NCBI GenBank assembly: GCA_035292885.1 | Contig: DATDPG010000047.1 | Location: 1-53,275 of the forward strand | Direction of reading: 5' to 3' | Source: Bdellovibrionota bacterium | GTDB taxonomy: Bacteria; Bdellovibrionota_G; JALEGL01; DATDPG01 | Length of the DNA stretch: 53,275 nt | Shown: positions 1 through 53,275 of the stretch, piece after piece | Position numbering within the stretch: position 1 is the first letter of the stretch | How the letters are laid out: the number at the start of each line of letters is the position of its first letter | The notes under the pieces: model-generated | Database searches by the model: none | Told to the model about the DNA's origin: nothing | Seen by the model: the letters and a program-made list of their open reading frames with translations, nothing else | Program-made: the position numbers and the translations under genes

Positions 1-229
1 CCCGCCGTTTTCGGGTGTGCGTCGCCCGCGGAAGCATGGAATATTCGGCGGTGACCCAACCCCGTTTTTTCCCTTCCAAAAAGGGGGGGACACTCTCCTC
101 CACCGAAGCGGAACAGAGGACCCAAGTGTTGCCCATGCGGATCAGACACGATCCCTCGGGATATTTAATGTAATTCGGCTCGATCAAAAGAGGTCGCAGG
201 CCGAGTTCGTCGCGTCCGGGAGATCTCAT
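1..229 (-). CDS. rph: Ribonuclease PH, N-terminal part (runs off window)
   Basis: Translating the minus strand from the ATG at 229 gives 76 codons that read as the start of RNase PH, the phosphorolytic 3'-5' exoribonuclease that trims tRNA 3' ends. Visible family signatures are [53 protein letters not shown]. The ATG overlaps the stop of the upstream amidase by 4 nt (ATGA), so the two are translationally coupled. The gene is cut by the window edge, so the phosphate-binding and catalytic C-terminal half cannot be seen. Confidence 0.93.
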
Positions 230-930
230 GGCGACGGATTGTTGCCCGGCGAGCGAAAACGGTCAATAGCTGCGACGAGCATCGTTGCGGCCCGGTCCCA
301 CGTCGCGGGGTTTTCCCATCGGTTCCCCTCCGTGGAGGTGAGATAGCCCAGCTCCACCATAGCCGCCGGCATAGTGATCCCCAAAAGCGGAGCCAACGGC
401 AGAGCGGAGATTTGCATCGTCGTTTCGGGATTGTCCTCCAAGAACTGGTCCGTCAACGCCGAAACCCATCGCCAGGACTCTTGGGTATACGCCTGGTGAG
501 CGGACATGAGCGGCATGACGAGATCTTCCCGAAGTACGGACACCGAGCTTAAGGCGTAAATCCTCGCTCCTCGAACCACCGGATCGGGCGCCCCCGCCAT
601 GTGCAGGCTCACAAAAATTCCCGGACGATGACTATTGGCGAGACGCCTCCGCTCGTCGAGAGAAAGACCGTAGTCGTCGCGGCGCGTGAGAAACACGCTG
701 ATGTCCGATCGACCGGACAGGAGTTGCTCGGTGCGCTTGGCGACTTCCAGATCGACCGTCTTCTCCGAGATCGCGCCCATTTGCACGCCGGTATCGCTCC
801 CGCCGTGGCCGGGATCCAGGACGATAGTAAAGCCCAACGCGTCCTGGGCATAGAGCGGCAAAATGGGAAAACTTCCGTAGACCGAAGCTGAGATACTAAG
901 GAAGAGTGCAGAGGCGCTCCAGGCGTTCAT
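226..930 (-). CDS. N-acetylmuramoyl-L-alanine amidase (Amidase_3)
   Basis: Exported zinc amidase of about 234 residues that cleaves the bond between muramic acid and the stem peptide of peptidoglycan. A hydrophobic N-terminal segment (signal peptide) is followed by the Amidase_3 fold: [12 protein letters not shown] with the first zinc His, a downstream Glu in the [12 protein letters not shown] stretch, SLHMAG with the second zinc His, and [10 protein letters not shown] with the C-terminal catalytic Glu. No AMIN domain is seen, so it is a short form. I chose ATG 930, preceded by AAGGAA; an in-frame ATG at 963 is also possible. The start lies inside the upstream phosphatase gene (35-nt overlap), and rph follows with a 4-nt overlap, so the three form an operon. 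It could be one of the amidases controlled by the FtsEX-EnvC proteins encoded further along, but that is inference. Confidence 0.88.
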
Positions 931-1582
931 CCCCACATTCCTTTCGAAGAAATTCCACGGCATCCCGAATTTCAGGGAGCTGCGAAGGGCGGTGAATATC
1001 GGTGGCCACCAAATCGATTCGATCGGCCTTCAAAAACGCCATCGCCGCGGACCGAAGCGCTCGGTGCGCCGACTTCGGAAAGCTCATGAGGTCCACCTGA
1101 ATTCGAAAACCCATGTCGATATATTCCTGCACCCGCTCCGGATCGCGGATAATTCGGTTGTATCGTTCGGCGTGGGCGAGGAGCGGAAGGATTTTGGCGG
1201 CATGGAGCGTCTCAAGATACGTGGCGGCGGCCTTGGGAACGGTGATCTGCGGCAGCTCGATCAATTGGTATTTTTTCCCCTTCCAATCAAACGGGAACGT
1301 CTCGCGCTCCGGCGCCGAAAGCAGCTCGTAATCCAAAAGGCATTCGCGGCCGAGGAGAATCTCGATGGAAATGCCTTCCTTCCGAATCGCTTCCCTGACC
1401 TTTTCCGCGGCTTCGCGGATAGATGCAGCGGTGGGCGTATATCGACCCGGATAAAAATGAGGCGTGGCGACCACATGGGTAAATCCAATATCCGATAGGC
1501 CGCGCAATATACCCACCGAGTCGCCGACCGTCTTCGCTCCGTCGTCGAGAGCGGGGAGAAAATGCGCGTGGACATCCAACAC
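896..1582 (-). CDS. CpsB/YwqE-type PHP-domain tyrosine-protein phosphatase
   Basis: About 228 residues of a PHP-fold metal-dependent phosphatase of the CpsB/CapC/YwqE family, which dephosphorylates tyrosine kinases that control polysaccharide export. Metal-binding motifs are visible in order: VHAHFLPALDDG at the N-terminus, ATPHFYPG, ILLGREC, LAHAERY and ATDIHRP near the end. The open frame continues far upstream, but that part is antisense to nadE and has no homology. The family begins right at the VHAHFLP motif, so I take the GTG at 1582 (a TTG follows directly). The gene is divergent from nadE across 75 bp. No kinase or polysaccharide cluster is visible here, so the partner is unknown. Confidence 0.85.
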   Translation of the reverse strand: MLDVHAHFLPALDDGAKTVGDSVGILRGLSDIGFTHVVATPHFYPGRYTPTAASIREAAEKVREAIRKEGISIEILLGRECLLDYELLSAPERETFPFDWKGKKYQLIELPQITVPKAAATYLETLHAAKILPLLAHAERYNRIIRDPERVQEYIDMGFRIQVDLMSFPKSAHRALRSAAMAFLKADRIDLVATDIHRPSQLPEIRDAVEFLRKECGDERLERLCTLP

Positions 1583-1657
1583 GGCTGAAATCGTACCATC
1601 GCGTGCAACCCCTGTCGCCGTTTCCCGTCGCGGGGAAGGAGTGATATCCTCCGCGCC

Positions 1658-3289
1658 ATGCGCGTGGCGCTGGCACAAATCAATACGTCCACGGGTGCGA
1701 TCGATGAAAACTGCAAACGGATCGATCGCTATCTGAAACATGCCTCGGTCCGCGGCGCGGAATTGGTCGTTTTTCCCGAACTGGCGATCGTCGGTTATCC
1801 GCCCAAGGATCTTTTGGACCAAGACGGTTTCGTTCGGCGAAGCCGGCAAGCGCTCGATCGCTTGGCCGCCGACCATCCGAAAGAAAAATTCATCGTCGGT
1901 TTCGTCGACACCGGCGGAAAGGAAGGGAAGGGAAGGGCCAACGCCGCCGCCTATGTGGAAGGTGGAAAGATCCAGTTCATCCATCGAAAGGTGTTGCTGC
2001 CCAACTACGACGTGTTCGATGAGGTTCGCTATTTCGATGCCGGCAGGAATGTCGACGTCGTCAAGATCGGCGATCGGAAAATCGGCATCACGATTTGTGA
2101 GGACATTTGGAACGACGAATCGATTCTGGGGCGGAAGCTCTATGGCCGAAATCCGGCGGAAGAGCTCAAACAAATGGGGGCCGAACTCATTATCAATATT
2201 TCCGCTTCGCCGTATCACGATGGAAAAGAGCAGGTTCGCCGGAAACTGGTGGACGGTCTGATCGAAGATCTTCGCCTTCCGATCCTTCTAGTGAACCTGG
2301 TTGGAGGGAACGACGAGCTTCTTTTTGACGGCGGAAGCTTCGCGGCCGATGCACGGGGGAAAATTTTCTGCCGGGCGAAGGTGTTCGAAGAGGATTTGGT
2401 TTTCATGGATTTGGATTTGATGCAGGGGGAATTCCGCGACTGGCCCGAGGAAGAACAGGAGTGGATGTCTCGGGCGTTGGTCATGGGTCTTCGGGATTAC
2501 GCAAGGAAGTGCGGATTTCAAAAGGTGGTGGTGGGTCTCTCCGGCGGGATCGACTCATCTTTGGTTGCATTATTGGCCGTGGAAGCCTTGGGACCCAAGA
2601 ACGTAATGGGCGTCTCGATGCCGTCACGCTTTACCAGTCCAATGAGCCGGGAGGACGCGGAATCGCTGGCGAAAAAACTGGGCATTGAGTTTCTGACCCT
2701 ACCGATCGACCCGATCGCGCAATCGTATGAAGAAGCACTGAGCGATGCATTTTCCGGGAAAAAACGGGATGTCACGGAGGAAAATATTCAAGCGCGCGTT
2801 CGGGGAAATCTCTTGATGGCCTTGTCGAATAAATTTGGTTCTCTTGTGTTGAGCACCGGGAACAAATCCGAACTGGCGGTGGGATATTGCACGCAATACG
2901 GCGACATGGCGGGAGGGCTGGCCGTGATTTCCGATCTGCCAAAGGAAAAGGTTTACAAAATGGCGCGTCATCTCAACCGGAAATGGAACGCGATTGCCGA
3001 GCGGGTTTTCACCCGGCCTCCCTCGGCGGAACTTCGGCCGAATCAAAAAGACGAAGATTCCTTGCCGCCGTATTCCGTTCTCGATCCGATTTTACGGCTC
3101 TACGTCGAGGAAATGGCCGGCGTGGAAGAGATTATGGGCGCCGGATTCGATCGCGCGACGGTTCAACGGGTGATCGACCTGGTGGACCGAAACGAATTTA
3201 AGCGAAGGCAGGCGGCGCCCGGACTCCGGTTGTCGGCCAAAGCTTTCGGGGTCGGTCGTCGGATGCCGATTGCTCGGGGGAGCGCATGA
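1658..3289 (+). CDS. nadE: Glutamine-dependent NAD+ synthetase
   Basis: A 543-residue two-domain enzyme for the last step of NAD synthesis: deamido-NAD + Gln + ATP to NAD. Residues 1-260 are a nitrilase-type glutaminase with the catalytic triad E41 (FPELAIVGYPP), K111 (IHRKVLLPNYDVFDE) and C147 (GITICEDIW). Residues 270-543 are the synthetase with the ATP-loop SGGIDSS at about 295-301 and the STGNKSELAVGYCTQYGDMAGG substrate stretch. Length and motifs match the bacterial fused form. ATG 1658 gives a natural start right at the glutaminase fold. It heads a run with nadK (4-nt overlap), putting two NAD(P) steps side by side. Confidence 0.97.
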   Translation: MRVALAQINTSTGAIDENCKRIDRYLKHASVRGAELVVFPELAIVGYPPKDLLDQDGFVRRSRQALDRLAADHPKEKFIVGFVDTGGKEGKGRANAAAYVEGGKIQFIHRKVLLPNYDVFDEVRYFDAGRNVDVVKIGDRKIGITICEDIWNDESILGRKLYGRNPAEELKQMGAELIINISASPYHDGKEQVRRKLVDGLIEDLRLPILLVNLVGGNDELLFDGGSFAADARGKIFCRAKVFEEDLVFMDLDLMQGEFRDWPEEEQEWMSRALVMGLRDYARKCGFQKVVVGLSGGIDSSLVALLAVEALGPKNVMGVSMPSRFTSPMSREDAESLAKKLGIEFLTLPIDPIAQSYEEALSDAFSGKKRDVTEENIQARVRGNLLMALSNKFGSLVLSTGNKSELAVGYCTQYGDMAGGLAVISDLPKEKVYKMARHLNRKWNAIAERVFTRPPSAELRPNQKDEDSLPPYSVLDPILRLYVEEMAGVEEIMGAGFDRATVQRVIDLVDRNEFKRRQAAPGLRLSAKAFGVGRRMPIARGSA

Positions 3290-4182
3290 AGCTCCGCCGC
3301 GTCGTGGTCGTATATAAGAAGAGTTCGTACCAGGTTTATGCGCGGGAGCGGCGCGACCGGAGGTTCCTGAAGCTCCTTCGACAGAAACACGGCGTAGTCG
3401 GGCGTTTGGTCCGAAGCCATCGGGCGCACACGGAAGTGTTGGGTCACGTTCGGAGCGTTCTTCGCCGCCGCGGCATCGCCGTCGAGTTTATCTATCGGGC
3501 GCAGGGATTTTCGGAGCGGAAAGCGGACCTGGTGCTTACCGTGGGAGGGGACGGTACGTTTTTGGAAGCCTCTCACAGCGTGATCCATCGCCCGATCCTC
3601 GGAATCAATTCAAACCCGGAGGAGAGCGTCGGATTTCTATGCGGAACGACGGCAAGGCGCCTGGAGCGGATTCTCGATTCCATTCGCGAAGATCGCTTGC
3701 ACCCGACGGAGTTGGCGCGGCTCCGGGTCCGTATGGACAAAAAAGTGCTGCCGGTGCAGGTGCTCAACGATGTCTTGATCTGTCACGCCAACCCGGCCGC
3801 GACCTCCCGGTACATCATGCAATTGCGAGGAATCCGGGAAGAACACAAGTCCTCGGGCGTCTGGATTTCTCCCCCCGCCGGCTCGACAGCCGCGACCGGC
3901 GCCGCGGGTGGAAGAAGGTTGCCCATTCGATCCCGGGCGTTTCAGTTTCTCGTGCGGGAAATCTACCACCCCACCGGCAAGCGATTTCGTTTGGCCGGCG
4001 GGATTGTCCGGCCGGGTGATTCGCTTGTCGTTTTTTCCAAAATGCGCGCGGGCAAAATCTATTTGGACGGCGCACATATTCATTACCCGTTTTCTATCGG
4101 TGAGCGGCTTCAGATCTCGGCGACGGCTCCTCCGCTCTTGGCATTCGGTCTCGACGGCAAACGGGGACGAAGGCGATCATGA
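3286..4182 (+). CDS. nadK: NAD kinase (ATP/polyP-dependent)
   Basis: A 298-residue NAD kinase that makes NADP from NAD in the cytosol. It has the GGDGT motif at residues 87-91 (LTVGGDGTFLEA), the NSNPEESVGFL stretch that corresponds to the usual N-x-G-x-x-G-F-L loop, and a SPPAGSTAATGAAGG stretch equivalent to the conserved TPTGSTAY segment. The last is somewhat diverged, with extra Ala/Gly, but the GST core is kept. ATG 3286 overlaps the nadE stop by 4 nt, and its own stop overlaps recO by 4 nt, so it is the second gene of a coupled operon. Confidence 0.93.
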   Translation: MKLRRVVVVYKKSSYQVYARERRDRRFLKLLRQKHGVVGRLVRSHRAHTEVLGHVRSVLRRRGIAVEFIYRAQGFSERKADLVLTVGGDGTFLEASHSVIHRPILGINSNPEESVGFLCGTTARRLERILDSIREDRLHPTELARLRVRMDKKVLPVQVLNDVLICHANPAATSRYIMQLRGIREEHKSSGVWISPPAGSTAATGAAGGRRLPIRSRAFQFLVREIYHPTGKRFRLAGGIVRPGDSLVVFSKMRAGKIYLDGAHIHYPFSIGERLQISATAPPLLAFGLDGKRGRRRS

Positions 4183-4919
4183 GTCGGCCTCTCGAATCGA
4201 TGGAGGCCGTCATCGTTCGGCAGGTGCCTTACGGCGAAGCCGACCTGATCGTGGGGTTGATGACCGATCTGCGTGGAAAACTCTCGGTCTTCGCCTCGGG
4301 CGCCCGAAAGAGCGTGAAACGTTTCGGGGGCGGGCTGGATCTTTTTTCATACGTTCGAGCCGACCTCCGCCCGCCGCGGGCCGCTCATGAACATTTATGG
4401 CGGCTGGAAAAAATCGAATTGATCGACCCTCATTTCTCGGTTCGGTCGAACCTGCGGGCGTTCGCCACGGCAAGTTATCTGGCGGAATGCATTTGGTCCT
4501 TGGGAGGCGAGGGAGATCCGCAACACCGGCTGTTCGTTTGGTGGAGAGAGACGCTGGCCGCCATGGAGCGCGATCCCGCGGCGTCGGACCGCGCCGTACA
4601 ATTGGATTTGGAACTTCTCAAACTTTGCGGCTACTCACCCCGATGGAATGTCTGCATCGAGTGCGGCCGCCCGCCGCAGGGGAATCCGCTCTTCTTTTCC
4701 TTCGAACAGGGCGGTATTTCGTGTCAGAGCTGCCGCAAACGGGGAGAAGGGCGTTGGCTCGACTCCGCGACGGTTCGGCATCTTTACTCGGGCGAGTCGA
4801 TGGAGCATGGCGAGGAAGACTCCATCCGCCGGACGCTGGATGCCTTTGTGACCCATACGCTGGGGCGGGAGCCAAAGAGCCAGCGTTTTCGAGAGGAGAT
4901 TTTGCGTGAACGCGGGTGA
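4179..4919 (+). CDS. recO: DNA repair protein RecO
   Basis: A 246-residue RecO, which loads RecA with RecF/RecR by displacing SSB during gap repair. The N-terminal OB-fold is recognisable from EAVIVRQVPYGEADLIVGLMTDLRGKLSVFASGARK. The helical C-terminal domain holds a four-cysteine zinc site, C159/C162 and C182/C185, which many but not all RecO proteins keep. The ATG overlaps the nadK stop by 4 nt, and mazG starts 14 nt before its end. Confidence 0.93.
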   Translation: MSRPLESMEAVIVRQVPYGEADLIVGLMTDLRGKLSVFASGARKSVKRFGGGLDLFSYVRADLRPPRAAHEHLWRLEKIELIDPHFSVRSNLRAFATASYLAECIWSLGGEGDPQHRLFVWWRETLAAMERDPAASDRAVQLDLELLKLCGYSPRWNVCIECGRPPQGNPLFFSFEQGGISCQSCRKRGEGRWLDSATVRHLYSGESMEHGEEDSIRRTLDAFVTHTLGREPKSQRFREEILRERG

Positions 4920-5697
4920 AAAGTTCAATCGTTTGGTGGAAATCATGGCCCGCCTGCGCGGACCGGACGGCTGTCCCTGGGACCGCGAGCAAACGCCCGA
5001 ATCGATCCGTCCGTATTGCATCGAGGAGGCGTACGAAGTTGTCGAAGCGATCGACGAAGGGGATCCCAAGAAACTCTCCGAGGAGCTGGGAGATCTTCTC
5101 CTTCAGGTGGTGTTCCATGCCCGCTTCGGAGAGGAAAAAAATCAGTTCAACGTCGAAGGGGTGATCGATTCGATCAACGAAAAACTCGTTCGCCGTCATC
5201 CACATGTCTTCCGGCGGAACAAAGGGGACGAGGCTTCCACGCCCGACGAGGTTCTGGAGAAATGGGCGAAGATCAAGAAGCTGGAAGGGCGAAAACACCT
5301 TTTGGATGGAATTCCCAAGGCTCTGCCGGCGCTTCTGCGCGCCACGCGCATGGGGGAAAAGGCCGGGGGTGTCGGCTTCGACTGGCCCGACGCCGAAGGC
5401 GTTTGGAAAAAAGTGGAAGAAGAGATGGACGAACTGCGTGCGGCAAAGGGTGATTTGAAAAAGACGGAAGAGGAGTTGGGCGATTTGTTGTATGCGCTCA
5501 CGAGTCTCGCGCGGCACCTGAAGGTGGACGCCGAATCGAGCCTCCGCATGGCTACGGAGAAGTTCGAAAAACGGTTTCGGTGGATGGAGGAAGAAGCGCG
5601 GAAGCGGGGAGAGGAGCTTGCGGAGCTAACCGCCGACGAGCTGGATCGGCTTTGGAATCAGGGGAAAATGACTACCAGAGAGGTTGAAAAGAAGTGA
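4906..5697 (+). CDS. mazG: Nucleoside triphosphate pyrophosphohydrolase MazG
   Basis: A 263-residue MazG with two tandem all-alpha domains that hydrolyses NTPs to NMP + PPi, a house-cleaning and stress-modulating activity. The first domain has MARLRGPDGCPWDREQT and the metal-binding EEAYEVVEAID ... EELGDLLLQVVFHA; the second has VEEEMDEL ... EEELGDLLYALTSLARH. Start is GTG 4906, preceded by a good GAGGAG ribosome site inside recO. The stop overlaps the next gene by 4 nt. The protein has the usual length. Confidence 0.95.
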   Translation: MNAGEKFNRLVEIMARLRGPDGCPWDREQTPESIRPYCIEEAYEVVEAIDEGDPKKLSEELGDLLLQVVFHARFGEEKNQFNVEGVIDSINEKLVRRHPHVFRRNKGDEASTPDEVLEKWAKIKKLEGRKHLLDGIPKALPALLRATRMGEKAGGVGFDWPDAEGVWKKVEEEMDELRAAKGDLKKTEEELGDLLYALTSLARHLKVDAESSLRMATEKFEKRFRWMEEEARKRGEELAELTADELDRLWNQGKMTTREVEKK

Positions 5698-6740
5698 CGG
5701 GGCGGCTGTTGAAACGGGAACGATCGGGCCTTGTGCGCGCGGCTGTCGTTCGCTCCTTCGTCATCGGAATTCTCGCCACACTTGTGTTTGGTGTTGCGCT
5801 CTATCATCCCTTCTTCCAATCCCGCGTCCTTTCTCGAATGCCCTTTCTCTGGACTCTGATCCTCTTTCTTTACTGGGTGGTGCCGCTCCCGCTCTATCTC
5901 CTGACGTTTCTTCGCCATCCCGAGCGGCGGTACGATTCCGGGTCAAAGCCGCTTCTTGTTCTAGCGCTTGTCCGGAGACTTCGACGGGGAGGTTGGCACG
6001 GAATCCGGCCCGCTTTTCGTTCCTTCCACGCTCGGCTGACGCTTCTGAGTCTTCTGGTGAAGCTTTATTACCTGCCGCTCATGACTTCTTTTTTTTGGGA
6101 GCACACGACGTTCATTGTGGGCTGGTTTCAGCGGAGTCCGTCCTTAAGTTCGTTTACGCTGCAAGACTGGGTTTTGGGTAGCGGCTATTCGCTTGTAAAC
6201 CAGACGATCTTCCTGATTGATACGATGATTTTTGCGTTCGGTTATGCCGTCGAACTGCCCTGGCTCAAAAGCCGGATTCGATCCGTCGAGCCGACGCTGC
6301 TTGGATGGACGGTGACACTGGCCTGTTATCCGCCGTTTAACATGGCGACCGACGTTGTTCTGAGTCGGAAATACGCCAACGTCGTTCTTCCCGATCTTTT
6401 CCGCGCGACGTTGAATATCGGCGTCCTGACCTGCCTGCTGATTTACCTGTGGGCCTCGATCGCGCTCTGGTTCAAGGCGAGCAATCTCACGCATCGCGGG
6501 ATCGTCGCCCACGGCCCGTATCGATTCATCCGGCACCCGGCCTATGCCGCCAAAAACCTCTCCTGGTGGTTGGAGAGCCTTCCAAGTTTAACGAATCCCT
6601 CCAACATTCTTTCGATCGTGGGCTGGAACGTCATTTACATTCTCCGGGCGATCACCGAGGAACGGCACCTCAAAAAAGATCCCGCGTACCGCGAATATTG
6701 CCGCAAAGTACGATATCGATTCATTCCCGGTGTTGTCTGA
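5694..6740 (+). CDS. Integral membrane protein of the isoprenylcysteine methyltransferase (ICMT/PEMT) superfamily
   Basis: A 348-residue multi-pass membrane protein starting at GTG 5694 (GTGA overlap with mazG). The C-terminal third has the SAM-binding signature of the ICMT/PEMT superfamily: GPYRFIRHPAYAAKNLSWWLE at about residues 273-293, then EERHLKKDPAYREYCRKVRYRFIP at the end. The N-terminal two thirds hold several further hydrophobic spans and no known domain, so it is longer than a minimal ICMT-like protein (about 200). The substrate cannot be told; a lipid or small hydrophobic acceptor is likely from the family. It ends the nadE-nadK-recO-mazG operon. Confidence 0.8.
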   Translation: MTGRLLKRERSGLVRAAVVRSFVIGILATLVFGVALYHPFFQSRVLSRMPFLWTLILFLYWVVPLPLYLLTFLRHPERRYDSGSKPLLVLALVRRLRRGGWHGIRPAFRSFHARLTLLSLLVKLYYLPLMTSFFWEHTTFIVGWFQRSPSLSSFTLQDWVLGSGYSLVNQTIFLIDTMIFAFGYAVELPWLKSRIRSVEPTLLGWTVTLACYPPFNMATDVVLSRKYANVVLPDLFRATLNIGVLTCLLIYLWASIALWFKASNLTHRGIVAHGPYRFIRHPAYAAKNLSWWLESLPSLTNPSNILSIVGWNVIYILRAITEERHLKKDPAYREYCRKVRYRFIPGVV

Positions 6741-6810
6741 AATGGATGCCGGTGGCGCAGGTTCGGAGCGGGCGTGGGGAGCGGAAGAATTCCAAGGATT
6801 GGGCCCCAGC

Positions 6811-6978
6811 TCAGTGTGCAGTTCCAGTTTCGTCGTCCAATTCGTTTCTGAGCTGTTGGATGGCGGAGCAGATATCATCCTGATACTCCCGTACCGCCTC
6901 GCTGATGCTTTCCCGGCACTCGTCGAACACGGCCTCGAGCTCGCTGCTCAGTGAATTTTTCTGGGAAAGATTCTTCAT
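6811..6978 (-). CDS. Small acidic helical protein, unknown function
   Basis: A 55-residue protein, rich in Glu/Asp/Ser and likely all alpha-helical (LSSELEAVFDECRESISEA ... DDICSAIQQLRNELDDE). I chose ATG 6978 because AGGAG lies 9 nt upstream; the frame stays open to another ATG at 7047. It has two cysteines and no membrane segment. Its stop is 71 nt from the end of the convergent methyltransferase gene. No family is recognised; it is called a gene on the ribosome site and its biased composition. Confidence 0.55.
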   Translation of the reverse strand: MKNLSQKNSLSSELEAVFDECRESISEAVREYQDDICSAIQQLRNELDDETGTAH

Positions 6979-7153
6979 GGCTTCGTCTCCTGTTGTCTGG
7001 GAATAGGTATTCAAGCGGCGTACCAACGAGGCGCCGATATTTTCCATATAATATCGGGGTCTTAGGTAGTGTCGGCGCGGCGCATGTGGGTTGATCAGTT
7101 CGCCTGGGGTGGGACGGGAAGTTCCCAGCGAATCCAGGGACTTATGCAGTGCG

Positions 7154-8887
7154 TTAACGGAGGGGAATCACGCTCAAGCCGAGATCCAGATTGGTTTCGC
7201 CCTGAAGGGTGATGACCGTCTGGGCGTTTGCGGGCGCCAGGAGCTGAAGGACATGGGCGCCGGAGAGAAAAAGGGATCGGCTGATCGCCGCGGAATTCCC
7301 TGCCGTCGCGCTTTCCTGGATCAAGGGCCCGTCGAGCGTGATCGAAGAACCGTCGATGTCGATTCGCGTACCGCGGAGCCGAATATTGCGCGTCATGTCG
7401 GTGAGCGGATCTTTAACTTCAGGCTGGTAATTATATTTCGGGTCGCGTCCCAAGTAGTCGGTGTTATCGAGCGCAAGCAGGGCGCCAAAATCGGCGTACC
7501 AATTGAAAAAACTTCTGGCGGACGAGCTTTGAATGTTCTCGATTCCAGTGTCAGCGGAGGAAGCCAGTTTTTTCAGAAATGTAATTCCGCCACCCGTAAC
7601 GTCGCCCGCGTTCGTGGCTGAGTACGAGGCCCCGCCCTGCTGTTGGAACAAATACAGGAGAAACAACGTCATTCCGCCTCGCCGGGCCAGGCTGTCGTCG
7701 CTCCCCGCCACCGTTTCGCAGAAATCTTTTCCCGCGACGACCGGCGATCCGGATCCGGCCAGCGACGTATGCTCCAGGCATTCGAGGTAGAACTTCGTCA
7801 AGAGGGGCGTGCAGGTCCCCCAGCCGACAAGATCTTCGGCAAGGTGCGCCATCCCCTCCGCCAAGAAGACGTCCTCGATATCGATCAGGTTTCCGCCCGA
7901 TGAGGTGTAAAGCGGCAACGTCTTTTCGGAAAAATTGATGAGGTGAAGCATCTCGTGGGCGACCGTCGCGTTGACGAGGGGAACGGGGTTCGAGGCATCC
8001 GGTATCAGAACATACAAGATCTCGCCTTCGTTGCTTATGAGATTTCCCGCTTCCGCGGGAAGCAGATCGATCGGTCGGAAGAATCCGAGCTCTTCGCTTC
8101 CGATTCGAACTTCGTCCGAGAAAAAGACAATCACCTTTCCGTTTCCGTCGATGTCCGATTCCGTCCCGAAGAGGGCATGGAGCCGGGGGAGAGAGATCGT
8201 CGAAAAAGCCGTGACGGCGCTGTCAATCGCCGACTGGTCCACTGACGCGCTCACCCGGCTGTCGATGTAAAACGCGGCGTCATCCGAATCCGCCCGTAAC
8301 GTGCCTTGTATGGATGTATTTTCCTCCCCGGCGAAAGGCGAAAAAATGTTGATGGTCGGCTGGATGGAAATCCCGCGTATTGCGGGGGAAGCCCGGCGGT
8401 CATAAAACCGACGGAGAAGATTGGGATCCTTGCGGAATGTCCGCCCGGCTTCTTCGAAACGCGCGACCGTGTCGCGATAACGTTGCACCTCGAGTTTCAT
8501 GTCTCCCATGAGCTTTGCAGCCCCAAGTTCCAGAGAAGGTTCAACGGGGCTGTGCTGAAGAGTGGAAGGTCGTGAGGAAACCTGCGCCGCCGACGCGGTA
8601 AAGTCGATGCGATACGTCGACTGGCCTGTCGGAGCGGACGTGGGGGCCGAAAAGGCCACGAGCATATAATTTTGATCGGACGCGGTGGCGGTAAGCGTCT
8701 TGTTCGAGGAACCGCCGCGGGCATCCAAGAGGAGGACTTCGCCCTCCTGGCCGCCCGAGCAAGAAGAAAGGGCTCCCCACAAAAGAGCGAGTGTGCAAAA
8801 TCGGCGGCTCAGAGAAACTCGCGAATTCGCTTGAGATCGACCGGCGTTTGGGCCTCGCCGCGACAACCGTACCAACAAAGGGTGCAT
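7154..8887 (-). CDS. Secreted lipoprotein metallopeptidase with HEMLH zinc motif (M30-like)
   Basis: About 577 residues. An Arg-rich N-terminus precedes a hydrophobic stretch ending in a lipobox-like GALSSC, so the mature protein is probably a lipid-anchored envelope protein. Near residue 311 is VAHEMLHLINF, an HExxH zinc site, followed 40-odd residues later by FLAEGMAHLAEDL, whose Glu is a plausible third ligand. This spacing and the preceding DGNGKVIVFFSDEV stretch resemble M30/hyicolysin-like peptidases. The start is uncertain: ATG 8887 lies inside the radical SAM gene, while a CTG at 8812 would overlap its stop and give a cleaner signal peptide. It follows the radical SAM gene directly. 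Confidence 0.75.
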   Translation of the reverse strand: MHPLLVRLSRRGPNAGRSQANSRVSLSRRFCTLALLWGALSSCSGGQEGEVLLLDARGGSSNKTLTATASDQNYMLVAFSAPTSAPTGQSTYRIDFTASAAQVSSRPSTLQHSPVEPSLELGAAKLMGDMKLEVQRYRDTVARFEEAGRTFRKDPNLLRRFYDRRASPAIRGISIQPTINIFSPFAGEENTSIQGTLRADSDDAAFYIDSRVSASVDQSAIDSAVTAFSTISLPRLHALFGTESDIDGNGKVIVFFSDEVRIGSEELGFFRPIDLLPAEAGNLISNEGEILYVLIPDASNPVPLVNATVAHEMLHLINFSEKTLPLYTSSGGNLIDIEDVFLAEGMAHLAEDLVGWGTCTPLLTKFYLECLEHTSLAGSGSPVVAGKDFCETVAGSDDSLARRGGMTLFLLYLFQQQGGASYSATNAGDVTGGGITFLKKLASSADTGIENIQSSSARSFFNWYADFGALLALDNTDYLGRDPKYNYQPEVKDPLTDMTRNIRLRGTRIDIDGSSITLDGPLIQESATAGNSAAISRSLFLSGAHVLQLLAPANAQTVITLQGETNLDLGLSVIPLR

Positions 8888-9762
8888 TCCTGTTGCTGAA
8901 AACTCTTGCGGTGATCGTAGTCTTTCCAAAAGACGACGGGAGGCAATTCCGAACAGGGCTTGTACCATCCTTCGGGCGTGATCTGAACCCATCGCAAGCC
9001 GGCCGGGCATCCGTCGATCTGGTCATGCCCGTAATATCTCGGCATGAGCGAAAGGAAATAATCCGACGACCGAACGTTCTTGTACTGGCGTTTAAATTGA
9101 AGAATCTGATTGATGACGCCCGGGAAACGGGAAAGATTTTCCTCGGACAGATAATGCGTGTCGTTCATATTTTTGAGGTCGCAGTATGACGTGTACGAAA
9201 TGCGGACGCCCCACTCGCGGGCCTTTTCCGCGGCCAGCAGAGTCTGGCTGAAGTTCTCTTCCATAATGATCCAGTTGAATCCGATGGAATCGAACCCGAG
9301 CTTGGCGACTTGGGGAATCAGGCTTTCCAGATGTTTCCACAGGCCGGGAATTCCGCGGCTCTTATCGTGCTGCTCATCCAGTGAATCCACGGAAAAGGAG
9401 ATCTGGTTGAGTCCGGCCTTTTTCAGCTCTTTGGCCTTTTCTATGGTCATCAAAGAGCCGTTGGTGATCATGGCCACGTAACTGATCGGGACGGCCCGTT
9501 TGATTCCCCGAATGATTTCGGGAAGATTCGTCCGCAACAACGGCTCACCGCCCGTAATGTTCACCATCATCGGATCGATCGGCTTGAGGACCGGACCGTA
9601 ATCGTCAATGACGTTCTCTTTCGTGGTTTTCCAATAGTCGCAAAAGTCGCAGGTGGCGTTGCAGCGCTTGGTGATCTCCAAATTCACGGAAATGGGCCGT
9701 TTTTGCGCCACATTACGGAGATATTTGTACGTCAACAGCGCTTTGTGAATATACATGCTCAT
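8809..9762 (-). CDS. Radical SAM protein with SPASM-like cysteine-rich tail
   Basis: A 317-residue radical SAM enzyme. The iron-sulfur/SAM site is C34-x3-C38-x2-C41 (TKRCNATCDFCDYW), followed by the ITGGEPLLR motif that contacts SAM. The C-terminal part has further cysteines (DGCPAGLRW, WYKPCSELP, ECTLCWYGCRGE) typical of an auxiliary cluster of the SPASM/twitch type. Such proteins modify peptides or lipids; the substrate is not evident. Two in-frame ATGs (9762, 9756) are possible. It is followed immediately by the secreted metallopeptidase gene, which might be coincidental or functional. Confidence 0.88.
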   Translation of the reverse strand: MSMYIHKALLTYKYLRNVAQKRPISVNLEITKRCNATCDFCDYWKTTKENVIDDYGPVLKPIDPMMVNITGGEPLLRTNLPEIIRGIKRAVPISYVAMITNGSLMTIEKAKELKKAGLNQISFSVDSLDEQHDKSRGIPGLWKHLESLIPQVAKLGFDSIGFNWIIMEENFSQTLLAAEKAREWGVRISYTSYCDLKNMNDTHYLSEENLSRFPGVINQILQFKRQYKNVRSSDYFLSLMPRYYGHDQIDGCPAGLRWVQITPEGWYKPCSELPPVVFWKDYDHRKSFQQQECTLCWYGCRGEAQTPVDLKRIREFL

Positions 9763-9850
9763 GTTTTTTGGGGTGCCGGCCTTATCTCTTTAATGAGCCG
9801 ACGTCAACGCCGTATTAATGCAGAAAACGCCGTATTTGTCGATGCTTCGA

Positions 9851-10507
9851 TTACTCGCAAGCTCCGGCATCGCTTAGCACCGGGGGGATTCTCGCGAATA
9901 TTGCTCCGGCGCCCGATGTTCCGACGAGGCCTTTTTCTCCCGGTTTTACGGTCTGAATCAATCCGCCACTGAGCGCTTCGATCTCTCGTGCCCGCGCCGT
10001 GGCTTCAAGATTCGGGTTCTTCAGAATGATCTGGAAGCTATGGTCGACACACGCAGTCGTGGATACACTTTGGCAGGCTGCGCAAAGCTTGGGTGAACCT
10101 GTGTTGTCGAACCATATGATGCAAGTTCTGTCGACGTTTGCCGGGGTACCGGAACAAGATGCGAAATCGATGTCAGGCTTAAACGGCAGGCTGGAGATCA
10201 GAATATCCGCCGCGGGTGCTGCAGAATCGCCGCAAAGATTGCCCGCATGATTGCTGTTTTCATCGACCCAGAGCTCGGCTGTGAGCGGGCCGCTGGTCGA
10301 GAACTTAATACAGGTCCAGTGGCTTCGCGCCGTGGCCTCCGATTGCGCTCTTGAGAGCAGGTTCTCAAGCCCCGACACGGTGGATAAGAGACGTTGTTTG
10401 GGAATGTATCCGCGCATCGTGATCAGGCCGGCGGAAAGAAGGATCGCGACAATGACCAACGTGATCATCAACTCGACCAGTGTGAATGCGCGCGGTTTGA
10501 CCGTCAT
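9851..10507 (-). CDS. Type II secretion/type IV pilus minor pseudopilin (GspH/FimT-like)
   Basis: A 218-residue prepilin. The N-terminus KPRAFTLVELMITLVIVAILLSAG is the classic class III signal: prepilin peptidase cleaves before Phe, leaving FTLVE and a 20-residue hydrophobic helix. The rest is a soluble GspH/FimT-like head with four or more cysteines that may form disulfides. ATG 10507 has GAGGA 8 nt upstream. No other pilus or secretion gene is nearby, so the system it serves is encoded elsewhere. Confidence 0.87.
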   Translation of the reverse strand: MTVKPRAFTLVELMITLVIVAILLSAGLITMRGYIPKQRLLSTVSGLENLLSRAQSEATARSHWTCIKFSTSGPLTAELWVDENSNHAGNLCGDSAAPAADILISSLPFKPDIDFASCSGTPANVDRTCIIWFDNTGSPKLCAACQSVSTTACVDHSFQIILKNPNLEATARAREIEALSGGLIQTVKPGEKGLVGTSGAGAIFARIPPVLSDAGACE

Positions 10508-10590
10508 CCTTAATTTCCTCTAGAGTGCGGCCAGTCGGAAAATTCGAGAATGGCCGAAATCAGTATAACCGCATCCTTTTGGAGCCGCCA

Positions 10591-11817
10591 ATGATCCCTT
10601 GGCGGGAAGCGGTTCAGAAAATTCTCAAAGAAACTCAAGCCGCGCCGACGGAACTCGTTCCGTCCGCCAACGGATTAGACCGGGTTCTGGCTGAAAATAT
10701 CCGCTCCAAGGGGGACCATCCTCCGTATGCCCAATCGGCGATGGACGGCTTTGCCGTGCGGGCGGGCGAATGCAGCGAAGGGATGGAACTCGACGTCATC
10801 GGTGAAGTCGCCGCCGGTTCAGCCGGAGGCCGTTCTCTTTCGCCCCATCACGCCATTCGAATCATGACCGGCGGGGAGATCCCCTCCGGCGCCGATGCCG
10901 TCGTTCGAACTGAGGATACCGAGCCCATGGGGGAGGCGCGGATCCGTCTCACGAAGAAACCTCGATCGGGCGACAACGTCCGTTCACTGGGGGAAGATCT
11001 AAGGAAAGGAGATGAACTGTTCCGGCCGGGAACTTGGCTTGGGCCCCCCGAACTCGGAATGTTGGCCTACTTGGGTGTTCATCGTGTCCAGGTCGCTAAG
11101 CGTCCCATCGTCGCCGTTCTCCCGACCGGAAACGAGTTGGTGGAAGCCGAGGAAGCTGCTTTTTCGGAAAGAGAAAAGCTTCTTTTCAATTCAAACGGTC
11201 CGATGATTTCGGCCGCCGTCCGCCGAGACGGGGGAACGGCGGAGCAGCTTCCGATCGCCCGAGATAATCGTTCGCTTCTCCATTCGGCGCTGGCGCGAGG
11301 GTTGGACGCCGACGTTTTGATCACGTCGGGGGGAGTTTCGGTCGGGACATATGATTTTGTCCGAGACGAATTGGAAAAACTCGGCGTTCAGGTCGTTTTT
11401 CACCAGGTAGCGATCCGTCCCGGCCGGCCGATTTTGTTCGGAGTTCGGGAGAAACCGAAGCGGACATCGGTATTCGCGTTGCCCGGGAATCCCGTATCTA
11501 CGTTCGTGACGTACGAAATGTTTGTCCGGCCGGCGCTGAGGAAAATGCTCGGCTGTGAGCCGTTCGAACACCCGACGTGCCTCGCGATGCTCGAAGAACC
11601 GATCAAGAAAAAGAAGCCGGGTCTCACTTTCTTCATACAGGGGATCGTTCGATTCAATAAAGGATCTCTTCTCGCCCGGCCATCCGGTAAACAAGGCTCT
11701 CATCTGCTCACTTCCGTTGTTCGCGCCAACGCCCTTCTCGTATTGGAGGATTCGCGAGCGGAAATTCCTGCGGGCGAAGTGATTCCCGTTATTCCGCTTC
11801 GAGATATTTCCGGCTAG
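10591..11817 (+). CDS. moeA: Molybdopterin molybdenumtransferase MoeA
   Basis: A 408-residue MoeA that inserts molybdate into adenylated molybdopterin, the last common step of molybdenum-cofactor synthesis. Recognisable segments are DHPPYAQSAMDGFAVRAG, IMTGGEIPSGADAVVRTEDT, GDNVRSLGEDLRKGD, VLPTGNEL, TSGGVSVGTYDFVRDEL and FALPGNPVSTFVTYEMFVRPALRKMLG. I use ATG 10591, with GGAG 9 nt upstream; the upstream in-frame extension to 10525 shows no homology. It stands alone without other moa/moe genes. Confidence 0.95.
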   Translation: MIPWREAVQKILKETQAAPTELVPSANGLDRVLAENIRSKGDHPPYAQSAMDGFAVRAGECSEGMELDVIGEVAAGSAGGRSLSPHHAIRIMTGGEIPSGADAVVRTEDTEPMGEARIRLTKKPRSGDNVRSLGEDLRKGDELFRPGTWLGPPELGMLAYLGVHRVQVAKRPIVAVLPTGNELVEAEEAAFSEREKLLFNSNGPMISAAVRRDGGTAEQLPIARDNRSLLHSALARGLDADVLITSGGVSVGTYDFVRDELEKLGVQVVFHQVAIRPGRPILFGVREKPKRTSVFALPGNPVSTFVTYEMFVRPALRKMLGCEPFEHPTCLAMLEEPIKKKKPGLTFFIQGIVRFNKGSLLARPSGKQGSHLLTSVVRANALLVLEDSRAEIPAGEVIPVIPLRDISG

Positions 11818-11855
11818 ACTCCTTCTCCTTGGCGGCTCAAACATTCGATTCGCGG

Positions 11856-13412
11856 ATGGAACGGCGGCGGATTCTGCTCTGCTGGTTCGTCCCGCTCCTC
11901 CTCTACCTCAGCAACTTGGACGGCACATGGATTCAGGACGACCACTATCATGTGGAACAGAATCCCTACATTCGTTCCGCAAAACATATCCCGCGAATTT
12001 TGACGACAACCGTCTGGCAATCCACCTCCGAGGAAACGACCCGGTCGGATATCTACCGCCCGGTGTTGATGATGTCGTGGATGGCGGATCAATTCCTTTT
12101 CGGGCTTCGGCCGTGGGGCTTTCACCTCATCAATAACGTGTTTCATGCGGTGAATTGCGTACTCCTGTATGCGTTACTCCGAACGTTTCTGGGTTCATCA
12201 AGTTCTCTCCTGGGCGGCTTGCTCTTTGCCGTCCATCCGTTGGGAGTCGAGGCGGTGAGTTGGATCGGCGGCCGCCAGGATCTCCTCCTGGCTCTCTTGG
12301 CATTGTGCAATATTCATGCGCTCCTGAAATGGTTGAAATCTCCTTCTCCGATTTGGATCGGGCTCTACGCGCTCACCCTCCCGCTCGGACTTTTTTCAAA
12401 GGAGAGTTTCGTTCTCGTCCCCATTGCGGGAATCGCCGCGCTTCTGATTTCCTCCGGCGATCGGCGCGAAACGGCCGCTCGGTTGAAGAGTCCGTGCGCC
12501 GTATTGATCGGCGTTTTCATCGGGTGTTTCCTTTGGCGAAACGAAATTGTTCGTCGCTCTTTCTTTGAATTGTTATCGCCGGAGTTGTTCGGAAATGCTC
12601 TCGCTCTTGCAAAACGTTTCTTGTTACTCTTGTTCGTTCCGGCGGATTCGGATTTCCTGTTCCCCTATCGGGCGCGCTCCTTCGCTTGGATGTCGGCGGC
12701 CCTACCGTTTGCTCTGATAACGGCCCTTATCGCGAGTCTTATGTTTGCGATCCGAAAAAACACCGCCGCTGTTCTCGGCATTCTTTTCCTGTTGGCTCCG
12801 CTTGTGCCAGCAGCGCTTGTACTGGACCTGGTGGGAACGATCGCGGAGAGATACTTTTATCTCCCGATGGTTGGGATCGCTTTGCTGTTTGCCGCGTCGA
12901 TCGAGGGTTTGGAAAAGCGGGTCTCGGTTCCACGATTGGGGGCCTGGATCGGGTGTCTGCTTCTCGTACTTTCCTTGGTCACGGTGGCGAGAAACCGGGA
13001 GTGGCGAGACGAAGAGACACTTTACCGGAGTTCCATCCAGCGGGACCCGTCGAATGAAGCGCCCTATTTTCTTTTGGCATGGCACTATCACCGAAGCGGA
13101 AGTTTTTCCCAAGAGATCGAAGCTTATCGGGATGGATTGCAGAGGAATCCCCGCCACTTCTCCATGCTGAATAACCTTGCCGTTCGTTTGACGGAGCGGG
13201 GGGAATTTGTCGAAGCGAAGGAGCTTTTAAAGCGCGCCTACGGTCTCTATCCCCGTGTGGCCCGGGTTTCCTACAATGTGGGTTATTTTTATGAACGAAC
13301 CGGCGAGGTAAAGAACGCGCGAAAATGGTACGGCCAAGCGATCCAACTTGATCCCACGTACGAAATTCCCAAAATCGCCCTCCGTCGCCTCGGTACATCC
13401 TCTACTCCATAA
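11856..13412 (+). CDS. TMTC-like membrane glycosyltransferase with C-terminal TPRs
   Basis: About 518 residues. The first 370 residues form a multi-pass GT-C-like membrane domain with the early acidic motif DGTWIQDDHYHVEQNP, SDIYRPVLMMSW and HLINNVFHAVNCVLLY, a pattern shared with TMTC/PMT O-mannosyltransferase-like proteins. The last 120 residues hold about three TPR units (EAPYFLLAWHYHRSGSF, SMLNNLAVRLTERGEF, RVSYNVGYFYERTGEV). It probably transfers a sugar from a polyprenyl-phosphate donor to an exported acceptor. Start could be ATG 11856 or the TTG at 11829. Its end is 34 nt from the convergent ppx gene. Confidence 0.8.
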   Translation: MERRRILLCWFVPLLLYLSNLDGTWIQDDHYHVEQNPYIRSAKHIPRILTTTVWQSTSEETTRSDIYRPVLMMSWMADQFLFGLRPWGFHLINNVFHAVNCVLLYALLRTFLGSSSSLLGGLLFAVHPLGVEAVSWIGGRQDLLLALLALCNIHALLKWLKSPSPIWIGLYALTLPLGLFSKESFVLVPIAGIAALLISSGDRRETAARLKSPCAVLIGVFIGCFLWRNEIVRRSFFELLSPELFGNALALAKRFLLLLFVPADSDFLFPYRARSFAWMSAALPFALITALIASLMFAIRKNTAAVLGILFLLAPLVPAALVLDLVGTIAERYFYLPMVGIALLFAASIEGLEKRVSVPRLGAWIGCLLLVLSLVTVARNREWRDEETLYRSSIQRDPSNEAPYFLLAWHYHRSGSFSQEIEAYRDGLQRNPRHFSMLNNLAVRLTERGEFVEAKELLKRAYGLYPRVARVSYNVGYFYERTGEVKNARKWYGQAIQLDPTYEIPKIALRRLGTSSTP

Positions 13413-13446
13413 TTTGACGTTATTTGTTCGACGTAACGGGAGCGAA

Positions 13447-14394
13447 TTACGAGAACCGAACCGGGGGAACGAAATTCCGCAACTTTTCGAAGAGCTTTCC
13501 AAACCGAATGCCTCGGTCGTACACTTCAAAAACGTCGTTTCCGAATTTCGGGTAGAGCCGTTCAATGATCAGCGAACCGGAGAGGATGACATCCGCGCGG
13601 CGCGGATCCAGGCCGGGGAGCGAAAGTCGTTCCTTCGCCGTCATCCGTGAGAGCGTATCCACCCAGCGATTCACCGTTTTTTGATCGAGTTTGTGACCGG
13701 CGATTTTGTCGGGATGATATTCTTTCAATTGCAAATCAACCGAAGCCAGGTGGGTAAATGTGCCCGCCGTTCCGTAATAATGATCCAGCGTTCCCAAAGG
13801 GGTCACGCGCGACAGCCGCTGGTCGATTTCCGCTCGGGCGGCGTCGAGTTCCGCTTCCGAGGGCGGATCCGATTTGAGATGTCCCTCCAGCACCTTGATC
13901 GTGCCGACATCCAGGCTGCGGCCGCCGTCGAATCGGTGTCCGATTCCCCACGTCACTTCGGTGGATCCACCGCCGATGTCCACCACCATCGAGCGGGCGT
14001 CGCCTCCCGGTTCGGTGGTCACCGAGAGATAGGTCAGCCGCGCCTCTTCGTTGGGAGGAAGGACTTCGATGTCGATTCCGGCCTCTTCCTGAATACGGGT
14101 AAGAAGAGCCGAACTGTTTTCGGCCTCCCGCACCGCACTCGTCGCCGTGATAAGAATTTCCTCCACCCCGAGCTCCTTTGCTTGTAGGACGAATTCCCGA
14201 ATCGAACGACAAGCGCGTTCAATGATGTGATCTCCCAGCCGCTTCGTAGCACGAAGACCCTCGCCCAATCGCGGCATCGCACTCTCGTCGGCGATTACGG
14301 TGACTCGGCCCTCCTCGTCCCGTTCGGCGATCAGCATTAAAAGGGAATTCGTACCGAGATCGAGCGTGGCGATCTTACGACTCTTGTAAATCAC
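13447..14394 (-). CDS. Exopolyphosphatase / pppGpp phosphohydrolase (Ppx/GppA family)
   Basis: A protein of about 315 residues with the actin-like ATPase fold of the Ppx/GppA family: ATLDLGTNSLLMLIAE, ITATSAVREAENS, PPNEEARLTYL and the phosphate-binding VVDIGGGSTEVT. It lacks the C-terminal HD domain of the long E. coli Ppx form, so it is the short type found in many bacteria. It hydrolyses polyphosphate or pppGpp; which one cannot be told. GTG 14394 overlaps the tolB stop (GTGA); GTG 14412 is an alternative. It is the last gene of the tol operon. Confidence 0.9.
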   Translation of the reverse strand: MIYKSRKIATLDLGTNSLLMLIAERDEEGRVTVIADESAMPRLGEGLRATKRLGDHIIERACRSIREFVLQAKELGVEEILITATSAVREAENSSALLTRIQEEAGIDIEVLPPNEEARLTYLSVTTEPGGDARSMVVDIGGGSTEVTWGIGHRFDGGRSLDVGTIKVLEGHLKSDPPSEAELDAARAEIDQRLSRVTPLGTLDHYYGTAGTFTHLASVDLQLKEYHPDKIAGHKLDQKTVNRWVDTLSRMTAKERLSLPGLDPRRADVILSGSLIIERLYPKFGNDVFEVYDRGIRFGKLFEKLRNFVPPVRFS

Positions 14395-15707
14395 TTGTTC
14401 AGCGGACCCCACTTCGGCATGAGGTGGTCGAAACTTCCGTTCGTCAGTTGGATCTGTTTCGATCCGTCCGGGCGCATCACATAGATTTGATACGATCCCT
14501 TTCGATTGGACGTGAAGGTGATCAGCTGGCCGTTGGGCGACCAGGAGGGTTCCTCGTTGTTGCGCGAGTCGTACGTCAGACGGACCATGCCGGAACCGTC
14601 GATGTTCATTGAAAAAACATCTACCTGTCCGTCGGTGTCCATTCCGGCGAAGAGGATTTTGTCTCCGCGCGGGGACCAGACCGGCGTCGTGTTGTTGGCT
14701 CCTTTATACGTCAGCCGCTGGGCGTTTTGGCCGTTTCGATCCATTTTGTAGATCTGAGGCGATCCATCCCGTGTCGAGACAAATACGAGGGTCCTTCCGT
14801 CGGGCGAGAACGAGGCGCTGACGTCGATTTCCCGGTTGTTCGTCAGTCGATCCCGGGTTCGGCCGTCCATCTCCAGCAAATAAATCTCGGAATTCCCGTC
14901 CTTGGTAAGTGTGGTGGCCAAAATGTTTTCGACGGGGGAGAGGGAAAGGCCGATCACCATTCCCTGCATGGAAGCCACGCGCGACGTGTCTTTTCGTCGA
15001 AGATCGTACTTCCAAAGTTGCGGAGTTTTACCGCCTTTGAACGAAGTGTAGTAAATCGAACGCCCGTCTTTATCCCACGCGGGGGAAAGCACGATCGATC
15101 GATCATCCGTGAGCTGTTCCAAATTGTCGCCGTTGAAGTCCATGGCGTAGAGTTCTTTGTGTCCGGCTCGCTTTCCGATAAAGGCGATTCGGGTATCAAA
15201 CACCCCCTCCTCTCCGGCGAGCACGCGCATGATTTCGTTCGCGAATTTGTGCGCGATCTTGGGGACGTCGGAAACGGTTCCTTCATAACGCTTGGCCGTC
15301 AGTTCCTGCCGGAGCAAGACATCGAAGAGGTGCAGCTCGATCGTGAGGCGTTTGCCTTCCACGCGATACCACCCTTTCGTCAGAGCCAGAACATCCAAAA
15401 CCGTCCAGCTGGCAAAATCGATGTCGGGGACGGCAAATCCTTTCTTGTTCGGATCCTCGAGAAAAGCTCCCTTCTCGATGAATCGAAACAGTCCCATCAA
15501 TTCCAAATCGTCCCGCAGTTTTCGGGCGAACTGTTCACCCATGAGGTTCGGATCCTCGTCGCCACGAACCCGAACGGGGGGGACGATGGCGATGGGAAAG
15601 GACCGATCGGATACTTGCGTAATGTCGATATAGATTTTGGCCGAGGCGGGAGAGGGGAGCAGCCCCAAAAGCACAAAGAAACCCGCGAAAACCGACCCGC
15701 GTCTCAT
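14391..15707 (-). CDS. tolB: Tol-Pal system beta-propeller protein TolB
   Basis: A periplasmic protein of about 438 residues. Signal peptide MRRGSVFAGFFVLLGLLPSP ends at ASA, followed by the TolB N-terminal domain (VRGDEDPNLMGEQFARKLRDDLELMGLF) and a six-bladed WD40-like propeller with repeated TSFKGG/FSPDGR/WSPRGD and KIYxMDxxG units. TolB binds Pal and links the TolQRA motor to the outer membrane. The start is set by the signal peptide (ATG 15707), which overlaps the tolA stop by 4 nt; the longer open frame upstream is antisense noise. Confidence 0.95.
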   Translation of the reverse strand: MRRGSVFAGFFVLLGLLPSPASAKIYIDITQVSDRSFPIAIVPPVRVRGDEDPNLMGEQFARKLRDDLELMGLFRFIEKGAFLEDPNKKGFAVPDIDFASWTVLDVLALTKGWYRVEGKRLTIELHLFDVLLRQELTAKRYEGTVSDVPKIAHKFANEIMRVLAGEEGVFDTRIAFIGKRAGHKELYAMDFNGDNLEQLTDDRSIVLSPAWDKDGRSIYYTSFKGGKTPQLWKYDLRRKDTSRVASMQGMVIGLSLSPVENILATTLTKDGNSEIYLLEMDGRTRDRLTNNREIDVSASFSPDGRTLVFVSTRDGSPQIYKMDRNGQNAQRLTYKGANNTTPVWSPRGDKILFAGMDTDGQVDVFSMNIDGSGMVRLTYDSRNNEEPSWSPNGQLITFTSNRKGSYQIYVMRPDGSKQIQLTNGSFDHLMPKWGPLNK

Positions 15708-16492
15708 TTCATCTCCGGAACAAAGATGATGACAAACTGTTCCCGCATGACATCCTCCGCCAATTCTTGCGGAGGGAGAGGGAGCGGAGAAGATTTTCGG
15801 ATCGCCCGCAACGCCGCGGAATCGAAAGCCGGATTTCCGGAAGTGGTGCTCACGGCCGACTCGAGAATGTTCCCGCCGGCGTCGATCCGAAAACTGATCT
15901 CCGCGCGAAGCCTGTTTCTCGCGTCGTCCCGCCGTTGAATCCACACAAAGTTGTTCGTGATCGCCTGCTGAACCTGTCTTTTGTATCCGCCGAAGATCGG
16001 ATTTCCCCCCAAGATTCCCCCGACACCCCCCGGTCCGGCCGGGAGCCCTTCGGCGGCGCCTTTTCCGGCGGAAGGAAAATTATCGGCCCGCGGGCCCGGG
16101 CGCGTCTCGGGTTCGCGACGTACCGAAGCCAAGGCTTCCTCCATGGCCTTTCGTCGGGCGTTTTCTTCTTCGTCGGCCGCCGCTTTTTCCTTCGCGGCGG
16201 CTCGGTCGACCTTGGCCTTGTCTTCGGGCATCACCACCTTGGCCTCGGCCGGTTTTACGGGCGCGGGAACGTCGGGCGGCACGATCGGTCCGGGCAGTTT
16301 ATTGGGGGCCGTGGCCTTGGGCATCTTGACCGTGGTGGCCCACATGACGTTCATGGGACCCGGGATTGCGGCGTCCAGATATCGGCGCGAAGCAAGCGTC
16401 GTTGTCATCAGCGTGAGCCCCAATGCCACCAAGTGCGCCGCCGTGGATACGGCGACCATCCTCTTGAATTCTGTGTCTTCAAATGCGTTCAT
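15704..16492 (-). CDS. tolA: TolA/TonB-type envelope-spanning protein
   Basis: A 262-residue protein with one N-terminal membrane span (MVAVSTAAHLVALGLTLMT), a Pro-rich then charged Ala/Glu/Lys-rich linker predicted to be helical (KVDRAAAKEKAAADEEENARRKAMEEA), a Gly-rich hinge, and a C-terminal TonB-like domain (RLRAEISFRIDAGGNILESAVSTTSGNPAFDSAALRAIRKSSPLPLPP). Position between tolR and tolB identifies it as the TolA of a Tol-Pal complex; the C-terminal sequence is TonB-family in type, which is usual in deltaproteobacteria. Confidence 0.9.
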   Translation of the reverse strand: MNAFEDTEFKRMVAVSTAAHLVALGLTLMTTTLASRRYLDAAIPGPMNVMWATTVKMPKATAPNKLPGPIVPPDVPAPVKPAEAKVVMPEDKAKVDRAAAKEKAAADEEENARRKAMEEALASVRREPETRPGPRADNFPSAGKGAAEGLPAGPGGVGGILGGNPIFGGYKRQVQQAITNNFVWIQRRDDARNRLRAEISFRIDAGGNILESAVSTTSGNPAFDSAALRAIRKSSPLPLPPQELAEDVMREQFVIIFVPEMK

Positions 16493-16533
16493 TCGAACTC
16501 ACGGGATTCGATCGGCCTCCAACCTCGGCACGA

Positions 16534-16953
16534 TCAACCCCCGTCGTTCTCCTGATCCGTGATCATCCCCATCCGGTCGATCCCGGCGTTTTTCACCAGC
16601 GCCATCACTTTGACGACAAAGCCGTACGGCACGGTTTTATCGGCCCGGAGGTAGATCTCCTTTTTCTGCTTGTTCCGGAACACTTCTTTGAGTTTGACCG
16701 ACAGGTCCTGCACGCCCACCTTGGTTTTCGCGATCGAAAGTTGTTGCTTCTTGTCGATCGTGAGAACCACATCTTGCTCGGTGACGGCGACGGATTTCTT
16801 TGAGCTGGTGGCCGGCAAATCGATGTCCACTTGTTGCTGAATCAAGGGCGCCGTGACCATAAAGATCACCAGCAACACCAGCATGACGTCGACGAAAGGC
16901 GTGACGTTGATCTCCGACAGCGGCCCGTGGTCGTTACGGGTGGAAATCGCCAT
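16534..16953 (-). CDS. tolR: Tol-Pal motor subunit TolR (ExbD family)
   Basis: A 139-residue ExbD/TolR protein: one N-terminal membrane span starting [22 protein letters not shown], which carries the essential Asp in FVDVMLVLL, then a periplasmic domain. With TolQ it forms the proton-driven motor. It starts 3 nt after tolQ ends and is followed by tolA 41 nt downstream. Confidence 0.96.
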
Positions 16954-16956
16954 CGT

Positions 16957-17646
16957 TCATGCGGCGCCGAGCTGGCGCTTGATAATGTTGAGGAAGTCGT
17001 TGGTGAACGTGTCCATCTCCCGCTGCAACGAGCGGATGTGAGCGACACAATAGTTGTACCCGATGACGGCGGGTATGGCCGCAAAAAGGCCGACGGCGGT
17101 CGCGATCAGAGCCTCGGAAATTCCCGGCGCCACGACGGCGAGATTCGTCGCCCCTGAGGCGCCGATATTGAGAAAGGAATTCATGATGCCCCAGACGGTC
17201 CCGAACAGGCCGATGAACGGCGCCGAGCTTCCCGTCGTGGCCAAGAAAGTCACCCGTTGTTCCAGCATCGCCTGTTGCGCAAGCGCGGTCCGCCGCAACG
17301 AGCGCTCCACGTTCTCCAGAATTCCCGCCACCTCGTCCGGCTTGAGTTGCACTTTGGCGCCGCCGGCGCTTTCCCTCGCTTTCAAAAGTTCCTGATATCC
17401 GGCCGCAAACACGGCGCCGACCGGGCAATACGTCATCTCCTTCGCTTTTCGATAGGCGGTTTCCATATTTTTCTGGTTCCAAAACTCTTCCAAGAATTTC
17501 TCGGAGTTTCTGCGGGAACGGCGCAAAACGCGGCGCTTGTGAAAAATAATTGCCCAGGAAATGATCGAAAACGCGATGAGCAGGAACAGGACGAACTTGA
17601 CGACAAGGCCCGCATCGAGAACAAGCTTGAGAACGTTCAATTTCAT
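16957..17646 (-). CDS. tolQ: Tol-Pal motor subunit TolQ (MotA/ExbB family)
   Basis: A 229-residue three-span membrane protein with an N-terminal span ([21 protein letters not shown]), a cytoplasmic loop, and the conserved ExbB/TolQ core ([28 protein letters not shown] ... [25 protein letters not shown]). It forms the stator of the Tol motor with TolR. First gene of the tolQRAB-ppx operon, divergent from the GerM-domain gene across 54 bp, which must hold both promoters. Confidence 0.96.
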
Positions 17647-17700
17647 GGGAAACCGGTACGACAGACCGTACCAAAAGGAGAAGCCCTGTCAAAAGGTCTC

Positions 17701-18243
17701 ATGATCTTATTGCTGGTGGCGGTTCTGTTCTCGGCCGCCGTTTGGCAGCTGCTCCGCTTCGGCGACCAGGATTCGCGCGAGTCTGCGCCCGCCGGAGAAC
17801 CCCCTGCGGCCGTTACGCCGGCGACCGAGGCGACGATCACCGCATCCATTTATCTTCCAGCGAGAGATCTATCGAGAATCGATCTTTTTTCCGTTGAACT
17901 GCCGGACCGCAGGGCCGATCTCCAAAAGTGGGTCGAAGCTCTCTTTTCAGCCTTCTCATCTCCTCCCAGCAACACCGCTCTGCCGATTCTTGCCGCAAAC
18001 ACCGTCCCGCGACATGTGTTCGTGGATGAAAACCAAACGCTCTACCTCGACATGCCGGCGTCGTTCGCCGAGGCTCCGCCCACGGGGGCGGAGATGGAGA
18101 TTCTGACGATCCAGTCGATCGTCCGGACGTTGACCGAAAATATTTCCGGAGTGAAAGCGGTGAAGATTCTTATGGAAGGGAGCGATCGGGACACGTTGTG
18201 GGGCCATGTGGATGTGAGGAACCCGATTGGGCCTCGTCCGTGA
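17701..18243 (+). CDS. GerM-domain (GerMN) envelope protein
   Basis: A 180-residue protein with one N-terminal hydrophobic segment (MILLLVAVLFSAAVWQLL) and a single GerMN domain (ITASIYLPARDLSRI ... TVPRHVFVDENQTLYLDMPASFAE ... IQSIVRTLTENISGVKAVKILMEG). GerM domains occur in spore-germination proteins and also in many non-sporulating bacteria, where the role is unclear. ATG 17701 is used; a CTG 12 nt earlier has a better AAGGAG ribosome site. Its last 74 nt overlap the convergent membrane-protein gene. Confidence 0.78.
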   Translation: MILLLVAVLFSAAVWQLLRFGDQDSRESAPAGEPPAAVTPATEATITASIYLPARDLSRIDLFSVELPDRRADLQKWVEALFSAFSSPPSNTALPILAANTVPRHVFVDENQTLYLDMPASFAEAPPTGAEMEILTIQSIVRTLTENISGVKAVKILMEGSDRDTLWGHVDVRNPIGPRP

Positions 18244-19621
18244 GACAGGCGAGGGTGTATTTACCTGCGGACCACCGAAGCTTCCACGTGCGGGGGGGCA
18301 GCGATCGGAATGCGGCCGCGCCGTTTTTCGAAGACGACAGCGTGCAAACCACGCAGGGGAACTGACCCCACCAATCGGATTCAGCTCTGCTTTTCCAAGG
18401 CGGAGGAGTTCGAAGGGTCGGCCGATCAAACACGATTCGCGGGTCTCCGTTCGTCAGTCCCCAGAGCGCCGTCCATCCGAGATCTTTTCGTTCCACCAGC
18501 ACCCGCTGCTCATGTGTCATCGTTTTCAAAATAGAGTTGAGTTGTCTTGCGGCATCGATCGTTTCGGGCTGGACTTCAGCCGGCGGGAAAGCGGCCAGGC
18601 CGCAAAAGATCAAACCGATCGAAACGAGCAGCGCCATTCTTAACGGCCTCGTGATTTGAAGAATCCAACGGTCTGCGGCGATAAAAGCGAGTCCGGTCAG
18701 CAATGTGCACGGGATGAGGATGAGGCGTTCCGGAAACACGAGCGGATAATGCGAAAGCCTGAAGAGGGGGGTTAAAAGGGGAAGGAAACTCAACGCGATT
18801 ACGACGAGAACCATGAGTGAAAGAGCAACGCGGATATGTCGCCGGAGAAGCCCTGAGGCGACCGCCACGAATGCAAAAACGACGAGGGGAAACGTACCGA
18901 CGGCAAACCAAAAGAGACGATCTGCGATGGTGCTGGGCGTGAGATGCACGAAAGCAGCCGCTTGCACCATTCGGATCGGTCCGAGCGGATCGGCTTGCAA
19001 TCCTCGCCACATGAGAAAGAGAAGAATCCCGCTCACGCCGATGGACGAGCGGGCCAATCGTTCCTTACGGGGTCGCGTCTTTTCAAACCAGACGAAGATC
19101 GACAGCACTACGGCCGTCAGCCAAACCTCGTAGCGTACGAGGGAGCCGATGCCGAGACAGAAAGCGCTCAAGAAACGGCTCCATTTCGACGCTCCGGACC
19201 AACCGTAAAGCGCGCCGAGGAGGAGGAAGAGTCCAAGCGTTTCGGAAAGAGGAACGCCCCCCAACCACAAGACGGCCGGTTGAAGCGACCAGAGGATGGA
19301 GCCTGTCCAAGCGGTTTCCCGGCTTGCCGTCATTCGCCGCAACCAGAGGTAAAAAAGGGATGAACAGCCGGCGGAAAAAAGTATGGTCAGACCCACGGCA
19401 CTCGTCTGAACCGTTAGCCCCAAGCGCAGAGGTACGGAGTAAATCCAAAAATAGGCCGGGAGGAAGAATGGATCGGGAAACCAGGCCCAATGCTTCGCCG
19501 TCTGCACCGCTACCGAAACGCGGAGATATTCGTCCACGCTCAGAACCCGAAAGCCGGAGAGGAAGAGGAATGCCTGGATCACCAACCTCAGAAGTGCGAC
19601 CCATGCTGCGTCACGTTTCAT
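18170..19621 (-). CDS. GT-C-type multi-pass membrane glycosyltransferase-like protein
   Basis: About 483 residues with some ten hydrophobic spans. The N-terminal loop FRVLSVDEYLRVSVAVQTAKHWAWFPDPFFLP is like the first periplasmic loop of PMT/ArnT-type GT-C enzymes, where an acidic pair binds the metal or acceptor. The C-terminal 100 residues are soluble. ATG 19621 is chosen; the open frame extends further but only over the divergent neighbour. The 3' end overlaps the GerM-domain gene by 74 nt on the opposite strand, so the final residues of one or both are less certain. Donor and acceptor are unknown. Confidence 0.7.
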   Translation of the reverse strand: MKRDAAWVALLRLVIQAFLFLSGFRVLSVDEYLRVSVAVQTAKHWAWFPDPFFLPAYFWIYSVPLRLGLTVQTSAVGLTILFSAGCSSLFYLWLRRMTASRETAWTGSILWSLQPAVLWLGGVPLSETLGLFLLLGALYGWSGASKWSRFLSAFCLGIGSLVRYEVWLTAVVLSIFVWFEKTRPRKERLARSSIGVSGILLFLMWRGLQADPLGPIRMVQAAAFVHLTPSTIADRLFWFAVGTFPLVVFAFVAVASGLLRRHIRVALSLMVLVVIALSFLPLLTPLFRLSHYPLVFPERLILIPCTLLTGLAFIAADRWILQITRPLRMALLVSIGLIFCGLAAFPPAEVQPETIDAARQLNSILKTMTHEQRVLVERKDLGWTALWGLTNGDPRIVFDRPTLRTPPPWKSRAESDWWGQFPCVVCTLSSSKNGAAAFRSLPPRTWKLRWSAGKYTLACLTDEAQSGSSHPHGPTTCPDRSLP

Positions 19622-19657
19622 GAAGAATCCGTTTGAGAGTGGTAACATCCGTTCCCG

Positions 19658-20260
19658 ATGTTGCCGGGCTTTAACCATAATATTCGCCACGAGGGGATAT
19701 TGTTCCACGTTCAGACCGAAGACAACGGATTGAGCAATCCTGTCGTCGTGACCCACCTCTATGTCGGCGGAAATATTTTGGCCACGCGCAAACGGAGCTA
19801 CGAAAAGTTTGCCGCCGTTCCGAGTCTGCAAGAGATTGTGTTGAGCATGATGAAAGATCAGCACAAAGAAATGATGAAGGATTTAGTGCACGGCCGAATC
19901 CGGAGCGCACTTCGTTTCTTGGCGGCACAACCGGCGGTTCGGGCTCCGATCGCCGTACGCCCGTCGACACCAACGAGTCCGCCCGCCGGCGAACCACCCG
20001 GTGTAAAACCGGCGCCCGCCGCGAAACCGTTTCCGCCGCCCTCCTCTGCAACTGCACCGGTCCGGCCTTCGGGCCCGATTCCGCCGCTGGGACAACGTCC
20101 CGCCGTGCCTCCGCCAGCCACGGCGCCGCGTCCTTACCGGAGGCCGGCATCGGTGACCCCGGCGGCGGCCGTGCCCACGCTTGATACGTCCGGTGTCGCG
20201 GAAAAAACATTGGATGAACTCATCCTGGAGTTTTTGGGTCAAGAGCAGACGAAGCCATGA
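19658..20260 (+). CDS. Conserved protein of unknown function heading the ftsEX operon
   Basis: A 200-residue cytoplasmic-looking protein. Residues 1-90 form a compact domain beginning MLPGFNHNIRHEGILFHVQTEDNG and NPVVVTHLYVGGNIL, a pattern I recall in hypothetical proteins of deltaproteobacteria. Residues 91-175 are a Pro/Ala-rich disordered linker, and a short helix (EKTLDELILEFLGQE) ends the protein. The last 4 nt overlap ftsE, so it is translated with the divisome ABC transporter. A role in division or envelope assembly is inferred from position only. Confidence 0.72.
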   Translation: MLPGFNHNIRHEGILFHVQTEDNGLSNPVVVTHLYVGGNILATRKRSYEKFAAVPSLQEIVLSMMKDQHKEMMKDLVHGRIRSALRFLAAQPAVRAPIAVRPSTPTSPPAGEPPGVKPAPAAKPFPPPSSATAPVRPSGPIPPLGQRPAVPPPATAPRPYRRPASVTPAAAVPTLDTSGVAEKTLDELILEFLGQEQTKP

Positions 20261-20913
20261 TTCAGATGTTCCATGTCTACAAGTCGTATCAGCGGGATAC
20301 GGCGGTGTTGACGGATATCAATCTCAAAATTGAAAAGGGAGAATTCGTTTGTCTGACCGGCTCGAGCGGCGCGGGGAAAACGACCCTCCTCAAGCTGATT
20401 TTTTGCGCCGAACGCGCGAACGAAGGCCAAATCCTGGTGGACGGCCGGAACGTCGTGCGCCTTCGGCGGCATCATGTCGCCCAACTTCGCCGCTCGATCG
20501 GCGTCGTCTTTCAGGATTTCAAATTGATTTCCACGCGGACGGTTTTCGACAACGTGGCGATTACGCTCCAGATCCTCGGCTTCCGCCGCTCTACGATCGA
20601 GCACCGGGTCATGACCATTCTCCGTTTGGTGGGGCTGGACCCGAGGGCGCGGAGCATGCCGATCCGCCTGTCGGGCGGGGAACAACAGCGTGTGGCGATC
20701 GCACGCGCGCTGGTCAACGACCCGAAAATCTTGTTGGCGGATGAGCCGACCGGAAATCTCGATCCGGAGTTGACGATGGAAATCATGGAGTTGCTCCGCG
20801 AAATCAACCTCCGCGGAACCACGATCCTACTGGCCACGCACGACCGGCGGTTGGTGGAACACGTTCGACGGCGCGAAGTCGCCCTTCATGAAGGGAAATT
20901 GATTCAGGTATGA
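20257..20913 (+). CDS. ftsE: Cell division ATP-binding protein FtsE
   Basis: A 218-residue ABC ATPase with Walker A GSSGAGKT at 35-42, Q-loop in VVFQDFKL, signature LSGGEQQR, Walker B ILLADEPTGNLD and switch His in LATHDRR. FtsE pairs with FtsX to drive EnvC-type activators of peptidoglycan amidases at the septum. The ATG overlaps the upstream gene by 4 nt and the stop overlaps ftsX by 4 nt. Confidence 0.96.
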   Translation: MIQMFHVYKSYQRDTAVLTDINLKIEKGEFVCLTGSSGAGKTTLLKLIFCAERANEGQILVDGRNVVRLRRHHVAQLRRSIGVVFQDFKLISTRTVFDNVAITLQILGFRRSTIEHRVMTILRLVGLDPRARSMPIRLSGGEQQRVAIARALVNDPKILLADEPTGNLDPELTMEIMELLREINLRGTTILLATHDRRLVEHVRRREVALHEGKLIQV

Positions 20914-21809
20914 AAGCGCTCCGGATCGCAGGGTACTTGGTCGCCTCGGCGTTTCATTCCATCCGGAACACGGTTCTGCTCCATTTTGTCGCCACGGTGT
21001 CGATCGGCGTGGCTTTTCTCATCATTCTGGGGACGTGGGTTTTCTTTTACAACGCCAAATCGGCTCTGGTCGGATCGCACGCCCGAACCCATGTTTCCGC
21101 CTTCTACGAGCGGGGCCGGGATATTGCGGACATCCCGAAGATTCAAACGTCCTATTGCCGGCGAACCTATGTCCAGAGCTGTTTGTTTCGGTCCGGCGAG
21201 GAGGCCCGCGCGATCTTTGTGGAACAGAATCCGGATCTGAAAGGAGCGGTCGCCTCGCTGAAGCAGAATCCCTTCTCCGCATCGATTGAAATGGAACTTG
21301 ATCCCGATTTTCGAGACCTGCGTGAAATTCAGCGCCTCGCCGCCGAATTGAAGACCTTGCCGGGCGTCGAAGCGGTGGACGACGGCGGGGAATGGGTGGG
21401 TCGCTGGGTCCGTTTGCTCGGCCTGGCCGATTGGCTGATGTGGACGCTTGGGATGGCCACGGCGTTGGCGATGATTTTTGTCGTCGCGAACACGATCGCC
21501 CTCGTCATTTATTCGCGGCGCGATGAAGTGGAAATTCTGCGCCTCGTCGGAGCCACCGATTTTCAGGTTCGCGTGCCCTTTCTTTTGGAAGGATTGATTC
21601 AAGGAGGGATCGGAGCCTTGTTGGCGCTGGGAGGTCTCCGACTTCTTCTGCTGCTGCTGCAGATTCATCTTTTTTCCGAGATCGGGAGTTTCGTTCAACT
21701 GATCGTCAAGCCGCCCTCCGTTCATTTTCAGATCGCCGCCGTCTTGGCCGGCGGCTTGATCGGTGTCGTCGGAAGCGCGGTCGCCACCGGTAGGTTCTTA
21801 CGCACATGA
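20910..21809 (+). CDS. ftsX: Cell division permease FtsX
   Basis: A 299-residue four-span permease of the FtsX/MacB fold. One span near the N-terminus, a periplasmic extracellular domain (residues about 45-165), then three spans near the C-terminus with the conserved YSRRDEVEILRLVGATDFQVRVPFLLEGLIQGGIGALLAL. It transmits FtsE ATP hydrolysis to the periplasmic coiled-coil activator encoded next. Overlaps both neighbours by 4 nt. Confidence 0.95.
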   Translation: MKALRIAGYLVASAFHSIRNTVLLHFVATVSIGVAFLIILGTWVFFYNAKSALVGSHARTHVSAFYERGRDIADIPKIQTSYCRRTYVQSCLFRSGEEARAIFVEQNPDLKGAVASLKQNPFSASIEMELDPDFRDLREIQRLAAELKTLPGVEAVDDGGEWVGRWVRLLGLADWLMWTLGMATALAMIFVVANTIALVIYSRRDEVEILRLVGATDFQVRVPFLLEGLIQGGIGALLALGGLRLLLLLLQIHLFSEIGSFVQLIVKPPSVHFQIAAVLAGGLIGVVGSAVATGRFLRT

Positions 21810-22945
21810 GGCGCATGGGGGCGGCATGGATGTTTCTGCTCTTGGTTGCGCCGGCGGTTGGAGCCCAACCTCGGGTCAATTCGCAGCAAAAGAGTGTCGG
21901 TGATTTTGAAAAGAGACTTTCCGAACAGCGCCTGCATCTACAGCATCTGTCGAGCCGGGAAGGCGCGCTACTCCGGGAGTTCGATCAAGATTCCCGGAAA
22001 TTGGATGGACTTGCGGAGGAGATTTCACGATTGGAAATGGAAGAGGTCGAAAACGAAAGGGATATTCGGGCCACATCGACCGAAGTGGAACAATTGAAAT
22101 TTCAGATCGAATCCACGCAAGAGGAGATCGGCCGCCGCCTGCGGCGGATGTATATGGGAGGAACTCCCAACTATCTCCACCTTTACCTCGCCGCCGGGAC
22201 ACTCGAGGATTTGCGCGGGCGCAATCGCCTCGTCCGCCAGTGGCTCGCCTACGACCAGGAACGGGTGGATCAGTACAAAGATCGCGTACGCCAGCTGCAG
22301 AGTTTGCAAAGAAATCTGGAATCGGACCGCCGGCGCCAGGAAAAAACCTTGTCCGATCTAAGTCGGAACAAGTCGGAGTTGGACCGTGAGCGCGCCGTCC
22401 GGAATCAAATGTTGGCCATGGTTCAAAGCCAGCAAGATTTTTATAAACGAAGCATTCGGGAGCTGGAGGACGCGGCGAAGGATCTGGAACGTTTGGTCAA
22501 AACGTTGGAAGCGGCGCGGGCGGAACAGGAATCTCACTTCGCCCAAATGAAGGGCAAGCTCCCGCTTCCGGTGCGCGGCGCGCTGGAACAATCCTTCGGC
22601 CCGTATCTCGATACGCGGCTCAAGACCACCGTTCATCACAAGGGGGTCGACCTGCGGGCGAAAACGGGCGCGCCGATCCGCGCCGTATTTGACGGTCGGA
22701 TCGTCCACTCGGGATGGTTCACCGGCTATGGTAAGATTCTGATTCTCGATCACGGGGGTGGATATTTCTCTCTTTATGCGCACGCTTCGAAACTTCTCAA
22801 AAAGGCCGGTGACGTGGTGGCGGTCGGAGAACCGATCGCGGAAGTGGGCGACACCAGTTCCTTGAAGGGGGCTTATCTTTATTTCGAACTCCGGTACAAA
22901 GGAATTTCCCAGGATCCGTGGCCTTGGTTTGCTCATGAACGATAA
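21806..22945 (+). CDS. envC: EnvC-like murein hydrolase activator (coiled coil + LytM domain)
   Basis: A 379-residue exported protein: signal peptide, a long coiled coil from about residue 30 to 245, and a C-terminal LytM/M23 domain (HHKGVDLRAKTGAPIRAVFDGRIVHSGWFTGYGKILILDHGGGYFSLYAH). HKGVD and YAHAS are kept, but the final zinc His of M23 peptidases (H-x-E-x-R) is replaced by Phe in LYFELRY. This suggests a catalytically dead LytM domain, as in EnvC, which activates amidases instead of cutting peptidoglycan. Overlap with ftsX supports that FtsEX controls it. Confidence 0.92.
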   Translation: MRRMGAAWMFLLLVAPAVGAQPRVNSQQKSVGDFEKRLSEQRLHLQHLSSREGALLREFDQDSRKLDGLAEEISRLEMEEVENERDIRATSTEVEQLKFQIESTQEEIGRRLRRMYMGGTPNYLHLYLAAGTLEDLRGRNRLVRQWLAYDQERVDQYKDRVRQLQSLQRNLESDRRRQEKTLSDLSRNKSELDRERAVRNQMLAMVQSQQDFYKRSIRELEDAAKDLERLVKTLEAARAEQESHFAQMKGKLPLPVRGALEQSFGPYLDTRLKTTVHHKGVDLRAKTGAPIRAVFDGRIVHSGWFTGYGKILILDHGGGYFSLYAHASKLLKKAGDVVAVGEPIAEVGDTSSLKGAYLYFELRYKGISQDPWPWFAHER

Positions 22946-22978
22946 CTTCCGAGAACAAGTCGTATGAAAGGAACTCCC

Positions 22979-24268
22979 ATGAAATCGATGTTGGCTTTGT
23001 TGATCGCTGTATTTTTCCTTTTGCCCGGCGCTTGGGCCAAGAGCGATGAAACATTTCGAAAGCTCGAGGTTCTCTCGAAGGTGCTGAGCTACGTCGAGGC
23101 GAATTACGTCGAGGATGTTTCGAATTCCAAGCTTCTCGACGGGGCGATCAAGGGACTTTTGAACGACCTGGATCCCCATACCGTTTATATGCCGCCCGAC
23201 AGCTATCGCGAGATGAAAGTCGATACAAAAGGGGAATTCGGCGGCCTGGGAATCGAAGTCAGCATGAAAGACGACAACCTGATCGTGGTCGCGCCGATCG
23301 AGGACACGCCGGCCGCTCGCGCGGGCGTCAAAGCCGGGGACCAGATTGTTAAGATCGACGGACTGTCGACGAAGGGAATGTCGCTGCTGGACGCCGTAAA
23401 AAAAATGCGGGGACCGAACGGGTCAAAAATCGTGCTCACTCTCCTAAGGGAGGGCCAGACGGCTCCGTTTGATGTTTCCATGCGGCGGGAGACGATTCAA
23501 CTCAAGAGCGTCTCTTCGGAACTGATCGAAAAATCGTACGGATATTTTCGAATCAAAGCGTTTCAGGAAAAGACGGCCCGTGAATTGACACGAGACTACG
23601 ACCGTCTGCTCAAACAAGCGGGCGGCACATTCAAAGGGGTGATCTTGGATCTTCGGAACAACCCTGGAGGACTGTTGGACCAAGCGATTCGTGTGGCTGA
23701 CGAATTCCTCGACGCCGGTGCCATCGTTTCCACCATCGGCAGGAAAGGGGCTTTTCAAGAAGTGGAGATGGCGCACAAGGAAGGGACGCGTCCGTATTCC
23801 CCGCTCATCACGTTGGTGAACGAAGGATCGGCCTCGGCATCCGAAATCGTCGCCGGCGCCCTGCAGGATCATGGACGTTCGGTCATCCTCGGAACGCAGA
23901 CGTTCGGGAAAGGCTCGGTGCAAACGATCATCGATCTGGACGACGGATCGGGGCTGAAACTGACGATCGCCCACTATTACACGCCGAAGGGGCGGTCGAT
24001 TCAGGCGAAGGGGATTACGCCCGATATCGTCGTTTCGGCGGTTCCTCCTCCGCAACCGGACGACGCGAATTTCGTTCGGGAAAAGGACCTCAAAGGCCAC
24101 TTCGAAACGCCTCGGCCGGTCCAAAAAGAGGAGCCGGAAAAGCCGAAAGGAAAAAAGACAACTGAGCTGGACTTGGAAGGGGACATTCAGCTCAAACGGG
24201 CTTTGGAATATCTGAAGACGTGGGAGGTTTTCCGGACGACCGTAGCCGCCCAAGGCCTCAAATCCTGA
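22979..24268 (+). CDS. ctpA: Carboxy-terminal processing peptidase (S41, CtpA/Prc family)
   Basis: About 429 residues. Signal peptide, then the S41 cap region, a PDZ domain (EFGGLGIEVSMKDDNLIVVAPIEDTPAARAGVKAGDQIVKIDG) and the protease core with LDLRNNPGGLLDQAIRVADEF, the catalytic Ser in EGSASASEIVAGAL and the catalytic Lys in TQTFGKGSVQ. The last 50 residues are charged and end in a helical tail. ATG 22979 is preferred because AAAGGA lies 6 nt upstream; ATG 22964 is possible. CtpA-type proteases downstream of envC are common and degrade or mature envelope hydrolases. Confidence 0.94.
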   Translation: MKSMLALLIAVFFLLPGAWAKSDETFRKLEVLSKVLSYVEANYVEDVSNSKLLDGAIKGLLNDLDPHTVYMPPDSYREMKVDTKGEFGGLGIEVSMKDDNLIVVAPIEDTPAARAGVKAGDQIVKIDGLSTKGMSLLDAVKKMRGPNGSKIVLTLLREGQTAPFDVSMRRETIQLKSVSSELIEKSYGYFRIKAFQEKTARELTRDYDRLLKQAGGTFKGVILDLRNNPGGLLDQAIRVADEFLDAGAIVSTIGRKGAFQEVEMAHKEGTRPYSPLITLVNEGSASASEIVAGALQDHGRSVILGTQTFGKGSVQTIIDLDDGSGLKLTIAHYYTPKGRSIQAKGITPDIVVSAVPPPQPDDANFVREKDLKGHFETPRPVQKEEPEKPKGKKTTELDLEGDIQLKRALEYLKTWEVFRTTVAAQGLKS

Positions 24269-24341
24269 GCATTCTCGCGACGTTTGGCCCCTTGAACCGG
24301 CGAACGCTTCTGGATTAGAGTACGCCCAGACAGAGCATCGA

Positions 24342-24698
24342 ATGGACGAAAGGCGAAGAACGCGAAGATTCCGAACGCGCATGAACATCGTTTCAGCGGA
24401 CGACCAAGGGCTGAATTTTAGTTTTGTCACCGATCTCTCGAGGGACGGCGCGTACATCGAAACCGAGAAATTGATTCCCATCGGCACGCCTTTCACGTTT
24501 GTGCTCAACAACCGAGCCGCCCAGGCGCCGGTTACCACGCGTGTGATTCGGATGCGGGATGCTTTTTTTGAGGGAGGCAAATCCGGAATCGGCGTTCGAT
24601 TCGAGCGGCTGGAAGGCTTGGCCAAAATCGTTCGAGACGATCTCCTCCTCTATCTTATGAATGAACCGTTCCACGAACAGTGGCGCGCGGCCTCTTAA
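24342..24698 (+). CDS. PilZ-domain protein (c-di-GMP binding)
   Basis: A 118-residue single-domain PilZ protein. The c-di-GMP signature is present: Arg-rich N-terminal switch (DERRRTRRFRTR, RxxxR) and DLSRDGAYIET (D/NxSxxG), followed by a beta-barrel (GTPFTFVLNN ... VTTRVIRMRD ... SGIGVRFERL). It probably acts as a small c-di-GMP receptor; the target is unknown. It lies 73 nt downstream of ctpA and may be in the same transcript. Confidence 0.87.
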   Translation: MDERRRTRRFRTRMNIVSADDQGLNFSFVTDLSRDGAYIETEKLIPIGTPFTFVLNNRAAQAPVTTRVIRMRDAFFEGGKSGIGVRFERLEGLAKIVRDDLLLYLMNEPFHEQWRAAS

Positions 24699-24774
24699 GA
24701 CACAGATGTCCCAATAAATTCGGGCGACTTGGCGCGGCGGCCGCATTTCTGAGACACGCATGCCTCGTGGGGCG

Positions 24775-24803
24775 TTGCTGGAGCGGGGATGATCGGGTAT
24801 CAT
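24775..24803 (+). promoter_or_regulatory. Sigma70-like promoter of the FHA-sigma54 activator gene
   Basis: TTGCTG at 24775-24780 and TATCAT at 24798-24803 are separated by exactly 17 nt, a good match to a housekeeping promoter. They lie about 40 nt upstream of ATG 24845, which has a strong AAGGAG ribosome site. Confidence 0.5.
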
Positions 24804-24805
24804 AG

Positions 24806-24820
24806 GGGCACTTAAGTCCC
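24806..24820. promoter_or_regulatory. Palindrome at the expected transcription start, possible operator
   Basis: GGGCACTTAAGTCCC is a near-perfect palindrome (ACTTAAGT core with GGG/CCC arms) placed directly after the predicted -10 box. Its position over the start site fits a repressor site, possibly autoregulation; no protein can be assigned. Confidence 0.4.
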
Positions 24821-24844
24821 AATCCAGCTGAAGGAGAAGCTCCC

Positions 24845-26206
24845 ATGATACGTTCTGAAACCAAGGTGATTCGTTCGGGTGAACAGCCCACCATGCTCCT
24901 GCTCCCCAAGAGCAAATTGATTGTCATCGGCCCGGACGGCGGCAGCCATGACTACGTCATCGATAAAGGGACGATTTCCATCGGAACCTCCGATGGGTCG
25001 GACTTAAGGCTCAATGACGAGACGGTCTCCCGCAATCACGCCGAAATCATCAAGACCAAGGACGGTTACTTGTTGCGGGATCTGGGTTCCACCAACGGGA
25101 CATTCGTCGGGGGCCTTAAAGTGAAGGAAGCCTATTTGTCGGCCAGTTCCGTGATCAAGATCGGAAAAACCCGGATCAAGTTCACACCGCTGGATGAGCA
25201 GGTGGAGATTTACCCATCGAAGAAGACACAGTACGGAGACATGATCGGGAAGTCTCTCGAGATGCGGAAAATCTTCGGCATCCTGGAAAAGGTCGCCCCG
25301 ACCAATGTCACCGTGGTGGTCGAGGGAGAGACCGGGACCGGGAAAGAACTGATCGCGAAGGCGATCCATCAGAATTCAAGGCGATCGCGCCATCCGTTCA
25401 TCGTGTTCGATTGCGGCGCGGTGGCCGAAAATTTGATCGAGTCGGAACTCTTCGGCCATGAACGGGGGTCCTTCACCGGTGCCACCACGACCCGGCAGGG
25501 CGCATTCGAGCTGGCCGACGGAGGAACAATATTCTTGGATGAAATCGGCGAGCTTTCCATGGAGCTGCAGCCGAAACTTCTGCGTGCGCTGGAGACCGGT
25601 GAAGTGAAGCGGGTCGGCGCGGATCGACCGAAGAAGGTCGACGTTCGCGTCGTGGTCGCCACGAACCGGCATCTCAAGGATGAAGTGAAAAAGGCTCGGT
25701 TCCGGGAAGATCTCTACTTCCGTATCTCGGTCGTGCAGATCCAGCTTCCTCCGTTGCGGAAACGGCCGGAAGATGTGCCTCTTTTGATCAAGGCCTTTTT
25801 TGAAGGCGCCAAGCACGATTCAAATAAGCCCGACGTCCATGGATTCAGTGAGGAAGCTCAGCGGTTGCTTCGTGAGTATCAGTGGCCGGGCAATGTCCGG
25901 GAACTCAAGAACGCCATCGACCGGGCCATCAGTTTTTGTGACGGTTCGGAAATCGATGTGCAGCATCTCCCCGATTATATTCAAGAGCGATCCATCGTTA
26001 CGCAGGCGCACCCCGCCATGGACGGCGGCCTGCCGTTTAAAGACGCCAAAGAAAAGTGGATCGAAGCCTTCGAGCGCGACTACCTCGTGGAGTGCCTGCG
26101 CAAGAACAATATGAACATCTCGAAGGCGGCGAAACAGGCCGGCATCGACCGCAAGTCCGTCCAGCGGCTGCTCAAAAAGTATTCCCTCAACGTAAAAGAC
26201 CTGTGA
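24845..26206 (+). CDS. FHA-domain sigma54-dependent transcriptional activator
   Basis: A 453-residue enhancer-binding protein. Residues 20-115 are an FHA phosphothreonine-reader domain (GTISIGTSDGSDLRLND, VSRNHAEI, DLGSTNGTFV) in place of a response-regulator receiver. Residues 130-365 are the AAA+ domain with Walker A GETGTGKE near 161, the sigma54-contacting loop as GSFTGA near 207 (Ser instead of the common Ala), and Walker B FLDEIGEL. The C-terminus is a Fis-type HTH (ISKAAKQAGIDRKSVQRLLKKY). It couples a Ser/Thr kinase signal to sigma54 promoters. No kinase is in the window. Confidence 0.95.
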   Translation: MIRSETKVIRSGEQPTMLLLPKSKLIVIGPDGGSHDYVIDKGTISIGTSDGSDLRLNDETVSRNHAEIIKTKDGYLLRDLGSTNGTFVGGLKVKEAYLSASSVIKIGKTRIKFTPLDEQVEIYPSKKTQYGDMIGKSLEMRKIFGILEKVAPTNVTVVVEGETGTGKELIAKAIHQNSRRSRHPFIVFDCGAVAENLIESELFGHERGSFTGATTTRQGAFELADGGTIFLDEIGELSMELQPKLLRALETGEVKRVGADRPKKVDVRVVVATNRHLKDEVKKARFREDLYFRISVVQIQLPPLRKRPEDVPLLIKAFFEGAKHDSNKPDVHGFSEEAQRLLREYQWPGNVRELKNAIDRAISFCDGSEIDVQHLPDYIQERSIVTQAHPAMDGGLPFKDAKEKWIEAFERDYLVECLRKNNMNISKAAKQAGIDRKSVQRLLKKYSLNVKDL

Positions 26207-26345
26207 ACTCGTTAAGGGGAAGCGAGGAGTCACCGCCGAATCGGCCCTCGATTTAGCTAAGGCTTTGGGCACCACCCCAAAGCTTTGGATGAACCTCCAA
26301 GCGACATTCGATTTGGTAAGGGCTATGGAACGGAGAGCCGCTTAA
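26205..26345 (+). pseudogene. HigA-type antitoxin, C-terminal remnant
   Basis: In the frame from 26205 the DNA reads ELVKGKRGVTAESALDLAK then ALGTTPKLWMNLQATFDLV and ends at TAA 26343-26345. This is the C-terminal half of the HigA/VapI Xre-family antitoxin. There is no start, the N-terminal helices are missing, and the remnant overlaps the last 2 nt of the sigma54 activator gene; no HigB toxin is seen. It is a decayed toxin-antitoxin fragment. Confidence 0.75.
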
Positions 26346-26415
26346 CCGACGGCATCGATTTGAGACGTGCCGTGCCTCGATAAGGACACGCCTCCCGCCG
26401 AGTTCAGGCGTTCAA

Positions 26416-27195
26416 TTAGCGGGCGAGTTCGTAGACGAAAAGCACCACTTCGAGGGCGATCAGGAGGACGATCGTGATTTCGACGTACCACATACTGCGA
26501 GTACGGGAGAGATCGGAGATGATCTCAACGGTCTCTTGAACGATCTTGAGTTTGTATTCCAGCGTCCGGTATCTTTCCCGAAGTTCGAACATATCCGCCA
26601 TCTGCAAGTACAACTGCTCCAGCACCTGACTCTCCCACGTGGGTTCCGGGCTATCGAGCAGATACGTCGAGCTGATCACCTTCTGTTTCACGTTCAAGCA
26701 GAAACCGATGAAGCGGACGAGCTCGGAATCCTTCTTTCCGATCTTTCCCTCTTTTTCCAGCATCTCCGAAATGGTCCCGGACTGTTGAAGCGCTTGGTTG
26801 GCCAGATTTTCAAAATATTCAAGGGCCGTCGACTGCGCCAGCACAAGGGCGATGATTTGGATCTTTTCGAACGTCGGCTTGTCCAGTATCACCCGGCGGA
26901 ATTCCACGTTGAGCCGCGGGCCGATCTCCAGAACAAATTCCTCGCTGGTAACGATCTCGTCTTTAGGTGACACAAACTGGCGCATGACCGATAACGCCTG
27001 ATCCTCCCGGGGAGGGTCGAGATTGAAGCAGACCATCGAGCCGAAGTTATAAATGATCAGATATTGATCCCTGCCGAACCGGTAGACGACCTCCGTGCCC
27101 GAGGCCCGGAACGGTTTTTCCGGAAAAAGATTCAGAACCGAAGTCAGTTTGAGGGCTTCGGTTAAGTGGTATGCTCGAAACGTGGCCCGATCCAT
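26416..27195 (-). CDS. DUF155 / RMD1-YagE family membrane-anchored protein
   Basis: About 259 residues. The protein starts with FRAYHLTEALKLTSV and has GTEVVYRFGRDQYLIIYNFGSMVCFN, then a long helical region (ILDKPTFEKIQIIALVLAQSTALEYFE) and a single C-terminal membrane span (WYVEITIVLLIALEVVLFVYEL). This is the layout of the DUF155/RMD1 family, known from yeast RMD1 and mitochondrial RMND1 and found in many bacteria. Biochemical role is not established. ATG 27195 is the best start by alignment; it overlaps the start of the divergent lipoprotein by 14 nt. Confidence 0.82.
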   Translation of the reverse strand: MDRATFRAYHLTEALKLTSVLNLFPEKPFRASGTEVVYRFGRDQYLIIYNFGSMVCFNLDPPREDQALSVMRQFVSPKDEIVTSEEFVLEIGPRLNVEFRRVILDKPTFEKIQIIALVLAQSTALEYFENLANQALQQSGTISEMLEKEGKIGKKDSELVRFIGFCLNVKQKVISSTYLLDSPEPTWESQVLEQLYLQMADMFELRERYRTLEYKLKIVQETVEIISDLSRTRSMWYVEITIVLLIALEVVLFVYELAR

Positions 27196-27637
27196 TGCCG
27201 CCGGCATTCTAATCATTATAGGAATTGGGGCAACGGCATGCTCCGAAGAGTCCGACGTAAAGGCCGTTCGCGCCATCGTCGAGAATGTGCGTGTTGTGGC
27301 CGAACGGAAGGATTTTGATCGTGTCATCGAACAGGTAACTGACGATTACACGGACAATACGGGGAATAAGAAGCAGACGTTAAAGCCCAGGTTGGAACGC
27401 ATGTTCGGCATTTACGACCGCCTCGAGATTCGCGCTGCGATATCCAAGATTGAAAAAGCGGGAAACAGCGCGAGAGCATTGGCCAAAGTCAAAGTGGACG
27501 GGTTCCGAGGAAGCCAGAAAGAGCGCCTGTTCGGCTCCCCCTTCGCGGCCCGCGATTTGCAGATCGATTTCGAGAAACGGGGCGGGGACTGGAAGATTGT
27601 CGGGAGCTCGCTGGTTTCCCGGAGGGGGCTGTTCTGA
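27182..27637 (+). CDS. Small lipoprotein with NTF2-like appearance, unknown function
   Basis: About 151 residues from GTG 27182: MARSIAAGILIIIGIGATAC forms a lipoprotein signal with Cys at about residue 20. The mature part (VKAVRAIVENVRVVAERKDFDRVIEQVTDDYTD ... LEIRAAISKIEKAGNSARALAKVKVDG ... DLQIDFEKRGGDWKIVGSSL) looks like an NTF2/SnoaL-like cone fold. No catalytic residues are evident. It diverges from the DUF155 gene and ends 16 nt before the end of the convergent 1255-residue gene. Confidence 0.6.
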   Translation: MARSIAAGILIIIGIGATACSEESDVKAVRAIVENVRVVAERKDFDRVIEQVTDDYTDNTGNKKQTLKPRLERMFGIYDRLEIRAAISKIEKAGNSARALAKVKVDGFRGSQKERLFGSPFAARDLQIDFEKRGGDWKIVGSSLVSRRGLF

Positions 27638-27653
27638 AGGCGCTGCACTTTAT

Positions 27654-30600
27654 TCAGGTTCTTGGCACTTCGATCCGATGAATGACGAGATTCGCGGAAT
27701 TTTGAAGAGCCATTCTCAAGTTTTCAGCAATTTCACCCAAGGGGTGCAGCCATGGGAACGAGAGGAATTGGCTCTCCAAGATGATCTGATTCTCGGTTAT
27801 ATAAAAACGAGTCTCGATAATCCGCGCGGCCGCGACCCCTTCTGGCGTAATGTATTGGTGAATCTCCACCACGGTGTCCCGGCTGTGGTTGATCAGAAAT
27901 TCTGCGCTGGACGACTCCGAGACATGAGGGCCTTCAAGCACGGGCGGGGGGACGTCCTTAGGTTTAATGGCGATCATCTCGTTGACTTCGGCCCAAATCT
28001 CAAACATTCGCCGGCTCGATCCGAGTCCGAGATGTCGAATAAAACTCTGGATGTGTTCGGGTAGTTGGTTGAGTTGCGCGGAATTTTCAATGACGGTTAA
28101 CGAATCCGCGTTTCGAATCGAACTGGCGAGTTGTTGGTAATCCTTAGCCGTTGACTTTCTTCCGACAAACCAACCCGTGTATTTAAACGGTTGGTGGTCC
28201 CCATTTGGCGCCCTTTTCCAGTCTTTCGCGTAATCGTAACGAAGTGTCGCTTGAGGAAAAGCCTCCAACACCGCGGCGCGCATGTTTGAGAAATCAAGCT
28301 GTTTGAATGACGTTTCCCGCGGATAGGCGGCGAACGTGAGCTGATTCTCGATATAATCGATTTCCCTCGGGGTGCTCAACGCACCTTCGCGCGAAGTTCC
28401 AAGGGAGAGAGTCAGATCGCGTTGCGTTTTTTCGTCGAATGCTCCGTTTTGAAGCATCGTACCTTCCCGGTAGCTTTCTTCCAAAACACGCCCCATAAGG
28501 GCTCGATTCGTCAGTTTGTAACGCCGCAGGCGCTCATCGCGGTCGAAAGTATACGTTCGACAACTTTGGTCGGCGTCGTTGAATTCGAACACGAGGAAGC
28601 GCCAAGGCTGTTCGACCAATAGAACCCACCGATGCGGGGTGATGACGTCGACGTATACGGTCACATTGAGGTCCATGTTTGGGCGGACAGATCTTCCACT
28701 AACCACGAAGCGGTTCCTAATTGTGTTCCAGGTATTGATGATTCTTGAAAAAGCGTGACCGGCGCGTCCGTCGAACACCCGTGATTTCGCTAATCGAACC
28801 CGCGCCTCCCCGGGTAAAGACTCCATCTCTTTAGCAAGAGTCATGGCATAGAAATCAAAGTTTTGGCCGGGCCGTGGCGAATTTTCAGCTCCTTTCGCGA
28901 TCCACACCGGCACGACCCCTTGTCGGATCAAGTGTTGGTGCAAAGCATCGATGGTGAGAATCCGTTCATACTGGTTCGGGTTCAGAATTGCGGTAGACGA
29001 AATTCCAGCGGCCTGCTCAACCCACTCTCCAGCCATAAACGCCTCGTAGTGAACGGCTCGCGCAAATATTCCGGCGTCCTCTGGGCTGAGCTCTTCCAGG
29101 CTCTGCAAAAGCTGGTCGTACGTTTCACTTAAATGTTCGCTGGCGGAACGACTGAGGTGAGTGAGCGCAAGAATTTCGGCGAACCGCTCTTGGCGCTGGA
29201 GACTCTGTACTTCCGCTGGCAGGGCCGACAATATTTCGTTGAGCGTCTGACTTAATCGTTCAATGGTAAAAGGATGGTTCCCCTGCTTCGCGGAACGCAA
29301 CAGAGCGCTCGATACAGCATGAGCATAAGCCAGGCGGGGCGCAGCCATGCGGGAAGCGCCTTGCCGAAGAAGATCGGAAACCCAATTGGCGGCGTTAACG
29401 GTTTCGGCATCTATATTTTTCAGCAAGGTTGCAGGAATATTGGGGGAGAATTCCCGCAGATGAACAATTACGTTCTCGCCTGTCCACTCGAAGTACGCGG
29501 CCTGGTGAAGCTGAAGACCTCTTGAGATTGTTTCTCGGATCTCAAGTCGAAAATGGCGCACGCGATGGGTTTGAGTGTTCGTAATCAGCCCGCTGGCGAC
29601 CGTCAAATCGCCTTCCAGGTGCCGCAGGTCGGTTCTGATTCGTTGCGTGGTGACGCTCCGGTTCCGCTGAATGTTTCGGTCTTTCAACCGGAAATTGTCT
29701 ACGAACTGGCGTACGCGTTGGTCTTGAGGCCGCTGGCCGAGCGTTTTGTACCATTCCCAAAACTTTTCAAACATGGGAGTTCCGTAACCCTGCGGCGGGA
29801 CGAAGGGTGGCTCCGTTCCTCCGGGTCCGCGTGGGACCTCGGGCGGGCCTTTGTATTCTTCAGACGCGTGATCTTCACCGCGTTCAGGCCGTTTTAGCGG
29901 CACGACTTTTCCTTCATCCCCGTTCCCGCCGCCTTGCCCGTTTCCTCCCGCGGTCAAAGCCAAAATCGGTTTGGAGAGGTTCGGGTTGATAAGAGCTGGA
30001 ACGGTGGAACCGCCGGTGCCTGTGGCTTTAAGGCCGACCTCAATCTGCTGGCCTACGACGTCAACGCGCTCAATTTCCCTTGGTATCGGTTGCCGGATCG
30101 GAATGATGTTGGCGTCGCGCCCTGATTCGAGGACCGCAGCCCGTTTGCCGGCGGGAGATGCGCGCGACCAACTTTTCCCTTCGACCAACTCTACGACATA
30201 GTTTCCTTCCGCATCGCGAATGACGGCGTAGCCGAATCGCTGCTTTTGGGCCTGGACCCGCAAAGCGCTCCAAACCGATCTGTATCCGTTTTCTACGGCC
30301 ACCTGGTGGAGGCGCTCGTAGAAATGCAGGTTGGCCCGAAGTTCGACATACGCAAGGCGCAGAAAGAGGACATGCATGACACCCCAAAACCCGGTCCACC
30401 CGTTTGGATTTTGGTACATACTTGCCGCCAACTCAGCGGTGGAATAGCCGAGATAGCCCACCATCAACGGCGCTCGAACCTGTCGGGCGACCAACTCGTA
30501 CGTTCGGAAGGCTTTTCCGGCACGGGTGGAACGGACAAAATCGTCGTAAAGCTCGATGGCTGTTTCGAGCTGCTTCGCGATCGTAGCCGCCTTGGCCACC

Positions 30601-31421
30601 TCTGCACCGAGTTTGGCTCCTTTCACGGCGGTACGAAGTAATTTTGCGGCCGGAAACACGAACACGGCGTCCATGAGAAGCGTGCTCACGTGAAAGTCGC
30701 CCCGGTAGATTTCGGAGGCTGTCTCCCCCAGCGGGAGAAGTGAGATCATGAAGTGGGTCACGATCGCGGGACGACGGCTGAGCAGTTCTTCAAACCGGGC
30801 GATCGTTGCGGCGTCCCCATACTTCGTCAATTCTGTCTCAAAGAGCCAAAACTCTTCTTCCACATGCCGGTCATAGAGCGGCATCTTCCGGTACGCCTCG
30901 ATCATCGCCGGAATCTTCTGGTGGTATCGGAGTGCTTGATCGATCGTCAGAAACTCCTCTGCAGCATGTTCTGGGTTCACCGGTCCGTTTAAGTTCTTAA
31001 GGGAGTTTTCGATCCGTTCTTTCAATGGCCCGAAGTTGAACCCCTGCTGATCGAGGTACTCTCGCGCTTGCGTGAGCCCAGCGCGAACCGTCTCGATCGT
31101 CATTCGGGTTTCGATTTGAGTGCGAACCGTAAGGGCAAGCGCGTCGTCTCCTCGTTCGATGGCCTCCCGGAGCGATCGAATCAGTGCCCCAGCCTCATGG
31201 GAAGCGCCGGCCTCGGGGAGCGCGCGCGATAGCGCCTCGAAGTTTCGCAAAAGCGTGACGTTCTGGGCCTTGGACAGCTGGGTAAAGACCTCAGCATTGC
31301 CCTTGGAGATTGGAACGGAGGGTGTCGCCAGTGCGACGCCGCTGACGCAAATCAAGAAGAGAATTCCGGGAAGTTGCGGCCATCGAAAGCACGCAGATCG
31401 TAATTTCAGGTAGTTACACAC
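27654..31421 (-). CDS. Very large exported protein of unknown function
   Basis: 1255 residues from GTG 31421. A signal peptide (residues about 12-32, PGILFLICVSGVALATPS) is followed by a helical region to about 380, with hydrophobic helices near 230-270 and 315-350. A Gly/Pro-rich disordered linker lies at about 490-545 (GGNGQGGGNG, GPPEVPRGPGG). The second half (550-1255) alternates helical and beta-rich stretches (TVYVDVITPHRWVLLVEQP). Few cysteines and no repeat or known catalytic motif were found. The gene stands alone, with its own intergenic region shared with the divergent ompA-like gene. An orphan secreted or surface protein; function not assignable. Confidence 0.72.
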   Translation of the reverse strand: MCNYLKLRSACFRWPQLPGILFLICVSGVALATPSVPISKGNAEVFTQLSKAQNVTLLRNFEALSRALPEAGASHEAGALIRSLREAIERGDDALALTVRTQIETRMTIETVRAGLTQAREYLDQQGFNFGPLKERIENSLKNLNGPVNPEHAAEEFLTIDQALRYHQKIPAMIEAYRKMPLYDRHVEEEFWLFETELTKYGDAATIARFEELLSRRPAIVTHFMISLLPLGETASEIYRGDFHVSTLLMDAVFVFPAAKLLRTAVKGAKLGAEVAKAATIAKQLETAIELYDDFVRSTRAGKAFRTYELVARQVRAPLMVGYLGYSTAELAASMYQNPNGWTGFWGVMHVLFLRLAYVELRANLHFYERLHQVAVENGYRSVWSALRVQAQKQRFGYAVIRDAEGNYVVELVEGKSWSRASPAGKRAAVLESGRDANIIPIRQPIPREIERVDVVGQQIEVGLKATGTGGSTVPALINPNLSKPILALTAGGNGQGGGNGDEGKVVPLKRPERGEDHASEEYKGPPEVPRGPGGTEPPFVPPQGYGTPMFEKFWEWYKTLGQRPQDQRVRQFVDNFRLKDRNIQRNRSVTTQRIRTDLRHLEGDLTVASGLITNTQTHRVRHFRLEIRETISRGLQLHQAAYFEWTGENVIVHLREFSPNIPATLLKNIDAETVNAANWVSDLLRQGASRMAAPRLAYAHAVSSALLRSAKQGNHPFTIERLSQTLNEILSALPAEVQSLQRQERFAEILALTHLSRSASEHLSETYDQLLQSLEELSPEDAGIFARAVHYEAFMAGEWVEQAAGISSTAILNPNQYERILTIDALHQHLIRQGVVPVWIAKGAENSPRPGQNFDFYAMTLAKEMESLPGEARVRLAKSRVFDGRAGHAFSRIINTWNTIRNRFVVSGRSVRPNMDLNVTVYVDVITPHRWVLLVEQPWRFLVFEFNDADQSCRTYTFDRDERLRRYKLTNRALMGRVLEESYREGTMLQNGAFDEKTQRDLTLSLGTSREGALSTPREIDYIENQLTFAAYPRETSFKQLDFSNMRAAVLEAFPQATLRYDYAKDWKRAPNGDHQPFKYTGWFVGRKSTAKDYQQLASSIRNADSLTVIENSAQLNQLPEHIQSFIRHLGLGSSRRMFEIWAEVNEMIAIKPKDVPPPVLEGPHVSESSSAEFLINHSRDTVVEIHQYITPEGVAAARIIETRFYITENQIILESQFLSFPWLHPLGEIAENLRMALQNSANLVIHRIEVPRT

Positions 31422-31597
31422 GTGTCTTTGCCCCTAAATAGCGCCAAGTGCGGACTGTGCAATCCGCATGCCGTCAAAATTCAGTAACTTACCGAATTAA
31501 CTACTGTTTTAAGATGAATCTCCAACTTGCGTCCCCCTGACGAGAGCGTATGTTTATCGGCTGTTTTCGGGCTAAAAACCATTCAGGAGGGTCCTTC

Positions 31598-32329
31598 ATG
31601 ATTCGAACGCTAATTACGACGGTTTTGGCAGCTGGTCTTTGTGCCTGTGGCGTCTCAAAGGAGAAGTACACCGCGCTGGAAGATCAGGTGAACGATTGCC
31701 AGGGGCAGTTGAGCGCGACCGCTTCGGCGAAGAAGAGCTGTGAGGATAGGCTGGCTTCACTTTCGACGACGAAACTGGAGCTCGAAGAAAAAACGAAGAC
31801 CTATGAAGATCTAATGAGTTCGCTCAAGGACGAGATTAATTCGGGTAAGGTGAAGATTTCGGAAATGGAAGGGCGGCTCACTGTGAACATGATCGACAAG
31901 ATTCTTTTCAGTTCGGGCAGTGCGCAGATTCAGGACGAGGGTAGGGCGGCGCTTAAGAAAGTGGCCGATGTATTGAAGGGCGTTAAGGACAAAAGGATCG
32001 TCGTCGAAGGGCACACCGACAACGTCCAGCTCGGGCCTTCGCTTCAGAAAAGGTTCCCAACCAACTGGGAGCTTTCCACAGCGCGCGCCACGTCCGTTGT
32101 GAAATTTCTGACAGGGGCGGGGGTGCCGGCCACCAATATGGCGGCTGCCGGATTTTCCGAGTTTTCACCCGTGGCTTCCAACCTGACGCCCGAAGGAAAG
32201 CAGCAAAACCGACGGATCGAAATCGTTTTGACACCGAAACTGCGTGATCGCGACGTGGCGAAAACGAAGCCGGCCACGACTGAACCGCCCGCGAAGGAAA
32301 CTCCGTCCGCTGCGTCGGTGACGGAATAG
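31598..32329 (+). CDS. OmpA-family (Pal-like) peptidoglycan-binding lipoprotein
   Basis: A 243-residue lipoprotein. The signal MIRTLITTVLAAGLCAC gives a lipidated Cys at residue 17. A coiled coil spans about 25-95, then an OmpA C-terminal domain (ILFSSGSAQIQDEGRAAL, VEGHTDNVQLG, NWELSTARATSVVKFL, GFSEFSPVASN, NRRIEIVL) binds the diaminopimelate of peptidoglycan. ATG 31598 has AGGAGG at a good distance. It may be the Pal partner of the Tol system encoded earlier, or an Lpp/OmpA-like linker; the long coiled coil favours the second. Confidence 0.88.
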   Translation: MIRTLITTVLAAGLCACGVSKEKYTALEDQVNDCQGQLSATASAKKSCEDRLASLSTTKLELEEKTKTYEDLMSSLKDEINSGKVKISEMEGRLTVNMIDKILFSSGSAQIQDEGRAALKKVADVLKGVKDKRIVVEGHTDNVQLGPSLQKRFPTNWELSTARATSVVKFLTGAGVPATNMAAAGFSEFSPVASNLTPEGKQQNRRIEIVLTPKLRDRDVAKTKPATTEPPAKETPSAASVTE

Positions 32330-32342
32330 TTTAAGTCAGTGA

Positions 32343-32546
32343 ACGGGCGAAGGCGGGAACCGGTCTCATAAATACGTTCGTTGCGAGACCGTCAGGATGC
32401 GAGCGGGCTTCGCAACCGCAGGGCCGAGACGCCGAGGCGTACGTAGAACGTACGTCGCAGGCGGATCGGACCGAGGACGCGAAGCCAGCGATGCAAACTG
32501 ACGGTCGGAGCAGAAGGTATTTATGAGACCGGTTCAAAACGCCCGT
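32343..32546. repeat. Long fold-back palindrome overlapping the PBP start
   Basis: A perfect 19-nt inverted repeat, GAACCGGTCTCATAAATAC at 32357-32375 and its complement at 32517-32535, encloses an imperfect palindrome whose inner arms also match (GACCGTCAG near 32386 with its complement near 32504; GGCTTCGC with GCGAAGCC) and whose centre is CGTACGTAGAACGTACG near 32446. ACGGGCG/CGCCCGT pair outside the main arms. This looks like a non-autonomous MITE or REP-like element. The right arm contains the ATG and first codons of the PBP gene. Confidence 0.8.
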
Positions 32547-34790
32547 CGCCTGATGGTTCGGATCGCCATCGCGACGACGGTGGTGATCTTCTTGTATGCG
32601 TTGTACGCCGCACATCTCGTCTCCGCGAAGATGAGCGGCGCGCGCTGGAAGCTCCCCTCGCGCGTGTATGCCTCTCCATGGATTCTATATCCCGGATCGC
32701 CGCTGATTGAAGCCGACCTTAAAGATTATTTTCGTCGTCTGGGGTATGCCCGGACCGAGCGCAAACCCGTAGCGGTCGGGCAATGGAAGAAATCGAGTTG
32801 GTCGATTGAAATTGGCGTTCGCGCATTTCGCGACGCGGTCGGCGAGCATCCAGCCCAGACCCTTGAAATCGATCTGACCGGTGAAACCATCCGCTCCCTT
32901 CAACGAAAAGAAAGCGACGGCCGATCGGAAGAGATTTTTACGTTCACGTTAGAGCCGGAGCCGGTGGGGGAAATTTTCGGCGCGCAGCGGGAGCAGCGGA
33001 CGGTCGTCCGGCTCAACGATCTTCCCTCCACGATGCGCGAAGCCATTCTCCTGATGGAGGACCGGAAATTTTACGAACATCACGGAATCAGTTTTCGCGG
33101 CATCGCGCGGGCGGCGTGGTCGAATCTCCAGGGCGGGAAAGTCACGCAGGGGGGAAGTACGCTCACTCAACAGCTGATGAAGAATTTCTTTCTCTCCCCG
33201 GAGCGCTCGCTCTGGCGGAAAATCCGGGAGGCTATCTTTACGGTTGTCGTTGAAATCCTCTACTCAAAAGACGAAATATTCGAGGCGTACGTGAACGAAA
33301 TTTACCTCGGTCAGCGGGGCGCGACGTCGATTCATGGGTATGGTGAGGCGTCGCGTTTTTATTTCTCGAAGCAGGTCGCGTACCTGACGCTGGGAGAGCA
33401 AGCTCTTCTCGTCGGGCTCGCCAGTTCTCCCGGATTGTATTCACCCTACACGAAGCCCGGTGCCGCGAGAGAACGACGCGCCCTCGTTCTTCGCGCTCTG
33501 TTCGAGAACGGAAAAATTTCGAAGGATTTGTTCGCGGAGGCCGATCGCGAGCCGATCGAGCCTCGCGGGAAGGCCGGAGACGAACGCCGGGCGCCTTATT
33601 TTATGGACTACGTCAAAAACGAGATCGGCGAGCGATACAGTTCGGCGCAGCTGGCGGAGGAGGGCTATGAGATCTACACGACGCTCGACCCGACGTTTCA
33701 AGCGAGTGCGGAGAAGGCTGTGTCGGAGGGTTTGGCTGCTGTGCAGGCACAAGGAAAAAGGAAGAAGCGAAAGGATGTTCCTCCGCTCGGGGACAAACCT
33801 CTTCAAGCGGCATTGATCGCGCTTCATCCCCAGACGGGCGCGATTAAAGCGATGATCGGCGGTCGGTCGTACGAACAGACCCAGTTTAACCGGGCCGTGC
33901 AATCGAACCGCCAACCCGGCTCGGCGGTCAAGCCGTTCGTGGCGGCAACCGCTCTGATGCCCGACGAGGGAGGGGAGGTGCCAAAAGCGACGGCAACGAC
34001 GATTCTTGATGACCGGCCGGCGACTTTTTCGTTTTCGGGTAAAGAGTGGTCGCCTCGAAATTACGAAGATGTCTATGCGGGAAGCACGACGCTGCGCGGA
34101 GCGATCGAGCGATCGCTGAATGTTGCGACGATCAATTTAGCGGCCGGCGTGGGCCTGGAACGTGTAGCGCAGTTTTTTCAGAAGGTTGGGTTTCCAAAAG
34201 TCGCGGCGGTTCCGTCGATCGTTCTCGGCACGATGGAAGTGACGCCGCTTCAGCTCGCCCGGGCGTACACGGTATTCGCCAACGCCGGCCTGCGCAGCGA
34301 CCCGCAATCCGTGACGGCGGTCGTAGCACAAGACGGCGCGCGGCTTACGCAACGATCGATGGAGGTTGAGCGCGTGCTTCCGCTTCAGATCGCATATCTC
34401 GTGACAAACGTCCTCCGAGGCGTGATCGACCGAGGCACAGGATACGGAGCGAGGCTTGCCGGTCTGACCGGAGACTTGGCGGGAAAAACCGGCACGACGG
34501 ACGATTACAAAGACAGTTGGTTCATCGGTTATTCTCCTTCGCTCCTTGCGGTTGTGTGGGTGGGACTCGACGATGGCACACCGACCGGGCTGACCGGGGC
34601 TTCCGGAGCCCTCCCCATTTGGATCCGATTCATGAAAGAGGCTCTACGCCGGTTGCCAAGGGAACCGTTTCTTATTCCGCCGGATATCGAATGGTTTACC
34701 GTCGACCGAATGAAAGGGTGTGTCGGTGGGTCGGGGGAGAGTTTGAAAGAAGCGTTTTTGAAGGGTACACAGCCCCCACGATGCAAGTGA
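32523..34790 (+). CDS. Bifunctional class A penicillin-binding protein (PBP1B type)
   Basis: A 755-residue peptidoglycan synthase. One N-terminal membrane anchor (VRIAIATTVVIFLYALYAA), a UB2H-like region at about 45-150 (SRVYASPWILYPGSPL), then GT51 glycosyltransferase with catalytic Glu 179 in LLMEDRKFYEHHG and GGSTLTQQLMKN. The transpeptidase follows: SxxK in QPGSAVKPF near 465, SLN in ERSLNVAT, and KTGTTDDYK near 655. ATG 32523 has GAAGG upstream; both lie inside the right arm of the palindrome. Its last ten codons lie in the next inverted repeat. Confidence 0.94.
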   Translation: MRPVQNARRLMVRIAIATTVVIFLYALYAAHLVSAKMSGARWKLPSRVYASPWILYPGSPLIEADLKDYFRRLGYARTERKPVAVGQWKKSSWSIEIGVRAFRDAVGEHPAQTLEIDLTGETIRSLQRKESDGRSEEIFTFTLEPEPVGEIFGAQREQRTVVRLNDLPSTMREAILLMEDRKFYEHHGISFRGIARAAWSNLQGGKVTQGGSTLTQQLMKNFFLSPERSLWRKIREAIFTVVVEILYSKDEIFEAYVNEIYLGQRGATSIHGYGEASRFYFSKQVAYLTLGEQALLVGLASSPGLYSPYTKPGAARERRALVLRALFENGKISKDLFAEADREPIEPRGKAGDERRAPYFMDYVKNEIGERYSSAQLAEEGYEIYTTLDPTFQASAEKAVSEGLAAVQAQGKRKKRKDVPPLGDKPLQAALIALHPQTGAIKAMIGGRSYEQTQFNRAVQSNRQPGSAVKPFVAATALMPDEGGEVPKATATTILDDRPATFSFSGKEWSPRNYEDVYAGSTTLRGAIERSLNVATINLAAGVGLERVAQFFQKVGFPKVAAVPSIVLGTMEVTPLQLARAYTVFANAGLRSDPQSVTAVVAQDGARLTQRSMEVERVLPLQIAYLVTNVLRGVIDRGTGYGARLAGLTGDLAGKTGTTDDYKDSWFIGYSPSLLAVVWVGLDDGTPTGLTGASGALPIWIRFMKEALRRLPREPFLIPPDIEWFTVDRMKGCVGGSGESLKEAFLKGTQPPRCK

Positions 34791-34948
34791 GAATGTTTCG
34801 AAAAAATGAAGTTGGGCTCCGGTCTCGATGGAAGCTCCCAAGGCCATGCTCGTTCCTGCGCGTGGCCTCGGGGATCTCCATCTCGCCACCCAACTTCATT
34901 CTTTTGTGGAGTTCCCGTCTTTGCATCGTGGGGCTGTGCACAACCCTT
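34761..34948. repeat. 188-bp inverted duplication between PBP and TPR lipoprotein genes
   Basis: Left arm 34761-34815 and right arm 34889-34948 are reverse-complement copies with small gaps. Matching blocks are AAGGGT, CACAGCCCC(C)ACGATGCAA at the outside and AATGAAGTTGGG/CCCAACTTCATT inside, with weaker pairing (AGGCCATGC/GCGTGGCCT) near the centre. The left arm encodes the last residues of the PBP and its stop; the right arm encodes the signal peptide of the next lipoprotein. The sequence could fold into a long hairpin. It is not visibly related to the palindrome at 32343. Confidence 0.75.
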
Positions 34949-35404
34949 CTCTTAGTTGGGGGTTGTGTCAAAACCGGGCCGCAGGTGGAGCCGACGGCGG
35001 TTCCGATTGGGGAGATGGCGGAGCACGAAAGCGACCCCCGCCGGGCGGCGTCGATGCGTGTGGTGGAGGAAGGGAGGAAAGAATTGACCAAGAACCTCTA
35101 CGAACGCGCCGCCTATCATTTTTCGCGCGCGGTTGAAATCGACAGCTCGAATCCGTTTGCGTACTTCTACCTCGGAGTCACCCGGTTTCGCTCCGGCCAA
35201 TTCAATCAGGCGGCCAATCTTTTTGGGCGGTCGTCCGATCTCTTCGATCTGATGAACAATTGGCGGGCGGAGGCGCTAGCTTATCGAGGCGAATCCTTGG
35301 AGAAAACGGGAAAGATCCAGGAGGCGCAAAAGGCTTTCGCGCTGGCGCTGGAGGCCGATGCGTCGAACGCCCGAGCACAAGAAGGCCATGCTCGCCTAAA
35401 TTGA
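34904..35404 (+). CDS. TPR-repeat lipoprotein
   Basis: About 166 residues: a lipoprotein signal ending LCTTLLLVGGC, then three TPR-like units (RRAASMRVVEEGRKELTKNLYERAAYHFSRAVEID, NPFAYFYLGVTRFRSGQFNQAANLFGRS, WRAEALAYRGESLEKTGKIQEAQKAFALALEAD). The start is unclear because the usual upstream region is taken up by the inverted duplication: TTG 34904 gives a sensible signal peptide, GTG 34928 a very short one, and ATG 34782 an over-long one. Probably an outer-membrane-anchored scaffold; partners are unknown. Confidence 0.68.
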   Translation: MWSSRLCIVGLCTTLLLVGGCVKTGPQVEPTAVPIGEMAEHESDPRRAASMRVVEEGRKELTKNLYERAAYHFSRAVEIDSSNPFAYFYLGVTRFRSGQFNQAANLFGRSSDLFDLMNNWRAEALAYRGESLEKTGKIQEAQKAFALALEADASNARAQEGHARLN

Positions 35405-35427
35405 AACGAAAGATCCAGAGAAATCCG

Positions 35428-36216
35428 ATGGAACAGATCCCGCTTGAAATCGAACGAAACGGCCCCGTCGCCTTTGTGAAGCTGAATCGTCCGGAGGTTC
35501 ATAACGCATTCGACGCCCGGACGATACGTGAGTTGAGCGAAGCATTTTCGAATCTTGCGCGCGAGGAGGCGGTTCGCGTCCTGGTTCTCAGCGGTGAAGG
35601 CAAGAATTTCTGCGCGGGCGCCGATGTCAATTGGATGAAATCATCGATTCATTTCTCCGCGGCGGAGAATGAAAAAGACGCTCGAGATCTCCACGAAATG
35701 CTGGGAGCTTTGTATCGCTTCCCAAAGCCGACCGTTGCACGGGTTCACGGCGCGGCGTTCGGTGGAGGCGTGGGGCTGATCTCGGGTGTCGACGTGGCGA
35801 TCGCGGCCTCCGATGCGCTCCTTAGCATCAGCGAAGTTCGCCTCGGAATTCTCCCGGCGGTGATCAGTCCGTTTGTTACGCGAAAGATCGGCGTGGCGAA
35901 TCTCCGGACATATGGTCTCTCAGCGAAGAAATTTTCGGCGGAGGAAGCGTTTCGGATCGGCTTGGTGCAAGAGGTCGTTCCAGATTCCGAGCTGGATGCG
36001 GCCGTCGACAGATGGGTGAACCTATTCTTGGAAGGGGGGCCGCACGCCCAGGCGACGCTCAAAGTACTTACAGAAGAGACATACGGTCTTGGGATCACCC
36101 AGACATCGAAACAGACGGTGAAGACGATCGCGAAGATCCGTACCGGTGAGGAGGGTCAGGAAGGGCTGAAAGCCTTTTTGGAAAAGCGGCCCCCGACCTG
36201 GCGAACCAAACGCTAA
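35428..36216 (+). CDS. Enoyl-CoA hydratase/isomerase, methylglutaconyl-CoA hydratase-like
   Basis: A 262-residue crotonase-fold enzyme. Oxyanion-hole and active-site segments are FCAGADVNWMK, VARVHGAAFGGGVGLISGVDVAIAA and SEVRLGILPAVISPFV; the last contains the catalytic Glu position. The CAGADxNWMK and ILPAVISPF stretches resemble LiuC/AtuE methylglutaconyl-CoA hydratases of leucine breakdown. No other leucine or fatty-acid genes are nearby, so the substrate stays open. ATG 35428 marks the family N-terminus. Confidence 0.9.
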   Translation: MEQIPLEIERNGPVAFVKLNRPEVHNAFDARTIRELSEAFSNLAREEAVRVLVLSGEGKNFCAGADVNWMKSSIHFSAAENEKDARDLHEMLGALYRFPKPTVARVHGAAFGGGVGLISGVDVAIAASDALLSISEVRLGILPAVISPFVTRKIGVANLRTYGLSAKKFSAEEAFRIGLVQEVVPDSELDAAVDRWVNLFLEGGPHAQATLKVLTEETYGLGITQTSKQTVKTIAKIRTGEEGQEGLKAFLEKRPPTWRTKR

Positions 36217-36223
36217 AAAGCGC

Positions 36224-38095
36224 TTACCGTTGTGTCGCCAAAAACGGCGGCAGGGGACAATCCAACGTATCGGCAATCGCTCTCAACAATTCCCCTTCTT
36301 TTTCCGTGATTTTTCCATCCGCCGTCACGCAAAGCATAGCCGCTGTAAGGATTCTCTGTTTTAGGACCGGAGGTGCCGCGGCCAACCGGTCGAGAGATCG
36401 TTCCAATGTTTCCAACGTGCATTCGTGAAGAGGAAGCATTCCGAGAGCGTCGCGAGAAAGCGTATGACCCACGCGCGCAAAAGCTTCCTGAGCCGCGGGA
36501 AGACTCGATTGACCGGCGTACGCCAGCATAGAGAGAACGACTTCACAGTCGGGAAGAAGCGGTTTGACGGCGAAGTATTGAATTTTGTGCCGCAAAGGTA
36601 ACGCACGAAGGTGTTTCGCAAGAACGCGCTCCAGCGCGAATTCGAAAATACTCAGTTTGCGATCCGAACGTGCAAGAACCCGGACCCGGCGCTGCAAATC
36701 CTTTCGATGTTGCATGGAAAGCATTCGCAACGCGGGTAGTGACAGTTCGATCAGGGGTAGTCGAGCCGTTGGACCAAGAATCGCCACCGCTAAGGCTAAC
36801 GCAGCGACTTCATTTGCATTTGCGTCTCCGATCTCTTCTTGAAGGGCGGCGATCTGATGGGTCCGTTCGGTCTCGGAGTCTTGAAGGAGAAGAGCGTAAA
36901 TCAAGTGCTGGGCCGCCGAAGGACTTCGGGCCGCCCGGGCGACGATCGGAGGCAAAGTGGCCAAAAAGTCATGCGCATGGACGAGGTGTTTGGGTAAGGG
37001 ATCCGCCACGCGGCGCAACAGGTCGTTCTCGCCGACCGCCGCGACAATTGGAATCCGTTCAGTCGTTCTCGTGCGAAGGGGAAAAATTCCCGACTCCTCC
37101 GCCGGAGGGGAGGGCAACGACTCTACATAGGGATAAGCTCCGTCAAAGGAGGCGTCGATCGTGCGGATCCGATCCGCAAGTGGGGGATGCGTCGACAGAA
37201 ACGAAAACAAGGGTTCCTCCACGGCGCTTTCAAAAAAGAGATGGCTTAGAGACTCGGCGTACGGATGATGAATTCGAGAGCCTTGCCGGAGGCCGCCGAT
37301 TTTCTTGAGTGCGCCGGAAATCCCGGCCGCATTTCGCGTGAATTGAACGGCGGAGGCGTCGGCCAGGTATTCCCGCTGGCGGGATGCGGCGTATTTGATG
37401 AACCGACCGAAGAAAACTCCGATGTATCCCAAGACGTACAGGTAAAAACCGAGAACGACGAAAGGCAAACCGCCTGTGCGAATAAGAAAACTCCCGAGCG
37501 TGCTGATCACCTGAATGCCATAGAGGGTCGAGGCCATTTGAAGATTGAGGCGGGTGTCTCCGTTGAGAAGATGGCTGAATTCATGCGCGATGACGCCCTG
37601 CAATTCGTCGCGATTTAGAAGTTCGAGCGCCCCGCGGGTGACCACGATCACGGCGTCGCCGCGCGTGTGACCCGCGGCAAACGCGTTGATGCTCGTCTGG
37701 CGGGGAAGGGAGAAAACCAAAGGCACGGGTGTGCCGGACGCGATCGCGATCTCCTCGACGACGTTTTTCAGGCGCTGCTCGAAGGAGTTTTCGGCCGTTT
37801 CAAGCAGAAGGTCCCCTCCCAACATGAGCGCCACGGCGGTCCCGCCCGGTGCCAGCTTTCTTCGCATGTACAGACTCCCGCCGAGGACGACCGCCCCGTT
37901 CACCAGTGTCACCCAGAAGAAGAGGAAGGAATGCCACCAGCGATACGTTCTGCCGGGGAGGAGATGGGCGAGATCCAGCGACCAGACGGTCACGGTGTAA
38001 ATGGATAAATGGATGAGAAGCAGCGAAAGCGCGAAGAGATAAATCAGCGTTCTTGTGTTCTTCCTCCGCTGATCCTGCTGACTGAAAAAGTTCAA
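36224..38095 (-). CDS. M48 (HtpX-like) membrane metallopeptidase with TerB-like C-terminus
   Basis: A 623-residue protein from TTG 38095. Two N-terminal spans, the M48 peptidase domain with INAFAAGHTRGDAVIVVTRGALELLNRDELQGVIAHEFSHLLNGD (HEFSH zinc site), more membrane segments, and the third ligand region REYLADASAVQF. The C-terminal 280 residues are a helical extension; the last 45 (ILTAAMLCVTADGKITEKEGELLRAIADTLD) match the TerB/tellurite-resistance-like helical domain. It is 17 nt downstream of lemA; LemA-M48 pairs are common and often act in envelope stress. Confidence 0.88.
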   Translation of the reverse strand: MNFFSQQDQRRKNTRTLIYLFALSLLLIHLSIYTVTVWSLDLAHLLPGRTYRWWHSFLFFWVTLVNGAVVLGGSLYMRRKLAPGGTAVALMLGGDLLLETAENSFEQRLKNVVEEIAIASGTPVPLVFSLPRQTSINAFAAGHTRGDAVIVVTRGALELLNRDELQGVIAHEFSHLLNGDTRLNLQMASTLYGIQVISTLGSFLIRTGGLPFVVLGFYLYVLGYIGVFFGRFIKYAASRQREYLADASAVQFTRNAAGISGALKKIGGLRQGSRIHHPYAESLSHLFFESAVEEPLFSFLSTHPPLADRIRTIDASFDGAYPYVESLPSPPAEESGIFPLRTRTTERIPIVAAVGENDLLRRVADPLPKHLVHAHDFLATLPPIVARAARSPSAAQHLIYALLLQDSETERTHQIAALQEEIGDANANEVAALALAVAILGPTARLPLIELSLPALRMLSMQHRKDLQRRVRVLARSDRKLSIFEFALERVLAKHLRALPLRHKIQYFAVKPLLPDCEVVLSMLAYAGQSSLPAAQEAFARVGHTLSRDALGMLPLHECTLETLERSLDRLAAAPPVLKQRILTAAMLCVTADGKITEKEGELLRAIADTLDCPLPPFLATQR

Positions 38096-38112
38096 GTAGC
38101 CGCGTTACATTT

Positions 38113-38706
38113 CTAACCGAACGAGACTTTCGGAGCCTTGCGCTCCTCGACCGATTCCATTTCCCAGAGCTGCGCTTCCGTGAAATTAAACGGCCCCGCA
38201 ATCAACGAATTGGGGAACTTTTCCCGCGTGATGTTGTAATCCATAACGGCATCGTTGTAAGCCTGGCGAGCGAAGGAGATTCGATTTTCGGTGGAGCTCA
38301 GCTCCTCCGAAACCTGCATCATGTTTTGATTGGCTTTAAGGTCCGGATACGCCTCGACCACGGCCATCAGCCGGCCAAGCGCACCTCCCAAAATGCTTTC
38401 GGCGCCGGCGAGATTTTTCATCGCGGAGACCTCACCGGGCGAGGCCGAAGCCTTTTGTGCCGCCTGAAAGGCCGTGTTGCGCGCGGCGATCACCGCTTCC
38501 AGCGTCTGTCGTTCATGCTTGATGTATCCCTTGGCCGTCTCAACCAGGTTCGGAATCAGGTCGTAGCGGCGTTTGAGCTGGACGTCGATCTGCGAGTAGG
38601 CGTTCTTGTAACGGTTTCGGCCGGTGACAAGATTGTTGTAAATCCCGATCGGGATCACGATCAGAAGAACAAGCAGAACCAAAATTACAACCAAAGCGGT
38701 CGTCAT
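38113..38706 (-). CDS. lemA: LemA family protein
   Basis: A 197-residue LemA: one N-terminal span (VVILVLLVLLIVIPIGIYNNLV) and a four-helix domain (NRYKNAYSQIDVQLKRRYDLIPNLVETAKGYIKHE ... ENRISFARQAYNDAVMDYNITREKFPNSLIAGPFNF). The segments match the family closely and the protein has the usual length. It is the first gene of the pair with the M48 peptidase. Confidence 0.95.
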   Translation of the reverse strand: MTTALVVILVLLVLLIVIPIGIYNNLVTGRNRYKNAYSQIDVQLKRRYDLIPNLVETAKGYIKHERQTLEAVIAARNTAFQAAQKASASPGEVSAMKNLAGAESILGGALGRLMAVVEAYPDLKANQNMMQVSEELSSTENRISFARQAYNDAVMDYNITREKFPNSLIAGPFNFTEAQLWEMESVEERKAPKVSFG

Positions 38707-38791
38707 GGGTACCTCGCTGCGAAATTTTCAAAAAATGTAGGCCGCTTGGGGCCGGCGGGCAAGGTTTATCTATATTGGAAGAGGCAGGGTT

Positions 38792-39373
38792 TTAGAGATT
38801 CGCGCGGCTGACCCATTTCGGATCAACCGGGGGGACGTGATTTCTGAGCTTCTCCAAGAGTTTCTCCGGCGTGGACTCCACGACCAATAGTTCGAGATGC
38901 TTTTGAGGCATCATTTCCTGTTCCGCCAAATGAGAGAAGAAGGCCAGAAAGTGATGAAAGTAGTTCCCGGTGTTGAGGATTCCGCACGATTTTCGGTGAA
39001 GACCGAGCTGACCCCACGTCAAGACTTCCGTCAGTTCGTCAAGCGTTCCCAATCCGCCCGGCAAAACAATAAACGCGTCGGCCAGGTCGTACATGAGATT
39101 CTTCCGTTCATGGAGGGAAGGCACGACATGCAACTCGGAAAGCCCTTCATGGACCACTTCCTTGGTCTTTAGGAATTCCGGGATCACGCCGACCACCGAC
39201 CCTCCATGACTGAGGACGGTGTTTGCCAGCGTGCCCATCATTCCGAGCTTTCCCCCTCCGTACACCACGCGGATCCCTTCACGCGCTAAAACCTCGCCCA
39301 TTCTTTGAGCCGCAGCCTCATACGACGGACTCGAACCGGATCGAATACCGCAAAAAACACACACACTCTTCAT
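38792..39373 (-). CDS. LOG-family (TIGR00730) nucleotide-binding protein / phosphoribohydrolase
   Basis: A 193-residue Rossmann-fold protein with the LOG motifs VVYGGGKLGMMG, and the active-site PGGLGTLDELTEVLTWGQLG. Family members are lysine-decarboxylase-like proteins now known as cytokinin riboside 5'-monophosphate phosphoribohydrolases; bacterial ones hydrolyse AMP or related nucleotides. ATG 39373 gives MKSVCVFCGIRSGSSP, the standard N-terminus. Divergent from the tRNA-Leu gene. Confidence 0.92.
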   Translation of the reverse strand: MKSVCVFCGIRSGSSPSYEAAAQRMGEVLAREGIRVVYGGGKLGMMGTLANTVLSHGGSVVGVIPEFLKTKEVVHEGLSELHVVPSLHERKNLMYDLADAFIVLPGGLGTLDELTEVLTWGQLGLHRKSCGILNTGNYFHHFLAFFSHLAEQEMMPQKHLELLVVESTPEKLLEKLRNHVPPVDPKWVSRANL

Positions 39374-39464
39374 CGTTCCTGGTCATACCAGCGGTGGAGA
39401 AGTTTGAACAGAGAGGAGAGTCCCCAAGTCAAGTTTGTGATAGCATTTCCAGGCGAGGCCCGGC

Positions 39465-39547
39465 GCCGCCGTGGTGGAATGGCAGACACGCAAGGCTTAG
39501 GACCTTGTGCGCGTATGCGTGTGGGGGTTCAAATCCCTCCGGCGGCA
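39465..39547 (+). tRNA. tRNA-Leu (anticodon UAG)
   Basis: An 83-nt class II tRNA. Acceptor stem GCCGCCG (39465-39471) pairs with CGGCGGC (39540-39546); the anticodon stem CAAGG/CCTTG encloses loop CTTAGGA with anticodon TAG; there is a long variable arm (GTGCGCGTATGCGTG region) and the T-loop GTTCAAAT. No CCA is encoded: the discriminator A is followed by CTCC. The 3' end is the integration site of the element that follows; a second copy of this end at 49665-49682 does carry CCA. Confidence 0.95.
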
Positions 39548-39548
39548 C
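39534..39548 (+). other. attL core (3' end of tRNA-Leu)
   Basis: TCCCTCCGGCGGCAC, the T-stem/acceptor end of the tRNA, is repeated exactly at 49665-49679. Sequence right of this copy (TCCTTTTG) belongs to the element. Confidence 0.8.
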
Positions 39549-39597
39549 TCCTTTTGATCTATCCTCTCGAAATCATTTCTAACACACCTTAGAAGAT

Positions 39598-40118
39598 CCC
39601 CGGGCGTAAGCCCGGGGGTGAATCGGGCTCCCAAGTCTTCTTTTTTCCGGTACAGCAGGGGGCATGGAACTAAGAAGACAAGCCCACTGTGTGTATCGCT
39701 GCATGTATCACCTGGTTTGGATTCCTCGGTATCGCTATTCGATGCTGGTGGACGGAGTTTCGCAGTATCTCCTGATCAAGTTGGATGAAGTGAGGAAGTA
39801 CCATCCGGAGATCGAGTACATCGAGCGAAATATCCAACCGGACCACGTGCACATCGTAGTAAGCTTCCCGCCAAAGTACAGCATCGCAAGCGTAGTACGG
39901 ATTATGAAAAGCAATACGGGACGAGCGTTGAGGGAGAAGTTCGAGTTTATTCGGGAGCGATATTACGGGCGAGGCGGGATGTGGTCGGTTGGATATTTTG
40001 CGAGCACAGTGGGCTTGGATGAGGACATGATCAAACGGTACGTCCGATACCAGGAAAAAGAAGACTTGGGACAAGCGAAGCTTGCATTCCCAAGAGGCCC
40101 ACGGGCGTAAGCCCGTGG
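39598..40118 (+). mobile_element. IS200/IS605-type insertion sequence with end hairpins
   Basis: A tnpA gene flanked by two perfect 8-bp-stem hairpins with the same GTAA loop: CCCCGGGC-GTAA-GCCCGGGG at 39598-39617 and CCACGGGC-GTAA-GCCCGTGG at 40099-40118. Subterminal hairpins recognised by the single-strand transposase are the hallmark of this family. There is no TnpB. The true ends extend slightly beyond the hairpins and cannot be fixed from sequence alone. It sits between the att core and the arm-type repeats. Confidence 0.8.
39664..40110 (+). CDS. tnpA: IS200/IS605-family transposase TnpA (REP-associated-like Y1 HUH)
   Basis: A 148-residue Y1 single-strand transposase. The HUH motif is in IQPDHVHIVVSFPP (HxH) and the catalytic Tyr in the C-terminal helix DEDMIKRYVRYQEK. 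N-terminal CVYRCMYHLVWIPRYRY is the family signature. The last codons and TAA stop lie inside the right-end hairpin, with the stop in its loop. It appears intact. Confidence 0.93.
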   Translation: MELRRQAHCVYRCMYHLVWIPRYRYSMLVDGVSQYLLIKLDEVRKYHPEIEYIERNIQPDHVHIVVSFPPKYSIASVVRIMKSNTGRALREKFEFIRERYYGRGGMWSVGYFASTVGLDEDMIKRYVRYQEKEDLGQAKLAFPRGPRA

Positions 40119-40149
40119 ATATCTAGGTTTTCCCAACGTAGGGTCATTG

Positions 40150-40167
40150 GGTCAACAAAAGTCAACA
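40150..40167 (+). repeat. Integrase arm-type repeat pair, left outer
   Basis: GGTCAACA at 40150-40157 and AGTCAACA at 40160-40167, followed by GGTC. The same motif pairs recur at 40211 and 49530. Confidence 0.6.
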
Positions 40168-40210
40168 GGTCTGCATTTTCTTTTCGTGAAAATCCGTTGG
40201 CTGACGTTTG

Positions 40211-40229
40211 GGTCAACACCGGGTCAACA
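40211..40229 (+). repeat. Integrase arm-type repeat pair, left inner
   Basis: GGTCAACA at 40211-40218 and 40222-40229, an 11-bp repeat distance (one helical turn). The whole 19-nt block is identical to the one at 49530-49548. It lies just downstream of the integrase stop codon. Confidence 0.65.
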
Positions 40230-40241
40230 CACAAAATGCGA

Positions 40242-41525
40242 TTAAACTACTGACCGTTGTTTGATCGAAATGACTTTCGATAAAGATGGACTCGTCGAAC
40301 TTCCGTCGCCGTGCTTTGCATGACCAAGTGTAAAGTTGATCATCGCTTTTCGCTGCGTTCGTTCGGCCACCTTTGCGTAATGCTGTGTGACGCGAAGATC
40401 TTGATGCCCAAGCGCGGCCTGGGCGGCGCGAATGTCATTGGTCTGCTCCGAAAAAATCGTTGCAAACGTATGACGAAGCACGTGTGTCGAGCGGATCGGA
40501 AGATCACAGACTCGAAACGCTTTTTTAAACGCGTTTTGAATCGCTGGGTATCTCAAGAGCTCTCCGTCTCGATGAAAGACGTACGGCCCCTTTGATCCCT
40601 TCTCGCGCCATTCCTGAAGAAGTTCGACCAGTCGCTCAGGAATAACCACGACCCGATCGCGGCCCGTTTTCGTACTTTCACGGATCGCTGGCTCCTTCGT
40701 TCGAAAGTGCCAAAAACAGACCCGCTTGATTTCCACGGTTCGGCGTTCCAGATCGACACATTCCCAGCGTAGCCCGCAGGCCTCGCCGATCCGCGCGCCA
40801 CATAACGCCTCAAAAGACGCCAAGTAGTAATAGACGGGCGTGTGTCGTTCTTTCAGACGATCGAGAAATCTCTCCAGATCCTCAACGGATAGCGAGAGAT
40901 CCGGCCTCCCCGGTTTTGGCTTGAAGAAACAGTCTTCACTGTGTCTTTTGAGAACCGGCGGCTGGTAACGCGGATTTTTGTATTCTCGGTACCAGTTCAA
41001 AATACCTCGAAGCGCCTTGAGTTCTCGGAAGTAGGACACTCGCGTCGATTTTTTCGGATACGAGGGATCGATCAGGATTTGCAACCACCGATCGATATCA
41101 AATGCCGAAAGTTCCTCTACCGGTATGTTCAAGATGGGTTGAAAATGAATCAACTCCTGAACATACTTCTCCCAGGTATTGATCGCGAAACGGGGTTTTG
41201 ACCAGTCTCGCCAATCTTCTACCAGAGCTGCAAGGGTGTACGTTGAGGGTTTCACCCGAATCTCCGTAGGATCTGGATTTGCTTCCGTTCGCCAAGCGCG
41301 TGCGTTTTCCAAATTCTCAAACGTACGCGCCTGTTGAACGAGCTTTCCGCCTACGCGAACTCTCCGGATAGCCCGATACGGCTTTGCCGGGCGACCTCCT
41401 CGCGAGACCACCTCCACATATTTTCCTCTCTCTTCCTGCCAGACGTGAACTTTGAAAATGCCGGGATATCCCCGCATCGTCATCAGTTTCCGTCGCGGAC
41501 GTTGTTTCGCTTCTTGTTTATCCAT
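40242..41525 (-). CDS. Tyrosine recombinase / site-specific integrase
   Basis: About 427 residues. An N-terminal arm-binding region, a SAM-like core-binding domain (TLAALVEDWRDWSKPRFAINTWEKYVQEL), and the catalytic domain with Arg in CGARIGEACGLRW, HxxR in STHVLRHTFATIF, the LGHQDLRV box and nucleophile Tyr in TQHYAKVAE. ATG 41525 has AGGAG 8 nt upstream. It reads toward the tRNA, as expected for the enzyme that catalysed insertion there. The 5' end overlaps the HTH gene by 8 nt, so int and the HTH protein are co-expressed. Confidence 0.93.
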   Translation of the reverse strand: MDKQEAKQRPRRKLMTMRGYPGIFKVHVWQEERGKYVEVVSRGGRPAKPYRAIRRVRVGGKLVQQARTFENLENARAWRTEANPDPTEIRVKPSTYTLAALVEDWRDWSKPRFAINTWEKYVQELIHFQPILNIPVEELSAFDIDRWLQILIDPSYPKKSTRVSYFRELKALRGILNWYREYKNPRYQPPVLKRHSEDCFFKPKPGRPDLSLSVEDLERFLDRLKERHTPVYYYLASFEALCGARIGEACGLRWECVDLERRTVEIKRVCFWHFRTKEPAIRESTKTGRDRVVVIPERLVELLQEWREKGSKGPYVFHRDGELLRYPAIQNAFKKAFRVCDLPIRSTHVLRHTFATIFSEQTNDIRAAQAALGHQDLRVTQHYAKVAERTQRKAMINFTLGHAKHGDGSSTSPSLSKVISIKQRSVV

Positions 41526-41850
41526 AAGGATGACTCCTTTCCGATAACCATCTGCGAAGGACGTCCGAGTGAAAGCGAACCATCCGGGGTGTCGGTCGGA
41601 CCGTTGGAATTCGGCCTTCCGACACCATATTTCGAATCGTTCGCTCGCTACATTGAAGTAGCTTGGCCACATCACTGACTGTGAGCAATCGACCTATTCC
41701 GTTTTCAAAGAACAACCCTCGGGAAGAACTGTAATCCCTCCGAGTTCTGAATGACGGCAGAATATCACTTTGAATCCCGATCGAATCATTTTTTTCATGA
41801 AATTTGGGATTTACCCAAACAGCGACAGGTTCTTCTCTAGAAGAAGTCAA
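41518..41850 (-). CDS. Excisionase-like helix-turn-helix protein
   Basis: A 110-residue protein; the C-terminal 55 residues are a MerR-like/HTH_17 DNA-binding domain (LLTVSDVAKLLQCSERTIRNMVSEGRIPTVRPTPRMVRFHSDVLRRWL). Small HTH_17 proteins next to integrases act as excisionases or as regulators of element mobility. The N-terminal half is unconserved. It overlaps the relaxase end by 14 nt and integrase start by 8 nt. Confidence 0.82.
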   Translation of the reverse strand: MTSSREEPVAVWVNPKFHEKNDSIGIQSDILPSFRTRRDYSSSRGLFFENGIGRLLTVSDVAKLLQCSERTIRNMVSEGRIPTVRPTPRMVRFHSDVLRRWLSERSHPYG

Positions 41851-43210
41851 TGCCGAATCCCTTTCCCTTGCCGCGACTTAAACCCTTTCCGCGATTCTTT
41901 TCTAAAAGTTCCCGGCTCTTTTCTCGTTCGAGAGGTTCTTTGCGTTCTCGGCGGTCGCGTTCTTCGTCAAACGGCTTTAGCGCTTCTCGGATTGCTTCCG
42001 GTATTTTTCTACCAGTCCTTCCAAGTCCTGACTCAATCGAGGATCGATTCTCCGAATGAGTTCCCATTTGGTTGCTGTTTCTTGCTCCCTCTTGGTAGAT
42101 CGCCAGTCCCATACGGAGGACACGCTCAAAACTAGAACGCTCACGAGGAGCGCGCCCAGGAGACTGTGAATCCACACTTTTAAGGTCATTCCGGTATTTT
42201 GAAATTCGATCCGTCGAAAGGTCGTGTCCGCGGCTTCCCGAATATCTTGATACATCTTGGTATCTCTCTTGATTTCGTTCGATGTTTCTCTCCCCTCCGT
42301 GAACGCGATCTTCAACGCTCCGACCAAAGGCTCGAGATCTCTCGCCCACCGCTCGGTTACTCGGTTGTCGCTCTCTCGTAAAAGTTGAAGAAGCTCGTTC
42401 AAGGCTTCCATAGCCGCGAAGTCTCTCGGTTGCGTTTTGAATTGCTTGACGATCTCGCTCTGGTTCATAGGAAACTCCCTTCATTTTTTGAAGACCTGCC
42501 CATGTGTAGGCTCGGCCTAGGTCACTCCCTTTCATCACTTCTCCCTCCAAGGAAAAGCTGATCCCGGACACATGGCCGGTTTTGGCTCGATTCGGAATCG
42601 TCTCCACGTTTCTGGCGTGAAGGCGCTGAAAAAATGCACTCATCGTCGGCTGCCCGTGTGCCGCTTCGTCGACCAGGTGTTGCAGACGCAGTTTCGTAGT
42701 CGGTGTCTGTTCTCGAAGGACTTTGTGCAGTTCGCCCGACGTTGGGGCGCGCGAAGGCACCTCCCGACTTGGCAATACACGCTGTAAGCCGTATTCCATT
42801 TCCAGGCCGCGAACGATCGTTTCGCTTCGCCGAAAATCGTGGCTTTCGCTGACGACCTTTCCATCCATCCCGATTCGAGAAGCCACGATATGGATATGAT
42901 CGTGCGGCGTATCCCGGTGCCGAACGGCGACGTATTGGGATTTGGAAAATCCCATCCCGTCGAGATACGTCTGCGCGACTTCTTGCCACTTTTCATTGGA
43001 TAACGATTCACCGGGCGGGAGCGACAAACTGGTGTGATACACCGCACGCTCCAGGTTGGGTTTGAGCTTTCGGGTTTCATTGAATTCCGCCGTCAGTTGC
43101 TTGGCCGTCGTACCCAGCATGTTGCCCCCAACCATCTCGGCGCGGTCTTTGGAGAGAATATATTTGAGGACTCCGCCGAAACTTCGGCCTTTGATCTGTT
43201 TCGCGATCAT
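41837..43210 (-). CDS. mobA: MobA/VirD2-type relaxase
   Basis: A 457-residue relaxase that nicks oriT and pilots the transferred strand. The N-terminal 110 residues hold the relaxase signature: MIAKQIKGRSFGGVLKYILSKDRAE with an early Tyr (the candidate nucleophile), and the metal-binding three-His motif HRDTPHDHIHIVASRI (H98, H105, H107). The C-terminal third is charged, Arg/Ser/Glu-rich and low in complexity because the same DNA encodes another protein in a second frame. The start overlaps mobC by 4 nt. No type IV coupling protein is present. Confidence 0.92.
   Translation of the reverse strand: MIAKQIKGRSFGGVLKYILSKDRAEMVGGNMLGTTAKQLTAEFNETRKLKPNLERAVYHTSLSLPPGESLSNEKWQEVAQTYLDGMGFSKSQYVAVRHRDTPHDHIHIVASRIGMDGKVVSESHDFRRSETIVRGLEMEYGLQRVLPSREVPSRAPTSGELHKVLREQTPTTKLRLQHLVDEAAHGQPTMSAFFQRLHARNVETIPNRAKTGHVSGISFSLEGEVMKGSDLGRAYTWAGLQKMKGVSYEPERDRQAIQNATERLRGYGSLERASSTFTRERQPSNRAVGERSRAFGRSVEDRVHGGERNIERNQERYQDVSRYSGSRGHDLSTDRISKYRNDLKSVDSQSPGRAPRERSSFERVLRMGLAIYQEGARNSNQMGTHSENRSSIESGLGRTGRKIPEAIREALKPFDEERDRRERKEPLEREKSRELLEKNRGKGLSRGKGKGFGIDFF
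41977..42468 (-). CDS. MobB-like membrane protein nested inside the relaxase gene
   Basis: A 163-residue ORF wholly inside mobA on the same strand but in another frame. It has its own ribosome site (GGGAG 6 nt before ATG 42468), a helical N-terminal half, and one convincing membrane span (VWIHSLLGALLVSVLVLSVSSVWDW) followed by a charged tail. In ColE1-type plasmids mobB and mobD lie the same way within mobA, and MobB carries a membrane segment needed for efficient transfer. The MobB role is inferred from position and layout, not sequence identity. Confidence 0.72.
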   Translation of the reverse strand: MNQSEIVKQFKTQPRDFAAMEALNELLQLLRESDNRVTERWARDLEPLVGALKIAFTEGRETSNEIKRDTKMYQDIREAADTTFRRIEFQNTGMTLKVWIHSLLGALLVSVLVLSVSSVWDWRSTKREQETATKWELIRRIDPRLSQDLEGLVEKYRKQSEKR

Positions 43211-43653
43211 TTTGCCGCCCCGATGACTTGGAGGCCGATGGATGTCACCATTGCCCGAAGCTCCTGAAGCATGTGGGGGTCGATTGGCATCGCCATCCCT
43301 GAATGAATCTTGCGCATCAGCTGGCTCAAATTGTTTCCGATCCGAGAGAGCTCTTGATACGTTTCTCGATTCACAGACGGCACCGGAGGCAGCGGAAGTT
43401 TTCGGCCAAAGGCTGCCCGGCGGACGTACTCACTCACGCTCACTCGTAACTCTCGGGAAGATTCCTGGAGCCACGACAATTCAGCCGGCGTGAATCGGAT
43501 CGGAACGACGCGGCTACGGAGTTCACCGACCGCTTCAGCCGCCATCGGTTTCCTGCGAACGAAGTGAGAAGGGCGAGCGCTCCACGACGTAGTCGGGGAG
43601 CATGGCTCGCTACTCACCTCTTCCAACATTTCTTCTCTTTCCTTCTCGTCCAT
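43207..43653 (-). CDS. mobC: MobC-type relaxosome accessory protein
   Basis: A 148-residue protein with the MobC family core: RVVPIRFTPAELSWLQESSRELRVSVSEYVRRAAFGRKLP (ribbon-helix-helix DNA-binding part) and VNRETYQELSRIGNNLSQLMRKIHSG. It binds and opens oriT for the relaxase. ATGA overlap with mobA. Promoter lies 40 nt upstream. Confidence 0.92.
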   Translation of the reverse strand: MDEKEREEMLEEVSSEPCSPTTSWSARPSHFVRRKPMAAEAVGELRSRVVPIRFTPAELSWLQESSRELRVSVSEYVRRAAFGRKLPLPPVPSVNRETYQELSRIGNNLSQLMRKIHSGMAMPIDPHMLQELRAMVTSIGLQVIGAAK

Positions 43654-43660
43654 TTTTGCC

Positions 43661-43730
43661 CACTTCTTTGTATATTCATTCTACGTATATTTTATATAAC
43701 GCCACTGCCAAGAAGTGTCAATACATTGAC
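43661..43730. other. AT-rich divergent regulatory region, candidate oriT
   Basis: Between mobC and the divergent gene lie CACTTCTT (43661) and its complement AAGAAGTG (43710), an intervening AT-rich stretch, and the perfect palindrome GTCAAT-AC-ATTGAC (43717-43730). Such a layout next to mobC is where an oriT is expected; the nic site cannot be read directly. Confidence 0.45.
43693..43721 (-). promoter_or_regulatory. Strong promoter of the mob operon with overlapping palindrome
   Basis: On the minus strand TTGACA (43721-43716) and TATATA (43698-43693) are spaced by 17 nt, close to the consensus. The GTCAAT/ATTGAC palindrome overlaps the -35 box, so a repressor bound there would shut off mobC-mobA. 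Confidence 0.65.
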
Positions 43731-43737
43731 TCGTGAA

Positions 43738-44502
43738 ATGAAAATACATACGATTGCTCTGAATTACAGGCGAATGAAGAGACGTAAACCAAAGATCCGC
43801 CGAAAGACGGTCGAGACCCCACCGGATGTCGTCTTTAATGTCCGCATGGAGCCTTCTCTGCGGGCCGCACTGGAGCCTGCGGCCAATACCTACGGCATGG
43901 CGCCTGCGAGCATGATCCGTCAGAGGGTATTCTCCGATGTGAAGGCCTGGGGGCCTTTTGATCCGGATCTCTTGATCTGGATTAAGAAGGAAGGAAGGTC
44001 GGCCAACTTCACCTTCGTGGCCCCTCCCATTTTAGCAAAGGCAATGAGAGAGCGGGCACAAGCGCTCAAACTGACTATTACGGATTACGTGAGAAGCGTG
44101 GCGATCCATGAAGTCCTTTTGGCCGAGGGCCTCGCCAATGAGATCAACAAAACGAACTTCAATCCGAAAACAAAGCCTGACCATCCAATTCTCCGAGCTT
44201 ACGCGGAAGGCAGACACGAGCGGCAGATGGATTTAGGGAAAACAAGAATGGCGATGGAGAATAAATCCGATCACATGATTTCGGGATATACGACGTACCG
44301 GGGGGAAGATATTGTCGCTGTCATTCAAGCTGAGGCTGCAAAGGAGGGTCTAAGTCTTGCCGCGTATCAAAAAATGCTCGTCTTCCGCGACATTGAACAA
44401 AAATACGGATTGAAATTCCTGGCCGAACTTTTGAATACATCTCAAGAAGCATGGGACATGCAAGATGGATATCTAAAGAGAATGTTGGAAGCGCGGAAAT
44501 AG
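43738..44502 (+). CDS. Protein with three ribbon-helix-helix-like units, putative mobility regulator
   Basis: 254 residues from ATG 43738 (ATG 43774 is possible). Three segments repeat one pattern of a beta strand, a helix, a turn and a second helix: FNVRMEPSLRAALEPAANTYG then MAPASMIRQRVFSDV; FTFVAPPILAKAMRERAQALK then LTITDYVRSVAIHEV; YTTYRGEDIVAVIQAEAAKEG then LSLAAYQKMLVFRDI. Each looks like an RHH DNA-binding fold. Position divergent from mobC beside a palindrome suggests it binds there as regulator or relaxosome factor. This is my reading; the family is not recognised. Confidence 0.6.
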   Translation: MKIHTIALNYRRMKRRKPKIRRKTVETPPDVVFNVRMEPSLRAALEPAANTYGMAPASMIRQRVFSDVKAWGPFDPDLLIWIKKEGRSANFTFVAPPILAKAMRERAQALKLTITDYVRSVAIHEVLLAEGLANEINKTNFNPKTKPDHPILRAYAEGRHERQMDLGKTRMAMENKSDHMISGYTTYRGEDIVAVIQAEAAKEGLSLAAYQKMLVFRDIEQKYGLKFLAELLNTSQEAWDMQDGYLKRMLEARK

Positions 44503-44509
44503 AGTAATC

Positions 44510-46006
44510 ATGAATCCGAAAACCAAACCAGGTACGCGCACCTCGCGTGCCGCGATCGCCAACCAAGTAAATCTTCTCATGCGCGAGGGCGAAGGTTTAA
44601 CCGTGGAGTTCAAAGAACGGTACACGCCTCGGGTGGACGAAGATATTGTGGCATTTGCCAACGCCAAGGGAGGAACCATACTTCTCGGCGTCCGGGAGGA
44701 TGGCACCATCGCCGGCGAACGGTTGACCAACGACCTAAAGGCCAAAATCAACAGCCTGGCGCGGAACTTAAAGCCGACGATTCCTGTCGAGTTTTCCCAA
44801 GTCGGGAAAGTGGTGGCGATCTTCGTGTCGGAAGGATCGGATAAACCATACTCCTGTGGTTCAGGCTACTACCGAAGACTCGACGGTAACACACAGAAGA
44901 TGAGCCACGATGAGCTACGCATCATGTTTGCGGAGAACGAACCGCTCCCTTTCGAAGAAAGAACAGTCAAGGGGTTCACGCTGGAAGACATCTCCAATTC
45001 GAAAATACGCGCTTTTACAAGAGAAGCCGGCATACAAATCGGGCGCGCTGGAGTTCAGGATGTATTGCGCAGTCTTAACGTGGCGGATCAGTCCCGGATC
45101 AAAAACGCGGGGATCCTCTTTTTCGCCAAGGATGTATATCGGCATATCCATCAGTCCCAGATGACGCTAATCGCGTTCAAGGGAACGGATCGCATGCATA
45201 TTTATGATCGGCGCGACGTGCGTGACGATCTCCTCACGCAGTTCAACGAAGCGGTCGCATTTCTCCGCAAACATCTAAATGTGCGAAGCGAGATCCACGG
45301 TGTCAACCGTAAGGACATTTACGAAATTCCTCTTGAAGTATTGCGCGAAGCTGTTGTGAACGCGCTCATGCACCGCGACTACAGCATTACCGGTACGCAA
45401 ATAAGCGTCGAGGTCCACGACGATCGGGTCGAAATCGCAAACCCCGGCGATTTGCCGAAAGGTATGTCAATCCAGAACCTCGGCAAAGTTTCGATCCGGA
45501 GGAACGAACTGATCGCTGATCTCTTTTTCCGCATGCACAAAGTCGAACGTTTCGGCTTGGGCATTCAAAAAATGAAGGAAGCAATGCTCGCCGCGGGACT
45601 TCGCGAGCCCGTTTTTGAGCCGGGTGTATTTTTTCGGGCATCGTTCCAGCGATCGCCCGAATTGGCGTTAAAGAAACACCGCGAACAGTCCGTCAGGCGG
45701 TTCGGAGAAAAGTTCGGAGAAGGTTTCTCGCGGGAGCTAGAGTCGGAGCTAGGGTCACAGCTAGAGTCGGAGCTAGAGTCACTGGAGCTCCGTGTGCTGG
45801 CCGCCCTAGTTAAACACCCACTTGGCAAAGCATCACTGGCAATAGCTTTGGGTCAAAAACAGGCCTCAGGTCCTCTCCATCGAATAATTCGATCCTTGCT
45901 GGCAAGAAAACTTATTGAACGAAGTCTGCCCCAAAAGCCTGCGAGCCGATTACAGAAGTATCTGGTTACAAAGGCGGGGGAAAAATTACTACGGAGAAAG
46001 GAGTGA
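44510..46006 (+). CDS. Schlafen/AlbA-domain protein with HATPase-like C-terminus
   Basis: A 498-residue protein. Residues 20-145 form an AlbA_2/Schlafen domain (LTVEFKERYTPRVDEDIVAFANAKGGTILLGVREDG ... YYRRLDGNTQKMSHDEL). Residues 270-365 are the HATPase_c_4-like region seen with it (LEVLREAVVNALMHRDYSITGTQISVEVHDDRVEIANPGDLPKG). A short Glu/Leu/Ser repeat (ELESELGSQLESELESLE) links to a C-terminal winged helix. Often annotated as RecG-related or transcriptional regulators; several occur in mobile elements and some in defence. It starts 7 nt after the three-RHH gene, so both are probably co-transcribed. Confidence 0.85.
   Translation: MNPKTKPGTRTSRAAIANQVNLLMREGEGLTVEFKERYTPRVDEDIVAFANAKGGTILLGVREDGTIAGERLTNDLKAKINSLARNLKPTIPVEFSQVGKVVAIFVSEGSDKPYSCGSGYYRRLDGNTQKMSHDELRIMFAENEPLPFEERTVKGFTLEDISNSKIRAFTREAGIQIGRAGVQDVLRSLNVADQSRIKNAGILFFAKDVYRHIHQSQMTLIAFKGTDRMHIYDRRDVRDDLLTQFNEAVAFLRKHLNVRSEIHGVNRKDIYEIPLEVLREAVVNALMHRDYSITGTQISVEVHDDRVEIANPGDLPKGMSIQNLGKVSIRRNELIADLFFRMHKVERFGLGIQKMKEAMLAAGLREPVFEPGVFFRASFQRSPELALKKHREQSVRRFGEKFGEGFSRELESELGSQLESELESLELRVLAALVKHPLGKASLAIALGQKQASGPLHRIIRSLLARKLIERSLPQKPASRLQKYLVTKAGEKLLRRKE
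45733..45780 (+). repeat. In-frame 12-bp minisatellite
   Basis: Four tandem units close to GGAGCTAGAGTC at 45733, 45745, 45757 and 45769, encoding an ELES-type repeat in the linker before the winged helix. A further partial unit follows. Copy-number change would keep the frame. Confidence 0.8.
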
Positions 46007-46011
46007 ATTAC

Positions 46012-47328
46012 ATGAGTCGATACAGAGGGCACAAAAATGTTCGGCACACGGTTCGATATACGGAGCTTGCCCCAAATCGTTTTCGAAATTTCTGGGGAGT
46101 GTTCTTAGGATTTCTCCTGTTTGAAGTGTTTACACCGTCAACACCTTTGGCGGAACGTAAATTCAATCCTCCACCGTCAAAAGAGCTTTTCGAACGTTCC
46201 GAAGCGGTGGTCCTCGGAACGATCCTTGACATAAAGAAAACAGAAGAAAAGGGAGAGAAGCAAAGGGCGGGAGAGAAAGCCCCGTATCCAACAGAGCGAA
46301 TGCAAGCCAAGGTGCAACAAATATCCTCTGAAAAAGGAGAGATTCCGAAGTCATTTAATCTCTTGTATTGGAATGTTGATTATGAAGCTTGGGCGAAGCA
46401 CCTCAAGAACAATACCGTTGGGTTCAGCCTAGACGGAGGCCCTCATGAGATCCGCCTACAGATTGGAGAGCGATACCGTTTCTATCTCAAGCCAACTAGG
46501 AAGAAAGATGAGTTTATCCCCGTTTTAGACGGTGCATTTGATGATGGATTTTCTATAACGCGTCTCCCAAGCAACGATGAGGCCGTCCAAAAGTTGAATG
46601 CCGTTGAGGTCCCCGTCGCTAACGACAAGAGTTTGGTTACATTTGTGGACGAATTTGTAAACGCGGTGAAGAAGAACGACCTTGAGTTTGTAAAAAGAAT
46701 CGATCCCAAGATGCCGGATCAGGCTATTCCGTCATTTTCCAGGAGATTTAAGGCCCTCATCGAGAACGCAGAACAGAACCAAAAGAAGGCGTCGATCAGT
46801 TGCGACAGCTTTGGTGTTTGCCTGATCGAATGGGAATATACCGATCGCAAAAACCCGACCGGAAAGCTGATGTTAGGCATCCGAGTAGTGAAGGGGAAAG
46901 AGAAGTGGCAGATCTATAACCCGACGGGGGCCTACGGTGACACCTTGCACGCGGGGGATAACCTCAAGAACTATTACGAGATTCAGTTCGTTGGCCATGG
47001 AAATGTTCAATATGGAATCAGGACCAATGGCGGAAAACTTAAGACCATGTGTGGGCCTGTTTCCTGTTCCTACGGCGGTCACTTCGGCAGCGACCTCTAT
47101 CCTGGAAAGAAGAACCTCATCGAGATTGTCCTGTCCCCGGTTCAGAATTCAAAGCATTCGGAAAAAGTGCAGTTGGAGTGGACCATTACTGAAGCCCGGA
47201 AAGTTAAGGATGGGTTCCCCAAGCATCTTCCAAATATGCCGGGCTACCGCTTGATCAACCAATGGAGTGGGAGCGAGAATGTTTCTACCGATCCAGTGGT
47301 CAAGCGGGTTGAATTCGATGTGCAATAG
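46012..47328 (+). CDS. Exported protein of unknown function with integrase-derived N-terminus
   Basis: 438 residues from ATG 46012, which has a strong AAAGGAG ribosome site overlapping the end of the upstream gene (GTG 46003 is also in frame). The first 28 residues, SRYRGHKNVRHTVRYTEL and APNRFRNFW, are the C-terminal tail of a tyrosine recombinase, including its Tyr, fused in frame to a hydrophobic export segment (VFLGFLLFEVFTPSTPLA). The rest is soluble and probably periplasmic, without a known domain; it has three or four cysteines. A second start at GTG 46099 would drop the integrase part. First of three cargo genes. Confidence 0.68.
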   Translation: MSRYRGHKNVRHTVRYTELAPNRFRNFWGVFLGFLLFEVFTPSTPLAERKFNPPPSKELFERSEAVVLGTILDIKKTEEKGEKQRAGEKAPYPTERMQAKVQQISSEKGEIPKSFNLLYWNVDYEAWAKHLKNNTVGFSLDGGPHEIRLQIGERYRFYLKPTRKKDEFIPVLDGAFDDGFSITRLPSNDEAVQKLNAVEVPVANDKSLVTFVDEFVNAVKKNDLEFVKRIDPKMPDQAIPSFSRRFKALIENAEQNQKKASISCDSFGVCLIEWEYTDRKNPTGKLMLGIRVVKGKEKWQIYNPTGAYGDTLHAGDNLKNYYEIQFVGHGNVQYGIRTNGGKLKTMCGPVSCSYGGHFGSDLYPGKKNLIEIVLSPVQNSKHSEKVQLEWTITEARKVKDGFPKHLPNMPGYRLINQWSGSENVSTDPVVKRVEFDVQ

Positions 47329-47339
47329 CTGTTGTAAAT

Positions 47340-48434
47340 ATGATCGGCTTTCAACGTAAGGAAATCGTTGATCTGGGAGAAAAGCTCCCTTTGCACCGGA
47401 ATAAAGACCCGATTTGGGCGCTTTTTCTTTTTTTCTCTCTGTTCGGCTCAATATTTTCTGGAATGGGGTTCCTACTTCTTTTTCAACTTATTTGGCGTTC
47501 CAGAGCGGATGTACCTCTTGTGGTTCCGTTAATTGCTCTTCTCCTGGGAACGGGGATCATCTTTCTTTCGCTTCATGCCCTGTCACGCACACGGATTGAT
47601 ATTGAGAACGGAATCGTTCGCTATCGCAAAACGAACCCAATATTAAAAAGCGTATCCTGGGCCGCGTCGTTTTCAGAATACGAAGGTGTGCTGGAACATC
47701 AGATGGTCGTTCCGGGAGGGAAAAATCGGCCTTCGCATACCGTATACCTTTGTGATTTGATTCATCGGACCGACAAGAAAAAGAATATAGAACTTTATAG
47801 TTCGCGTACTTCGAGCGATCACCGTGCGCGTGCCGAACGCTTCTCCCGACTCCTTAACCTTCCCATGCTGGTCGAAGGCGAAAATAAATACGAAAAAAGA
47901 GCCGCGGGAGATCTCGATTTGTCGGTGCGGGAACGGATATCAAAGGGAAGCGTGGAAATGATTCAACCTGCCTCTCTCCGGCCGCCGAAAGGTAGACTTT
48001 CCCGAGTTGCGTTGAACGGGGAGGAATGGATATCCATCAGCTCTATCGGGTATTTGCCTTTGGGCCTCCCCTTTGCTGGATTCGGCGCAGCCCTCTCCGT
48101 TTTCGCCGGGATCATGAGCGGCAATTGGATTGCACTTGTGTTCGGAACGATATTTTTCTTAATCGGATTAATCATCATTTTGGCTTCTTTCTGCGGACGC
48201 GAATACATCGGGGCCGACAGAGAGGGGGTGAGCCACTACTGGACCTTCCTGCGCCGTCGCTTCGGACAAGTTTCAATGCAAGCTCGGGCGATCGAGGAAA
48301 TTCGAGTGGGTCGAAGGAATCAAGGGCAAGGGCTTCAGGTCATTTCGGATCAGATGCGGATTGGGATTTTCTCACCACTTTCAAAAGAAGATCGAGAATG
48401 GCTTCGGTCCTACCTTCTTACGAAATTATCGTGA
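47340..48434 (+). CDS. Membrane protein of unknown function with two paired-span regions
   Basis: 364 residues. Two membrane hairpins, residues about 25-80 (ALFLFFSLFGSIFSGMGFLLLF, VVPLIALLLGTGIIFLSLHAL) and 235-285 (GYLPLGLPFAGFGAALSVFAGIM, WIALVFGTIFFLIGLIIILASF). Each is followed by a similar beta-rich cytoplasmic part (RTRIDIENGIVRYRKT ... and EYIGADREGVSHYWTF ...), suggesting an internal duplication of a PH-like/YdbT-type layout. No family is firmly recognised. It starts 11 nt after the preceding exported-protein gene. Confidence 0.65.
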   Translation: MIGFQRKEIVDLGEKLPLHRNKDPIWALFLFFSLFGSIFSGMGFLLLFQLIWRSRADVPLVVPLIALLLGTGIIFLSLHALSRTRIDIENGIVRYRKTNPILKSVSWAASFSEYEGVLEHQMVVPGGKNRPSHTVYLCDLIHRTDKKKNIELYSSRTSSDHRARAERFSRLLNLPMLVEGENKYEKRAAGDLDLSVRERISKGSVEMIQPASLRPPKGRLSRVALNGEEWISISSIGYLPLGLPFAGFGAALSVFAGIMSGNWIALVFGTIFFLIGLIIILASFCGREYIGADREGVSHYWTFLRRRFGQVSMQARAIEEIRVGRRNQGQGLQVISDQMRIGIFSPLSKEDREWLRSYLLTKLS

Positions 48435-49354
48435 ATCTACACAGGGAGGCTCGAAGATTGACGGGTATACAGATAAGCAGGACGAATCAAATCACACGAG
48501 AGACGATATCCGGGCGGGGAGCCCTTCCACTTATCGGGACTCTTCTCTGTTCATTAGTACTGGTGGGATACTTTGTCCCTGGTCTTTGGGTAAGCCTAAT
48601 CTGGGGTGTTCCTGATCGAGCAAAGGATCAAGGGGCATGGGAATATTTAGATTCCATTTCGCGTTTGCAGAATGTTCCTATCTGGATCCAAAATCAAAGT
48701 GAATTATCTAACGGCCGTGTTCTCTTACGACAGCTCAGTGATTCCGAAGTTGTCGCCTGGGACGAAAATCTCGCAGGAAAAAGTTTCACCAGAGCTTTCA
48801 AGGTGACAAAAAATGTTGCCATACCGACAGATCCGTTTCCACCCATAGCATTTGGGATCGATGCGCCGTTTAACCTTAACAAAGATCTTCCTTCGGCTCT
48901 TGCGAAGTATTTTTCCTCTCCCAATATTGCAAAGGCAACTTTATGTAGAACAATGGCTATTACCAATCAACTCCCTATCGAAAATCGTGATCCCAAAAAC
49001 AGCTCTTACATTCCAGTTGAAGTCCGAACCGTTTGCCCATCTTCTGTCAAAGGACGTTGGTCTCTCTTTCTCAAACTGCTCAGTTTGGATGAGCAATCTG
49101 GATACATTAGTGGTGGAGCGGGTCTTTACAGTGAACGTTGTTTACCAACAGATCCAATGATCCTTCTCAATCGCCCACCATTTTGGGCATCATCATGCAC
49201 AAAATTGGGATGTCTAAATATTCTTCGAGGAATTCTCGAAAAATCTGAACTTCCTAGTTGGCCGATTTATGTTGAGCAAAAAGGTCGAATCCGTCGTGCG
49301 GAGAAAGCAGATCTTCCTTGGCTCTCGAAAGGTGAGTTCAGAATACCGAATTGA
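48431..49354 (+). CDS. Single-span membrane protein of unknown function
   Basis: 307 residues from GTG 48431 (GTGA overlap with the upstream gene); TTG 48458 is an alternative with GGGAGG 8 nt upstream. One N-terminal span (ALPLIGTLLCSLVLVGYFVPGLWVSLIW) and an extracytoplasmic domain with at least five cysteines (LCRTMAI, VRTVCPSS, SERCLPTD, SSCTKLGCLN). The order exported protein, four-span protein, single-span protein suggests an envelope complex. Composition is AT-rich compared with the host genes. Confidence 0.62.
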   Translation: MNLHREARRLTGIQISRTNQITRETISGRGALPLIGTLLCSLVLVGYFVPGLWVSLIWGVPDRAKDQGAWEYLDSISRLQNVPIWIQNQSELSNGRVLLRQLSDSEVVAWDENLAGKSFTRAFKVTKNVAIPTDPFPPIAFGIDAPFNLNKDLPSALAKYFSSPNIAKATLCRTMAITNQLPIENRDPKNSSYIPVEVRTVCPSSVKGRWSLFLKLLSLDEQSGYISGGAGLYSERCLPTDPMILLNRPPFWASSCTKLGCLNILRGILEKSELPSWPIYVEQKGRIRRAEKADLPWLSKGEFRIPN

Positions 49355-49529
49355 AAATTATCCTCCTACGAGTCACAAATGTGGGCATGTAGTAAAGTGC
49401 CAGAGCTTTGAAAAATTGATTGTAAGGCAAATACGCGCGTCAGGAATAGGTCGATTGACTCACGCTGCATGTCCTGACGTTCGCGCGAGAGTTACCAACC
49501 GTCTCGCGGTAACCCTTCCTTGTGATTTG

Positions 49530-49548
49530 GGTCAACACCGGGTCAACA
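49530..49548 (+). repeat. Integrase arm-type repeat pair, right
   Basis: GGTCAACA at 49530-49537 and 49541-49548, the same 11-bp repeat distance as on the left. The 19-nt block is identical to 40211-40229, and the following GGTC matches the block at 40150. It lies 116 nt from the att core. Confidence 0.65.
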
Positions 49549-49664
49549 GGTCGGGTGATATGGATGTCACTCGGTTCATCTCTTTTCATTTTGCAGATCG
49601 GTTATCTGTTTGATGTTGTTGGTTTTGCCTTTGATACTGCACTCTTGCCGCCGGGTTCCTCTAC

Positions 49665-49679
49665 TCCCTCCGGCGGCAC
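49665..49679 (+). other. attR core with original tRNA CCA end
   Basis: TCCCTCCGGCGGCAC, identical to the tRNA-Leu 3' end, is followed here by CA so that the discriminator A reads A-CCA. This is most simply the original chromosomal 3' end displaced by insertion. Confidence 0.78.
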
Positions 49680-49892
49680 CAACTATCTTTTCACCGCTTT
49701 TAGAAATGAGTTCTATTCTTCGGACATCTTACGTTTTCTCCAGAACGCGGACGAGTCGATCCCCAAGTGCGACCTGCATCGTCCATCGTGGAGAGGGTTG
49801 AATGACTGGAAGAATATGGCAGGCTACGATAATGGCTGGCGTACACCTGCGATGAAGCCACCGAAATCAAAGGCGAAAATAACGGCACTCGC

Positions 49893-52800
49893 ATGAAATG
49901 CAAACAGTGTAAGGGCGAGATCAAAATCGAGAACGTTCGCTTTTGCCCCTTCTGTGGATTTCAGCTTCGTCCTCGATCGGAAGAGCGCAGAAACGGCATT
50001 ATCGTTTTTGCGGACGTCTCCGGATTCACCCGTCTAAGCCACACGTTAGATCCCGACAGGCTCCGTGAATTGATGGATCAGTTGATGACTCGATTCTCGG
50101 CGGACGTCCAGAAATGGGGAGGGGTGATCGACAAGATCATCGGGGATTGCATTCTTTTCGTTTTCGGCACCGAACACGCCCGTCCGGATGATCCCGAGCG
50201 CGCCATGGCGGCCATCCACGACTTGAGAAACGAAATGAAGTCCTTCAACGACCAACATTCGCTTCAACTTAGCCTTCACTTCGGCGCTTCGTACGGAACG
50301 GTTTCCGTGGGGTCGGTGGGAGCCTCCACTACGGTCATGGGAGATCCGGTGAACATGGCTTCTCGGCTCCTTCAGGTTGCCGGAGGGGATCAAGTGGTCG
50401 CCTCAAAGGAATTTGTGGATCTGCTCTCCGCCGATTACATTTTCGAAGCGCTCCCTCCCGTCGCGCTGAAAGGGTTTGACGGACCGGTAGTCCCCCACAA
50501 GTACATCGAAAAATCGCGAGCGGCTCTCTCACGGAAGAAATTGGTGGGCCGAGAAAATGAAATTCAAATTTTGTCGAATCGGATCGACGAGTTGGTTCGG
50601 GAGAAAAAAGGGGGAAAATTTTTTCTTTTTGGAAGTGCGGGGAACGGGAAAACGGCTCTTTGCGAAAGAGCCCGCGAAATCGCCGCCGAGCGGGGCGCGG
50701 ATATCTTAAGTCTCTATTTTGAGGAAGGGGGCGTCGGCACCTTGGCCCCCTTCCTCACGCTGGCTCAACGGATCCTCTCCACGCACGCTCTCAAAAAACA
50801 TCCCGATCTTGAAATCTGGGCCAAAGCGCTTGCGGAAGAACAGACCCGGTCTGAAATCGGCGTGGAACAACTGGAGATCTTCCTGACTCAATTCATCGAG
50901 CATGTTTTAGAATCCCGGCCCCTCCTTTTCCAAACCGAAGACGCGCATCGGGCGGAGGCATCCGGGTTGGCCTTGCTTGAGAGATTGATGAAAACGTTCG
51001 AAGAGAAGCCGGTGATCTTTCTAACCACAAGCAGGATTGCAAGCGACAAATTGGGAGAACCGCTGGAAGTGGCGCCTTTGTCCGAAAAGGATGCCCGTCA
51101 TCTCGTCACAAACTTGCTAGGCGATTCCGGACGTTCCGAGCTTCTAGTCGACGAAATCATCCCCCAATGCGGCGGCAACCCGTTTGTCCTCCACGAGCTG
51201 GCCCGCGCGATCAAAAGAGGCGTTCCAAAGGAGAAGTTGTTCCAAGGAAACATCGACTTTCTCTTGGCCTCCTCGCTCGATTCGCTTACCCCGGAAGACC
51301 AAGAGCTGATAAAAAAAGCGTCAGTTCTAGGGTCTCGAATCCCCGCCTTTCCGCTGGCGCATCTTTCCGAGATAGAGCCTGAACGTCTCCAAATGCGGCT
51401 GGCCCAGACGGGGCTGGTGACGTTTCTCAAAAACGAGAAAATGTTCGTTTTCCGCCACGATCTCATTCGAGAGCATGCGTACCGCCGGATCAACCACACC
51501 GTTCGCAGCCAATGGCACGGGAAGCTGGGCGATTATTTGGCCCGGCAGGAAAGCTCTGCTGAGGAGACCGCCTATCATTACCTCCTTTCGGGCCAGCGGG
51601 AGAACGCGCTCCGTTGGTCGCTGGCTGCGGGCCGAGCTCTCTCCAAACTTCCGGGCAAGGATCGGGCACTCTATTTTCTTGAATGCGCACAAAAACTCGC
51701 GCTTGAGCTCGAAAACGCCGGGTCGCTCCGCGACGCCCTCACTTCTCGCTTTTACGTGGAGGCCAGAGGAAGAAGCGTGGCCGACGCCCTATCGATATTG
51801 AGTCAATGGTTCAACGACGCCCATTTCGTTTCCAGGGACGGGGTTTCAGAGCAATTGTGTTTGATCAGAGCGGAATTCTTCTTCGAGCGCGGCCAGTACG
51901 AGGAAGCGATCCGGGAGATCGAGAGCCTGACAGAGAAGGCGCCTCAATATGCCAAACCCGAACTCGGCCTATTGAAAGGGAAAATTCATGCCCAGTTGGG
52001 CCATCATGCCGAGGTGACCCGTATCGCGTTGCGGGCGCTGAGGAACGCGGAGCCGAATACGGACCTGACGGGGAATCTCTACAATCTCCTCGGATATGTG
52101 TCGTATCTGGACCAAGAGTTCCAACAGGCTTCGGACTTTTATCAAAGAGCGCATGCCGCTTTTGAAAAGACGGAGGATCTTCGCGGCGTTCAAAAAGCGC
52201 TTCTCAATCTGGGCAATCTCGCCTTTGTCCGGCACGACTACTCCCAGGCCAGGGATCGATACTTGGAATCGATTCAGATCGCATATCGATTCGGCGATCT
52301 GGTAGGCTACGGCGGAGGGCTTCTCCGGTTGGCCCAGGTGAATTACCGGCGGCTCAAGTTTTCCCTCGCGATCGCCAATTTAAAACGCGCGATCTCGTTG
52401 TTACAAAAAGGCCAAAACGAAAATCTCATGCACCAATGTCACCTTATGCTGGGAACGATCGCCGAGTATTTGGGGGATTTCGATGGAGCCGAGAACCGGC
52501 TCTCCCGGGCGCAAGCCTATTTTGACACGGCTCAAGACCCCTATAACAAAGGGCGTGCGCTTGCCGCGCTAGGGAAACTTCGCTTTAACCAGCAACGCTA
52601 TCCCGAAGCTGAAAACGCGGTCGAGGAAGCCATACGTATTCTGGGAACCTATCCGAACGAGATCCAACGAGCGGAACTGCTCTTGATTCAAGTTCTGGAG
52701 CGGTCCGGCCGCCGTGAAGAGGCGAGGCGGAAACTCGACTTGTTTAAAGCCCGGCATCAAGGATCCAAGTTGGATCAAGTTGTGGAATCCGACTTCCTCT

Positions 52801-53111
52801 GCGTGGAATCGATGCTCACGGGACGACAAGACTCCGAAAGAAGAAAGCATCTGTTGAACTTCCTGGATCAAACCCGTACGAGCGCCATTCGAACCGATCG
52901 ATTGCCGCTCCTGGTGGAAGCGCTGGAATATGGTTTGGAAGAGAGGCTTCTTAAAGAAGCCCTTTGTCTCGCCGATGAAATCAAATCCTCGTTTCCCCAT
53001 GAGTATCAGATGAATTTTGAGAAAAAAGGCTATTTCCAGCGACTCCGGGAGCTATCCATTACCTGGAGCCAAGCGAAAACTACTGGAGAGCCCCCTCGGC
53101 AAATAGCGTGA
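49893..53111 (+). CDS. Class III adenylate/guanylate cyclase with AAA ATPase and TPR domains
   Basis: 1072 residues. Zinc ribbon at 1-25 (CKQCKGE ... RFCPFCG). Class III cyclase domain at about 33-195: FADVSGFTRLSH with a metal Asp, KIIGDCILFVFG with the second Asp and substrate-side Lys, and MGDPVNMASRLL. A STAND-like ATPase follows (Walker A GSAGNGKTALC near 250) to about 520. The C-terminal half is some ten TPR units (YNLLGYVSYLDQEFQQASDFYQRAHAAFE, ALLNLGNLAFVRHDYSQARDRYLES). This layout is common in myxobacteria and relatives as large signalling proteins. It begins 213 nt beyond the element, so it is host DNA. Confidence 0.92.
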   Translation: MKCKQCKGEIKIENVRFCPFCGFQLRPRSEERRNGIIVFADVSGFTRLSHTLDPDRLRELMDQLMTRFSADVQKWGGVIDKIIGDCILFVFGTEHARPDDPERAMAAIHDLRNEMKSFNDQHSLQLSLHFGASYGTVSVGSVGASTTVMGDPVNMASRLLQVAGGDQVVASKEFVDLLSADYIFEALPPVALKGFDGPVVPHKYIEKSRAALSRKKLVGRENEIQILSNRIDELVREKKGGKFFLFGSAGNGKTALCERAREIAAERGADILSLYFEEGGVGTLAPFLTLAQRILSTHALKKHPDLEIWAKALAEEQTRSEIGVEQLEIFLTQFIEHVLESRPLLFQTEDAHRAEASGLALLERLMKTFEEKPVIFLTTSRIASDKLGEPLEVAPLSEKDARHLVTNLLGDSGRSELLVDEIIPQCGGNPFVLHELARAIKRGVPKEKLFQGNIDFLLASSLDSLTPEDQELIKKASVLGSRIPAFPLAHLSEIEPERLQMRLAQTGLVTFLKNEKMFVFRHDLIREHAYRRINHTVRSQWHGKLGDYLARQESSAEETAYHYLLSGQRENALRWSLAAGRALSKLPGKDRALYFLECAQKLALELENAGSLRDALTSRFYVEARGRSVADALSILSQWFNDAHFVSRDGVSEQLCLIRAEFFFERGQYEEAIREIESLTEKAPQYAKPELGLLKGKIHAQLGHHAEVTRIALRALRNAEPNTDLTGNLYNLLGYVSYLDQEFQQASDFYQRAHAAFEKTEDLRGVQKALLNLGNLAFVRHDYSQARDRYLESIQIAYRFGDLVGYGGGLLRLAQVNYRRLKFSLAIANLKRAISLLQKGQNENLMHQCHLMLGTIAEYLGDFDGAENRLSRAQAYFDTAQDPYNKGRALAALGKLRFNQQRYPEAENAVEEAIRILGTYPNEIQRAELLLIQVLERSGRREEARRKLDLFKARHQGSKLDQVVESDFLCVESMLTGRQDSERRKHLLNFLDQTRTSAIRTDRLPLLVEALEYGLEERLLKEALCLADEIKSSFPHEYQMNFEKKGYFQRLRELSITWSQAKTTGEPPRQIA

Positions 53112-53275
53112 GGCCGATCGGCGTTCCCACGAAAATCCCGCCGTCCGGCTGCCCGGACGAATCGCGTTTGAACGCCACGGCCACAATATTATTCGAAGGG
53201 AGGCCGTCGTTCACTGTGAAGGTAACCAGTTGAACGTTCCCCTCCATATCAACGGTAACGCGCTGAAGACCGATG
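53080..53275 (-). CDS. Two-component-regulator propeller (Reg_prop) protein, C-terminal end
   Basis: The minus strand reads IGLQRVTVDMEGNVQLVTF and TVNDGLPSNNIVAVAFKRD, then GGIFVGTPIGLTLFAEG and ends at TAG 53080. DGLPSNNI-x-A-x-x-x-D ... GGIxVGTxxGLxxF is the blade pattern of Reg_prop beta-propellers. Only the last 64 residues are in the window. The end overlaps the convergent cyclase gene by 32 nt. Confidence 0.7.
   Translation of the reverse strand, partial: IGLQRVTVDMEGNVQLVTFTVNDGLPSNNIVAVAFKRDSSGQPDGGIFVGTPIGLTLFAEGALQ

Follow-up and report, generated by a model that had tools for sequence, protein, structure and literature searches.

The window, that is, the whole stretch of 53,275 nt of a Bdellovibrionota genome that was analyzed, contains a UB2H-containing PBP1b gene followed by a TPR lipoprotein gene (32523-35404; Table 1). 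This gene order is conserved in G001 and apparently in G002, two genomes of the same taxonomic order. In Pseudomonas the TPR lipoprotein LpoP binds UB2H (PMC7267771). The pair in the window recalls such an arrangement, with the lipoprotein as a putative LpoP-like activator assigned by architecture only.

Table 1. Positions of the genes, start sites and repeat components around the PBP-lipoprotein junction
Feature	Position	Strand	Remark
Second, unrelated palindromic repeat (family B), 178 nt	32357..32535	.	Right end supplies first ATG of PBP ORF
PBP1b-type class A PBP (Transgly + UB2H + Transpeptidase)	32523..34790	+	
5' outer arm, PBP 3' coding end (GTQPPRCK), judged native copy	34760..34786	+	Arm alignment; PBP-end conservation
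ATGCAAGTGA, lipoprotein ATG (34781) overlapping PBP stop TGA (34788-34790)	34781..34790	+	
TPR lipoprotein ORF, LpoP-like by architecture	34781..35404	+	Open across whole element
5' inner arm, copy-specific	34801..34813	+	
Conserved core, 78 nt, GGGCTCCGGTCnCG...GCCACCC	34814..34891	+	Asymmetric internal loop (CTCC/A)
3' inner arm, copy-specific	34892..34904	+	
Alternative TTG start (WSSRLCIVGLCTTLLLVGGC)	34904..34906	+	3' of element; no Shine-Dalgarno seen
3' outer arm, inverted PBP-end copy	34921..34949	+	Encodes h-region of lipoprotein leader

The initial annotation had described the lipoprotein gene as lacking a standard start codon. This did not hold, as an ATG at 34781 overlaps the PBP stop codon (ATGCAAGTGA), and the same overlap was found at the orthologous junctions of G001 (ATGTCGGTAA) and G002 (ATGACTAA). 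From this ATG the lipoprotein frame runs through the element described below into RLCIVGLCTTLLLVGGC, giving 62 residues to the lipobox Cys compared with 18-21 in relatives. The leader of the G001 lipoprotein has 18 residues (MSVKSLTLMGFLFIIASC), and that of G002 reads MTKIKVQYAVFFIILFFITAC. Both the G001 and the G002 junctions are without the element, and no inverted repeat was found at that of G001.

DNA encoding the end of the PBP had also been said to reappear, reverse-complemented, in the signal peptide of the lipoprotein, and this was borne out. The inverted arms pair 34765-34786 with 34921-34941 and 34801-34816 with 34889-34904. By local alignment the outer arms cover 34760-34786 and 34921-34949 with one substitution, one 3-nt gap and one 1-nt gap. 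Their score of 33 is far above chance (mean 12.4, sd 2.6, for 20,000 segment pairs of the same geometry drawn from the window) and was reached in that test only by the junction locus and by the second palindrome at 32.36-32.54 kb. The 5' outer arm encodes the PBP residues ...KGTQPPRCK while the 3' outer arm encodes LCIVGLCTT, the hydrophobic stretch of the lipoprotein leader. As this end of the PBP is conserved among relatives (GTKPSKCR in G001) and in other PBPs, the 5' outer arm was taken to be the original and the 3' outer arm to be copied. A search for the outer arms elsewhere in the genome gave no significant second copy. The interval 34760-34949 folds as one long hairpin (-51.5 kcal/mol as DNA, versus -25.3 +/- 3.2 for shuffles; z -8.3), in which the mirrored block is discontinuous, the outer arms being followed by 13-15 unpaired nt on each side, then by the inner arms and the 78-nt core. 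The term inverted duplication is apt for the outermost arms (about 28 nt, duplicated locally) and not for most of the structure, which is a copy of a repeat dispersed in 20 copies. The palindrome at the other end of the PBP gene is unlike that at the junction, as had been claimed; no alignment between the two was seen, and a common origin was rejected, the shared CCGGTCTC being all that they have in common. Family B, to which this other palindrome belongs, has a fixed length of 178-179 nt with ends GAACCGGTCTCATAAAT and occurs at about 20 places in the genome, and several contigs end within its copies.

The dispersed element was located in the 3.1-Mb genome using the motif GGCTCCGGTC N(35-65) GCCACC, which gave 15 matches (0 for the reversed control pattern). 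Five divergent copies were added by covariance model and inspection, bringing these genome searches, on which the copy counts rest, to 20 copies plus fragments. Two subfamilies were distinguished, with different inner hairpins and the same asymmetric internal loop. The core measures 68-78 nt and has sharp borders (GGG...CCC); core plus inner arms come to 100-114 nt. One copy (L122:1511-1654) has an expanded inner hairpin, with a 144-nt core and two extra hairpins.

Related copies were found by the covariance model (E about 1e-9) in G004, which is the one further member of the phylum that was sampled from beyond the order. About ten copies of a palindromic element whose ends are conserved (GAACTCATTTCAT) occur there. 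G001-G003, which belong to the same order, gave no match to the model. An exact-pattern scan of 85k genomes returned 10 single matches scattered over unrelated genomes, mostly of high GC, which is about chance level, and none was credible. No match to the element was found in viral contigs, phages or plasmids, and an Rfam search of the window at the gathering score returned only a tRNA. The element is an unreported, lineage-specific palindromic repeat family.

Elsewhere in the window, a tRNA-Leu precedes an IS200-like Y1 transposase (39664-40110), itself flanked by hairpins, and a minus-strand tyrosine integrase (40242-41675); tRNA and integrase were identified by eye. The region 39465-41675 is a possible island at a tRNA. 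A tie between the element and this transposase was rejected, the transposase's own flanking hairpins being different. Short 12-nt tandem repeats (AGCTAGAGTCGG / AGCTAGGGTCAC) lie at 45735-45782.

Of 19 copies, 17 follow a gene on the same strand whose end lies 15-54 nt ahead of the core. Gene calls around the copies were ORF-based, and one of the 17 (L073) has a weak left-hand call, its right-hand gene being the likelier neighbor. About five of the 17 are placed between convergent genes and give no information on orientation; by count the remaining copies comprise about 12 after a gene in sense orientation and 2 in reverse. The G004 copies have no orientation bias relative to genes. Integron attC sites were considered since copies follow genes in one orientation, and were rejected on box order and invariant bases.

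Open reading frames run through the element in four copies, namely that of the window (L079), L084, L086 and L125. In L084 the element separates the ATG of a pseudopilin from its prepilin site (EG^FSFIEV), and orthologs of this protein have short leaders in G001 (GTG-KYTQTKG^FSLLEV) and G003 (MVTKFTTTGG^FSLLEV). The L125 copy lies in the leader of a second TPR lipoprotein, whose G002 ortholog has an ordinary short leader (MIVKSYRIVLLCLVAVVLNSC). In L086 the leader concerned belongs to a TolB-like lipoprotein, for whose junction an ortholog was sought and not found. L084 and L125 have no ATG, GTG or TTG from the element to the hydrophobic segment, and in L086 none precedes the h-region. Seventeen of 19 copies have a core free of stops in sense frames; since the copies are homologous, this supports translation weakly. 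Judging from the open frames, the lack of later starts and the short leaders of orthologs, translation through the element is likely, and the repeat of the window copy is probably read as part of the removable leader peptide of the lipoprotein. Alternatively, the lipoprotein of the window could start at TTG 34904, which would yield an excellent 21-residue lipoprotein leader and leave the element as an untranslated spacer. Such a start is doubtful, given that no Shine-Dalgarno sequence was seen, that two relatives (G001, G002) share the ATG that overlaps the PBP stop, and that L084 and L125 offer no such alternative.

The arms are specific to each copy yet self-complementary, and they enclose the conserved asymmetric core. 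Standard pairs made up 91.1% in the arms, versus 71.1% after shuffling and 33-45% after sliding, and two-sided changes were found at 12 of 12 arm pairs. An ungapped census of the arms counted 190 Watson-Crick, 4 G-U and 34 mismatched pairs. The cores of L074 and L075 are 99% identical (about 1 base in 72 differs) while their arms are 21% identical; near-identical cores in unrelated arms indicate that core and arms are modular. Copies with similar cores tend to have similar arms (Mantel r 0.27, p 0.006), arms differ less between copies than flanks do, and several copies have arms in common (e.g., GTAGCGTTAC). Taken together with L074 and L075, this indicates that arms partly travel with the core and are partly replaced en bloc. 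That pair is hard to account for by gradual compensatory drift alone; template switching, or cores exchanged between stems, can account for it. More than about 20 nt from the core, pairing is at background level in most copies, the only strong outliers being the window copy and L086. At L086 (G000 C177, about 17.0 kb) the upstream gene end QNEDGAWITKR is mirrored beyond the element, before the lipoprotein leader.

On balance, we consider it fairly probable, as a whole account, that a lineage-specific MITE/REP-like element came to the PBP1b-lipoprotein junction, is translated in the leader, and was later followed by template switching. A copy of the element would sit between the lipoprotein ATG and the hydrophobic core of the signal peptide, and would be translated in frame as about 40 extra residues to be removed by signal peptidase II. 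As the element lies in the cleaved leader, its cost to the mature protein would be small, and gene ends and cleavable leaders would be safe sites for it. The hairpin may later have provoked template switching in replication, whereby the PBP 3' end was copied, inverted, into the leader. The outer arms, which are specific to the window copy, are best explained by such switching, and the making and repairing of hairpin stems by template switching is described (PMC8794818, PMC8604942). We infer mobility of the element, translation through it, leader cleavage and template switching. Against this account, the unpaired nucleotides between outer and inner arms require a switch that skipped them; against mobility, no transposase was tied to the element and no target-site duplication was seen in flanks inspected by eye. 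The nearest relative compared belongs to a different family (PBP identity 53%), and the comparison included no empty site from a close relative.

A tentative variant is that of a mobile element whose constant hairpin-tip core moves between unrelated stems, or itself builds them, with leaders serving as an in-gene refuge. The core would either enter existing stems or template an inverted copy of its own 5' flank as a stem. It is somewhat unlikely that the core is a cassette inserting into the loops of pre-existing hairpins such as terminators, with arms that are older host DNA. Such a cassette would fit the sharp core borders, the copies at gene ends, the near-identity (94-99%) of cores set in arms that are self-complementary yet unrelated (L074/L075, L076/L086), and a G004 copy (L132) with matching core and different arms; it is opposed by the correlation of arms with core identity and by arms more alike than flanks, so that some arms travel with the core, and by the G001 junction, which has no inverted repeat.

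Still less likely is a cis-acting RNA element, such as a decorated intrinsic terminator or 3' UTR hairpin, in which pairing would be selected for 3'-end formation or attenuation and spread would be secondary. Copies lie shortly behind stop codons and for the most part share one orientation, arm pairing is strongly conserved, and many arms have a 5' A-run and a 3' T-run. About half of the copies have the arrangement of intrinsic terminators, with a T-run behind the stem shortly after a gene. However, several copies are without a T-run, and four lie inside coding leaders. The polarity is absent among the G004 relatives, Rfam gave no match, and G-U pairs are few (4/194 paired cells), whereas compensation at the RNA level is commonly thought to pass via G-U (PMC8794818). 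An assembly artefact is an unlikely source of the junction structure, and a foldback in assembly or amplification, or chance, has a negligible probability: the assembly is a single draft of 214 contigs, but twenty divergent copies, nearly all on different contigs, and relatives in another genome stand against foldback, mismatches and indels between the arms argue against a simple chimeric read or assembly foldback, and chance is excluded at the level tested with the outer-arm alignment.

The element resembles Rickettsia palindromic elements (RPEs), the RU-2 MITE and REPs in behavior, and each definition applies only in part. RPEs and the Wolbachia palindromic elements are lineage-specific hairpin repeats of about 100-150 nt that occur in frame in intact ORFs (PMC3767692, PMC2229807). 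Here too a palindromic repeat is dispersed in one lineage, and the four ORFs stay open through it, in leaders only. By contrast with RPEs, compared here by description, every in-ORF copy occupies the N-terminal leader of an exported protein, most copies lie at the ends of genes, and copy-specific arms surround a constant core. The Yersinia YPAL/RU-2 MITE is a 168-nt palindromic repeat with an open frame that forms part of a predicted signal peptide at YPO1552 (PMC2229807). RU-2 makes target-site duplications, none of which were seen by eye here, and itself supplies hydrophobic residues, whereas the present element precedes a native hydrophobic core. As for MITE terminal inverted repeats, the outer arms are copy-specific in this genome while the G004 relatives have the conserved ends. 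REPs (GTAG/CGTC-tagged, with RAYT transposases) are dispersed, mostly extragenic palindromes, some of them inside genes (PMC3733652). They are 20-40 nt long with a tetranucleotide tag, whereas this element is 70-110 nt long and without a constant tag. One RAYT-like transposase gene was seen (L099:280-993), between different, inverted repeats (GGGGTCAGAGAACTTTTT). In quasipalindrome template switching and in the coding palindromes of Nematomorpha mitochondria, inverted copies lie beside a hairpin and both arms may encode protein (PMC8794818, PMC8604942, PMC6649704); here, in contrast, a dispersed repeat lies between the arms, and these encode the ends of two neighboring genes that are read differently.

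A new bacterial palindromic repeat family is thereby added from a poorly sampled phylum. The core and arms of such repeats evolve separately, which bears on the origin and persistence of long perfect stems. The junction provides a clear case of the coding end of one gene copied, inverted, into the signal peptide of its neighbor, and removable leader peptides of exported proteins are suggested as tolerated landing sites for repeats.
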